This document shows positions 1 through 55,379 of a stretch of DNA of 55,379 bases, one piece after another; within the stretch, counting starts at the first letter, position 1, and every line of letters starts with the position of its first letter. The notes under the pieces are model-generated. The model was given only the letters and a program-made list of their open reading frames with translations, made no database searches and was not told the DNA's origin. Source of the DNA: Thiobacillus sp. (GTDB taxonomy: Bacteria; Pseudomonadota; Gammaproteobacteria; Burkholderiales; Thiobacillaceae); the NCBI GenBank assembly GCA_020057245.1, contig JAGVGD010000016.1, positions 1 to 55,379 on the forward strand, given 5' to 3'. A program made the position numbers and the translations under genes.

Positions 1-2
1 AG

Positions 3-107
3 CACGGCTGCACCGGACGCTCTGCGCCGGCGCGGCTGGCGCGCGCAATTGCGCACGCCGACACGTTCGGCCTGGCCGTACCGACGCTGCGGACTCTGGC
101 CCGCTAG
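3..107 (+). CDS. C-terminal fragment of a truncated CDS, product uncertain
   Basis: Open frame from the window edge ending ...AIAHADTFGLAVPTLRTLAR*, convergent with the next gene; too short to assign a family. Confidence 0.35.
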   Translation, partial: HGCTGRSAPARLARAIAHADTFGLAVPTLRTLAR

Positions 108-583
108 ATCGCCTTGCCCTGAGGCTTGTCGTCGCCGCCGTACACGCCGCCATGGTCAAACGGCATCCAGCCGGATGACTTGTCGGTCTTGAAGCGACCC
201 TTGACGCGATACGGCACGCCGGCTGCCAGCGCGCCCGGCGACAGGCGCTTGAACTGCCGGATCAGGTTTTGGGATTGCAGGTAGGTATCGACCCGCAACA
301 GCGTACTGGCCATGGCGGGAACCAAAGTAGCCTTGCCTGAAAGCCCGTTGGCGAACGGGCGGCCGTTCACTTCCAGCTCGAATTCCAGCGCCACGATGGT
401 CAGGTCGAAATCATTTGGGTTGCTGATGCGCAACCCGACGTCCAGGCGCTGTTCCAGCAGCCCCATACTTTTGACCGCGACATCGGCCACGCTCACTTTG
501 GGGGCGACGGCATTGAAGGGCAAGCCGGAACAAGCAGCGAGCCCCAAAGCCAGAAACACCATCAGCAGACTTTGCCTCATCAT
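104..583 (-). CDS. LEA type 2 / WHy-domain lipoprotein-like protein
   Basis: Lipoprotein-like N-terminus (LGLAACSG) and 'LRISNPNDFDLTIVALEFELEVNG' typical of LEA2/WHy domains. Confidence 0.7.
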   Translation of the reverse strand: MMRQSLLMVFLALGLAACSGLPFNAVAPKVSVADVAVKSMGLLEQRLDVGLRISNPNDFDLTIVALEFELEVNGRPFANGLSGKATLVPAMASTLLRVDTYLQSQNLIRQFKRLSPGALAAGVPYRVKGRFKTDKSSGWMPFDHGGVYGGDDKPQGKAI

Positions 584-589
584 GAATCC

Positions 590-1468
590 CTATCGAATCT
601 GCGCCAGCAGCTGTGCGGTCATGCGCGCGGCCTGCGCCGCATAGCCGCCGCCGAACAGGTTGGCGTGGTTGAGTATGTGATACAGGTTGTAGAGCGTTTT
701 GCGCACGTCATAGCCTGTATCGAGCGGCCAGTCGGCGCGGTACGCCGCATAAAACTCCGGTGCGAAGCCGCCGAACAGTTCGCTCATTGCCAGATCGCAT
801 TCACGGTCGCCGACATACAGCGCCGGATCGAAAATCACCGGCGTGCCATCGGCCAGATAGCCGTGGTTGCCGCCCCACAAATCACCATGCAGCAGGGACG
901 GCGCCGGTACATAAGCGTCGAACAGGGTATCGAGCCGCGCCAGCAAAATTTCGCCATCGCGCTGCAAGGCGCCGCCGTAGCCATTCCGCGCCGCCAACCG
1001 GAACTGGAAGCCGAGCCGTTGTTCGCGCCAGAATGCGATCCAGTCGTCCCGCCAGGCATTGGGCTGCGGCGTAGAGCCGATCCAGTTGTCGCGCGTCCAG
1101 CCAAAGCGCGGCTGCGGGATGCGGTGCAGCTGGGCGAGTTGCTCGCCGAGCCGTGCGGCGTCGCCGTGGCCACGTAATTCCAGATATTCCAGCACCAGAA
1201 ACGCCTGCCCTGCTGCCCTGCCCAGACACACCGGCTGCGGCACGCGCACGACACCCATCGCGACCAGCGCGGCGAGCGCATCGGCTTCAGCTTCGAACAA
1301 GTCCAGCCTGTCCGCGCAATTCGTTTTCACAAAGTACCGCTGCGCGCCATCCTGCAGAATCGAGGCCGTGTGGATGTCGCCGCCGGACACGCTGTGCGAA
1401 GCACGCGGCGCGAACGCGCTGCCAGTAGCGTTCGAGATCGCTTCCGCGATTGCCTCGACACCGTTCAT
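590..1468 (-). CDS. Fructosamine kinase family protein
   Basis: 'SLLHGDLWGGNHGYLADGTPVIFDPALYVGDRECDLAMSELFGGF' kinase motif; start chosen at MNGVEAIAEAI. Confidence 0.88.
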   Translation of the reverse strand: MNGVEAIAEAISNATGSAFAPRASHSVSGGDIHTASILQDGAQRYFVKTNCADRLDLFEAEADALAALVAMGVVRVPQPVCLGRAAGQAFLVLEYLELRGHGDAARLGEQLAQLHRIPQPRFGWTRDNWIGSTPQPNAWRDDWIAFWREQRLGFQFRLAARNGYGGALQRDGEILLARLDTLFDAYVPAPSLLHGDLWGGNHGYLADGTPVIFDPALYVGDRECDLAMSELFGGFAPEFYAAYRADWPLDTGYDVRKTLYNLYHILNHANLFGGGYAAQAARMTAQLLAQIR

Positions 1469-1539
1469 TGTCAACCGCCCACGCAAACAAAACGCGCCCA
1501 ACAGGGCGCGTCGTTCGGTACCAAACCAGCCATCGCGAT

Positions 1540-1959
1540 TTACTTCTGCAGGACCTTGCGATCAAACATCGCGGCGATGCCGGGGTCGCGCGAGGCCTTG
1601 GCTGCTTCCATGCGCTTGAGATACTCGGCCCACATCGCGTCGTGGTTCACGCCCAGGTCGTACAGGTATTCCCAGGAGTAAATGCCGGTGTCGTGGCCGT
1701 CCGAGAAGAAGAAATTGATGCCATACAGGCCGACCGGCTCGGCCGCATTGATGATCACGCCTTTCTTGCCGGTCTGCAGCACTTCCTGCCCGGGGCCGTG
1801 ACCGCGCACTTCGGCGGACGGCGAATACACGCGCAGAAACTCGAACGGCAGCTCGAAACGCGCACCATCGGTGAACGCGATTTCCAGCTTCTTCGAAGCC
1901 TGATGCAGCTTGATGTCGGTGGGGGTGGGCATAGCCATGTTGGACGCTCTCAAAGTCAA
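1540..1959 (-). CDS. DUF971 (gamma-butyrobetaine hydroxylase-like N-terminal) domain protein
   Basis: 'LHQASKKLEIAFTDGARFELPFEFLRVYSPSAEVRGHG' and 'GLYGINFFFSDGHDTGIYSWEYL'. Confidence 0.85.
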   Translation of the reverse strand: MTLRASNMAMPTPTDIKLHQASKKLEIAFTDGARFELPFEFLRVYSPSAEVRGHGPGQEVLQTGKKGVIINAAEPVGLYGINFFFSDGHDTGIYSWEYLYDLGVNHDAMWAEYLKRMEAAKASRDPGIAAMFDRKVLQK

Positions 1960-2054
1960 ATCAGCGCTAAGTGTAATCCCGCGCGGCGGAGATTAAACCC
2001 CTGGCGGGCAAGGGACTGACATTCAAGGGATGGTGCTCGGGAAGAACTGAAAAC

Positions 2055-2131
2055 TGGCGCGCCCGGCGCGATTCGAACGCACGACCCCTGCCTTCGGAGG
2101 GCAGTACTCTATCCAGCTGAGCTACGGGCGC
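2055..2131 (-). tRNA. tRNA-Arg (anticodon CCG), CCA encoded
   Basis: Minus strand GCGCCCG TA GCTC...CTGCC CTCCGAA GGCAG...GTGCG TTCGAAT CGCGC CGGGCGC G CCA folds as a cloverleaf. Confidence 0.95.
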
Positions 2132-2286
2132 CTGTATTGGGATGCAACTTCGGGTGGCGAAGCATAGCGGGTTTGCATTATGCCGTCCATCCACCAGGCT
2201 GCTGCCCGGGCGCATCGCTCTTTCCTGTCGGGGGCGCTTTCCTTATAATCCCGCCTTTCGATGCCAACCTCCAAGGATAATTTCAC

Positions 2287-3105
2287 ATGGCCGATTCGCA
2301 CGCCAAGATGACCCAAGCCACCCCGCAGGAAGTCATCATCTCGATTGTCGCAGGACTCCTCGCACCGCTGCTGGCCATTTTCCTGGTCATTCAACTGGTA
2401 CTGGGCATTCAGGACGAGCAGAAACCCGACACCACCAGCGAGGCTGCGCAAAAGGCTATCGCCGAGCGAATCAAGCCGGTTGCCCATCTGGAAGCGATCG
2501 ACGCCAACGCGCCCAAGGTCGAAAAATCCGGTCAGGAAGTTTATGACGCGATCTGCACGTCCTGTCACGCCGCAGGCGCGCTGGGCGCACCCAAATTCGA
2601 CAACAAGGGCGACTGGGGCTCCCGTATTGGCCAGGGCTACGACACACTGGTCAAGCACGCGATCGAAGGGATCCGCCAGATGCCGCCGCGCGGCGGCGGC
2701 AGTGATCTGTCCGACGTGGAAGTCGCACGCGCGGTGGCCTACATGGCCAACTCGGCGGGTGCGAAATTCACCGCGCCGGAAGCGGCCGCACCCGCCGCTG
2801 CGGCACCTGCAGCAGCCGGCGCCGCAGCGACCGCCAGCGCCGCCAAACCCGACCCGGCCAAAGGCAAGGCTGTCTATGAAGCCAATTGCGCTGCCTGCCA
2901 CGCCACCGGCGTAGCAGGTGCACCCAAGCTTGGCGACAAGGCCGCCTGGTCTACACGCATCGGCCAAGGCTTCGAGGGCCTTTACCATTCGGCCCTGAAC
3001 GGCAAAAATGCCATGCCCGCCAAAGGCGGTAACGCCGATTTGCCCGAAGCCGATCTGGCCAATGCCGTGGGCTATATGCTGGTCGAAGCAGGCGGCAAGC
3101 CCTAA
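2287..3105 (+). CDS. Di-domain c-type cytochrome (cytochrome c5-like)
   Basis: One N-terminal TM and two CXXCH motifs (CTSCH, CAACH); AAGGA RBS upstream. Confidence 0.9.
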   Translation: MADSHAKMTQATPQEVIISIVAGLLAPLLAIFLVIQLVLGIQDEQKPDTTSEAAQKAIAERIKPVAHLEAIDANAPKVEKSGQEVYDAICTSCHAAGALGAPKFDNKGDWGSRIGQGYDTLVKHAIEGIRQMPPRGGGSDLSDVEVARAVAYMANSAGAKFTAPEAAAPAAAAPAAAGAAATASAAKPDPAKGKAVYEANCAACHATGVAGAPKLGDKAAWSTRIGQGFEGLYHSALNGKNAMPAKGGNADLPEADLANAVGYMLVEAGGKP

Positions 3106-3156
3106 CAAGCTCAGTTGGCGGAGGCGCAATCGCCTCCGCCACACGACACTTCTGCG

Positions 3157-3915
3157 ATGTCCCGCACCTGCCCACACTGTGGGAGCACCCAAATCCGCTC
3201 TGCCCGGCTGCACGCACACGATGGCGTGCGCCATATCCTGTTCGATACACCACTTCGCTGCCGCGACTGCCGGCACCGCTTCTGGACCTTCAACCCGGTC
3301 AAACCCGCCCTGTTGCTGCTGGCAGTCGCTGCACTGGTTGGCATCACCGCCTGGTTTGCGCTTGAACTGTCGGACATCACGCCTTCCAGCCGCGCAGAGG
3401 TCAGCCTGCCGCATGACCGGGCAGCGGCTGGTGACGCCAATGCCCAATTGAAGCTGGGCTTGCGCTATGCCGAAGGCAATGGGGTGATTCAGAACGACAA
3501 GGAGGCCACCAAGTGGTTTGCCCTGGCGGCTCAACAAGGACAGACCGAAGCGGAATACCACTACGGTCTTGCCCTGCTCCATGGGCGGGGCGTGGTGCAG
3601 GACTATCGGGCGGCTTTCCGCTGGATTGAAAAAGCGGCCAAACGCGGCTACCCGAAAGCGCAATACGACCTCGGCGAGTTGTACCGCTATGGCACCGGCA
3701 CCGCAGTCGACAAGCCGCGCGCCTATCTGTGGTTCAACCTCGCCGCCGCGCAGGGCATGGAGGCCGCCGCCAAGGCGCGCGACAGCCTGGTGTGGCAGTT
3801 GAGCCCCGAGCAGCTCACCGCCATGCAGGAAGAAGCGCAGCGGATGAGCCTTGCCCCGACTGCGCCCGCGATGCCCTCCTCAACAGCAACCACAACACCT
3901 GCCCCCAACCCCTAG
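3157..3915 (+). CDS. Zinc-ribbon, TM and Sel1-repeat protein
   Basis: N-terminal CPHCGS...CRDC zinc ribbon, TM, then Sel1 repeats (AQLKLGLRYAEGNGV, AEYHYGLALLHGRGV, AQYDLGELYRYGTG). Confidence 0.8.
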   Translation: MSRTCPHCGSTQIRSARLHAHDGVRHILFDTPLRCRDCRHRFWTFNPVKPALLLLAVAALVGITAWFALELSDITPSSRAEVSLPHDRAAAGDANAQLKLGLRYAEGNGVIQNDKEATKWFALAAQQGQTEAEYHYGLALLHGRGVVQDYRAAFRWIEKAAKRGYPKAQYDLGELYRYGTGTAVDKPRAYLWFNLAAAQGMEAAAKARDSLVWQLSPEQLTAMQEEAQRMSLAPTAPAMPSSTATTTPAPNP

Positions 3916-3933
3916 CACCTGCTCCAGGCAATT

Positions 3934-4464
3934 TCAGAAAGATTTTTCAAACTGCATGGGTGCGGCCGGTAATGCCTTGATCGGCGCGGTTGGCGCAATG
4001 ACACCCTGATTGATTGCGTTATCCTGACTGTCTGCCGCCAGCGACTCGTAGTACTGGTAGCGATGGTAGCGGCGTTCCTCGGCCGGGCTTGAAAACTGCT
4101 GCCTGGAATTCGCTGCATCCGCTGAAGTCGGCGCGCCTCCAGCCTTCATTTCCGTTGCGGCCGCATAGCCGCTCCCGGGCCGGCTTGCACTGATCGCCGC
4201 ATTCACCCGTCGCTCCATCGCGTTTGAGACTTCATCCAGAGTAATGAAATCGTCCTTGTTTGCATCGATCTCGGCAAAAAACTCCGGCATCCGTGGAAAA
4301 GCAGCATAAGCCTGCGTTCTTGAAATCTTGCCCGTATTGCCTTTGTCGACTGCCTTGAAGCGCTGCTCGAACGCAGCCTCATTGAACGCCACAGGTTCTG
4401 TTGCAGCCCCTGCAGCAGTCGCGACTGTCGACATCCAGGCCAACCCGAGTAAAGAAAAGCGCAT
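3934..4464 (-). CDS. EF-hand domain protein
   Basis: '[17 protein letters not shown]' and '[17 protein letters not shown]' EF-hand-like loops; signal peptide. Confidence 0.7.
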
Positions 4465-4635
4465 TGTCGTATCCGAAGGTATGAAGGTTTTCGACTATGC
4501 ATGAAAGCCCCCTTTGCGACAACTTCAGTCAACCCATCCGCCCGCTCCCCTCCAACATCTGCATCTTGGCCCTCGGCCTGCCAGGCTCTGGCACCGGGCC
4601 TGTTAGAATGCGGCCTTTGTGTACCGGCTCATTTC

Positions 4636-5700
4636 ATGTCCGCCCTCAAGAACGATACTTTTCTGCGTGCGCTATTGCGTCAGCCCACCGACTACACCCC
4701 GCTCTGGCTGATGCGTCAGGCCGGGCGCTACTTGCCCGAATACAATGCGACACGCGCCCGCGCCGGCGATTTTCTGACGCTCTGCAAGACGCCCGATCTG
4801 GCAACCGAAGTCACGCTGCAGCCGCTGGCACGCTATCCGCTCGACGCCGCCATCCTGTTTTCCGACATTCTCACCGTGCCCGATGCGATGGGTCTGGGTC
4901 TGTATTTTGCGCAGGGCGAAGGCCCGCGCTTTGAACGCCCGCTGCGCGACGAATGGGAAATCCGCGACCTCACCGCACCGGATCCAACCGATAAGCTCGG
5001 CTACGTGATGGATGCGGTGAAAAGCATCCGCCGCGCGCTGGATGGTTCGGTGCCGCTGATCGGCTTTTCCGGCAGTCCTTACACGCTGGCATGCTACATG
5101 GTCGAAGGCGGCAGTTCGGATGACTACCGCCATATCAAGACCATGCTGTACAGCCGTCCCGACTTGCTGCACCGCATTCTGGAAATCAATACCCGCGCAG
5201 TTACCGACTACCTCAATGCGCAGATCGAGGCCGGCGCGCAAGCAGTGATGATTTTCGACTCCTGGGGCGGCAGCCTCACCCCGCATGCCTACCGCGAGTT
5301 TTCGCTCGATTACATGGAGCGTATCGTCGCCGGCCTGATCAAGGAACGGGACGGTCGCCGTGTGCCAAGCATCATTTTCACCAAGGGCGGCGGCAACTGG
5401 CTGGAAGCCATTGCCGGTATCGGCGCCGATGCCGTGGGGTTGGACTGGAGCACCGACATCGGCGAAGCCCGCCGCCGCGTGGCGGACCAGGTTGCACTGC
5501 AAGGCAATCTCGACCCCAATGTTCTGCATGGCACACCGGAGATCATTCGCAGCGAAGTAGCGCACATTCTGAATGGCTACGGCAACCACCCCGGCCACGT
5601 GTTCAACCTCGGCCACGGCATTTCGCAGTTCACCGATCCGGAAAAAGTCAGCGTACTGGTCGAGGCCGTACACAGCCAGAGCCGCACGATTCGCGCCTGA
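4636..5700 (+). CDS. hemE: Uroporphyrinogen decarboxylase
   Basis: '[21 protein letters not shown]', '[15 protein letters not shown]', '[16 protein letters not shown]'. Confidence 0.98.
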
Positions 5701-5756
5701 GCCTGAACTTTTCCCGGCTCCGTCGCCCTAAATCGCACCTTCTTCAAGGATTCACC

Positions 5757-6593
5757 ATGAAACGTATTCTGATCAGCCTGTTTGCCCTCTTCCTCAGTTT
5801 TGGCTTTGCCGTGGACCACGCCGAAGCCAAACGCATGGGCAGCGGAAAATCGTTCGGCATGCAGCGCAGCACACCCGCCAAACAAAACGTTGCAGCCACG
5901 CCGCAGCGCCAGCAACCAGGCGCCGCGCCCACCACCGCGCCCAGGAAAAACAGCTGGATGGGGCCGATTGCCGGCCTCGCCGCAGGTCTGGGCCTGGCCG
6001 CCCTGTTTTCGCACCTGGGCATGGGTGAGGAGATGGCCAACTTCATGATGCTGGCCTTGCTGGCGCTGGCCGCATTCATGCTGTTCCGCTGGTTCATGCG
6101 GCGCAACGCACCGGCCGCTCCAGCCATGCAATATGCCGGCATGCCGCGCACCGCACCCGCTGCGTTCGACCAGAACCCGGCTGCACTCGGCAGCGCGTAC
6201 GCAGCAACCAGCGATAGCACGTTCCCACCCGGCTTTGATGCCGAGGCATTTGCCCGTGAAGCCAAGTTGAACTTCATCCGCCTGCAGGCTGCGTTCGACG
6301 CCCGCAACCTGGACGACATCCGCAGCTTTACCGCCCCCGAAGTCTTCGCTGAAATCAGCATGCAACTCGCCGAGCGCGGCGATGCCCAACAAACCACCGA
6401 TGTCATGCAGCTCAATGCCGAAGTGCTGGAAGCTGTCGACGAGGGCAACTATCACATCGTCAGCGTTCGTTTCACGGGTTTGGTACGTGAAGAGGACAAT
6501 GCTTCACCGGTCGTACTGGATGAAATCTGGCACCTGAGCAAACCGATCACAGGCCAAGGTGGCTGGGTGATCGCTGGCATCCAACAACAATAG
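5757..6593 (+). CDS. Tim44-domain protein
   Basis: 'GFDAEAFAREAKLNFIRLQAAFDARNLDDIRSFTAPEVFAEI' Tim44-like domain; signal peptide. Confidence 0.85.
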   Translation: MKRILISLFALFLSFGFAVDHAEAKRMGSGKSFGMQRSTPAKQNVAATPQRQQPGAAPTTAPRKNSWMGPIAGLAAGLGLAALFSHLGMGEEMANFMMLALLALAAFMLFRWFMRRNAPAAPAMQYAGMPRTAPAAFDQNPAALGSAYAATSDSTFPPGFDAEAFAREAKLNFIRLQAAFDARNLDDIRSFTAPEVFAEISMQLAERGDAQQTTDVMQLNAEVLEAVDEGNYHIVSVRFTGLVREEDNASPVVLDEIWHLSKPITGQGGWVIAGIQQQ

Positions 6594-6935
6594 ATTTAAA
6601 AACAATGGCTTACTTGCCGACAAGGTAAATAACCCTTTTTCCATATAGGCTAGTACTAACTAACTTATGCACAGCGTTGGTGCAAGGATTCTTTTTTTAC
6701 ATTTCCCCCTTGACACGCCAGGCATGTTTATAAGCCAATGATTATCAACCAATTATTGGTTTGCCTGCTTTTTAGTCTATCGATCCCGGATGCCTGTATA
6801 CGGGCGTTTGGGACGTTTCAAACCGAATCACCCACATAATTATCCACAGACTGGGTGGACAAATCAGAATAAGACTTTCTGAACATCCACTTAGCAAGGA
6901 TTCCCCGACTTTCAGCCAGGTTTCGCCCTTAAGTT

Positions 6936-9098
6936 ATGTCGTCCTTCCTTCAGGTCGCCCTCGACACCCCCTTGTACCGGCTGTTCGACTATCGCCTGCC
7001 GGACGGGCTGGGCGTCGTTCCCCCCGGCAGCCTGGTCGAGGTGCCATTCGGCCGGACCCGGCAAATAGGCATTGCCCTGAAACAGTCCAGCCACAGTACG
7101 ATCCAGGCCGACAAGCTGCGTGACGTCATCCGCATCTTTGATGACCGTCCCGCACTCGCCGCCGATGTCCTCCGTTTGGCACAGTTTTGCGCTGACTACT
7201 ATCACTATCCGCTCGGCGCGATCCTGCTTTCCACGCTGCCGCCGCGCCTGCGCAATGCCACGCCGTTCGCGCCGGCCACCCCCTGGCTGGTGCTGACCGA
7301 AGCCGGACGCACAGCCACGCTGTCGGCTCGCGCAAAATCACGGCTTGCGCTGCTCGAAGCCCTGCGAACTGCGCCACAAGCGCGCGAGACACTGCGCGCA
7401 AACGGACATACCCGCCACGCCAGCGCACTGATTGCAGAAGGCTGGGCCGAATGGGCGCGCGTGCCCCCGGCCGGCAGCACGCCCCCGGCCGCGACCGCGA
7501 TATCGCCACCCGCCACGGCTGAACAGCAAGCAGCCCTCGATCGCCTGCTGCCGGCCCTCGGACAATTCGGCGTTCACCTGATCCACGGCGTCACAGGCAG
7601 TGGCAAGACCGAGCTGTATCTGAGGATGATCGACGCCGTACTGGATCAAGGCAGGCAAACGCTGGTCCTGATTCCAGAAATTTCGCTCACCCCGCAGCTG
7701 GAGCAGCAATTTCGCCGCCGATTTCCCGGACGCCGCATTGTTACCCTGCACAGCGGATTGAGCGAGAAGGAACGCACCGAGAACTGGCTTGCCGCACCCG
7801 ATGCAGACCTGCTGCTCGGCACCCGTCTGTCGGTGTTTACACCGCTGCCGCGCTTGGGGCTGATCGTGGTTGACGAAGAACACGACCTCTCGTTCAAACA
7901 ACAGGAAGGGCTGCGCTATTCAGCGCGAGATGTAGCGATCGCACGTGCCCAGCAATGCAAGATTCCGATAGTGCTGGGCTCGGCCACGCCCTCGCTGGAA
8001 AGCTACGCACAAGCCTTGAGTACTCGCTACCAGCTGGTCGAGTTGAAACAGCGCGCGATCAAGCAAGCGCAACTCCCGACCATCGAACTGGTGGATCTCA
8101 AGCACATCCCGCTCGACAACGGCCTCACCCGCCCGGCCCTGCAGGCGCTCGGCGAAACCCTCACGCGCGGCGAACAAAGTCTGGTTTTCCTCAACCGGCG
8201 TGGTTATGCGCCCGCACTGTATTGCCCCAGTTGCGCTTGGGTATCACCCTGCCCCAGCTGTTCTTCACGCCTGGTACTGCATCAAGCTGCACGGCGGCTT
8301 AAATGCCATCACTGCGGCTTCGAATCGCGCATCCCTGCCGAGTGTCCAAGTTGCGGCAACCCGGACCTCAAAGCACTTGGCCAGGGCACGCAGCGGCTGG
8401 AGGAAACGCTCGCGGCGCTGCTACCCACCGCACGTATTCGCCGCATTGATCGCGATAGCATGCGGCCACGCGCCTGGTCCGAGCTTGGCGAGGCGGTACA
8501 TGCGGGCACACTCGACATCCTGGTTGGCACGCAAATGCTGGCCAAAGGCCACGATTTCCCCAACATGACGCTGGCGCTGATCCTCGACACCGACGGCGCA
8601 CTCTACAGTCCGGATTTTCGTGCCACGGAACGGCTGTTCGCCCAACTGATGCAAGTCGCCGGACGTGCAGGTCGAGCCGACAAACCGGGGCGCGTATTGA
8701 TACAGACAGCATTCCCGGACCATCCACTATTCCGGTTCTTGCAGCGGCATGACTTCGCTGGTTACGCCCGCATGCTGCTGGCCGAACGCAAACAACTGGA
8801 TCTGCCCCCCTTGACCCGGCAGGTGCTGCTGCGCGCCGAAGCGCCATCGATGTCAGCCTCGTTGGCGTTCCTGCAGCAAGCTGCGCGAATCGCGCCCGAA
8901 CACCCGCACATCAGCGTATTTACCGCCGTGCCTGCACCCATGGCACGCATCGCCAACCTGGAACGCGCGCAACTGCTTATCCAATCAGCCTCGCGGCGGG
9001 CATTGCAGGCATTCGTGCATGAGTGGCAGCCGCAACTGGACACGATCAAACCCCACGTTGCACGCTGGTCGCTGGATATCGATCCACTGGTGTTCTGA
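6936..9098 (+). CDS. priA: Primosomal protein N' (PriA helicase)
   Basis: Walker A GVTGSGKTELY, DEEH, Cys-rich zinc region CPSCAWVSPCPSCSSRLVLH...CHHCG, GTQMLAKGHDFPNMTL. Confidence 0.98.
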   Translation: MSSFLQVALDTPLYRLFDYRLPDGLGVVPPGSLVEVPFGRTRQIGIALKQSSHSTIQADKLRDVIRIFDDRPALAADVLRLAQFCADYYHYPLGAILLSTLPPRLRNATPFAPATPWLVLTEAGRTATLSARAKSRLALLEALRTAPQARETLRANGHTRHASALIAEGWAEWARVPPAGSTPPAATAISPPATAEQQAALDRLLPALGQFGVHLIHGVTGSGKTELYLRMIDAVLDQGRQTLVLIPEISLTPQLEQQFRRRFPGRRIVTLHSGLSEKERTENWLAAPDADLLLGTRLSVFTPLPRLGLIVVDEEHDLSFKQQEGLRYSARDVAIARAQQCKIPIVLGSATPSLESYAQALSTRYQLVELKQRAIKQAQLPTIELVDLKHIPLDNGLTRPALQALGETLTRGEQSLVFLNRRGYAPALYCPSCAWVSPCPSCSSRLVLHQAARRLKCHHCGFESRIPAECPSCGNPDLKALGQGTQRLEETLAALLPTARIRRIDRDSMRPRAWSELGEAVHAGTLDILVGTQMLAKGHDFPNMTLALILDTDGALYSPDFRATERLFAQLMQVAGRAGRADKPGRVLIQTAFPDHPLFRFLQRHDFAGYARMLLAERKQLDLPPLTRQVLLRAEAPSMSASLAFLQQAARIAPEHPHISVFTAVPAPMARIANLERAQLLIQSASRRALQAFVHEWQPQLDTIKPHVARWSLDIDPLVF

Positions 9099-9279
9099 AT
9101 ATCGCGCAGAGCGCAGAGCATTAACAAAGCATTCGTGCGGCCAGCGAGCCTATGGTCACAGGTCTTTGTCTGGTCGCGGCCGATCTACCGCACAACAACT
9201 GCCCCGCATAGAGCGGCCATAAACACAAATCAATTGTTGGTTTTAGCATGCTGGTTCGCTTTCGCTGATCAACAGGCAA

Positions 9280-9306
9280 AAAAACGGGAGCCGAAGCTCC
9301 CGTTTT
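9280..9306 (-). terminator. Intrinsic terminator of ompA-like gene
   Basis: Minus strand ACGGGAGC-TTCG-GCTCCCGT followed by a T run. Confidence 0.85.
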
Positions 9307-9325
9307 AATCGTCACCGTTCAAGCA

Positions 9326-10153
9326 TTACTGAGCAGGCGCAACCTTCGCACCCCACAGTTCGACACGGCGATTTTCAGCACGGCCTGCCTTGGTGGTGTT
9401 GCTGGCTACCGGACTGGCTTCACCGTAGCCTTTTGCAGTGATGCGATCAGCAGGAGCACCCTTCTTGATCATCGCATTACGCACGACATCCGCACGCTTC
9501 TGCGACAGCTTCAAGTTGTAGGCTTCTGAACCAACGCTGTCGGTGTAACCCTTCAGTTCGAATTGCTCGCCTGGCATGCTATTAATGTGAGCAACAGCCT
9601 TGTCGATTTTCTCGTCGGCAGTCGGCTTCAGCGTAGCCTTGTCGAAGTCAAAATTCACGTCACCCAAAACCACAATCGGCGCATCGGGAGTGGGTGCGGG
9701 TGCGGGTGCGGGGACAGCAGCGGGCTCGGGAGTAACAACGACGGGCGGGCAACCATCAGGGGTTTGTGCGTAAACGGTGGGGCACTTGTCCACAGAATCC
9801 AGTACGCCATCGCCATCGGTGTCGATTTCGCAACCGAGGGCGTTCACTTTCATGCCTGCAGGCGTATTGGGGCACTTATCGGTCCAGTCTTCAACCGTGT
9901 CCTTGTCTGCATCTTCAATTGCACAGCCCTTGTCCAGAATTTGCTTGCCGGGGCAACCAATGGTGCGGTTGATTTCATGGGCAGTCGTAGCCGGCACCTG
10001 AACTGCGTCCGGCGAATGAATGGTTTCAGGTTTCCATACACCTGCGCCGACGTTGGACGGATCATAAAAATAGGGGTCGGCGGCTTGGGCATTAACTGCA
10101 CCAACAGAGATCAGGGCGGTGCTGAGCAAGCTGAAAATGAGGGGGGTACGCAT
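9326..10153 (-). CDS. OmpA-family outer membrane protein with thrombospondin type 3-like repeats
   Basis: Calcium-type repeats DTDGDGVLDSVDKCP and C-terminal 'LKGYTDSVGSEAYNLKLSQKRADVVRNAMIKKG'. Confidence 0.93.
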   Translation of the reverse strand: MRTPLIFSLLSTALISVGAVNAQAADPYFYDPSNVGAGVWKPETIHSPDAVQVPATTAHEINRTIGCPGKQILDKGCAIEDADKDTVEDWTDKCPNTPAGMKVNALGCEIDTDGDGVLDSVDKCPTVYAQTPDGCPPVVVTPEPAAVPAPAPAPTPDAPIVVLGDVNFDFDKATLKPTADEKIDKAVAHINSMPGEQFELKGYTDSVGSEAYNLKLSQKRADVVRNAMIKKGAPADRITAKGYGEASPVASNTTKAGRAENRRVELWGAKVAPAQ

Positions 10154-10472
10154 AGTGATTAGGCTCCTGTGATTGATTTAAAGCTTTTAATTCGTCGCAT
10201 GTTGCTGATGCCGAAAGCGTACGGGAACATGCTTGGTCGCGTGACTATAACGCTATGCCTGTACACCTTACAAGGGCATGGGACAGGATTTTGCCCGGAT
10301 TCGTGGCGCACTGTTAGCATTAAGGCTACATTTTCTTCAGTTTGTGACTTTAATGCCACACTGCTTCGGAGACAGTGTGCAGTTCACATTTTTCAGTATG
10401 GGAAAGAAGTGGCCGCGATTCAAGAGACAAGCGCGTCATACCCTCACGTGCGCGGATATGAAGGAGCCAAAT

Positions 10473-11912
10473 TCAGCGCAAGTGATCGGGCGCCTCAAGC
10501 GGTGAACGCTGCGTTTGCTCCTCATGTTGCTCAGGCTGATACCAGCCCAGCTTCTCACGCAACTTGACTACATTACCGACGATGATAAGCGTAGGCGCTT
10601 TCAAGCCGGCGGTAGCGGCAAGCCCGGGAAGCGTGGATAGCGTTCCGGTCACAACGCGTTGAGTCGGCAGCGTTCCCTGCTGGATGATCGCGGCTGGCGT
10701 GGTCGAGTCGAGCCCGTGTTTGACCAGCGCCTCACACAGCAATGGCAAGCCTTTCAGCCCCATGTAAATGACAATGGTCTGGTCGTGGCGGGCAATGCCG
10801 TCCCAGTTCATGTTGAACGTGTTGTCCTTGAGATGACCGGTTACAAAGGCGACCGACTGCGCGTAATCGCGATGGGTCAGCGGAATCCCGGCATAGGACG
10901 CAACGCCCGCTGCTGCCGTAATACCCGGAACGACCTGAAAGGGTACGCCGTGTTCGACCAGGGTTTCGATCTCCTCGCCGCCCCGACCAAAGATGAACGG
11001 ATCGCCGCCCTTGAGCCGCAGGGTACGCTTGCCGGCTTTGGCCAGACGTACCAGCAGCATGTTGATTTCCTCTTGCGGCACAGCGTGGTCGTCACGCTCC
11101 TTGCCGACATAGATGCGCTCGGCATCGCGCCGGCACATATCGAGAATAGGCTGCGAAACGAGCCGGTCGTGAACGATGACATCGGCCTGCTGCATCAAGC
11201 GGAGCGCGCGGAAAGTCAACAAATCCGGATTGCCCGGGCCGGCACCGACGAGATAAACCTCGCCCCGGCTGATGTCATGGGTTGCGGCATTCGCGATCAT
11301 CGCCTCGAGTTGCTTTTCTGCCTCGGCTTCGCGCCCGGAGAAAACCATTTCCGCTACCGGCGACAGGAACACCTTCTCCCAGAATGCGCGCCGCTGCTCC
11401 GGCTTGACTGTGCTGCGCACACGTTCCTTGAAGCGCGAAGCGAGCGCGCCCAGACGGCCATAGGCGGCCGGAATCATGGTTTCCAGACGTGCGCGCAGCA
11501 TGCGCGCCAGTACCGGTGCCTCACCGCCACTGGATACCGCAACCATGATGGGCGAGCGATCGATGATTGATGGCAGGATGTAACTGCACAGTGCGGGTTT
11601 GTCAGCGACGTTGACCGGCAGATGACGCGCCCGCGCCGCATCGGAGATGAGCGTGGCAAGCGCCATATCGTCTTCGACCACAATAACGGCATCCTTGCCG
11701 TCGAGCAGCGACACCGAGAAGCTGTCAGCGACCCGGCTCACCCGGTCGGCGTTAGGCAAGCGCTCCCAGGCCTCATGCAACGCCGGTGCCGCAATATCCA
11801 CACGCGCACCTGCACGTAGCAGCAGTTCAGCTTTGCGCGCAGCCGTTTCAGAGCCGCCGACGACCAGACAATGGCGGTCACGCAAGTCAAGAAAAATAGG
11901 CAGATAGTTCAT
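10473..11912 (-). CDS. cysG: Siroheme synthase
   Basis: N-terminal 'MNYLPIFLDLRDRHCLVVGGSETAARKAELLLRAGA' dehydrogenase/chelatase plus uroporphyrinogen-III methylase 'VYLVGAGPGNPDLLTFRALRLMQQADVIVHDRLVS'. Confidence 0.97.
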   Translation of the reverse strand: MNYLPIFLDLRDRHCLVVGGSETAARKAELLLRAGARVDIAAPALHEAWERLPNADRVSRVADSFSVSLLDGKDAVIVVEDDMALATLISDAARARHLPVNVADKPALCSYILPSIIDRSPIMVAVSSGGEAPVLARMLRARLETMIPAAYGRLGALASRFKERVRSTVKPEQRRAFWEKVFLSPVAEMVFSGREAEAEKQLEAMIANAATHDISRGEVYLVGAGPGNPDLLTFRALRLMQQADVIVHDRLVSQPILDMCRRDAERIYVGKERDDHAVPQEEINMLLVRLAKAGKRTLRLKGGDPFIFGRGGEEIETLVEHGVPFQVVPGITAAAGVASYAGIPLTHRDYAQSVAFVTGHLKDNTFNMNWDGIARHDQTIVIYMGLKGLPLLCEALVKHGLDSTTPAAIIQQGTLPTQRVVTGTLSTLPGLAATAGLKAPTLIIVGNVVKLREKLGWYQPEQHEEQTQRSPLEAPDHLR

Positions 11913-11915
11913 GAA

Positions 11916-12242
11916 TTACTCGACAGTCGGGGTTTCGGATGCATCTTCAGCAGAATAAGGTGGAATGAAAATGAAGCGCAGGTCGCCCGGGTTCATTTCG
12001 ACGAAGTCGAGCGTGACGCCCTGCAAATAAGGCGTGCTGGATGCAGCAATCAATACCTCAATGCCATTGACGACAAGATGTTCGTCTGCCTCGCGCTCGG
12101 TATCGAACCCCATGCCATAGTTCACGCCACCATCATCTTCCTGGTAAGCCGCAACCCTCAAAATCAAATCGAATACATCGGGATTGTTGTTGGCAACGCG
12201 AATCTGCGCAGCTGCGCTGTCGGTAATTTTAATCATGGGCAA
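11916..12242 (-). CDS. dsrR: A-type iron-sulfur-like protein DsrR
   Basis: HesB/IscA-like fold sequence lacking the usual Cys set; located downstream of dsrN as in other rdsr loci. Confidence 0.8.
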   Translation of the reverse strand: MPMIKITDSAAAQIRVANNNPDVFDLILRVAAYQEDDGGVNYGMGFDTEREADEHLVVNGIEVLIAASSTPYLQGVTLDFVEMNPGDLRFIFIPPYSAEDASETPTVE

Positions 12243-12251
12243 ACCTCGAAA

Positions 12252-13670
12252 TTAAGTGGCCGCAAGCGCTTTGCGCGCGCGGACCTGTTTTAGAAAGGGG
12301 GAGATCCAACCCCGTGCGCCGGAGCCACGACGATGCACATAGCCGGCAAGCAGGTTATGCCGCTGATATCCATCGTGCCACCCGTCGATGCCGTGACCAC
12401 GCTTCACTTCATAGGCATATGTGGAGTCAGCAGGCAGGTTTTCCAAGCTCGAATAGTGAAATTCATGCGCCGGTATCGTATCGGTCTCCAGCCAGCGGTC
12501 CTTACCCGTGGGTTGCAGCACGGCATACCCTCGCCCGACCGGGCGTTCGTGCATCACGGTGTCACCCGGCACCGAACCTACCATCTGTCGTGTCAGCCCC
12601 TGCCAACGCAAACTTCTAGACAGGTACATGAGCCCGCCACATTCGGCGTAAGTAGGCAAGCCTGCTTCGATGGCGTGGCGAATCTGGCTGCGTAGTGAAG
12701 CATTGGCTTCAAGCTCGGTCATGAACACTTCTGGAAATCCGCCTCCGATGATCAGTCCATCCAGCTCGGGCAGGTCTGGCGTACTCAGCGTATCGATCTC
12801 GATCAAGTCCACATTCGTTGAACGCAGTGTGTCGAGATCTTCGTTGTAATAGAAACCAAAGGCCTGATCGTGCGCGATCCCGATCCGCAAGCGCTCAGAG
12901 TTCGCCGGCCTCTCATCCACGAGTTGGATCTCGCTGGCAGCTGCCCCATCTGCAATCGCAAGAAAGCGCGTCAGGTCAACCTGTGCGGCCACACGCTCAC
13001 CCACATGCTGGATGCGCACACGCGCAGCGTCCTGCTCATTGGCGGGGACCAGACCAAGATGTCTTTCTGCAATCTGCATGCTGACATCGTGCTGCACCGC
13101 ACCAATGACTTCTACATCCGTGTAATGCTCAATCACCGCGCGCAATTTGGATTCGTGACGGCTGCCGCCCAGATTGTTGAGTATCACGCCGGCGATCCGG
13201 ATATCCGGATCGAATGCCTGATAACCCAGGATCAAGGGCGCGACACCGCGGGTCATGCCGCGCGCATCGATCACCAATACCACCGGCGCCCCCAGCAGCT
13301 TGGCTAGCGCGGCATTACTGTTGCTCCCGTCGAGATCAAGGCCGTCATACAGCCCCTTGTTGCCCTCGATCAAGCTGATTCGGGCAGTCGAGGCAGCGCG
13401 TGCGAACTGTTGCTCGATTTCGTCGCGCCCCATCATATGGAAATCGAGGTTGTAGCAGGGACGTTGTGCGGCCATGCTCAACCAGAGCGGGTCAATGTAG
13501 TCAGGGCCCTTCTTGAAAGGCTGCACGCCATGGCCCCGCGCATGAAGCGCGGCGCATAGGCCGAGGCTAAGCGTGGTCTTGCCGGAAGACTTATGCGCCG
13601 CAGAAATAAAGACGCGGGGCAAATTTGCCCCGCGTCCTGATTCTGCTATGTCCGTGCTGTGCTGGCTCAT
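12252..13670 (-). CDS. dsrN: DsrN, cobyrinic acid a,c-diamide synthase-like (siroheme amidase)
   Basis: 'RVFISAAHKSSGKTTLSLGLCAALHARG' P-loop and class I GATase 'LPTYAECGGLMYLSRSL'; in dsr operon. Confidence 0.92.
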   Translation of the reverse strand: MSQHSTDIAESGRGANLPRVFISAAHKSSGKTTLSLGLCAALHARGHGVQPFKKGPDYIDPLWLSMAAQRPCYNLDFHMMGRDEIEQQFARAASTARISLIEGNKGLYDGLDLDGSNSNAALAKLLGAPVVLVIDARGMTRGVAPLILGYQAFDPDIRIAGVILNNLGGSRHESKLRAVIEHYTDVEVIGAVQHDVSMQIAERHLGLVPANEQDAARVRIQHVGERVAAQVDLTRFLAIADGAAASEIQLVDERPANSERLRIGIAHDQAFGFYYNEDLDTLRSTNVDLIEIDTLSTPDLPELDGLIIGGGFPEVFMTELEANASLRSQIRHAIEAGLPTYAECGGLMYLSRSLRWQGLTRQMVGSVPGDTVMHERPVGRGYAVLQPTGKDRWLETDTIPAHEFHYSSLENLPADSTYAYEVKRGHGIDGWHDGYQRHNLLAGYVHRRGSGARGWISPFLKQVRARKALAAT

Positions 13671-13713
13671 GCTGTCCTTTCGCCAACCGGGCTTAACCCG
13701 GCCGGCTTAGGTA

Positions 13714-14916
13714 TCAGTGTTCCAGTTTGGCAACCGTTGCGTCGTCCAGCGTGGCCGGCAGCAAGCGCAAAACCTTTACGCCAAAGGTTGTTGCCAACAG
13801 GGCAATCGCCACGCCCCCCAGGCCGAGGAAGAACTCGGGCACGCTGGGTGCATAGCTGTGAACCTGGCCGTCCGCGAAGCTGCTCTTTTCGATCAAGCCG
13901 GGGAACATGTCCAGAGGGAAAGCCTGCGCGCCAATGATCGTGACGTACATCTGCGCCATGCCGCCCAGAATGATCAATGCACATGCAACCATGATCCAGG
14001 TACGCTGTTTGCCCAGAGCCGTAAGCAATATCAATAGCGGGAGCACACAACCAATAATGATTTGCCCAACCCAGAACAGCGTGGTAATGATGCCGCCATC
14101 ACGCAGGATGAATGCCTCGACACCCTCCATTTTGGCGAAGTACAAACTGGTCAGATGGTAAACCACAGTGAAATACAGCACAGCCGCAACGAATACCGCA
14201 AGCAGCCCCTTCAGGCGAAGCATGACTGCGTCGCCCAGCGCGCGGCCCGTCCAGGCGTAAGCCGCAGCCAGCACCATCAGGTAGACAGCAAGGCCGTAGG
14301 CAAACGACATGATGATGAACATCGGCGCAAGCATGGAAGTGCCATAAAGTTCGCGCGCAATCAGGAAGCCAAACAGCGATCCCGTACCGGTAGTCAAAAT
14401 CAGGCGCCAAATGAAAGCTGCCGTACCGGCTGCTTTCGAGTAAGGGGCAACCGAACGATCAAGCATCGTCCACAGATAGATGCCGACCAAGCCAAAGAAA
14501 CCGGAATAGAGGAACACGTTCCAGGTGAACATCGACTTGAAATTGAAGTGCGTCATCGCCACGATCAAACGATCTGAACGACCCAGATCCAGCACGAGAA
14601 CCAGCAAACCGCCCAGCATCAGGGCCAGTGCAAGTACAGCCGACAGCGGGGCTAGCGGTTTGTACATTTTCTGGTTGAACACCGAAGCAATGGAGGCGAC
14701 GTTAAGCGCACCCGATGCTGCCACGATCAGGAACACTGCAAACACGTGAGGCAGGCCCCATACAATCTGGTTGTCCATGCCCGTTACGACGTGGCCGTGG
14801 TGGTGCATGTAATTCCAGGCCAATGCGCCAAACAGAACGAAAAGACCCAGTCCTCCGAACAGCAGCCAATATTTCAGGCTGCTGCCTTCTACTTCGCGGA
14901 AAGTGATGCTTGCCAT
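13714..14916 (-). CDS. dsrP: DsrP, NrfD/PsrC-type integral membrane subunit
   Basis: Multi-TM NrfD-like protein adjacent to dsrO. Confidence 0.93.
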   Translation of the reverse strand: MASITFREVEGSSLKYWLLFGGLGLFVLFGALAWNYMHHHGHVVTGMDNQIVWGLPHVFAVFLIVAASGALNVASIASVFNQKMYKPLAPLSAVLALALMLGGLLVLVLDLGRSDRLIVAMTHFNFKSMFTWNVFLYSGFFGLVGIYLWTMLDRSVAPYSKAAGTAAFIWRLILTTGTGSLFGFLIARELYGTSMLAPMFIIMSFAYGLAVYLMVLAAAYAWTGRALGDAVMLRLKGLLAVFVAAVLYFTVVYHLTSLYFAKMEGVEAFILRDGGIITTLFWVGQIIIGCVLPLLILLTALGKQRTWIMVACALIILGGMAQMYVTIIGAQAFPLDMFPGLIEKSSFADGQVHSYAPSVPEFFLGLGGVAIALLATTFGVKVLRLLPATLDDATVAKLEH

Positions 14917-14922
14917 GTCGAT

Positions 14923-15696
14923 TTAGATTCCGTGATAGCGAACGCCGAGATTCAGATTCAAGTCGGCACGAACCTGCTTGGTAGGCAGTTCACGCAAACG
15001 CTTCGAAATCTCGCTTTCGGGGTCATTCATGTCGCCGAACAACAGTGCATTGTGGCCAGAAGCCGTGCAGGCTTCCACACATGCTGTCGTGCCGTCGCCG
15101 CGGTCGATTTTTTGCACGCAGAGAGTGCATGACTCTACGCAGCCCATGCCACGCGGCACATCCGCTTTCTGGGTATCGTTCAAGGGTTCGTGAACCAGCG
15201 AACGGGCCTTGTAAGGACAAGCCATCATGCAATAGCGGCAGCCAATACAAGTGTGTCGATTGACCAGAACGATACCGTCAGCACGCTTGAACGAGGCCCC
15301 GGTCGGACACACATCGACGCAAGGCGCATCGGCACAGTGCTGGCACATCATCGGCAGATTGGTTTCGAACTGCGTCAAAGGATCCTGCAGTTCGAGCTTG
15401 CGGATCCACTGAGGCGCCTGGTTCTTATGCTGGCTTTCAGCAACAGGCGTCCAGCCATTCTCTGTGCTGCACGCAGAAACACAATCGTTGCAGCCCGTTC
15501 CACACTTGGTCGCGTCGACCAGCATGCCCCAGCGTACTGCGCTACTGGCTGCCTGTTCTTCGGGACGCCCATGCGCGACTTCCATCAGCATGATGCCAGG
15601 CGCCAGACTCAGCCCTGCAGCCGATGCAGCCAACCCGACAAACCGACGCCGCTCCGGAGAGCTGGGCGTGTTCTCTATGGATTTATCTTCGCTCAT
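14923..15696 (-). CDS. dsrO: DsrO, periplasmic 4Fe-4S ferredoxin-type protein with Tat signal
   Basis: Tat-like RRRFVGLAASAAGLSLAPG; multiple CxxCxxCxxxC clusters (CQHCADAPCVDVCP, CIGCRYCMMACP). Confidence 0.94.
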   Translation of the reverse strand: MSEDKSIENTPSSPERRRFVGLAASAAGLSLAPGIMLMEVAHGRPEEQAASSAVRWGMLVDATKCGTGCNDCVSACSTENGWTPVAESQHKNQAPQWIRKLELQDPLTQFETNLPMMCQHCADAPCVDVCPTGASFKRADGIVLVNRHTCIGCRYCMMACPYKARSLVHEPLNDTQKADVPRGMGCVESCTLCVQKIDRGDGTTACVEACTASGHNALLFGDMNDPESEISKRLRELPTKQVRADLNLNLGVRYHGI

Positions 15697-16196
15697 TGGG
15701 CAATTCCAGCCATATCTTCAGCACTGACTTTATCGTTTGTCTGGGTCGCCATCTTGTGTGCGTAATGGGCGGACTCAGCATTCATTGGATGCATCGCCAT
15801 CGAAGCCTGCGGCTTGGTGGAATGGCATTCAAAGCAATCGATCTTCACAGCCGCATAACTATGGCAACTGACGCAAAAGTCATCCTTGCCCTTGGCTACG
15901 CTACCTGTCGTTTCGCTTGCGTGACAGTTGATACATTCCTTGAGGCTGTGCTTCTTGGTGCGAACACCTTCGATGACCGTTTTATCACGGTGATGATCCA
16001 GAACGTCCATGTGGTTACGCCGCATGTATTCTGTATCCTCCACACATTGCTCACCCTTGACCGCCTTGGTGATCACGGGCTTGGCGGCAACGCCGGTCTT
16101 GGGTGCAGAAGTGGACTCCGCCCCCGCCCATGCAAGCGCGGCCGTTGTAAGAACGACTGCACCCAAGGCCAGCAAACGTTTCATCTTGCCTGCCAC
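15693..16196 (-). CDS. dsrJ: DsrJ, triheme cytochrome c
   Basis: Three CXXCH motifs (CINCH, CVSCH, CFECH), signal peptide, overlap with dsrO. Confidence 0.94.
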   Translation of the reverse strand: MAGKMKRLLALGAVVLTTAALAWAGAESTSAPKTGVAAKPVITKAVKGEQCVEDTEYMRRNHMDVLDHHRDKTVIEGVRTKKHSLKECINCHASETTGSVAKGKDDFCVSCHSYAAVKIDCFECHSTKPQASMAMHPMNAESAHYAHKMATQTNDKVSAEDMAGIAQ

Positions 16197-16198
16197 GC

Positions 16199-18166
16199 TC
16201 AGTCACCCATACCCATCACGATGTAACCGGTCGGACACACGTCAGCGCAGATGTGACAGCCAATGCACTTGCCGTAGTCGGTGTCGACATAACGACCCAC
16301 GGTGGGGTTGTCCTTTTTCTTGACCTTGAACACGGCGGTTTGCGGGCAGTAAACAATGCAGTTGTCGCATTCAAAGCACTGACCGCAGGACATGCAGCGT
16401 TTGGCTTCATCGATGGTGTCCTTATCCGACAGCGCATGCAACCGCTCTTCGAAGTTACCCAGTGCGCCTTCCTTGTCCAGCACGGTGACGTCACGAATAT
16501 GACGTGAAACTGCCGGGAAATGGCCCAGGAAAAGTTCGTTATGCGGAATGATGTGGCGAGCCGAACGGTCTTCGAAGTTATGCAACAGATCCTTGCGCTC
16601 GGAGGTGCCCCATTCCTGCGTATGGATTTCGCTGTACTCGTGACCGGTTTCCAGCCATTTACGGATCTGGTCGAAGTGATGGACATCCACTTTCGGACGC
16701 TTGTCGAGCTCTTTTTTGCCGGAGAGGAATGCGTCGATCCCGTCAACCGCAATTGAAGCGTGACCAATAGCCGTGGTCAGCAGGTGCGGACGAATCACGT
16801 CGCCGCCGACAAAAACTTTCTCGCTGCCGGGGAAGCGGTAGTTCTTGTCAGCCTTGATCAGGCCGTTGTTGTTGTTGAACTGCTCGATGCCGGTGAAATC
16901 CACACCCTGTCCAATAGCTGACACGATCAGGTCAGCAGGCAGGTCACGTTCGGTGCCTTCAACCAGCTTGGTTTCCTTGCCTTCCATCACGAAGTCAGAA
17001 ACGCGCAGGGCGGTGGCACGGCCCTTTTCGTCGAGCACGACAGCGATGGGCGTTACGCCACCGAGGATCTCGATGCCTTCTTGCAATGCGTGTTCGATTT
17101 CGTGCTTGCTGGCGTTCATCTTGTCGATGGTAGCGCGCGAAACCAGCACGACTTCAGCGCCGTCACGAACGGAAATCGATGCAACATCGTGAGCCATGTG
17201 GCCAGAAATCACATTTTCAGCACTTGGGCGCTCGTCATTCGTACCCGCTTTGGTCACGTTACCCAGACGACGTGCGACGGTCACAACGTCAATTGAAGTA
17301 TCACCGCCGCCGATCACGACGACGCGGTTGCCGACGTGCTGCAGACGACCTTCGTTAAAGGCGCGCAGGAATGCCACTGCGGTTACGCAGTTCGGTGCTT
17401 CAGCACCGGGCACCGGCAACGGACGGCCAGCCTGTGCGCCCATCGCCAAGAAGATGGCATCAAATTCCTTGTCGATGGCGTCATAGCTGACATCAGTTCC
17501 AACTCGGGTCTTGAGACGCGTTTCGACGCCCATTTCGATGATGCGGCCGATTTCCGAATCAAGCATTTCGCGCGGCGTACGGAAGCCGGGAATGCCATAA
17601 CGCATCATGCCGCCAAGCTCCTCGTGCTCGTCAAAAATGGTCACGCCGTGACCTTTAAGGCGCAGCTGGTATGCCGCAGCCAGGCCGGCCGGGCCAGCGC
17701 CGATGATCGCAACCTTCTTGCCGGTCGAGGCCGCAGCCGGCGTGAATTTCATGTTGTTTTCGATGCCCCAGTCGCCAACAAAATGCTCGACCGAGTTGAT
17801 GCCCACGTGGTCTTCTACCATGTTGCGGTTACAGCCAGACTCACACGGCGCCGGACACACACGACCCATCACAGCGGGAAAGGGGTTGGCCGAAGTAATG
17901 CGCTCGAAAGCATACTGCTGCCAGGTCACGCCTGCCGGCGGCTTCTCGATACCGCGCGCGATATTCAGGTAGCCGCGAATGTCTTCACCTGCCGGGCAAG
18001 AGCCTTGGCAAGGCGGTGTGGACAGCATGTATTCCGGGCACTTGTGCGTCCAGCTGGCCTGGAAAATCTTGTCCTGAGCCGAGCGAATATTCGCCTCGGT
18101 CTCGCCATCCTTATAACGACGCCATGAAACGCCTTCGGTTTTTGCTTTATTCGTCGTGACAGCCAT
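16199..18166 (-). CDS. dsrL: DsrL, FAD/NAD(P) iron-sulfur oxidoreductase
   Basis: GltD-like 'KKVAIIGAGPAGLAAAYQLRLKGH', 'RVVVIGGGDTSIDVV', C-terminal ferredoxin clusters. Confidence 0.95.
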   Translation of the reverse strand: MAVTTNKAKTEGVSWRRYKDGETEANIRSAQDKIFQASWTHKCPEYMLSTPPCQGSCPAGEDIRGYLNIARGIEKPPAGVTWQQYAFERITSANPFPAVMGRVCPAPCESGCNRNMVEDHVGINSVEHFVGDWGIENNMKFTPAAASTGKKVAIIGAGPAGLAAAYQLRLKGHGVTIFDEHEELGGMMRYGIPGFRTPREMLDSEIGRIIEMGVETRLKTRVGTDVSYDAIDKEFDAIFLAMGAQAGRPLPVPGAEAPNCVTAVAFLRAFNEGRLQHVGNRVVVIGGGDTSIDVVTVARRLGNVTKAGTNDERPSAENVISGHMAHDVASISVRDGAEVVLVSRATIDKMNASKHEIEHALQEGIEILGGVTPIAVVLDEKGRATALRVSDFVMEGKETKLVEGTERDLPADLIVSAIGQGVDFTGIEQFNNNNGLIKADKNYRFPGSEKVFVGGDVIRPHLLTTAIGHASIAVDGIDAFLSGKKELDKRPKVDVHHFDQIRKWLETGHEYSEIHTQEWGTSERKDLLHNFEDRSARHIIPHNELFLGHFPAVSRHIRDVTVLDKEGALGNFEERLHALSDKDTIDEAKRCMSCGQCFECDNCIVYCPQTAVFKVKKKDNPTVGRYVDTDYGKCIGCHICADVCPTGYIVMGMGD

Positions 18167-18230
18167 GCTGGTTCTCCTAACGCCTACGTAACTTAAAGAT
18201 AAATAAATCGCAATCAGCTTGCAGCTGAAA

Positions 18231-19754
18231 TCAGTCGAGCTTAATTGCTTTGCTGACCAATTGATGCACCCCGCCCACCATGCTCATGTCGAAGCCATAT
18301 TTGGGCAATACCTTGGTGAACTGCGCTTTACAGATAGCGCAGATCGTGGCCATAAAGTTGACCTGATGTTCCTTGACTACGTTATTTAGGGCAGTAACGC
18401 GTGGTAACGCACCCTTAACCCTGACTTCCATCAAATCATCGGTTAGCAACCCACCTCCACCGCCACAACAGAAGGTGGACTCGTATATGGTGTCGTCCGC
18501 CATGTTATGGAAGTTATTTACCACTGACTTGATCAGTTCACGCGGGATGGTGAATTGGCCACCCGGCTCGGTACCCATGCGTGACGCACGCGCCACATTG
18601 CACGAATCGTGATAAGTCACGATCAGATCGTCGTTAAGCGACGGATCAACCTTGATCTTGCCCGACTTGATCAGGTCATTGGTCAATTCGCAAATATGTT
18701 GCGGCTGCGGATAATTCGGGTCCAATTGCTTCTGCAGTTCAATCGAGAACGGATCATCTGCACCGTAACCAATACCCGTCAGAGTATTCCAGAAGCTGTA
18801 TGCGACACGCCACGCATGGCCACATTCGCCCACGACAATACGTTTGACGCCCAACTCGAGTGCTGCATCGCGAATTCGCATCGCAACTTTGCGCATGGTT
18901 TCGTAATTGCCGTTGAACAAGCCAAAATTGCCGGCCTCGGACGCATGCGTTGAAAGTGTCCAGCTGGTGCCGGCCGCATGAAACACTTTGGCATAGCCAA
19001 TCAGGGACTCAACATGCGGCTCGGAGAAGAAGTCGGCCGAAGGGGTGACCAGCAGCACTTCGGCACCCTTGACATCAATCGGCATTTTTACGGCCACGCC
19101 GGTATCTGCTTCGATATCCTCTTCCAGGCCTTCGAGCGTATCCAGCAACGCCGGACCGGGCAGGCCCAGGTTGTTACCGATTTTCTGCACTTTGCCCAGA
19201 ATTTCGTTGGAGTATTTCTGCCCCATGCCGATGTGGTTCAGAATCTCACGGCCAGCCATGGTGATCTCGGCGGTATCGATGCCATATGGGCAGAACACGG
19301 AACAGCGACGGCATTCCGAACACTGGTGGTAATAGTTATACCAATCGTCGAGCACGTCCTTGGTCAAGTCTTTTGCACCGACCAGCTTCGGGAAGAGCTT
19401 TCCTGCGGTAGTGAAATACCGACGGTAGACCTGGCGCATCAAATCCTGACGCGCAACCGGCATGTTTTTGGGATCCGAAGTACCCAAATAGTAATGACAT
19501 TTGTCAGTACAAGCCCCGCAATGAACGCAGGCATCCAGGAACACTTTCAGTGAACGATACTTGCCCAGCAAGTCGCCCATTTTTTCGAGCGCACTTTCCT
19601 TCCAGTTATCCGCCAGTTCGTGCGGATAACCCATGAAATCCTGGACTGCCTGAGGTGCGATGAATGTCTTGGCGTGAGCCATGACACCTTCCCGCAGCTT
19701 GGGAACCTCGATGTAATCCTTGATCTCGGGAATATCAAATTCAGCAGCAGCCAC
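18231..19754 (-). CDS. dsrK: DsrK, HdrD-like 4Fe-4S protein
   Basis: CVHCGACTDKCHYY, CSECRRCSVFCPYG, CCG-type domain 'ESTFCCGGGGGLL'. Confidence 0.95.
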   Translation of the reverse strand: MAAAEFDIPEIKDYIEVPKLREGVMAHAKTFIAPQAVQDFMGYPHELADNWKESALEKMGDLLGKYRSLKVFLDACVHCGACTDKCHYYLGTSDPKNMPVARQDLMRQVYRRYFTTAGKLFPKLVGAKDLTKDVLDDWYNYYHQCSECRRCSVFCPYGIDTAEITMAGREILNHIGMGQKYSNEILGKVQKIGNNLGLPGPALLDTLEGLEEDIEADTGVAVKMPIDVKGAEVLLVTPSADFFSEPHVESLIGYAKVFHAAGTSWTLSTHASEAGNFGLFNGNYETMRKVAMRIRDAALELGVKRIVVGECGHAWRVAYSFWNTLTGIGYGADDPFSIELQKQLDPNYPQPQHICELTNDLIKSGKIKVDPSLNDDLIVTYHDSCNVARASRMGTEPGGQFTIPRELIKSVVNNFHNMADDTIYESTFCCGGGGGLLTDDLMEVRVKGALPRVTALNNVVKEHQVNFMATICAICKAQFTKVLPKYGFDMSMVGGVHQLVSKAIKLD

Positions 19755-19804
19755 TTGCGAGTCCTCTGTCCGTACTTATGTGTTCGCCAAACGATGTCGG
19801 CGAA

Positions 19805-20557
19805 TCAGTTTTTCTGATCAAGCTTGGCCGCCCAAGCTGCCACATGACGATGCTCACGTGGGTTGTCGGCCTGATTGCGGGTGGGGCTGAAAAATACGCC
19901 AGGCGCATGCAACAGTTTGCTGATCGGGAAAATAAGCATCAGCAACGCCACCAAAGCAAGATGCACCAGCAATATCGGATCCTGCGGCACGGGTTGCACA
20001 TCGAAGTTCATCAAGCCGATAAAGAAAGTCTTGAGTGCAACAATGTCGGTGTGCGCCACAAAGGTCATCATGATTCCGGACAATCCAATCACGATCAACA
20101 GCACAAGCATGAGGTAATCGGATGGGGTGGAAATGTAGCGAACACGATCCACCAGGAAACGGCGAGCCAACAATCCAGCGAGGCCAATGACCATCATAAA
20201 GCTGGCATATTTGCCGAACGGCTGAATGATATTGACCCAGAACCAGACCGGCTCGGTGAAGTAACGCAGATGACGCAACAACACCAACAGCAATCCGAAA
20301 TGGAACATCCAGCCAAACACCCAGATCCATTTGTTGGACTTAAACAGGGATTCGAACAAAACGACTTCTTTCGCCATCCTATAGACCACGCCCGTTTGCG
20401 TGGTCGGCGCAGGCGTGGTCGGGATTTTCAGCGGCGCAGGCGTGCGGCTGTAGTCAAAAATTTTGTACGCCAAGCCCGCTACCAGCAACAGCGTTGCGAT
20501 GTAGAACAAACCGGCATAAATAATCGTCACAGTAGACAAACCCACTCCCCTAACCAC
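19805..20557 (-). CDS. dsrM: DsrM, heme b membrane subunit (NarI-like)
   Basis: Multi-TM with conserved His; between dsrC and dsrK. Confidence 0.93.
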   Translation of the reverse strand: MVRGVGLSTVTIIYAGLFYIATLLLVAGLAYKIFDYSRTPAPLKIPTTPAPTTQTGVVYRMAKEVVLFESLFKSNKWIWVFGWMFHFGLLLVLLRHLRYFTEPVWFWVNIIQPFGKYASFMMVIGLAGLLARRFLVDRVRYISTPSDYLMLVLLIVIGLSGIMMTFVAHTDIVALKTFFIGLMNFDVQPVPQDPILLVHLALVALLMLIFPISKLLHAPGVFFSPTRNQADNPREHRHVAAWAAKLDQKN

Positions 20558-20661
20558 GTATCTGTTTGCGAATCAAACGCCTACGCATTCAATTTGGAAA
20601 CACATCACCAGAATCAAAGTCGCCCCGGAATAAATCCGGGGCGACCCGAATAGACTAAAGC

Positions 20662-20997
20662 TTAGATACAGCCGGTCGGCTTGGGCAAGCCGGCGATCTT
20701 ACAAGCCTGTTTAGCCGGACCGTAGGGGAACAGCTCATACAAGTACTTGTTGTTGCCTTTATCGGGACCGAGCTTCTTGCCGATGGCCTTGGTCAGAACG
20801 CGAACAGCCGGGGCGATCTGATATTCTGCGTAATATTCGCGCAGGAAATTAACCACTTCCCAGTGACCTTCGGTCAAATCAACTTTTTCTTCGACAGCCA
20901 TGTATTTGGCAATATCTTCATTCCACTGCGACAAGTCGATCAGATAGCCTTCTTCGTCAACTTCGTAGTCCTTACCGGCGATGTTCACCATGGGCAT
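20662..20997 (-). CDS. dsrC: DsrC with both conserved C-terminal cysteines
   Basis: C-terminus 'KQACKIAGLPKPTGCI': two Cys 11 residues apart, penultimate Cys present. Confidence 0.97.
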   Translation of the reverse strand: MPMVNIAGKDYEVDEEGYLIDLSQWNEDIAKYMAVEEKVDLTEGHWEVVNFLREYYAEYQIAPAVRVLTKAIGKKLGPDKGNNKYLYELFPYGPAKQACKIAGLPKPTGCI

Positions 20998-21019
20998 AGC
21001 AATACTCCTTTAAATTAAA

Positions 21020-21325
21020 TTACAGCCAAGACTGGCAGCTTTTGTGTTCTGCGACCAGATCCACAAAACCAGCGTAATCCACGACATTGACTCCGTCCAG
21101 CACACGCGCAGCCATGCCACGCGCAGCCAGATCAGGACCGAGTGCGTAAATCTTGAGGTCAGCCGACGCTGCCTGGATTTTCGCTGCTGCCGCGCCGCCA
21201 GTCGTTGCCGCGTAAACCGCGTCTTCAATCAGCAAAACAGCAGAACCTTTAGTGGCCATAGCGAGGCAGCTTTCCAGCGATCCGCGATCTGTGGCCGATT
21301 TATTCACAATATGCAGCATGTTCAA
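21020..21325 (-). CDS. dsrH: DsrH (TusB-like)
   Basis: 'MLHIVNKSATDRGSLESCL', syntenic dsrEFH. Confidence 0.93.
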   Translation of the reverse strand: MNMLHIVNKSATDRGSLESCLAMATKGSAVLLIEDAVYAATTGGAAAAKIQAASADLKIYALGPDLAARGMAARVLDGVNVVDYAGFVDLVAEHKSCQSWL

Positions 21326-21330
21326 TCCCC

Positions 21331-21726
21331 TTAAAAGCTGATCACGACGTCTTGCTCAGCCATGAGATTTGCCATCTCATCGACGGAGAGCACCGTCACA
21401 TCAACAATCAGGTCATCCTCGGTCAAGCCACGTGCATCCATCGACGCTTGATCGACGTACAGCTTTTCGATGTCGTAGCCATCCAGCGCGCGATAGGTCT
21501 TGGAAAAATCCTTAACCTCGATGCCTTTGGTGTCAATGCCCTTCAGCAACTGATATACGCCGTCGTCGGTAAACACCATGCTCACATCCTGATCGAAAGC
21601 CGCCGTAATCAGCACAACTTCCAAACCCTCAAGCGCATACACGGTTCCGTGCGGCGCCTTGCGGTTCAGGAACATGAACTTCTTGACGATGCCAGAACCG
21701 TCATCCATCTCATCCATATCACTCAT
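21331..21726 (-). CDS. dsrF: DsrF (TusC-like)
   Basis: 'KKFMFLNRKAPHGTVYALEGLEVVLITAAFDQDVSMVF', syntenic dsrEFH. Confidence 0.94.
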   Translation of the reverse strand: MSDMDEMDDGSGIVKKFMFLNRKAPHGTVYALEGLEVVLITAAFDQDVSMVFTDDGVYQLLKGIDTKGIEVKDFSKTYRALDGYDIEKLYVDQASMDARGLTEDDLIVDVTVLSVDEMANLMAEQDVVISF

Positions 21727-21737
21727 CTCGTATTTCC

Positions 21738-22097
21738 TTAATCACCGAACGTCACGAGACGGTCGTACTGAATACCCATTTCCACTAATTGACCCAAACC
21801 CGAGATGCGGAAGTTGTCACCCAGAACGCCATCGGTGATGCCGCGACGCTGAGCAGCCGCCACACACACAACCAGATCAACGCCATAATCTGCAGCCAGT
21901 TTGGACCAGCGCGCACCCACATTACGATCGTCTTGCGGCGGCGTAGCCAGACGTGACGCGTTGTATACGCCATCGTGGTAGAAAAAAATACGCGGAACTT
22001 TATAACCCTTTTCGAGCGCGGTCCGCGCAAAAAGGTAGGCCGAATCACTTGCCTGGTGGCTGTAAGGCCCTTCGTTTACAAGAATACCGAATTGCAT
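21738..22097 (-). CDS. dsrE: DsrE (TusD-like)
   Basis: 'MQFGILVNEGPYSHQASDSAYLFARTALEKGYKVPRIFFYHDGVYNA' and 'DLVVCVAAAQRRGI'. Confidence 0.96.
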   Translation of the reverse strand: MQFGILVNEGPYSHQASDSAYLFARTALEKGYKVPRIFFYHDGVYNASRLATPPQDDRNVGARWSKLAADYGVDLVVCVAAAQRRGITDGVLGDNFRISGLGQLVEMGIQYDRLVTFGD

Positions 22098-22170
22098 GTA
22101 ACCACTCCGAAAAATCTATGCTTTTTTGATAGCAACCCCTCCGCGAACCCTTGCGGAGAGGAAGTCCTAA

Positions 22171-23241
22171 TTAGAAGCGGATATGTGCAGAAGCGTTCAG
22201 GTTGGCACGACCACCACGCCAGTTATCAATGTGATACTTGGTAAAGGGAAGGCCGGTTTTCTCGAAGAATGCGGGCCAGCCAATGCGGTCGATCCAGTCG
22301 ATCATGCGCTCCCAAGGCTTTCCGTCTTCCTTGTAGGTGGCGAGGATCTTTTTGACGACTTCAGCGACTTCCGGCCAACGCGGCGCGTTGTTCGGCAGAC
22401 CCGAGGCAACCAGCTTGTGGAAGGTCGGCTTGGAACGAGCGTTGGAGTTTTTGCCACCCACCCAGATTGCAATCTTGGAGTGTTCGGGATCGTTGATCTG
22501 CATCGGTGGGCAGGGCGGGAAGCACGCGCCACAGCAGATGCACTTCTTCTCGTCGACTTCCAGCGAGGGCTTGCCGTTCACCAGAGCGGGGCGGATTGCA
22601 GCCACCGGGCAACGTGCCACGACGGAGGGACGCTCACACACGTTGGCAACCAGATCGTGGTTGATCTTCGGCGGCTTGGTGTGCTGAACGATGATGGCGA
22701 TGTCGGCCTGGCCGCCGCAGTTGATCTCGCAGCAGGAGGTGGACAGCTTGACGCGGTTGGGCATCTCGCACTTGACGAAGTCGTCGTACAACTCGTCCAT
22801 CAGCGCCTTCACCACGCCGGAAGCGTCGGTGCCGGGGATGTCGCAGTGCAGCCAGCCCTGAGTGTGCGCAATCATCGACACCGAGTTGGCGGTGCCACCG
22901 ATGGGGTAACCCTTGTCGTTCAGCGCCTTGATCAGCGGCTCGACCTTGGCGCCGTCAGCAACCATATATTCAATATTGGAACGCGCGGTAAAACGCACGA
23001 AACCGTCGCCATACTGGTCGGCAATGTCAGCCAGTTCGCGAATGGTGTAGTGATCCATCTGGCGAGCCGTACCGGCCTTGACCGTCCAGACTTCGTCGCC
23101 CGATTCGGCACGGTGATACAGAACACCCGGCTTCGGATGGCTGTGGAATGCCCACTTGCCATAGTTTTTCACCATCACGGGGTGCATGTAGGGCATCGGA
23201 TCCGGTGCACCGGATTCGATAGGCGGACGCAGTTCTGCCAT
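22171..23241 (-). CDS. dsrB: Dissimilatory sulfite reductase beta subunit
   Basis: 'LSTSCCEINCGGQADIAIIVQHTKPPKI' siroheme/4Fe-4S motif and ferredoxin insert 'CICCGACFPPCPPM'. Confidence 0.98.
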   Translation of the reverse strand: MAELRPPIESGAPDPMPYMHPVMVKNYGKWAFHSHPKPGVLYHRAESGDEVWTVKAGTARQMDHYTIRELADIADQYGDGFVRFTARSNIEYMVADGAKVEPLIKALNDKGYPIGGTANSVSMIAHTQGWLHCDIPGTDASGVVKALMDELYDDFVKCEMPNRVKLSTSCCEINCGGQADIAIIVQHTKPPKINHDLVANVCERPSVVARCPVAAIRPALVNGKPSLEVDEKKCICCGACFPPCPPMQINDPEHSKIAIWVGGKNSNARSKPTFHKLVASGLPNNAPRWPEVAEVVKKILATYKEDGKPWERMIDWIDRIGWPAFFEKTGLPFTKYHIDNWRGGRANLNASAHIRF

Positions 23242-23323
23242 GTTATTTCTCCGACTAAATTAATGCATCAAGCTGATTCAATCCACAGGCCCGGCACATA
23301 CCGGACCCGCGACAAGTAAAACC

Positions 23324-24625
23324 TTAAGCAGCGGACTGCTTGTACTCGTTCCACTTCTCGACTTGCTCATCCCAGTCATCGGAACGGAAGTACGGATTGG
23401 AACGCGGTGCGTTGATCATGTTGGGGTCAACCGGAATATCCAGACCTTCAAGGAAATTGGTCAGACCGATACGCTCAATCATTTCACCAGTACGCTCGTG
23501 CTCCAGCGCATTTTCAGCGAAGAAGTCGAGAATGTTGCGAGCCAGTTCGTTCAGCTTCTCGAAGTCCTCGTCGGACTCAAGCTTCATGAACGGGATCACG
23601 ACGGTGCCCATGGAAGCGCCGATCTTCAGCACGCCCTTGCCACCCACCAAGATCGACACACCCTTGTCTTTACCGGGCAACAAGCCGCCGGGAATGACGT
23701 TCAGGCAATGCATGCAACGCACGCAGTTTTTGTTGTCGATGCACATTGCATTGCCGTCACCCAGATTGGCAACCGACACGCTTGCAGAAGCCTTGACATC
23801 ACTTGCCTTGACCAGGGTAATCGCCTTGGTCGGGCATTTGCTGACCACGTCATTAACCAGATCGGTCATGCCGTGTGCTTTGTAGTAATCCTGAACCTGC
23901 GCTTCGTTGACGCGGATGTTGTCGCGCCAAGTGCCGATGGTTGCCATGTCGGAACGCTGAATGGCGTTCATGCAGTCATTCGGGCAACCCGAGAACTTGA
24001 ACTTGAACTTGTAGGGCAGCGAAGGACGGTGCATGTCGTCCAGGTTGTTGTTAATGACGGTGCGCAGCGCTTTAGCTTCGTCATAGCAAGACATTTCGCA
24101 ACGCGACGCGCCAACACAGGACATCGAGGTACGCAGCGCAGGGCCCGCACCACCCAGGTCGAAACCCATTTCGTTGAAGGCATCGAACGCACCCTGCACG
24201 TCAGCGGTCTTGATGCCCTGGAACATGATGTCGCCGGACTGGCCGTGGAACGCGATCAGACCCGAACCACCTTTTTCGGACCACACGTCACACATTTTGC
24301 GCAGCAGATCGGAACTGTAATGCATGCCTGCGGGCGGTTGCACGCGCAGGGTGTGGAACTCGGCGGCCTCAGGGAACAGCGGCTTGTGGTCTGCATCTTT
24401 CAGCTCAGTGAAGCGGGGGATCACGCCACCACCGTAGCCGAACACACCAACCGTACCACCCTTCCAGTAACCAAACTTGGTCTGGTATGACGTTTCCAGC
24501 TGACCCATCAGGTCAACCATCATGTCGTTATCTTTAGCCAAACGCTTCAGGCCAGTCACGAAACTGGGCCACGGGCCGCTTTCGAGTTGGTCCAGATTGG
24601 GCGTATCAATCATTTGCTTTGCCAT
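23324..24625 (-). CDS. dsrA: Dissimilatory sulfite reductase alpha subunit
   Basis: 'MAKQMIDTPNLDQLESGPWPSFVTGLKRLA', 'SCVGASRCEMSCYDE', 'FSGCPNDCMNA'; ORF-track start at 24763 is probably an upstream extension. Confidence 0.98.
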   Translation of the reverse strand: MAKQMIDTPNLDQLESGPWPSFVTGLKRLAKDNDMMVDLMGQLETSYQTKFGYWKGGTVGVFGYGGGVIPRFTELKDADHKPLFPEAAEFHTLRVQPPAGMHYSSDLLRKMCDVWSEKGGSGLIAFHGQSGDIMFQGIKTADVQGAFDAFNEMGFDLGGAGPALRTSMSCVGASRCEMSCYDEAKALRTVINNNLDDMHRPSLPYKFKFKFSGCPNDCMNAIQRSDMATIGTWRDNIRVNEAQVQDYYKAHGMTDLVNDVVSKCPTKAITLVKASDVKASASVSVANLGDGNAMCIDNKNCVRCMHCLNVIPGGLLPGKDKGVSILVGGKGVLKIGASMGTVVIPFMKLESDEDFEKLNELARNILDFFAENALEHERTGEMIERIGLTNFLEGLDIPVDPNMINAPRSNPYFRSDDWDEQVEKWNEYKQSAA

Positions 24626-24846
24626 GGTCTTCTCTCCTAAGAAAATTTCGAAATGCCCGCTCAGGCAACTGCCCAACGGTATTCCAGCATCGTATTGGCT
24701 CGGCAGCCGCACCACCATCATTCTCTTGGGTAAACGAACTACTCCATGTGGGTAGGTTGACAATCACCCAAGCGAAGTAGACAAGTTTGCCCAATTCGGT
24801 AATGCCTTATTGACGCAAAGCGTGAGACATTACTTCCCCAACGCAT

Positions 24847-24891
24847 GTCCGCCACAAGAATCCATAAGAGTATTAAAATATTGTGGCGGAC
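24847..24891. repeat. 11-bp perfect inverted repeat in dsrA/cas6-like intergenic region
   Basis: GTCCGCCACAA (24847-24857) and TTGTGGCGGAC (24881-24891) around an AT-rich 23-nt spacer. Confidence 0.9.
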
Positions 24892-25005
24892 GCAAGCCCC
24901 TGTCCAAAACAGGGTTGAATTGCCGTCCTGCCCACGCAATCTGGGGCAGGCATCAATTTGATCTCGCCAGCACTATTTTCATCAATCACGCCTGAATTGA
25001 GTCCC

Positions 25006-25227
25006 ATGCCTGAAACCACTTCAATCGACAAGTTTCGACTCCCGTTTGGCGGCCAGGAAATCGAGTTCCAGAATTTTGTCCACGAATCGGGCGGCGTGCC
25101 TTTCCTGCGCATTCGCATCCGTGAGAACAAGCGATTCACCATTTTCGAGGTCGATCCGGGCAGCGCCCAGAAATGGGCTGACATCATGCAGGCATGGGCG
25201 AAGGAACATGCTGGTGATGCGCCATGA
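25006..25227 (+). CDS. Small conserved-looking protein (73 aa), unknown function
   Basis: ATG start MPETTSIDKFRLPFGGQEIEF; ATGA overlap with the next ORF indicates translational coupling. Confidence 0.75.
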   Translation: MPETTSIDKFRLPFGGQEIEFQNFVHESGGVPFLRIRIRENKRFTIFEVDPGSAQKWADIMQAWAKEHAGDAP

Positions 25228-25883
25228 ACTGGGCGAGCTGGCCTGAAGACAAGCCAGAGGAGTATGTCCCCGACATGATCGACCTCCAGTTCGATCTGGT
25301 GGGCACGACCATTCCTGCTGACAACGCTCTGTTACTGTCGGAAGCCTTGCTCACCCAATTGCCGTGGCTGGGCGACGACGACCGCATCGGCATTCAGCAC
25401 CTCAAAGGGGCTGAAACCAATACCGGCGACACCTCGCTCCACATCAACCGGCGTACCAAGCTGTTTCTGCGCGCCCCGAAATCACGCGTGCACGACCTGC
25501 AGCAGCTGGTGGGAAAAACGCTGGATCTGGCCGGCCACGATCTGCAGATCGGCAATTTCAAAACGCGCGCTTTCAGCCCATTCGGCAACATCTATGCCCA
25601 TTTCGTTGACACGGGCAGCGCCAGTGAAGAACAATTCGTGCAGGATGTCATGCGCGAACTGGATGGTCATTTCCAGATCCGCTGCGGGTTTATCTGCGGC
25701 AAGCGGCAGACCTTGAAAAGCGCGTCCGGGCCATTATTTGGCTACAGCCTGATGCTGCACGACGTTCCCCCACACAAATCCCTGCAGCTGCAGGATGAAG
25801 GAATGGGTCGAAACCGTTTGCTGGGCTGCGGAATTTTCATCCCGCACAAATCCATTGCGGCTGTTGTTCAGGCCAATATTTAG
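25224..25883 (+). CDS. Cas6/Cmx6-like RAMP-family protein (stand-alone)
   Basis: 'MIDLQFDLVGTTIPADNALLLSEALL', 'GKTLDLAGHDLQIGNF', 'PFGNIYAHFVD', and C-terminal glycine loop GMGRNRLLGCGIFIPHK matching the Cas6 GhGxxxxxGhG pattern. Confidence 0.75.
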   Translation: MNWASWPEDKPEEYVPDMIDLQFDLVGTTIPADNALLLSEALLTQLPWLGDDDRIGIQHLKGAETNTGDTSLHINRRTKLFLRAPKSRVHDLQQLVGKTLDLAGHDLQIGNFKTRAFSPFGNIYAHFVDTGSASEEQFVQDVMRELDGHFQIRCGFICGKRQTLKSASGPLFGYSLMLHDVPPHKSLQLQDEGMGRNRLLGCGIFIPHKSIAAVVQANI

Positions 25884-25922
25884 CATTTTCATTTTGCAAC
25901 CAACCGAAAAGGAGTAGAAACC

Positions 25923-26255
25923 ATGGGTTACATGTTGAACGGCGAAGAGTTCGAAACCGGCGAAGAAAACTTTCTGCTGGAAGCCAATTTCAGCGACGAA
26001 ATTGTCCCCGTCATCGCTGAGGCCGAAGGCATCAAGCTGACTGACGAGCATTGGCAAGTCGTCAACTATTTGCGTGAAAAGTATAAAGAGGACGGCCAGA
26101 CCCCGAACTTCCGCAACATGGTTGCCGAACTGGATGAACTGCATGAAGGCGTGGACTGGAAGAAAAAGCTGTACGAATTGTTCCCCAACATGCCCGCTCG
26201 CCAGGGCTGTCGCGTTGCCGGCCTGCCCAAGCCGTTTGGCAAGGGCGGCTACTAA
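25923..26255 (+). CDS. DsrC/TusE-family paralog lacking the penultimate Cys
   Basis: 'LTDEHWQVVNYLREKYKEDGQTPNFRNMV...LYELFPNMPARQGCRVAGLPKPFGKGGY'. Confidence 0.93.
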   Translation: MGYMLNGEEFETGEENFLLEANFSDEIVPVIAEAEGIKLTDEHWQVVNYLREKYKEDGQTPNFRNMVAELDELHEGVDWKKKLYELFPNMPARQGCRVAGLPKPFGKGGY

Positions 26256-26333
26256 TCGATAGCAGAGCCCGGAGCCGAGAGCCGGGCGTCTGCACGCACG
26301 GCTCTCCACTCCCGACTTTCAAGGCAGCACCCC

Positions 26334-27182
26334 ATGTTCAGCAATACCCTCGTCACCACTGAAGATCTGGCCGCCCATCTGGACGACCCGAACTGGGTCA
26401 TCCTGGATTGCCGTTTTACCCTCACCGACCCCGATGGCGGCAAGCTCACCTACGACAAGGCCCACATTCCGGGCGCGCGCTATGTGCATCTGGACAACGA
26501 TCTGTCTGCCCCCACCCACGAAACCAGCGGGCGCCATCCGCTGCCCGACCCGCGCGTACTGGCCGAGAGGCTTTGCGAATGGGGCGTCGGTGTCAACAAG
26601 CAGGTCGTGGTCTATGACGACAGTTACGGGTCCATGGCGACCCGGCTGTGGTGGATGATGCGCTGGCTCGGCCACCCCGGCGTGGCCTTGCTGGATGGCG
26701 GCTACCCGAAATGGGTGCGCGAGAAACGTCCGGTCAATGCCGAACAGCCAGTGCCGCACCGCGCTGCGTGTGCCTGCCTGCCGGAGCCAAGCCAGATCGT
26801 GACTGCGGTTGAAATCCTCCAGGCGTCGCACTCCGGCGAACAGCTCATCATCGATGCGCGTCCGGATCGCCGCTTCAGCGGTGAATACGAGCCGCTCGAT
26901 CCGGTGGCAGGCCACGTGCCTGGCGCCATCAACTATCCGTTCGACGAGAACCTCGATGTCGACGGCACCTACCTGCCGCCCGAGGCGCTGCGCGAGAACT
27001 ACCAGGCGCTGCTCAAAGGCCGTCCGGCCTGGCAGGTGCTGCACATGTGCGGCTCCGGCGTCACCGCCTGCCACAACATCCTGGCGATGGAAATCGCCGG
27101 CCTGCCCGGTTCACGGCTTTACCCCGGTTCCTGGAGCGAGTGGATCACCGATCCTGCCCGCCCCGTTGCCACAGGAGAATAA
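26334..27182 (+). CDS. Sulfurtransferase (two-domain rhodanese, 3-mercaptopyruvate sulfurtransferase type)
   Basis: Tandem rhodanese domains; active loop 'HMCGSGVTACHN' (CGSGVT of SseA/MST type). Confidence 0.93.
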   Translation: MFSNTLVTTEDLAAHLDDPNWVILDCRFTLTDPDGGKLTYDKAHIPGARYVHLDNDLSAPTHETSGRHPLPDPRVLAERLCEWGVGVNKQVVVYDDSYGSMATRLWWMMRWLGHPGVALLDGGYPKWVREKRPVNAEQPVPHRAACACLPEPSQIVTAVEILQASHSGEQLIIDARPDRRFSGEYEPLDPVAGHVPGAINYPFDENLDVDGTYLPPEALRENYQALLKGRPAWQVLHMCGSGVTACHNILAMEIAGLPGSRLYPGSWSEWITDPARPVATGE

Positions 27183-27185
27183 TTC

Positions 27186-27806
27186 ATGGCCATGCCCATC
27201 CGCGTCAAAACCATCTGGTTCAAGAAAGACGGCGACCGCAGCGCTGAAGAAATTGCCTCGGCCGTGGCCACCACCACCTGGCGCGTAGCCGACAAGGCCA
27301 TCGACAATCTGGGCCGCGAGAACTACGACATCATCACGCCCGAGCGGGGCTTCAAGCTGATTGCCGAATTTCTGGCTTTTCTGGCGCATTACTGCGATCG
27401 CATGGCATATGGATCGCTGTCGCCGGAACGCCGCCTGGCCGTCCTGCAGGCGCTCAGCAACAAGCTCGGCGAAGTAATGGAGCAAAACGTGCGCGAAGTG
27501 GTCGGCAAGGACGATCCGCGCAACTACAAGCAGGAATTCATCGATTTCCTCAACCGTCGTTTTGCCGACTACAGCGAATTCGAGTTCCCCGACGACGAAC
27601 GCGCCAGCTTCCCGGCCTTGCGTTTTCTCGGCCTGCAGATCCGCGACGAAATGGGCGACAACGACAAGACCTGGGTGATGGACCAGATCATGGATATCGA
27701 AATGCCCGAAATGATGGGCACGGTGCGCAAGAGCTTCAAGGGCCTGCTGTCCGACGCGCCGGTCAAGCGCGGTTTCGGCTCGCCCGACATGCTGCCACCG
27801 GAATAA
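27186..27806 (+). CDS. Conserved hypothetical protein (206 aa)
   Basis: Complete ORF, 3 nt after the sulfurtransferase and 7 nt before the TauD-like gene; no family recognised. Confidence 0.85.
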   Translation: MAMPIRVKTIWFKKDGDRSAEEIASAVATTTWRVADKAIDNLGRENYDIITPERGFKLIAEFLAFLAHYCDRMAYGSLSPERRLAVLQALSNKLGEVMEQNVREVVGKDDPRNYKQEFIDFLNRRFADYSEFEFPDDERASFPALRFLGLQIRDEMGDNDKTWVMDQIMDIEMPEMMGTVRKSFKGLLSDAPVKRGFGSPDMLPPE

Positions 27807-27813
27807 GGATCGC

Positions 27814-28719
27814 ATGGCTTCGCCGTTCGACCTCGCAGACGCCACGCGCTACCGCGCCTGGCGCGCAACCAAGCTCGCAACCTACCCCAAAAAAGTAGAC
27901 GAGCTGATCGTGCCGCTGGCCGATCCGCGCGCCCTGACGGCTGCCGAAACCACGGCCCTTGCCGCCGCCTGCGGGCGCGCCAACATGGCGTTCTATCACG
28001 CCCCCCACCTGCCCGCAGCCGACAAATCGCTGCCCCGACTGCTCGCGCAGCAACTGGGGCTGCACCGGCTCGAAGGCAACTACCTCGCCGACGAGGATGG
28101 ACTGTCGAGCATCACGCCGAGCGAAGATGAAGCCAGTCCGCGCGGCGAGTTCATCCCCTACACCCACAAGCCGATCAACTGGCACACCGACGGCTACTAC
28201 AACACGCTCGACCGGCGCATTCTCGGCATGACGCTGCACTGCGCGCAGGATGCCGAAACGGGTGGCGAGAACGCCCTGCTCGACCACGAAATCGCCTACA
28301 TCCAGCTGCGCGACATCAATCCGGACTTCATCGCCGCGCTGATGCAGCCTGACGCGATGACCATTCCCGCGCGCATGGACGAGGACAATATTGCCCGCGC
28401 CGAACAATCCGGCCCGGTATTTGCCGTCGACCCCGAACAGGGTTTCCTCTACATGCGCTACACCGCGCGCACCCGCTCGATCGTCTGGAAAGCCGATCCG
28501 ACCACGCAGGCTGCGGTCAAAACGCTGACCGAGATTCTCGCTGATTCGGAATACACGCTGACCGCCCGGATGACGCCCGGCATGGGGCTCATCTGCAACA
28601 ACGTACTGCATACCCGCAACGGGTTTTCCGATTCGCCCGGCCACCGCAGATTGCTGTATCGCGGACGCTATTACGACCGTTTGCGCTTTGATGCCGCCAC
28701 GCAAACGCGCCCCGCCTAG
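27814..28719 (+). CDS. TauD/TfdA-family Fe(II)/2-oxoglutarate dioxygenase
   Basis: '[10 protein letters not shown]' (HxD) and '[29 protein letters not shown]'. Confidence 0.9.
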
Positions 28720-28766
28720 CGGGAGCAGGTAAAATAGCGGCCTTTGTTTTTCGGCCGCCTGCCGTC

Positions 28767-30020
28767 ATGCAGCTTCTCACCCTTGGGGTCAACCATCACA
28801 CCGCACCGCTCGCCATCCGCGAGCAGGTGGCGTTCGGCCCCGAAAAGCTGGGGCTGGCGCTGCGCGAGTTGACGCAGAACCAGCATGCATCCGAGGCGGC
28901 GATCCTGTCGACCTGCAACCGCACCGAGTTGTACGTCAACACGCCTTCCCCCGAAAACGTGACGCAATGGCTGGCTGACTTCCACCATATCGAACGGCGC
29001 GAACTGGCCCCGTATCTGTACGCGCTGCCGCGCGAAAAAGCGGCGCAGCACGCGTTTCGCGTCGCCGCCGGGCTCGATTCCATGGTCTTGGGCGAAACCC
29101 AGATCCTCGGCCAGATGAAGCAGGCGGTTGCCACCGCCGAAGAAGCCGGCACGCTCGGCCTGTTGTTGCACAAGCTGTTCCAGCGCACCTTCTCGGTCGC
29201 CAAGGAAGTGCGCACCAGTACCGAGATCGGCGCCAATTCGGTGTCGATGGCGGCCGCTGCCGTCCGCCTCGCCGAGCGCATTTTCCCCGGCGTGAAAGAG
29301 CAGGCCTGCCTGTTCATCGGCGCAGGCGAAATGATCGAGTTGTGCATGACCCACTTCGCCGCACAACATCCGCGCCGCATGACCGTGGCCAACCGCACTG
29401 CCGAGCGCGCCCGTCCGCTGGCCGAGCGTTTCAACGCCGGGGTGATTCCGCTCACCGCGCTGCCGGACGAAGTCGCCGCCTACGACATCATCATCACTTC
29501 CACTGCCAGCCCGCTGCCGATTCTGGGCAAGGGCATGCTGGAACGCGCCATCAAGCAGCGCCGCCACCGTCCCATTTTCATCGTCGATCTGGCAGTGCCG
29601 CGCGACGTCGAGGCCGAAGTCGCCAACATGGACGACGTCTTCCTCTACAGCGTGGACGACCTCGGCGAAGTGGTGCGAGAAGGCATGGACACCCGGGTCG
29701 CGCAAGTGGCGCAGGCCGAGGCGATCATCGAAACCAGCGTCGAAAACTTCGTCCACTGGATGGAAGGCCGCGAACTGGTGCCGGTGATCCGCGCGCTGCG
29801 CGACAACGCCGACCGCCATCGCCGTCATGAGATCGAGAAAGCCGAAAAAGCCCTGGCGCGCGGCGACGATCCACGCGCCGTGCTCGATGCAATGAGCCAC
29901 GCGCTCGCCAACAAGCTGCTGCACGCTCCGACCCATGCGTTGAATCACGCCAGCAGCGCCGAGCGCGACCAGGTCGCCCGCCTGATCAAGCAGCTCTACG
30001 GGCTGAGCCCGGACAAATAA
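28767..30020 (+). CDS. hemA: Glutamyl-tRNA reductase
   Basis: '[23 protein letters not shown]', '[11 protein letters not shown]', '[17 protein letters not shown]'. Confidence 0.98.
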
Positions 30021-30034
30021 AGGCTGCGCAGGAA

Positions 30035-31117
30035 ATGAAAGCCTCTTTGCAAGACAAGCTCGCTCGCGCCGACGAGCGGCTGGCGGAACTCGACGCCCTG
30101 TTGTCGCAACCGGAAATCGCCGGCGACATGGAGACCTACCGCAAGTTCACCCGCGAACGCGCCGACCTCGAACCCGTGGTCATGCTGTATCGCCAGCACC
30201 GGCAAGCCGAAGCCGACCAGAAAACCGCGCACGAGATGCTGGCCGACCCCGACATGCGCGAACTCGCCGAAGCCGAACTCGCCGGCAGCGCCGCTCGCAT
30301 CGCGCAACTGGAAACCGAACTGCAAACCGCGCTGTTGCCGAAGGACCCCAACGACGATCGCAATATATTCATGGAAATCCGTGCGGGCACCGGCGGCGAC
30401 GAATCGGCGCTGTTCGCCGGCAACCTTGCGCGTCTGTACACCCGCTATGCCGAACGGCAGGGCTGGAAAGTCGAAGTGGTCTCGGAAAATCCCGGCGAGG
30501 TCGGCGGCTACAAGGAAATCATCCTGCGCATCGTCGGCGCGGGCGCGTATTCACGGCTGAAGTTCGAATCGGGCGGCCACCGCGTGCAGCGCGTGCCCGA
30601 AACCGAATCGCAGGGCCGTATCCACACCTCGGCCTGCACCGTCGCGGTGATGCCGGAAGCCGATGAAGTGGCTGAAATCAACATCAACCCGGCGGATTTG
30701 CGCATCGATACCTATCGCGCCTCCGGCGCGGGCGGCCAGCACATCAACAAGACCGATTCCGCCGTCCGCATCACCCACCTGCCGAGCGGGCTGGTGGTGG
30801 AGTGCCAGGACGACCGCTCGCAGCACCGCAACCGCGCACAAGCGATGAGCGTGCTGGCCGCGCGCCTGAAAGACCGCGAATTGCAGGCGCAGCACGCGCT
30901 GGAAGCCAGCACCCGCAAGAGCCTGATCGGCACCGGCGACCGCTCCGACCGCATCCGCACCTACAACTTCCCGCAAGGGCGCATCACCGACCACCGCATC
31001 AACCTCACCCTGTACAAGATCGACGCCATGATGGACGGCGACCTCACCGAACTGCTGGATGCCCTGGCGGCCGAACATCAAGCCGAGTTGCTGGCGACGC
31101 TGTCGGGCGAGGGCTGA
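30035..31117 (+). CDS. prfA: Peptide chain release factor 1
   Basis: '[25 protein letters not shown]' GGQ motif. Confidence 0.98.
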
Positions 31118-31123
31118 AGCGCC

Positions 31124-31981
31124 ATGACCGAGGCTACGGTCACGAGCCTGATCGACGACGCCATGGCCCGCATCGCCGCCGCGCTCGAACTGCCCCGCCG
31201 CGACGCACGGCTCGATGCCCGCGTGTTAGCCGCGCATGTGCTGGGGGTCGAGCCCGCCTGGCTGATCGCACACGATACCGACGCGGTGCCCACACCTCAG
31301 ATCGATGCGTTCCAGAACCTGCTGGCGCAGCGACTGCGCGGCGTCCCTATCGCCTATCTCACCGGCCGCCGCGAGTTTTATGGGCGCCCCTTCCAGGTTT
31401 CGGCCGATGTGCTGATCCCGCGACCTGACACCGAACTGCTGGTTGAGCTGGCGCTTGCGCGCATTCCGCCCGATCAAGCCGTAGAGGTACTGGATCTGGG
31501 TACCGGCAGCGGCTGCATTGCCCTCACCCTGGCGCTGGAACGGCCACTGGCCAGTGTGACGGCTGTCGACCGTTCCCAGGCGGCGCTTGCGGTGGCCCAG
31601 CGCAATGCCGCGTCGCTCGACACACGTGTCGAGTTTCTGGCGAGCGACTGGTTCAGCGCGCTCGGTGAACGACGTTTCAATCTGATTATCAGCAACCCGC
31701 CCTACATCGCCGCAGCCGATCCCCATCTGGCCCAAGGCGACGTGCGTTTTGAGCCGCTTGCTGCGCTCGCTGCCGGTGCCGACGGGCTCGATGACCTGCG
31801 CCAGCTGATCGCAGCAGCCTGCGCCCACCTGCTGCCCGGCGGCACCCTGCTGCTCGAACATGGCCACGACCAGGCAGCCGCCGTCCGTTCCATGCTGCAA
31901 CAGAGCGGCGTCCCCTCGCCGCAAAGCTGGAACGATCTGGCGGGGATCCCGCGTGTCAGCGGTGGCCAGGTGTCGGAATAA
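31124..31981 (+). CDS. prmC: Release factor glutamine methyltransferase
   Basis: 'VLIPRPDTELLVE', 'VLDLGTGSGCIAL', 'LIISNPPYI'; downstream of prfA. Confidence 0.97.
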   Translation: MTEATVTSLIDDAMARIAAALELPRRDARLDARVLAAHVLGVEPAWLIAHDTDAVPTPQIDAFQNLLAQRLRGVPIAYLTGRREFYGRPFQVSADVLIPRPDTELLVELALARIPPDQAVEVLDLGTGSGCIALTLALERPLASVTAVDRSQAALAVAQRNAASLDTRVEFLASDWFSALGERRFNLIISNPPYIAAADPHLAQGDVRFEPLAALAAGADGLDDLRQLIAAACAHLLPGGTLLLEHGHDQAAAVRSMLQQSGVPSPQSWNDLAGIPRVSGGQVSE

Positions 31982-32118
31982 TTTACACTCGCGCGCAATG
32001 CAAACCGTATTTCAGATGCCCATACTACGCGGGATGGGCATCTCAGCCCGGTTTACGGTAAGCTGGAGCGATTCTTGCTCCTTCTTTAGACAAAATTAAA
32101 CGCCTACCGAGGTCTGCC

Positions 32119-32790
32119 ATGTCTGATCACACACCCGATACCGCCGATATCCAGCCCGATGCAACCCAACCCGCTGCGGTTGATCAATCCCGCCGCAAGC
32201 TGGCTGGAGCGGCGCTGGGCGTTTCGGCCATTTTGACCCTCGCCAGCCGTCCGGTTCTGGCCGGCCAGTGCGTCACGCCGTCAGCCGCCTGCTCGGGTAA
32301 CTTGAGCCAGCATGGCACCCCGACGACCTGCAGCGGCAAGTCCCCCGGCTACTGGAAACAGCATCCCGAGCAATGGCCGACCCCCTACACGCCTGGCGGT
32401 TGCTCAAATCAATGCAATAAGTGCGAGAAATGGTCAGGGGGAACGTCGTTTCATCCGATCTTCAAACTGATAAGCAATGGCAAATGCAACAGCTTTAACG
32501 CTGATTTCGACAGCAACCCGATCAGCGCGCCGACGTCACTCTCCATGATGCAGGTCATGATGATGAACGATGGCAGCAATCCCTGGGGACTGTCCGACCC
32601 GGACAATCTGGGCATGCACATTGTGGCCGCCTTGCTGAATGCCAAGAAGGGCCTCACGCCCATCCTGTCAGAATCCGACGTCATCAACATGTGGAATGAG
32701 TGGGCGACCAAGGGCTATTTCGAACCCACTGCCAGTGTGCACTGGTCGTCCGCACAGATCGTGCAATATATTCAGGGCACGTTCCACTAA
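32119..32790 (+). CDS. Secreted Cys-rich protein with GYWKxHP motif, possible substrate/partner of the HPr-rel-A cassette
   Basis: Tat-like SRRKLAGAALGVSAILTLASRPVLAG; 'CSGKSPGYWKQHPEQWPTPYTPGGCSNQCNKCEKW'. Confidence 0.75.
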   Translation: MSDHTPDTADIQPDATQPAAVDQSRRKLAGAALGVSAILTLASRPVLAGQCVTPSAACSGNLSQHGTPTTCSGKSPGYWKQHPEQWPTPYTPGGCSNQCNKCEKWSGGTSFHPIFKLISNGKCNSFNADFDSNPISAPTSLSMMQVMMMNDGSNPWGLSDPDNLGMHIVAALLNAKKGLTPILSESDVINMWNEWATKGYFEPTASVHWSSAQIVQYIQGTFH

Positions 32791-32837
32791 GGCCGTCCAG
32801 ACCACCCGGGGTTTTTCAATCACCTCCCGCAGCGCGC

Positions 32838-33092
32838 TTGGCACGCTTTCGCATCAAATCGTTCGGGGACGAGGCTGTCGTATTTGACACGGCCTCGGGC
32901 GATACGCATTTTCTTGCCCCGTTCACCCTGACCCTGTTCCAGCTGGTCCAGAACAATCCCGGCCTGCCGGCCCACGAACTCGAAGCCGTCCTGATGTCTG
33001 AAATCGAGTTGCCCGGCAGCATGCATCTCTCCGCGCTGACCCAGGAATCGCTCGCCAGCCTGCGCCAACTGGGCCTGCTGGAAATCCCATGA
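32838..33092 (+). CDS. HPr-rel-A system PqqD-family protein (start uncertain)
   Basis: 'FGDEAVVFDTASGDTHFLAPFTLTLFQLVQNNPGLPAHELEAVL'; no good ATG, TTG at 32838 is one option in the 32700-33092 ORF. Confidence 0.75.
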   Translation: MARFRIKSFGDEAVVFDTASGDTHFLAPFTLTLFQLVQNNPGLPAHELEAVLMSEIELPGSMHLSALTQESLASLRQLGLLEIP

Positions 33093-34015
33093 AACTGCTT
33101 CAGCTGTCCCCCTCCGAGCTGCAACAGCGGCTCAGCGGGCCCGGCGTGTGGTTGCGCACCGGGCCGTTTTCGCTCCGCGTGCAATCCCGTATCCCCTCGG
33201 TAGCCAAGGGCCTGGTCGATCTTTACGGCCAGTTCGAAACGCGCGATTCCAGACATGCATTTGCAGACTTTCACGTCGAGTTGAACGCCCCTTCGATGCT
33301 GCGACGCTGGTTGCGTCCCCAGGTGGATTTCTCGTTTGACGGCAGCCTGCCGTTCAAACCGCTGCCGCTGGATCAGGCCTATCCCATGCTGGAATGGGGG
33401 CTGAACTGGTGCGTGTCCATGCATGCCCATCAGTACCTGATCATTCACGCTGCAGTCGTTGAAAAAAACGGCCTCGCGGCGATCCTGCCGGCTCCACCCG
33501 GTTCGGGCAAAAGCACCCTGACCGCGGGTCTGGTGTTGTCCGGCTGGCGGTTGCTGTCGGACGAACTCACCCTGATCGACCGCGTCAGCGGGCTGATCCA
33601 CCCGCTGCCGCGACCAGTCAGCCTGAAGAACCAGTCGATCGATGTGATTCGCGGATTTTCGCCTGAGGCCTTCATCAACCGCGCCTCGCACGACACGGCC
33701 AAAGGTACGGTTGCGCACATGCGCCCGCCGCGGGAAAGCGTGCGGCGCCAGCACGAACCGGCGCGCCCCGGTTGGGTGATATTTCCCAAGTGGAGCGCCG
33801 GCTCTGAAACCGCGCTGAGCCCCCGGTCCAAGGCGCAGACCTTCATGTTCCTGGCGCAAAACGCGTTCAATTACAGCCATCTGGGAACCGATGGTTTTCG
33901 CGTCGGCACGGCGCTGATCGACCACGTCGACTGCTACGACTTTCAGTACAGCCAGCTGCCGGAAGCCGTTGCCGCTTTTGACCGTTTGGCCGCCACTCCG
34001 CATGACGTCGATTAA
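33089..34015 (+). CDS. HprK-related kinase A
   Basis: P-loop 'LPAPPGSGKSTLTAGLVLSGWRLLSDELTLID'; ATGA overlap with PqqD-like ORF. Confidence 0.88.
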   Translation: MKLLQLSPSELQQRLSGPGVWLRTGPFSLRVQSRIPSVAKGLVDLYGQFETRDSRHAFADFHVELNAPSMLRRWLRPQVDFSFDGSLPFKPLPLDQAYPMLEWGLNWCVSMHAHQYLIIHAAVVEKNGLAAILPAPPGSGKSTLTAGLVLSGWRLLSDELTLIDRVSGLIHPLPRPVSLKNQSIDVIRGFSPEAFINRASHDTAKGTVAHMRPPRESVRRQHEPARPGWVIFPKWSAGSETALSPRSKAQTFMFLAQNAFNYSHLGTDGFRVGTALIDHVDCYDFQYSQLPEAVAAFDRLAATPHDVD

Positions 34016-35126
34016 GAGCGCCCACACCGCCCGGTCGCAGGATCGGGTTTCGGCCATCCTGCGCGATCCTGAATCGCTGCGCCGCTATTCGATGGCCGAC
34101 TGGGACCTGCTGATTCGGCAGGCGCGCAGTTCCGGCTTGCTGGCTCGCATCCGCCATATGCTCGCCCAGAACCACCTGCTTGAGCGCATCCCCGACGTAG
34201 CACGCTGGCACTTCGACGCGGCTGCCACGCTAGCCGACAAGCAGCAGCTGGCGGTGCGCTGGGAAGTCACCCAGATCCAGCAGGCGCTGGCCGGACTGGC
34301 GATTCCTGTCGTCGTACTGAAAGGCGGCGCCTATGTCATGGCGGCCCTGCCGGCGGCAGCCGGCCGCCTGTTCAACGACATCGACATTCTGGTGCCGCGC
34401 GAACAATTGAATCAGGTTGAAGCTGCGCTGATGCTGGCGGGCTGGCACCCCACCGGCCTCTCGGCCTACGACCAGCGTTACTACCGCCGCTGGATGCATG
34501 AAATCCCGCCCATGCAGCACATGCAACGGGCCACGGTGATCGATGTCCACCACGCCATTCTCCCCGACACTGCGCGCTATCACCCGGATTCCGGCAAGCT
34601 CCGCAGCCGCGCTGTCGCCGTGGCGGGCTTGCCCGGCATTCACGTGCTGGCGGCAGAAGACCGTATCCTGCATTCCGCTACACATCTGTTTCACGACGGC
34701 GAATTACCGCACGGTCTGCGCGATCTCACCGACCTCGATCTGTTGTTGCGCGACGCGGCGGCGGCACCCGATTTCTGGACGCATCTGTGCGCCCGCGCCG
34801 ACGAGCTGCAACTGGGGCGTTCGCTGTTTTACGCCTTGCGCTATGTGCAGTATTTCCTCGATACGCCGGTTCCAGACAGCGCGTTCGCGGCGCTGCATGC
34901 CGCGGCACCCGATCGCCTCACGCTCGCCTTGATGGACCGCATTTTTACCCGCGTGCTGGCGCCGTCCCACGCCAGTTGCGCGGACGCCTACACCCCGGCA
35001 GCCCGCCTGGCGGCCTACGTCCGCGCCCACTGGCTCAGGATGCCGGCGCACCTGCTGATCCCGCATTTGTTTCACAAGGCATTTATCCGCACGGAGCAGG
35101 ATAGCGAAGCGCCCAAACCTGCTTGA
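34002..35126 (+). CDS. Nucleotidyltransferase family protein (NTP_transf_5-like)
   Basis: 'VVLKGGAYVMAALPAAAGRLFNDIDILVPREQLNQVEAALMLAGW'; third gene of HPr-rel-A cassette. Confidence 0.87.
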   Translation: MTSIKSAHTARSQDRVSAILRDPESLRRYSMADWDLLIRQARSSGLLARIRHMLAQNHLLERIPDVARWHFDAAATLADKQQLAVRWEVTQIQQALAGLAIPVVVLKGGAYVMAALPAAAGRLFNDIDILVPREQLNQVEAALMLAGWHPTGLSAYDQRYYRRWMHEIPPMQHMQRATVIDVHHAILPDTARYHPDSGKLRSRAVAVAGLPGIHVLAAEDRILHSATHLFHDGELPHGLRDLTDLDLLLRDAAAAPDFWTHLCARADELQLGRSLFYALRYVQYFLDTPVPDSAFAALHAAAPDRLTLALMDRIFTRVLAPSHASCADAYTPAARLAAYVRAHWLRMPAHLLIPHLFHKAFIRTEQDSEAPKPA

Positions 35127-35189
35127 CGCGCGTTTTACCGGGCGTATAATTCCCGACCATTCCACTCAAGTATTCATCAGGAGCCCGTC

Positions 35190-35510
35190 ATGACCCCACT
35201 CGATCGTATCCGTGACCAAGTCACCAACAACACCGTTGTGCTCTACATGAAGGGCACGCCCCAGTTCCCGCAGTGCGGCTTTTCCTCGCGTGCCGCGCAA
35301 GTGCTGCAAGCCTGCGGCGTCAAGGATTTTCTGGCAGTGAACGTGCTGGCCGATCCGGAAATTTTTGAGAACCTGAAGTACTACGCCAACTGGCCGACCT
35401 TCCCGCAGCTGTATGTCAAAGGTGAACTGCTCGGTGGCTGCGACATCATGGTCGAGATGTACCAAAAGGGCGAAATCCAGAAGGTTCTGGAAGAAGCGCA
35501 AGCCGCTTGA
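35190..35510 (+). CDS. grxD: Monothiol glutaredoxin, Grx4 family
   Basis: 'VLYMKGTPQFPQCGFSSRAAQVLQACG' and 'WPTFPQLYVKGELLGGCDI'. Confidence 0.97.
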   Translation: MTPLDRIRDQVTNNTVVLYMKGTPQFPQCGFSSRAAQVLQACGVKDFLAVNVLADPEIFENLKYYANWPTFPQLYVKGELLGGCDIMVEMYQKGEIQKVLEEAQAA

Positions 35511-35522
35511 TTTCTGCCCAGC

Positions 35523-35559
35523 CACAAAAAAGCCGACTTCGCGTCGGCTTTTTTGTGGC
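35523..35559. terminator. Bidirectional intrinsic terminator between grxD and ntrC
   Basis: CACAAAAAAGCCGAC-TTCGC-GTCGGCTTTTTTGTGG. Confidence 0.9.
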
Positions 35560-35581
35560 CCTGCCGTCCTTCAGGCGGCGC

Positions 35582-37000
35582 TCACTTGCCTTCATCCGCA
35601 CCGGCTTCATGATCCATCCCCAGTTCGTGAATTTTCCGCGTCAGGGTATTGCGTCCCCAGCCCAGCAGGTGGGCCGCTTCGATGCGCCGCCCTGCGGTAT
35701 GCCGTAGCGCGACTTCGATCAGGGTCTTTTCATAAGCCTGGGTGAGGTCATCCAGAATGGCCGCATCCCCACGCGCCAGACGCGCGCTGGCTTCGGCGGC
35801 CAGGCTTTGCAGCCAGTCGCCGGTGGCCGGGCTGTTCGTGCTCAGCATCAGGTCGGCGGGCAGATCCCCCACTTCAACCACCTGGCCTGGCGCCATCACC
35901 GTCAGGTAGTGGCTGACGTTTTCGAGCTGGCGCACATTGCCGCTCCACGGCAGGCTCATCAGGGATTTGAGCGCCGCATCCGACATGCCCTTGGCTTCCA
36001 TCCCCAACTCGCGTGCGCTTTTCTGCATGAAGTGGCGCACCAGCAGCGGAATGTCTTCGCGCCGCTCGCGCAAGGCCGGCAAACGCAGGCGGATCACGTT
36101 GAGGCGGTGGAACAGGTCTTCGCGGAACAGGCCTTCGCGCACCCGCACTTCCAGATCCTGGTGAGTCGCGGCAATCACGCGTACGTTCACCTTGATCGGC
36201 GAATGGCCGCCTACCCGGTAGAACTGCCCATCCGACAGCACCCGCAGCAAACGGGTTTGCAGTTCGGCGGGCATGTCGCCGATCTCGTCCAGAAACAACG
36301 TGCCGCCGTCAGCCTGTTCGAAACGACCACGCCGTTGCGCCGCCGCGCCGGTGAATGCGCCGCGTTCATGGCCGAACAGTTCGGACTCCAGCAAATCCTT
36401 GGGAATGGCGGCGGTATTGAGTGCAATGAACGCCCCGCTGGCGCGCGGGCTGTGGCGGTGCAGCGCCTGCGCCACCAGTTCCTTGCCGCTGCCGGATTCG
36501 CCTGTGATCAGCACGGTGGCATGGGAGTGCGCCAGCCGGCCGATGGCACGAAACACCTCCTGCATGGCGGGCGCCTGGCCGAGAATTTCAGGCGCCGGCA
36601 CATCGCTCCCCTGCAGCACATCGCTGCTGGCGGTTTCTGCCAGCGCGCGCTGCACCAGTTCCAGCGCCTGATCGACGTCAAACGGTTTCGGCAGATATTC
36701 GAACGCGCCGCCCTGAAATGCCGCCACCGCGCTGTCGAGGTCGGAATAGGCGGTCATGATGATGACCGGCACTTTGGGCAGGCGCTCCTTCAGTGCCTGC
36801 AGCAACTCCAGGCCGCTCGCCCCCGGCATGCGAATGTCGGACAACACCACGGCCGGCTGGCTGCGTTCCAGTTCGCGCAGCGCATCGCTCGCCGAATTGA
36901 AAACCATGCACGGAATATTCTCGCGCTGCATGGCTTTTTCGAGCACCCAACGAATGGAACGGTCGTCGTCAACAATCCAGACACAAGTAGATTTCGCCAT
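35582..37000 (-). CDS. ntrC: Nitrogen regulation response regulator NtrC
   Basis: Receiver, sigma-54 AAA+ (GESGSGKELVAQALH, GAFTGA) and Fis-type HTH. Confidence 0.96.
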   Translation of the reverse strand: MAKSTCVWIVDDDRSIRWVLEKAMQRENIPCMVFNSASDALRELERSQPAVVLSDIRMPGASGLELLQALKERLPKVPVIIMTAYSDLDSAVAAFQGGAFEYLPKPFDVDQALELVQRALAETASSDVLQGSDVPAPEILGQAPAMQEVFRAIGRLAHSHATVLITGESGSGKELVAQALHRHSPRASGAFIALNTAAIPKDLLESELFGHERGAFTGAAAQRRGRFEQADGGTLFLDEIGDMPAELQTRLLRVLSDGQFYRVGGHSPIKVNVRVIAATHQDLEVRVREGLFREDLFHRLNVIRLRLPALRERREDIPLLVRHFMQKSARELGMEAKGMSDAALKSLMSLPWSGNVRQLENVSHYLTVMAPGQVVEVGDLPADLMLSTNSPATGDWLQSLAAEASARLARGDAAILDDLTQAYEKTLIEVALRHTAGRRIEAAHLLGWGRNTLTRKIHELGMDHEAGADEGK

Positions 37001-37005
37001 GGGAC

Positions 37006-38062
37006 TCAGGTGGGAAGTGGAAGAAAAATTGAAAAGACGGTGCAGCCCGGGCGACTTTCACAATCGATGGTCCCGTGGTTTTGCGCGACCAGCGTCTGCG
37101 ACACGGCCAGGCCCAGACCACTGCCGCCTTCGCGTCCCGACACCAGCGGATAGAAAATCTGCCCGCGTATATCCTCCGGAATGCCGGGGCCATCGTCGAT
37201 GATGTCGATCCGCATGCCCAGTTGATTACGCCGGCTTTCCAGCGTGCTCTGCCGCGCCACCCGGGTTTTGAAAATGACCGTTCCCTGACCGTGCATGGCC
37301 TGGATCGCATTGCGGGCGATATTGAGCGTGGCCTGGATCAATTGCTCCACGTCTGCGCGAATCTCGGGCAGGCTGATGTCGTAATCGCGCCGCACGGTCA
37401 TGGAGGGTGTTTCGGCCAGAACCAGACTGCGCACCCTTTCAAGCACTTCGTGGATATTGACCGCACCAAAATGGGGCGTCCGGTGCGGTGTAAGCAGGCG
37501 CTCCAGCAGCGACTGCAAACGATCCGACTCCTTGATGATGACCTGGGTGTATTCGCGCAACGACTCGCGCGGCAATTCATGTTCCAGCAACTGGGCTGCC
37601 CCGCGGATGCCACCCAGCGGATTCTTGATCTCGTGCGCCAGATTGCGCAGCAGCTCGCGATTGGCTTCCTGCTGCATGCGCGCCTGTTCCAGCCGGGTAA
37701 TCCGCAAATGCGGGTCAACCGCGCGCATCTCGATCAGCAGCGTGTCGACGGGCCGTTCCAGCGGCGAAATACTGCATCCGAGGCGGATAGGCGGATGCCC
37801 GTTTACGGCCACGTCGATCTCGTACTCGATCACGGTTTCCTGCTGCGTACGCGCAGTCTGGGTCGCAGCCAGCAGTTCCGGGCTCAGCTCGAACATCTGC
37901 CGGAATGCGCTACCAACCAAAAGCACGCCCGATATTCCCAGCAGCGTTTCGGTTGCCGGGTTGACGTAGCGGATATGGTCAGCCGCATCCAGCACCATCG
38001 CACCAGTCGACAGGCAATCGAGTCCTGAGAATTCACAGGGGGGGAGGGGCATCGTGCTCATG
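37006..38062 (-). CDS. ntrB: Nitrogen regulation histidine kinase NtrB
   Basis: PAS domain, H-box 'LRNLAHEIKNPLGGIRGAAQLLE', HATPase; start at MSTMPLPPCEFSG. Confidence 0.95.
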
Positions 38063-38143
38063 CAGTCAATCAAAGCACTGATTGTGCCAGCGTAGCCGCG
38101 CAGACAGGTCGCCTGATTTTTGCGACCCAAACGCGACGCCCGC

Positions 38144-38620
38144 TTATTTCAGGTTGGCCAGTTCCCGCTGGATGGACACCACGTTCTGCTCGTGCTGCTG
38201 CACGCTCTCGCGCAGATTCTTGACGCGATTCTGATAGCTCGCATCGGTCGTGCGCTCACCCGGCGCCAGCCGCTCACCGAGGGTCAACTGACGGCGCGCT
38301 TCGGCTGCATTCTTGCGCTCGCCATTGATCTCGTCCTGCAATACCTGACGGCGGATATCGTCGCGGCGCTTCTGCGTGCCCGGGTCGATACGCGGGAAAT
38401 CCGCCGGACTCGGATTGGCCGAGGCACGCTTGGACGACGCTGATTGACCGCGTGACGGCAGCGACTCGAGGCCGCCTGGAATGTCGATCCGTTTCGCCCC
38501 TTTTTTGTACACATCGGTGAACGTGACGTTGCCATTTTCATCGACGTATTTGTAGATTTCCGCCTGCGCGGGCGCAGCCAGAATCAGGTACAGCAACAGG
38601 GAAAATAGCGATTTCAACAT
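38144..38620 (-). CDS. DUF4124-domain protein
   Basis: Signal peptide 'LKSLFSLLLYLILAAPAQA' followed by 'EIYKYVDENGNVTFTD'. Confidence 0.88.
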   Translation of the reverse strand: MLKSLFSLLLYLILAAPAQAEIYKYVDENGNVTFTDVYKKGAKRIDIPGGLESLPSRGQSASSKRASANPSPADFPRIDPGTQKRRDDIRRQVLQDEINGERKNAAEARRQLTLGERLAPGERTTDASYQNRVKNLRESVQQHEQNVVSIQRELANLK

Positions 38621-38710
38621 AGGGGCGGAGTGTAGCGTACCCGCTTGGTAACGGCCAAAACCACCGATTCTGAAGCCGCGCGCACACGCGTCGTGTCCTG
38701 ACCCGCCATG

Positions 38711-38738
38711 AAAAAGGGCAGCCGAAGCTGCCCTTTTT
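38711..38738 (-). terminator. Intrinsic terminator downstream of glnA
   Basis: AAAAAGGGCAGC-CGAA-GCTGCCCTTTTT palindrome. Confidence 0.8.
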
Positions 38739-38814
38739 GCTGTTTGCACACGCAAGGGGTAGACCGTGGTCATTAAAGCCGCTAAAGCGGCAATAACCAC
38801 GCTCCGTGCGGCGC

Positions 38815-40224
38815 TTACAGCGAGTAGTACATCGCAAATTCGACCGGGTGAGTGGTCATGCGGAACTTGGTGACTTCTTCGTTTTTCAGCGTGATGTAAG
38901 CGTCAATCATGTCATTGGTAAACACGCCACCACGGGTCAGGAACTCGCGATCCTTGTCGAGTTCGTCCAGTGCCATTTCCAGGCTGTGGCAAACCTTCGG
39001 AATCTTCGCGTCTTCTTCCGGCGGCAGGTCGTACAAGTCCTTGTCCGACGGATCGCCGGGATGGATCTTGTTCTGAATGCCGTCGAGGCCGGCCATCATC
39101 AGCGCAGCAAAGCACAAATACGGGTTGGCGGTCGGATCCGGGAAACGGGTCTCGATGCGGCGGGCCTTTTCGCTGGCGGCGATCGGGATGCGGATCGACG
39201 CCGAACGGTTACGCGCCGAGTAGGCCAGCATCACCGGTGCTTCAAAGCCGGGGACCAGACGCTTGTACGAGTTGGTCGACGGATTGGTGATGGCGTTCAG
39301 TGCCTTGGCGTGCTTGATGATGCCGCCAATGTAGTACAGGCACATCTCGGACAGGCCGGCGTAGCCGTTGCCCGCGAACAGGTTCTTGCCGTCTTTCCAC
39401 AGCGACTGGTGAACGTGCATGCCGGAGCCGTTGTCACCAACGATGGGTTTGGGCATGAAAGTCGCGGTCTTGCCGTAAGCGTGGGCGACGTTCTGCACGA
39501 TGTATTTCAACATCTGCGTCCAGTCGGCGCGCTTGGTCAGCGTGCTGAACACGGTGCCGATTTCGCACTGGCCCGCGGTGGCCACTTCGTGGTGGAACAC
39601 TTCGACCGGGATGCCGGCTTCTTCCAGTGCCAGTACCATCGCGCCGCGAATGTCCTGCAGCGAATCAACCGGGGGGACTGGGAAGTAACCGCCCTTGACG
39701 CCGGGACGGTGGCCAGTGTTGCCGTTTTCGAACTTCTCGGCAGACGACCAGGCGGCTTCTTCGGAATTGATCTGCACGCCGCAGCCCGACATGTTGTCGT
39801 GCCAGGTAATGGAATCGAAAATGAAGAATTCGGGCTCAGGGCCGAAGTAGGCGGTATCGGCAATGCCGGTGGACTTCAGGTAGGCTTCAGCGCGCTTGGC
39901 GACCGAACGCGGATCGCGCTCGTAGCCTTTGCCGTCGGACGGCTCGATCACGTCGCACGTGAGAATCAGGGTGGACTCGTCGAAGAACGGGTCGATCCAG
40001 GCCGAATCCGGGTCAGCGGAGAGCAGCATGTCGGAAGCCTGAATGCCTTTCCAGCCCGCGATCGACGAGCCGTCGAACGGGTGGCCGTTTTCGAACCACT
40101 CGGCATCCACCAGGCGGGCGGGAATCGATACGTGCTGTTCCTTGCCACGGGTATCGGTAAAACGCAGATCAACGAATTTGACTTCGTTGTCCTGAATCAT
40201 TTTCATCACTTTGGCCACGGCCAT
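38815..40224 (-). CDS. glnA: Glutamine synthetase type I
   Basis: '[35 protein letters not shown]', '[18 protein letters not shown]', '[18 protein letters not shown]'. Confidence 0.98.
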
Positions 40225-40289
40225 GCTGAATCTCCTCAAGCTGAAAGTAAGTTGAACGACATATTTTGATATGTACGGGATGACCAATC

Positions 40290-40305
40290 AGCAGAAACCG
40301 TGCCA
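40290..40305 (-). promoter_or_regulatory. Sigma-54 promoter of glnA
   Basis: TGGCAC-GGTTT-CTGCT on the minus strand, one mismatch to TGGCACN5TTGCW. Confidence 0.8.
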
Positions 40306-40379
40306 CACCTCAAAATATCTATCTGGCATTGTGCCACAAGGGCCAGCCGCCACAACACACGCATCCGCACCCTGACGTA

Positions 40380-40425
40380 TGCACCGTTTTGTTGCGCAAC
40401 GATAATAAGCGCACTATTTTGGTGC
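40380..40425 (-). promoter_or_regulatory. Two NtrC-type enhancer sites upstream of glnA
   Basis: GCACCGTTTTGTTGC (40381-40395) and GCACTATTTTGGTGC (40411-40425) resemble GCACN5TGGTGC. Confidence 0.7.
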
Positions 40426-40480
40426 CATAGCGGTGCATTCAGGTTTGCATATACTGCTTGAAACAACCGGGATCAGAGCC

Positions 40481-40936
40481 ATGGGACGCATTACCGAACT
40501 GCTCAACACGGCGCACGCACGCAGTCAGGCGCAGAACTGGCCATACATCGGCGCGTTGCTGCCACACGAAGCCCACGAACTGTTGCAGCTGGCGCCGGGC
40601 GCGCGCCTCATCGACGTGCGCTCGCGCGCCGAACTGGAACTGACCGGCACGCTGCCGGGCGCCGTGCACGTGGAATGGCAATCGTGGCCCGGCTGGACGC
40701 TCAACCCGCATTTTCCCGTGCAACTGGCGCAGGCAGTCGATCCGGAGTCGCTGCTGTTTTTCATCTGCCGCAGCGGTCCCCGCTCGCACCGCGCCGCGAT
40801 TGCCGGCACGGAGGCCGGCCTGCGCCAGTGTTACAACGTGCTGGAAGGCTTCGAGGGCGACCTCGACAAAAACACGGGCCGCCGCAACGCACTCAATGGC
40901 TGGAAGCAGCGCGGCCTGCCCTGGACACAAAGCTGA
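40481..40936 (+). CDS. Rhodanese-like domain protein
   Basis: 'ARLIDVRSRAELELTGTLPGAVHVEWQSW' and 'FICRSGPRSHRAA'. Confidence 0.88.
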   Translation: MGRITELLNTAHARSQAQNWPYIGALLPHEAHELLQLAPGARLIDVRSRAELELTGTLPGAVHVEWQSWPGWTLNPHFPVQLAQAVDPESLLFFICRSGPRSHRAAIAGTEAGLRQCYNVLEGFEGDLDKNTGRRNALNGWKQRGLPWTQS

Positions 40937-40988
40937 TCCGTCTGCCCTCGACGCACTTTAGGCTCGACGCGCTTTAGAATAGCGCGCC

Positions 40989-41786
40989 ATGACTGATCGC
41001 TACGCTGTTTTCGGGCACCCCATCGCCCACTCCAAATCGCCGCTCATCCACGCTGCCTTTGCCCGCCAGACCGGGCAGGACATGACGTATGAAGCCATCC
41101 TCGCGCCGCAGGACGGCTTTGCCGACAGCGTGGCGGCTTTTGTGGCGGCAGGCGGCTGCGGCGCAAACGTTACGGTGCCGTTCAAGGAAGCCGCGTTCAA
41201 AATGGCGCAGCGCCTGAGCCCACGCGCCGAACGCGCCGGTGCGGTCAACACGCTGAGCTTCACTGCCGACGGCATCCTCGGCGACAACACCGACGGCGCC
41301 GGGCTGGTCGCCGACCTGACCCGCAACCTGCACTGCGCACTCAGCGCAAAACGCATTCTGCTGCTCGGCGCGGGCGGTGCGGCGCGCGGCGTGATCGAAC
41401 CGCTGCTCGATCAGCAGCCCGCCACGCTGGTGATCGCCAACCGCACGCTCAGCCGCGCCGAGGAACTGGCGACGCTGTTTGGCCACGGCATCCGTGCCTC
41501 CACATTCGAGGCGGCAGACACTCCATTCGATGTCGTCATCAACGCCACTGCCGCCAGCCTGGCGGGCGAACTGCCGCCGCTGTCGCCGCGCATTTTCGGC
41601 GCCGACACGCTGGCCTACGACATGATGTACGGCCGCGACACGCCCTTCCTCGATTTCGCGCGCGCCCACGGCGCCGTCACCGCCGACGGTCTCGGCATGC
41701 TGGTCGAACAGGCGGCCGAAGCGTTTTATCTGTGGCGCGGCGTGCGACCAGACACCGCGCCGGTCATCGCGAGTCTGCGCGCATGA
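40989..41786 (+). CDS. aroE: Shikimate dehydrogenase
   Basis: '[26 protein letters not shown]', '[13 protein letters not shown]', '[17 protein letters not shown]'. Confidence 0.98.
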
Positions 41787-42481
41787 GGACGGCATTGCGC
41801 TGGCTCGGCAGGGGCGTCGCTGCGGCGATCGCATTGATACTGCTCTATCAACTGTGGATCTTCGCCCATGTGCTGTGGTGGATCGATCACAACCCCACCT
41901 CCACCGCTTTCATGGAAGCGGGACTTGCGCGCCAGCAGGACAAAAACCCTGACGCCGAACTGCGTCACAAATGGGTGCCGTACGACCGCATTTCCATCCA
42001 CATGAAACGCGCCATCGTTGCCGCCGAGGATGCCAAGTTCAACGAGCATGAAGGTTTCGACGTCGAGGGCATCGAAGCCGCCGTCAAAAAGAACCTGAAA
42101 AAGGGCCGGCTGGTTGCCGGCGGTTCCACCATCAGCCAGCAGCTCGCCAAGAATCTGTTCCTGTCCGGCGACCGCAGCTTCGTCCGCAAGGGCCAGGAAG
42201 CCATCATCACCCTGATGATCGAAGCCACCTGGAGCAAACGGCGGATCCTTGAGGTGTACCTCAACGTCATCGAGTGGGGCAACGGTATTTACGGTGTCGA
42301 AGCGGCCGCCCGCCGTTACTACAAAATCCCTGCCGCCAAGCTCAATCGCGACCAGGCCGCGCGCCTGGCGGCGATGGTGCCGAACCCGCGCTGGTACGAA
42401 AACCACCGCAGTTCGCGTACCTACCAGCGGCGTGTCGCCGTCATCAAACGGTATATGGGCTACGCCCAAGTGCCACGCTGA
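41783..42481 (+). CDS. mtgA: Monofunctional biosynthetic peptidoglycan transglycosylase
   Basis: '[17 protein letters not shown]', '[16 protein letters not shown]'. Confidence 0.97.
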
Positions 42482-42490
42482 TTCGGCCGC

Positions 42491-43237
42491 TCAGCCGTGG
42501 TGCGAGAAATAGTGCAAAAAAGCATCCCGCTGCAAGGGCGGTGAAAAGAAATAGCCCTGCCCTTTCTGTACGCCAAGCGAGCGCAACATGGCAAGCTGTT
42601 CGGCTGTTTCCACACCCTCGGCGATCACTTCTAGTTGCGTTGTTTTCAGCAGGACGGCCAGGGCTTCCGCCCAGCGTGGCATGGCGCCCGTATCCGCGCT
42701 TTCAAGCAGAACACTCTTGTCGATCTTGATGATCTGCGCATTGCAACGCGACAGAATCATGACACTGGCAGGATCGATCCTGACATCATCAAGCGCGATG
42801 CGCACGCCCTGGCGGGCAGCCTGATCGAGCGCTTGCAGGCCAATCATATCCGGCAGGCCGCGTTCGGTGATCTCCATGACGAGCTTGTGCCTGACCTCGC
42901 TCAACCCCGACTTTTGCGCAGCGTATTCCAGCCCACCGCGCCCGAGAATCTCAGGCGGCACATTGATATGCAATTCAACGCCGTCCTGGCGCCTGAGCCA
43001 ATCTCCCAACTCAAGCGCCACCTGGTCGATCACCCAATAGGTAATAAGTCCCGACAGCGGCGTGTTCTCGACCAAGGGAATAAATTCGTCTGGCAATACC
43101 ACGCCATCGGGTCGCCGCCAGCGCAACAGGGCTTCCGCGCCGATGCAGCGCGCTTGTCCGAGAGAAACGATCGGCTGGTATTCAAGAAAAAACTCGCCGC
43201 TTTCAAATCCGTCGCGGATCGTATCCGAGTCGATCAT
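42491..43237 (-). CDS. EAL-domain (c-di-GMP phosphodiesterase-like) protein
   Basis: 'FFLEYQPIVSLGQARCIGAEALLRWRRPDG'; 'VIAEGVETAEQLAMLRSLGVQKGQGYFF'. Confidence 0.92.
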   Translation of the reverse strand: MIDSDTIRDGFESGEFFLEYQPIVSLGQARCIGAEALLRWRRPDGVVLPDEFIPLVENTPLSGLITYWVIDQVALELGDWLRRQDGVELHINVPPEILGRGGLEYAAQKSGLSEVRHKLVMEITERGLPDMIGLQALDQAARQGVRIALDDVRIDPASVMILSRCNAQIIKIDKSVLLESADTGAMPRWAEALAVLLKTTQLEVIAEGVETAEQLAMLRSLGVQKGQGYFFSPPLQRDAFLHYFSHHG

Positions 43238-43462
43238 GCATTCTCCAGAATCAGGCTGTAAGAAAGGGGATACAGGTATCGGTTAGCCGAGCCCACAGCG
43301 GTTAGCCATTCGCCAGAATATCTGCGCCGGTCTCAGCTTACACAGCCAGAGCGGCAACTTCACAGCGTTTTTATTCAAATACCCCACCCATTGTCGACCA
43401 CGCAAGCACGTGCCCACAAACCATAGCGCGTTACAATCGCGGAGCTTTTTCACCCGCACCCC

Positions 43463-44905
43463 ATGACCGATTCCCTCGAAACCCAGTCGCAGGACAATCT
43501 GGAGACGCACCTGATCCAGGTTCAGTCGCTGCTCGCCCGGATGCGGCTGGTGGAGGAACTCGTCCACAAGCAGGGCGGACCGCGCCAGGCGCTGGTCGAG
43601 AACCTGGTGCACAAGCAGAACCTGGCCGAGCTGCAGCGCAAGCTGGAAGACCTGCACCCGGCCGACATCGCCTACATCCTGGAAGCGCTGCCGCTGGACG
43701 AGCGGCGGCTGGTATGGGATCTGGTCGGCGCGGAAAACGACGGCGAAATTCTGCTCGAAGTCTCCGACTCGGTGCGCGAATCGCTGATCCAGACCATGGA
43801 CAAGGCGGAGCTGCTGGCCGCCGCCGAATCGCTCGACACCGACGAAATCGCCGACATCGCGGCCGACCTGCCGCATGACGTGATCCAGGAACTGCTGACC
43901 ACGCTGGATGCGCAGAAACGCGCGCGCCTGCAATCGGCACTGTCCTTTCCCGAGGACACGGTGGGCGCGCTGATGGATTACGAGATGGTGACGATCCGCG
44001 CCGACGTGACGCTGGAAGTCGCGCTGCGCTACCTGCGCCGGCTGGGCGAGCTGCCCGACCAGCTCGACAAGTTGTTCGTGGTGGACCAGGGCGAACTGCT
44101 GATCGGCGTGCTGCCGCTGAAACGCCTGCTGACCACCGACCCCGAAGCCTCGGTGGCAGCGGTAATGGTCGAGGACTTCGTCAAGTTCCACGCCGAGGAC
44201 GAAGCGCACGAAGCAGCGCAGGCATTCGAACGCTACGACCTGGTGATGGCGCCGGTGGTGGACCTCAATGGCCAGCTGATCGGCCGTCTCACCGTTGATG
44301 CGGTGGTGGACTACATCCGCGAATCGGCGGATTCCGACATGCTGTCGATGGCCGGTCTGAAAGAAGAGGAAGACCTGTTCTCCAGCGTGTGGCGCGCTGC
44401 GAAAAACCGCTGGATGTGGCTGGCGATCAACCTCTGCACCGCCTTCGTCGCGTCGCGCGTGATCGGCGCATTCGAGGGCAGCATCGAAAAACTGGCCGCG
44501 CTGGCGGCGCTGATGCCGATCATCGCCGGCATCGGCGGCAACTCGGGCAACCAGACCATCACCCTGATCATCCGCGGGCTGGCGCTCGGCCACATCACCC
44601 CGGCCAACGCGAAACGACTGGTGGTGAAGGAAATCGGCGTCGCCCTGCTGAACGGCCTGATGTGGGGTTCGGCGGTCGGCCTGTTCGCCTGGCTGCTGTA
44701 CGACAACCCGGCGCTGGGCGGCGTGATGGCGCTGGCGATGCTGCTCAATCTGCTGGTGGCGGCGCTCGCCGGCATCTTCATCCCGATGACGCTGGAGCGC
44801 GTGAAGCGCGACCCGGCGATCGGCTCGTCGGTGCTGCTCACCTTCATCACCGACAGCATGGGTTTCTTCATTTTCCTCGGGCTGGCCACGCTGCTGCTGC
44901 TATGA
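43463..44905 (+). CDS. mgtE: Magnesium transporter MgtE
   Basis: MgtE N domain, CBS domains, 'GIGGNSGNQTITLIIRGLALG' TM region. Confidence 0.97.
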   Translation: MTDSLETQSQDNLETHLIQVQSLLARMRLVEELVHKQGGPRQALVENLVHKQNLAELQRKLEDLHPADIAYILEALPLDERRLVWDLVGAENDGEILLEVSDSVRESLIQTMDKAELLAAAESLDTDEIADIAADLPHDVIQELLTTLDAQKRARLQSALSFPEDTVGALMDYEMVTIRADVTLEVALRYLRRLGELPDQLDKLFVVDQGELLIGVLPLKRLLTTDPEASVAAVMVEDFVKFHAEDEAHEAAQAFERYDLVMAPVVDLNGQLIGRLTVDAVVDYIRESADSDMLSMAGLKEEEDLFSSVWRAAKNRWMWLAINLCTAFVASRVIGAFEGSIEKLAALAALMPIIAGIGGNSGNQTITLIIRGLALGHITPANAKRLVVKEIGVALLNGLMWGSAVGLFAWLLYDNPALGGVMALAMLLNLLVAALAGIFIPMTLERVKRDPAIGSSVLLTFITDSMGFFIFLGLATLLLL

Positions 44906-44937
44906 ACTGGAAATTCCTTTGGCGCTCGCACACTGCC

Positions 44938-45029
44938 TCCCCCTTTGTAAAAGGGGGATTGAGGGGGATTTTTCCGTGCGGGCGAAGCGTCCAATCCCCC
45001 CTGACCCCCCTTTTTCAAAGGGGGGAATC
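44938..45029. repeat. Inverted pair of ~33-nt CCCCCTTT/AAAGGGGG repeat units
   Basis: TCCCCCTTTGTAAAAGGGGGATTGAGGGGGATT and, inverted, TCCCCCCTTTGAAAAAGGGGGGTCAGGGGGGATT. Confidence 0.85.
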
Positions 45030-45047
45030 ACCGCTGGATACGCACGG

Positions 45048-46781
<1,734 letters not shown>

Positions 46782-46794
46782 GCCGCGCCGCACC

Positions 46795-47550
46795 ATGAGC
46801 CAAGACATCCCCACCAGCTGGGCCAAGCCGTCCCGCTCGCTCCTCACCGCAGCCGGCCGCGCCATCGGCGACTGGCGCATGATCCGCGACGGAGACCGCA
46901 TCCTGCTCGGCCTGTCGGGCGGCAAGGATTCGCTCGCCCTGCTGCACACGCTGCATCACCTGCAGCAAAAGGCGCCGGTGAAATTCGAGTTGCTGGCCTG
47001 CACCGTCGATCCGCAAACCGACGATTACAACCCCAAGTCGATGGTGCCGTATCTGGCCGCGCTCGGCGTGCCGTATTTTCTGGAATCGCAGCCGATCATG
47101 CGGGATGCGCTCAGAACCCTGACCAAAGAATCGGACTCCTTCTGTGCGTATGGTTCACGCATGCGGCGCGGCATTCTGTATCGCATCGCCCGCGAACAGA
47201 ACTGCAACGTCGTCGCTCTGGCGCAGCATCTCGACGATCTCGCCGAAACGCTGATGATGTCGATGCTGTTCGGCGGCAAGCTCAGAACCATGTCGCCGCA
47301 TTATCTGAACGATGCGGCTGATCTACGCATCATCCGTCCGTTTGCCTACGCACGCGAGCGCCAAACGCGCGCGTTTGCCGTCGACGCTGCGCTACCGGTC
47401 ATTTCCGATAACTGCCCCTGCTGCTTCGCCAAGCCGCAACAGCGCTACGCGATGAAGCAGATGCTGGCCGAGCAGGAAAAGTCGCACCCGCGCATCTTCA
47501 ACAGCATGCTGACGGCGATGAAGCCGTTGATGGGCGAGCCGCCGGTCTGA
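46795..47550 (+). CDS. ttcA: tRNA 2-thiocytidine biosynthesis protein TtcA
   Basis: 'ILLGLSGGKDSLALLHTL' PP-loop (SGGKDS); TtcA architecture. Confidence 0.96.
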   Translation: MSQDIPTSWAKPSRSLLTAAGRAIGDWRMIRDGDRILLGLSGGKDSLALLHTLHHLQQKAPVKFELLACTVDPQTDDYNPKSMVPYLAALGVPYFLESQPIMRDALRTLTKESDSFCAYGSRMRRGILYRIAREQNCNVVALAQHLDDLAETLMMSMLFGGKLRTMSPHYLNDAADLRIIRPFAYARERQTRAFAVDAALPVISDNCPCCFAKPQQRYAMKQMLAEQEKSHPRIFNSMLTAMKPLMGEPPV

Positions 47551-47559
47551 GCGCCATTC

Positions 47560-48084
47560 TCATCGCTGCGGCTTGCAGCGCTTGCCCTCGTATTCGAAAC
47601 GGTTCAGCTCATAAGCCTTGCCGTTCCAGCGCTCCACCGGAAAGCAGAATCCCGGCCCACCGACCGAGATATCCGGCCAGCCCTCCTTGCCTTTGGTTTT
47701 CAGGAACTCGGGGATGCCGTTGTTGCCGGTGATCACTTTCCAGCTCCCGTTGGCTTGCTTGCTCAGCAGTTGAAAACCTGTGCCGGCGTGGCCGTAGCAA
47801 TACGTCCCGCCGTCGCTGACCACCGCCTCGGGACGACCGTCGCCGTTGAGGTCGCGCACCATGTCTATGACCGCGCCCGAGGACGCGGGCGCGCCGGAAT
47901 CGGCCGGCGGTTCGCAGATCACCCAGGCGCCCTTGCGCTGCACCGCACCCGCGGCCTTGAACAGCGCCGCCTTGTCCGCGTCGCTGAGCGTCACGTCCAC
48001 GCTATCCGCTAAGGCTTTCGCCATCGTCAACGTAAAACCCAGCGTGCAAATCCCAATCAGCGCAGCCATCCGAATCGTGTTCAT
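47560..48084 (-). CDS. Secreted hypothetical protein
   Basis: Signal peptide; 'VIDMVRDLNGDGRPEAVVSDGGTYCYGHAGTGF' VCBS/FG-GAP-like segment. Confidence 0.75.
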   Translation of the reverse strand: MNTIRMAALIGICTLGFTLTMAKALADSVDVTLSDADKAALFKAAGAVQRKGAWVICEPPADSGAPASSGAVIDMVRDLNGDGRPEAVVSDGGTYCYGHAGTGFQLLSKQANGSWKVITGNNGIPEFLKTKGKEGWPDISVGGPGFCFPVERWNGKAYELNRFEYEGKRCKPQR

Positions 48085-48219
48085 TGCCCGTCTCCTTCGT
48101 CGTCGAAAACTTCACCATAGACACTCACGCGGCGATCCGGCGGGTTTCCCGGCCTGGCATTTGTCCGTAGAATCAAGCCTTTGTTTTAATTGACAGTTTC
48201 CACAAAGAGAACAAGGTTT

Positions 48220-49332
48220 ATGACTGCTTCCTTCATTCCCCCCAAGCGCATCCTCATGGGCCCCGGCCCGTCCGACGTGCCGCAGCGCATCCTCGACGCG
48301 ATGGCGCGCCCGACCATCGGCCACCTCGACCCGGCTTTCGTCGAGCTGATGGAACAGATCAAGTCCATGCTGCGGATGGCGTTCCAGACCGAAAACGCGC
48401 TGACATTCCCGGTGTCGGCGCCGGGTTCGGCGGGGATGGAAATGTGCTTCGTCAATCTGGTGGAGCCGGGCGACAAGGTGATCGTCTGCAAGAACGGCGT
48501 GTTCGGCGGGCGCATGCTGGAGAACGTCAAGCGCACCGGCGGCGTGCCGGTGGTGGTGGAAGACGCATGGGGTGCGCCGGTCGACCCGCAGAAGGTGCGC
48601 GACGCGTTCAAGGCCAATCCCGACGCCAAAATCCTTGCCTTCGTGCACGCCGAAACGTCGACCGGCGCGCAGTCGGATGCGGAAGCGCTCGGCAAGATCG
48701 CGCAGGAATTCGGCGCGCTGACGATCATGGACTGCGTCACCAGCCTCGGCGGCACACCGATCTACATGGACAAGTGGGGCATCGACGCGGTGTATTCCGG
48801 CAGCCAGAAATGCCTGTCGTGCACGCCGGGGCTGTCGCCGGTGTCGTTCTCCGAGCGCGCCATTGCCCGCATCAAGGCGCGCACGACCACCGTGCAAAGC
48901 TGGTTCCTCGATCTCAATCTGGTACTCGGCTACTGGCAGTCCGCCGGCAAACGCACCTATCATCACACCGCGCCGATCAACCCGATGTACGGCCTGCACG
49001 AGGCGCTGGTGATTCTCGAAGAGGAAGGTCTGGAAAACGCCTGGGCGCGCCACCGCGCCATGCACGAAAAGCTCAAGGCCGGGCTCGAAGCCATGGGGCT
49101 GAATTACGTGGTCGAAGCCTCCGCCCGCCTGCCGCAACTCAACTCGATCTATGTACCGGAAGGCGTCGATGAAGCGGCGATCCGCGCGCGCCTGCTGAAT
49201 GAATTCAATCTGGAAATCGGCGCCGGCCTCGGCGACATGGCCGGCAAGATCTGGCGCATCGGCCTGATGGGCTATTCAGCCAAGCAGGAAAACGTCGATT
49301 ACTGCCTGAAGGCGTTGAAGGCCAGTCTGTAA
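48220..49332 (+). CDS. Pyridoxal-phosphate aminotransferase, alanine/serine-glyoxylate type
   Basis: 'PPKRILMGPGPSDVPQRILDAMARPTIGHLDPAF', 'GSQKCLSCTPGLSPVSFS'. Confidence 0.95.
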   Translation: MTASFIPPKRILMGPGPSDVPQRILDAMARPTIGHLDPAFVELMEQIKSMLRMAFQTENALTFPVSAPGSAGMEMCFVNLVEPGDKVIVCKNGVFGGRMLENVKRTGGVPVVVEDAWGAPVDPQKVRDAFKANPDAKILAFVHAETSTGAQSDAEALGKIAQEFGALTIMDCVTSLGGTPIYMDKWGIDAVYSGSQKCLSCTPGLSPVSFSERAIARIKARTTTVQSWFLDLNLVLGYWQSAGKRTYHHTAPINPMYGLHEALVILEEEGLENAWARHRAMHEKLKAGLEAMGLNYVVEASARLPQLNSIYVPEGVDEAAIRARLLNEFNLEIGAGLGDMAGKIWRIGLMGYSAKQENVDYCLKALKASL

Positions 49333-49387
49333 GGTGCCTCCCGGTAGCTGCGGCGACCGGGCTCCGGCTACTTGGCGATGCGAATGT

Positions 49388-50221
49388 TCAGGACAAGCCC
49401 AGCCGCTGCCAGATGGTGGTGCTGGGGCCGGCCTGATTCATGGTGTAGAAATGCAGCCCCGGTGCACCGCCGGCCAGCAGGCGTTCGCACTGGTCGGTGA
49501 TGACATCCAGCCCGAACGCCCGGATCGACGGCAGGTCGTCGCCGTAGGTCTCCAGTTTCTTTCTCAGCCAGCGCGGGATTTCCGCGCCGCAGGCATCCGA
49601 AAACCGCGCCAGCTGCACATAGTTGCCGATCGGCATGATGCCGGGAACGATGGGGATGCTGACCCCCTGCGAGCGGGCCTCGTCGACGAAGCGAAAATAG
49701 GCGTCGGCGTTGAAGAAATACTGGGTGATGGCGGAGTCGGCCCCGGCATCGACCTTGCGCTTGAAATTGGCCAGGTCGTCCGTCCACGAGCGCGCCTGCG
49801 GATGGATTTCGGGATAGGCGGCGACTTCGATTTCGAACCAGTCGCCGGTTTCCTTGCGGATGAAACTCACCAGTTCGTTGGCGTAATTGAATTCGCCCGC
49901 GTCCATGGTGCCCGATGGCAAATCGCCGCGCAGCGCCACCAGATGGCGGATGCCCTGGCTTTTGTATTCGTTGAGAATCTCGCGGATATTGTCCTGGGTG
50001 GAGCCGATGCACGACAGGTGCGGCGCGGCTTCGGAGCCGGAGGCCTGGATATCGCGCACGGTTTCCAGGGTGCGGTCGCGGGTGGAGCCGCCCGCGCCGA
50101 ATGTCACTGAAAAGAATTTGGGCTTGAGCTGCGCCAGCTGCGCGCGGGTGGCGCGCAGCTTTTCCGCGCCCTCCGCGGTTTTCGGCGGAAAAAACTCGAA
50201 GCTGAAAGTACGTTCACTCAT
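49388..50221 (-). CDS. metF: Methylenetetrahydrofolate reductase
   Basis: 'FSFEFFPPKTAEGAEKLRATRAQLAQLKPKFFSVTFGAGGSTRDRT'. Confidence 0.98.
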   Translation of the reverse strand: MSERTFSFEFFPPKTAEGAEKLRATRAQLAQLKPKFFSVTFGAGGSTRDRTLETVRDIQASGSEAAPHLSCIGSTQDNIREILNEYKSQGIRHLVALRGDLPSGTMDAGEFNYANELVSFIRKETGDWFEIEVAAYPEIHPQARSWTDDLANFKRKVDAGADSAITQYFFNADAYFRFVDEARSQGVSIPIVPGIMPIGNYVQLARFSDACGAEIPRWLRKKLETYGDDLPSIRAFGLDVITDQCERLLAGGAPGLHFYTMNQAGPSTTIWQRLGLS

Positions 50222-50224
50222 GAT

Positions 50225-50572
50225 TCAACCTTTTTTGCCGGGAACCAGCGCCGACAGCGCCCAGGCGATCACGCTGTACAGGATCGCGCCCAGCACGGCG
50301 GAGACGAAGCCGTGGACCTCGAAGCCGTCCAGCATGTGGCCCGCCCACCAGAACAGCAGGCCGTTCAGCACAAAATAGAACAGCCCCAGGGTCAGCAGCG
50401 TGACCGGCAAGGTCAGCACGACCAGCAACGGGCGCACCAGCGTATTGAGCAGGCCGATCACCAGCGCAGCCAGCATGGCCGAGCCGAAGCTCGTCACCTC
50501 GATGCTGGGCATCAGATAGGCCACGCCCAGCAAGGCGACGGCATTCAGCACCCAAATCAGCAAAAGTCGCAC
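50225..50572 (-). CDS. Phage holin family (4-TM, Phage_holin_4_2-like) membrane protein
   Basis: 'LLLIWVLNAVALLGVAYLMPSIEVTSFGSAMLAALVIGLLNTLVRPLLVVLTLPVTLLTLGLFYFVLNGLLFW'. Confidence 0.9.
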   Translation of the reverse strand: MRLLLIWVLNAVALLGVAYLMPSIEVTSFGSAMLAALVIGLLNTLVRPLLVVLTLPVTLLTLGLFYFVLNGLLFWWAGHMLDGFEVHGFVSAVLGAILYSVIAWALSALVPGKKG

Positions 50573-50588
50573 GTTGCGCTCCCCGAAA

Positions 50589-52013
50589 TCAATAACGGTA
50601 ATGATCGGCCTTGTAGGGGCCGTTCTTGTCCACGCTGATGTAGCTGGCCTGGTAATCGGTGAGCTCGGTCAGCTGGGCGTTCAGTGTGCGCAGCTGCAGG
50701 CGTGCGACCTTCTCGTCCAGGTGCTTGGGCAGGGTGTAAACGCCGATGGGGTACTTGCCGGAATCACGCTCCTGCCACAGCTCGATCTGCGCAATGGTCT
50801 GGTTGGCGAACGATGAGGACATCACATACGACGGGTGGCCCGTCGCGCAACCGAGGTTCACCAGGCGGCCCTTGGCCAGCATGATGATGCGCTTTCCGTC
50901 GGGGAAAATGATGTGGTCGACCTGCGGTTTGATTTCTTCCCACTGGTATTTTTCCACCCCGGCGACGTCGATCTCATTGTCGAAGTGACCGATGTTGCAG
51001 ACGATGGCCTGGTTTTTCATCTTCACCATGTGATCGTGGGTGATGACGTGGAAGTTGCCCGTTGCGGTGACAAAAATGTCGGCCTTGTCGGCCGCGTAGT
51101 CCATGGTCACCACGCGGTAACCTTCCATCGCAGCCTGCAGCGCGCAGATCGGGTCGATTTCGGTGATCCACACCTGGGCGGACAGTGCACGCAGCGCCTG
51201 TGCCGAACCTTTGCCCACGTCGCCATAGCCCGCCACCACGGCCACCTTGCCGGCAACCATCACGTCGGTCGCGCGCTTGATGCCGTCCACCAGCGACTCG
51301 CGGCAGCCGTAGAGGTTGTCGAACTTGGATTTGGTCACCGAATCGTTGACGTTGATCGCGGGGAATTTGAGCTCGCCACGCGCGTGCATCTGGTACAGGC
51401 GATGCACGCCGGTGGTGGTCTCCTCGGTCACGCCCTTGATCGCAGCAAGCCGCACCGAATACCAGGTCGGGTCAGCAGCCACCTTGGCCTTGATCGCGGC
51501 GTAGAGCACGCGCTCTTCTTCGCTGGTCGGGTTGCCGACGACGCTGATGTCTTTTTCGGCGCGCGCACCCAGATGCAGCAACAGCGTGGCGTCACCGCCG
51601 TCGTCGAGGATCATGTTGGAGAAGCCGCCATCCGACCATTCAAAGATGCGGTGGGTGTAATCCCAGTAGTCTTCCAGCGACTCGCCCTTGACCGCAAACA
51701 CGGGGGTGTCCGTGGCCGCGATCGCAGCGGCAGCATGATCCTGGGTCGAGAAAATGTTGCACGACGCCCAGCGCACTTCGGCGCCCAGCGCCTGCAGGGT
51801 TTCGATCAGCACGGCGGTCTGGATGGTCATGTGCAGCGAACCGGTGATGCGCGCGCCCTTGAGCGGCTGCGCAGCGGCGAATTCCTCGCGGATGGCCATC
51901 AGGCCGGGCATTTCGGTTTCGGCAATGCGGATTTCCTTGCGGCCCCAGTCGGCAAGCGCGAGGTCGGCAATGACGAAATCAGAAAAACCAGAGGGAGTAG
52001 AAACTGCATTCAT
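50589..52013 (-). CDS. ahcY: Adenosylhomocysteinase
   Basis: '[43 protein letters not shown]'. Confidence 0.98.
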
Positions 52014-52072
52014 GGTGAAACTCCTTGAATGACAGCGGGGTGGGTGCTCGTTTGCCCACAGCCCGGCTGCAA

Positions 52073-52160
52073 GTCAACGAGCGCAGTTGAAACATCGCCT
52101 GTGCTGAGCCTGGCTGTCGTTCGGTCGATCCGGCGACAGTCGCAGCGCTCCTCAGCGCAG
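52073..52160 (-). promoter_or_regulatory. SAH riboswitch upstream of ahcY
   Basis: Minus strand CTGCGCTGAGGAGCGCTGCGACTGTCGCC...GACAGCCAGGCTCAGCAC...CAACTGCGCTCGTTGAC: SAH-aptamer-like core with a 3' segment able to pair with GAGCGC. Confidence 0.88.
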
Positions 52161-52209
52161 GGGGGCGAACGGGTCGCCCAAATCGAGGTGCGGATTATGC
52201 CACGGCGGC

Positions 52210-53376
52210 TTATAAACCGGCTGCCGCCTTCAACTCGGCCGCCTTGTCCGTCACCTCCCAGGTGAAATCAGGCTCCTCGCGGCCGAAGTGGCCATAGCTC
52301 GCGGTCTCGGTGTAGATCGGGCGCAGCAGGTCGAGCATGTTGACGATGCCCTTGGGGCGCAGGTCGAAATGCGCGGCGATGAGTTCGACGATTTTCGCTT
52401 CGGGGATTTTGCCGGTGCCGAAGGTGTCGACCATCATCGAGGTGGGTTTGGCGACGCCGATGGCGTAGCTGATCTGCACCATGCACTTGTCGGCGAGACC
52501 GGCGGCGACGATGTTCTTCGCCACGTAGCGGCCAGCATAAGCGGCGCTGCGGTCGACCTTGGACGGGTCCTTGCCGGAGAACGCGCCGCCGCCGTGCGGC
52601 GATGCGCCGCCGTAGGTGTCGACGATGATCTTGCGGCCGGTGAGGCCGGCATCGCCCATCGGGCCGCCGACGACGAAGCGCCCGGTGGGGTTGACCAGAT
52701 AACGCGTGTCGGCGGTCAGCATGTCTTTCGGCAGCACCGGCTTGATGATTTCTTCGATCACGGCTTCCGTCAATTGCGCGTGCGAAATTTCGGGGTTGTG
52801 CTGAGTCGAGAGCACGACGGTATCGATGGAATGCGGCTTGCCGTCGACGTAGCGGATCGAGACCTGCGATTTGGCATCCGGGCGCAGCCACGGCAAGCGG
52901 CCGTCCTTGCGCAGCTCGGACTGGCGCTGGGTCAGGCGATGCGCGAGATAGATCGGCATCGGCATCAGCACCGAGGTTTCGTTGCAGGCATAGCCGAACA
53001 TCAGACCCTGGTCGCCTGCGCCCTGGTCGAGGTAATCGTCGTGCGCACGGTCGACGCCCTGCGCGATATCCGGCGACTGCTTGCCGACGGTGACGAGCAC
53101 CGAGCAGGTGTTGTAGTCGAAGCCGATTTCGGAGGAGTCGTAGCCAATGCGCTTGATGGTCTGGCGCGCGATCTGATTGTAGTCGATCACGGCCGACGTG
53201 GTGATTTCGCCGGCGATGACGCACAGGCCGGTGGTCAGCAGCGTTTCGCAGGCGACGCGTGCATGTTTGTCCTGGGTTAGAATCGCGTCGAGTACTGCAT
53301 CCGACACTTGGTCCGCCATCTTGTCGGGATGCCCTTCGGACACCGACTCAGACGTAAAAATGAAATCCTTTTGCAT
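52210..53376 (-). CDS. metK: S-adenosylmethionine synthetase
   Basis: '[33 protein letters not shown]', '[12 protein letters not shown]', '[19 protein letters not shown]'; 52210-54366 ORF is an upstream readthrough. Confidence 0.98.
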
Positions 53377-53388
53377 GACAGCTCCTGT

Positions 53389-53426
53389 AGTCCCGGTTAA
53401 CGTTTGCGTAAGCAACTCTCGGGACC
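53389..53426 (-). promoter_or_regulatory. Predicted structured leader adjacent to the metK RBS
   Basis: Minus strand GGTCCCG...CGGGACT 7-bp stem enclosing TTGC-TTAC-GCAA, ending next to AGGAG. Confidence 0.5.
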
Positions 53427-53499
53427 TGCAGAGCGGCGACGCTTTAGCTGTATTTGTATCCCGCCCGCAAGTTGTCAAGATTAACGCGGCGGCTATTAA

Positions 53500-54414
53500 T
53501 TGCCCATTGTGCCGCGCAAGTTTCCGCGCCGTCAAGCCCGCGTGATACACCTGCTCAAACTGCTTGCGCGCCTGCCTTTGCCCGTGTTGCACGGCATCGG
53601 GATTGCGCTCGGCTGGCTGATCTACTGGGCCCCGGGCCGGCATTCGGCACGCATGCGCAACAATGTGCTCGACAGCGGCCTGTGCGTGCCTGGACACGAC
53701 TGCAGACGCCTGCTGCGCCAGAGCATCAGCGAATCCGGCAAGGCCTTCGCTGAACTGCTGCCGATGTGGCTGCGTCCGGACAAGGTCGTGCTGCAGCACG
53801 TGCGCGGCAGCAGCGGCTGGGACGCGATCGACGCCGCTCGCGCAGCGGGCCGGGGCGTGATCCTGATCGCGCCGCACATCGGCTGTTTCGAGATCATCGG
53901 CCAGTATTTCGGCGCCCGCCATCCCTTCACCATCATGTACAAACCCGCACCCAGCCCCTTGCTGAATGCGCTGATGCTGGCCGGCCGACAGCGCAGCCAG
54001 ACGACGCTGGTGCCGACCGACATGTCGGGGGTGCGCGCCCTGCTGGCCGCGCTCAAACGCCATGAAGGCATCGGCATCCTGCCCGATCAGGTGGCCAGCA
54101 GCGGCGACGGCGTGTGGGCGCCGTTTCTCGGCCGCCCGGCCTACACGCCGACGCTGGTCGCAAGCCTGCAGCGCAAGACCGGCGCCGCAGCGTTTTTTGT
54201 CGCCGCCGAACGCCTGAGCTGGGGACGCGGTTATCACCTGCACGCGTATCCCGTGAACGACGCCCTGCCAGAAGATAAAGCCGCGGCCGCGCTGCGCATC
54301 AATCAGGGGGTGGAGGCAGTGGTACGCCATTTCCCGGCGCAATATCAATGGCGCTACAACCGCCACAAATGCCCGGGTGGCATCACCCGGCCGACACCTT
54401 CACCCGCCGCATGA
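53500..54414 (+). CDS. LpxL/HtrB-type lysophospholipid acyltransferase, copy 1
   Basis: '[32 protein letters not shown]', '[27 protein letters not shown]'. Confidence 0.92.
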
Positions 54415-55292
54415 ACGCTGTTGTATTGATGCTGCTCAAACTGCTTGCGCGCCTTCCCTTGCCGCTGCTGCATGGCCTCGGCATCGCGCTGGGCTGGCTG
54501 GTCTACTGGGCGCCGGGCCGGCATTCGGCGCGCATGCGCAGCAACGTGTTCGACAGCGGCCTGTGCACGCCGGGCGCAGACTGCCGCCGCCTGTTGCGAC
54601 TATCCGTCTCCGAATCCGGCAAGGCCATCATCGAACTGCTCCCGGTCTGGCTGCGTCCGTACGAACAGGTGCTGAAACTGATCAAGGGCCGCAGCGGCTG
54701 GGAGGCCATCGATGCCGCGCGCGCAGCGGGCAAGGGCATCATTCTGATCGGCCCGCATATTGGCTGCTTCGAACTGCTCAACCTGGATTACGCTGCGCGC
54801 CACCCGTTCACCGCCATGTACAAGCCGCCGCGCAAAGCGGTGCTGGCCGAGTTGATGCTGAACGGCCGCCAGCGCGGCCAGGCAACGCTGGTGCCGACCG
54901 ACCTGTCCGGCGTGCGCGCGCAACTGGCTGCGCTCAAACGCCATGAAGCCATCGGCATCCTGCCTGACCAGGTGGCGACCGGCGGCGACGGCGTATGGGC
55001 GCCGTTTTTCGGCCGCCCGGCCTATACGCCGACACTGGTCGCCAGCCTGCAGCGCAAGACCGGCGCCGCGGCGTTTTTTGTCGCCGCCGAACGCCTGAGC
55101 TGGGGACGCGGCTACCACCTGCATGCCTTCCCGGTGGTCGATGCGCTGCCGGCGGACAAGGCCGCGGCCGCCCTGCGGATCAACCAGGGAGTGGAAGACG
55201 TGGTGCGCCGCTTTCCCGCGCAATACCTGTGGAGCTACAACCGTCACAAACGCCCGGGCGACGCTCCGCCCCCGGACGCGATGCCCACATGA
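54411..55292 (+). CDS. LpxL/HtrB-type lysophospholipid acyltransferase, copy 2
   Basis: Tandem paralog of preceding gene, ATGA overlap; 'GIILIGPHIGCFELLNLDYAARHPFTAMYKPP'. Confidence 0.92.
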   Translation: MNAVVLMLLKLLARLPLPLLHGLGIALGWLVYWAPGRHSARMRSNVFDSGLCTPGADCRRLLRLSVSESGKAIIELLPVWLRPYEQVLKLIKGRSGWEAIDAARAAGKGIILIGPHIGCFELLNLDYAARHPFTAMYKPPRKAVLAELMLNGRQRGQATLVPTDLSGVRAQLAALKRHEAIGILPDQVATGGDGVWAPFFGRPAYTPTLVASLQRKTGAAAFFVAAERLSWGRGYHLHAFPVVDALPADKAAAALRINQGVEDVVRRFPAQYLWSYNRHKRPGDAPPPDAMPT

Positions 55293-55379
55293 GCGCCCCC
55301 GCCCACACCCTGCTGCGTCCCGCGCTGCTGCCGGTCTGGTTCGGCGTCGGCGTGCTGTGGCTGCTGCACTGGCTGCCGC
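55289..55379 (+). CDS. Truncated N-terminus, possibly a third acyltransferase
   Basis: ATGA-coupled start MSAPAHTLLRPALLPVWFGVGVLWLLHWLP, runs off the window. Confidence 0.45.
   Translation, partial: MSAPAHTLLRPALLPVWFGVGVLWLLHWLP

Follow-up and report, generated by a model that had tools for sequence, protein, structure and literature searches.

A Cas6-family RAMP gene as a near-constant companion of the reverse dsr genes in Gammaproteobacteria

Introduction

The window analysed here, a stretch of 55,379 nucleotides of Thiobacillus sp. DNA, carries a reverse dsr (rdsr) locus for sulfur oxidation, and close to its dsrA gene lies an open reading frame that resembles Cas6. The locus therefore raises the question of whether a CRISPR gene has come to lie beside dsr by accident or whether a protein of the Cas6 family has become part of a sulfur-oxidation locus, and, in the latter case, what it might do there. 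An earlier note, made from the sequence, had proposed a stand-alone RAMP protein of the Cas6/Cmx6 type recruited to the sulfur-oxidation regulon. In the open-access literature searched, no paper on a link between Cas6 and dsr was found; a dsr-linked Cas6 was likewise not mentioned in the term-searched portions of the CRISPR-Cas classification papers of 2011 and 2025 (PMC3150331, PMC12669027), nor in the portions examined of genome papers on sulfur oxidisers.

Results

Identity and fold of the Cas6-like protein

The Cas6-like gene runs from an ATG start to a TAG stop (Table 1), and its product was recognised far above the curated cut-offs by TIGR02807 (cas6_cmx6; 225.9 bits, cut-off 98.85) and by the Pfam family PF09559 (Cas6; 202.4 bits, cut-off 26.7), with several PADLOC Cas6 models matching as well, so that both the reading of the frame as a Cas6/Cmx6-like RAMP and its placement nearest to the Cmx6 type (I-MYXAN) are upheld. 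Its sole relative of solved structure by sequence was a type I-B CAST Cas6 (8fcj), matched at 1e-10 by the single sequence and at 8e-30 by a profile. The AlphaFold2 model, computed from an alignment of 72 homologues, reached a mean pLDDT of 92.5 and a pTM of 0.86 and displays the double ferredoxin-like RAMP fold of solved Cas6 proteins; its top Foldseek matches were 8fcj and 8fcu, both type I-B CAST Cas6 (TM 0.79–0.81, rmsd 2.1–2.5, 24% identity), and the best 41 hits were all Cas6 or Cas6-bearing Cascade entries. The profile and structural similarity to RAMP and Cas6 proteins, on which the earlier note had staked its proposal, was thus found by both routes. Named relatives in the genome scan came from Thiobacillus, Sulfuricella, Gallionellaceae and their kin, the closest (98% identity) from a Thiobacillus MAG. 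Within the genus the dN/dS of the gene ranges from 0.05 to 0.16; the gene is under purifying selection, and these values together with its conservation rule out a chance open reading frame or a decaying relic.

Table 1. The Cas6-like gene and its neighbours in the window
Feature	Coordinates	Strand	Evidence and remarks
rest of the rdsr run: dsrB, E, F, H, C, M, K, L	16199..23241	-	ORFs; same order of homologues in related loci
dsrA	23324..24763 (ORF as listed; profile match ends 24595)	-	TIGR02064 1.8e-148; divergent from the Cas6-like gene
DUF6967 (PF22295), 89 aa	24958..25227	+	Pfam 1.6e-28
Cas6-family (Cmx6-like) RAMP protein, 219 aa	25224..25883	+	TIGR02807 4e-67, PF09559, AlphaFold2 and Foldseek
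DsrC paralog, 110 aa, C-terminus GKGGY, without penultimate redox Cys ('RspA-like')	25923..26255	+	PF04358/TIGR03342
two-domain rhodanese-type sulfurtransferase	26334..27182	+	PF00581; PRK11493 model below cut-off
conserved 206-aa protein	27186..27806	+	no Pfam match above cut-off
TauD/TfdA-type 2-oxoglutarate oxygenase	27814..28719	+	PF02668 1.6e-20

Conserved residues and the candidate active site

Residue conservation was counted over 99 homologues, or over 68 after removal of near-copies. The C-terminal stretch that had been read as a Cas6 glycine loop (G193-x-G195...G201-C-G203) proved to be just that, with G195, G201 and G203 invariant and G193 present in 98 of the 99 homologues. Besides these three glycines, R77 and R83 are invariant, conservation of at least 90% was observed for E135, G159, Q190, G193, C202, F205, P207, H208 and K209, and R198 within the loop is conserved at 76%. 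The conserved loop and the basic residues R77, R83, R198, H208 and K209 are as expected of an RNA-binding surface. Conservation of five of the listed positions, R77, E135, G159, H208 and K209, does not extend to five CRISPR-linked Cmx6 proteins. His59, put forward earlier as the candidate catalytic residue, is present in the protein but fared less well: it occurs in 33 of the 99 homologues, mostly within the genus, and in only 5 of the 68 dereplicated members (7%), and was rejected in that role because the position is unconserved. Position 34 is histidine in 93% of the dereplicated members and in all five cyanobacterial CRISPR-linked Cmx6 proteins, and asparagine in the members from the genus Thiobacillus and in CAST Cas6; position 58 is histidine in 81% of the dereplicated members, and 5 of the 68 have no histidine in the active-site loop. 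These alignments leave catalysis a possibility for the family and cast doubt on it for the Thiobacillus member.

CRISPR context in the window and in the genome bin

No CRISPR array was found in the window by TRF or by a repeat scan that does detect the array in a control locus (L120), and the window contains no other cas gene. The companions of type I-MYXAN, cas3, cas5, cas7 and cas8/cmx8, are absent among the neighbours, which are of the dsr, DUF6967, DsrC, rhodanese and TauD types. The genome bin of the contig (82% complete, 189 contigs) yielded a single match to TIGR02807, no Cas1 and no Cas3 above cut-off. The gene thus stands alone in the window, as the earlier note had claimed, and the bin agrees as far as Cas1 and Cas3 are concerned; the 219-aa protein is a Cas6-family RAMP by fold and sequence, situated outside any CRISPR-Cas system.

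Distribution of the Cas6-like gene and of dsrA

In a sample of 369 genomes spread evenly over the class Gammaproteobacteria (in the GTDB sense, former betas included), the Cas6-like gene was detected in 118, at one place per genome apart from one split match. With dsrA called at E<1e-30, both genes were present in 111 genomes, the Cas6-like gene alone in 7, dsrA alone in 8 and neither in 243 (Fisher p=7e-75, the counts treating genomes as independent, though related ones are not; the tie holds over several dozen families). For cas1 no association was observed, this gene being found in 50 of the 118 carriers and in 85 of the 251 other genomes (p=0.13), so that 68 carriers lack it. The survey of co-occurrence with dsr independent of CRISPR, which had been suggested along with the proposal, therefore bears out the recruitment of a Cas6-fold protein to the sulfur-oxidation locus, the tie to dsrA being near-perfect in distribution and, as described below, also positional, with none to cas1; a gene that always belongs to cas operons and only incidentally adjoins dsr is not what was found. 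Among the 100 relatives scanned, 65 carry the gene, including nearly every member of the genus, and at the level of the order the carriers coincide with the dsrA-bearing genomes. The discordant loci inspected, which cover all but G178 and G337 (dsrA alone, and in fragments), are mostly explained by contig ends: in most of those with the gene and no dsrA (L201, L202, L203, L205, L206 and L109) the contig stops where dsrA would be expected to start, in most of those with dsrA and no Cas6-like gene (L207 and L209–L212) dsrA lies at or near an end, and two clear exceptions were recognised (L204 and L208). Five genomes of 1.0–1.1 Mb keep the Cas6-like gene together with dsr and have no cas1 match.

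Outside the class the gene was found in none of 46 dsrA-bearing genomes from other Pseudomonadota classes. It is also absent from four non-gamma loci, presumably alphaproteobacterial, that show the canonical order of dsr genes; in all of these TauD is divergent from dsrA, and in three of them DUF6967 is present. This absence marks the gene as an addition to the gammaproteobacterial rdsr locus, unneeded for the enzymology itself, and suits a role in expression. In one genome of Burkholderiales (G691), the sole dsrA-bearing genome seen in its family, the Cas6-like gene lies about 430 bp from dsrA, an arrangement which suggests that the locus was transferred in one piece, with the Cas6-like gene included. 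In several genomes of the same genus (G016, G044 and G048) dsrA was detected above cut-off two or three times over, with a single Cas6-like gene beside one of the copies. Most of the dsrA-bearing loci fetched from outside Gammaproteobacteria represent a different locus type, with dsrAB-dsrL and without dsrEFHC nearby.

Layout of the locus and neighbouring genes

A divergent dsrA was observed upstream of the Cas6-like gene in 48 of 56 diverse loci, at a median gap of 1.46 kb; the remaining eight comprise three contig ends and five true separations (L084, L095, L102, L111 and L113), and the genomes of the latter carry dsrA elsewhere. Among the named loci with enough sequence, dsrA lies beside the gene in 63 of 64, the exception being cut off by the end of its contig. 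The gene order in the former betas is dsrA, divergent, followed by DUF6967, the Cas6-like gene, the KGGY-ending DsrC paralog, the rhodanese gene, the 206-aa protein gene and TauD, and in most gammas it is dsrA, divergent, followed by TauD, the Cas6-like gene and the KGGY DsrC. The setting between a divergent dsrA and a dsrC paralog had been described correctly before, except that DUF6967, which lies next to dsrA, had been missed. The rhodanese gene was found in 76 of 77 named beta loci, and every one of the 69 that have enough sequence retains the 206-aa protein, which has no Pfam family. A TauD/TfdA-type oxygenase gene divergent beside dsrA was also seen in many gamma rdsr loci.

The end of DUF6967 overlaps the start of the Cas6-like gene by 4 bp, which makes translational coupling likely. 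The AlphaFold2 model of DUF6967 has a beta4-alpha fold (pLDDT 85.6), and its best Foldseek hits were PUR-alpha repeats, a nucleic-acid-binding fold, at weak significance (E about 0.05 or worse, the best 0.048); an assignment as a PUR-type nucleic-acid binder was not adopted, the match being suggestive only. DUF6967 is a second conserved companion of dsrA, present also outside Gammaproteobacteria.

Wherever the DsrC paralog 3' of the Cas6-like gene was identified (48 of 48), it ends in KGGY and not in the redox cysteine tail. 'RspA' is reportedly the label given to such DsrC-like proteins by Venceslau et al. in 2014. An obligate pair of the Cas6-like gene and the KGGY paralog was rejected, since KGGY DsrC occurs without any Cas6 in four alphaproteobacterial genomes and two carriers of the Cas6-like gene (G404 and G160) gave no KGGY match. 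The redox-dead paralog is thus conserved in rdsr-bearing genomes both within Gammaproteobacteria and beyond (L237–L240).

Hairpins in the dsr spacers

Hairpins with z<-2 were detected in the dsrA-dsrB spacer of 59% of the loci and in the dsrC-dsrM spacer of 70%, in 0% of the dsrH-dsrC spacers, and rarely after the Cas6-like gene. The dsrA-dsrB hairpin is missing in some carriers of the gene (six loci), the intergenic hairpins differ in sequence with no conserved RNA element across the loci, and no Rfam family was found in the locus. A single conserved cis hairpin of the dsr mRNA was accordingly rejected as the substrate; the hairpins, common in some spacers and neither universal nor alike, are possible substrates that fit in part and are not claimed as the substrate. 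In the dsrC-dsrM and dsrB-dsrE spacers, strong hairpins of differing sequence were seen repeatedly, in the window at 20558–20661 and 22098–22170, and many loci have them at dsrA-dsrB as well.

Phylogeny

A tree was built from 68 Cas6 proteins of the dsr type and 6 linked to CRISPR, five of the latter from cyanobacterial plasmids; it splits the dsr-type from the few CRISPR-linked sequences with support of 100/99. The dsr-type clade may have had a single origin, as far as this sequence tree goes.

Discussion

The Cas6-like gene is a near-constant companion of the reverse dsr genes in Gammaproteobacteria, and it is almost certainly a gene of the rdsr locus, with no part in CRISPR. A genuine CRISPR Cas6 that acts in trans on arrays elsewhere, with its adjacency to dsr accidental, would agree with the curated model, which names the protein type I-MYXAN Cas6/Cmx6, and with its closest solved kin, which are subunits of Cascade. 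We regard that account as so improbable as to be nearly negligible, and reject it on the independence from cas1: most carriers have no cas1 and 111 of the 118 have dsrA, the dsr-type clade is separate from the CRISPR-linked Cmx6 proteins, and the location is conserved over several dozen families. The name in the NCBI model, 'type I-MYXAN CRISPR-associated Cas6/Cmx6', has thus credited sulfur oxidisers with a CRISPR gene, and a near-universal gene of the rdsr locus has been overlooked.

As to function, the conserved glycine loop and basic residues suggest, as the most likely role, that the protein binds RNA and that its target lies in the expression of dsr. In the mechanism that we propose, a Cas6-family RAMP would have left CRISPR-Cas and become a single-copy accessory gene of the gammaproteobacterial rdsr locus; its product would bind a structured RNA, and perhaps cut it, this RNA being either transcribed from the dsr regulon or active upon it (the polycistronic dsr mRNA or a small RNA), and so would tune the expression of the sulfur-oxidation enzymes, with DUF6967 and the redox-dead KGGY DsrC as possible co-factors or inputs of sulfur status. 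We infer the RNA ligand, the target, the cleavage and the partners, and give this RNA-acting role, taken as a whole, a probability of about 0.5. In A. vinosum the dsr genes are reported to form a single transcription unit, in which dsrC and dsrS have additional promoters of their own (PMC3368242); there are thus several transcript forms on which an RNA-binding protein could act. Among the observations that count against the RNA-acting role are that reduced genomes, which are prone to lose regulators, keep the gene, a retention that a function in housekeeping or assembly would explain as well, and that five genomes keep it unlinked from dsr. Given these five genomes, the variable histidine loop and hairpins that are not shared by all loci, the proposal of a dsr RNA draws mainly on the fold and the location.

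Retention in reduced genomes is also among the points that favour a role at the level of protein, in which the RAMP would no longer act on RNA and would instead support Dsr proteins (DsrAB, DsrC or the KGGY paralog) as their scaffold or chaperone. Such a role would further suit the usual adjacency to a DsrC paralog without redox cysteine, the residues outside the glycine loop that are conserved specifically in the subfamily (E135 and G159) and a catalytic-site histidine that is not invariant; it is rather unlikely in our judgement, as invariance is seen in the glycine-rich loop and in several basic residues, and the pairing with the KGGY paralog is not obligate. Still less probable is a unit for tRNA or rRNA modification, or for sulfur trafficking to tRNA, formed by the Cas6-like, DsrC/TusE-like, rhodanese and 2-oxoglutarate oxygenase genes. 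The gene set does join an RNA-binding fold with TusE/DsrC kin, a rhodanese and TauD, but the KGGY DsrC lacks the terminal sulfur-carrying cysteine, and the Cas6-like gene is confined to dsr-bearing genomes, whereas tRNA thiolation is widespread.

Returning to the RNA-acting role, we suggest tentatively, at somewhat less than even odds, that a fold for CRISPR RNA processing was taken over roughly a single time by early dsr-bearing Gammaproteobacteria and dedicated to lithotrophic sulfur oxidation, which it would serve as a nuclease or as a regulator that binds RNA. This makes an RNA-level component of gammaproteobacterial sulfur lithotrophy a testable claim and, if true, would mean that the sulfur cycle has a layer of post-transcriptional control that has so far gone unrecognised. 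Owing to its tight match to dsrA, the gene can also be used as a marker for the gammaproteobacterial rdsr locus.

Compared with known systems, the dsr-linked proteins share profile family (TIGR02807), length, glycine-rich loop and fold with the type I-MYXAN Cas6/Cmx6 of cyanobacterial plasmids (L116–L120), at 25–29% identity; the cyanobacterial genes precede cas3, cmx8/cas8, cas7 and cas5, whereas the dsr set is without all of these, forms its own clade and has residues not common to Cmx6 (R77, E135, G159 and H208-K209). The best structural match, the type I-B CAST Cas6 (PDB 8fcj, 8fcu), is a subunit of a Cascade/transposon system, while no Cascade genes lie near the dsr-linked gene. The accessory proteins of rDsr (DsrR, DsrS, DsrN and DsrC paralogs) are likewise small, encoded in the dsr cluster and accessory to the core enzymes, but none of them is a RAMP; the A. 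vinosum cluster, dsrABEFHCMKLJOPNRS (Alvin_1251-1265), has no Cas6 described in it (PMC3368242). Solo-Cas4, Cas1-solo and other exapted Cas proteins also belong to Cas families outside CRISPR loci (PMC5704561, PMC9939771); these cases are described as tied to mobile elements or as scattered outside cas loci, whereas the partner of the Cas6-like gene is a core energy-metabolism locus. It is thus a rare clean instance in which a protein of a Cas family is linked to a central pathway of energy metabolism and not to a mobile element.
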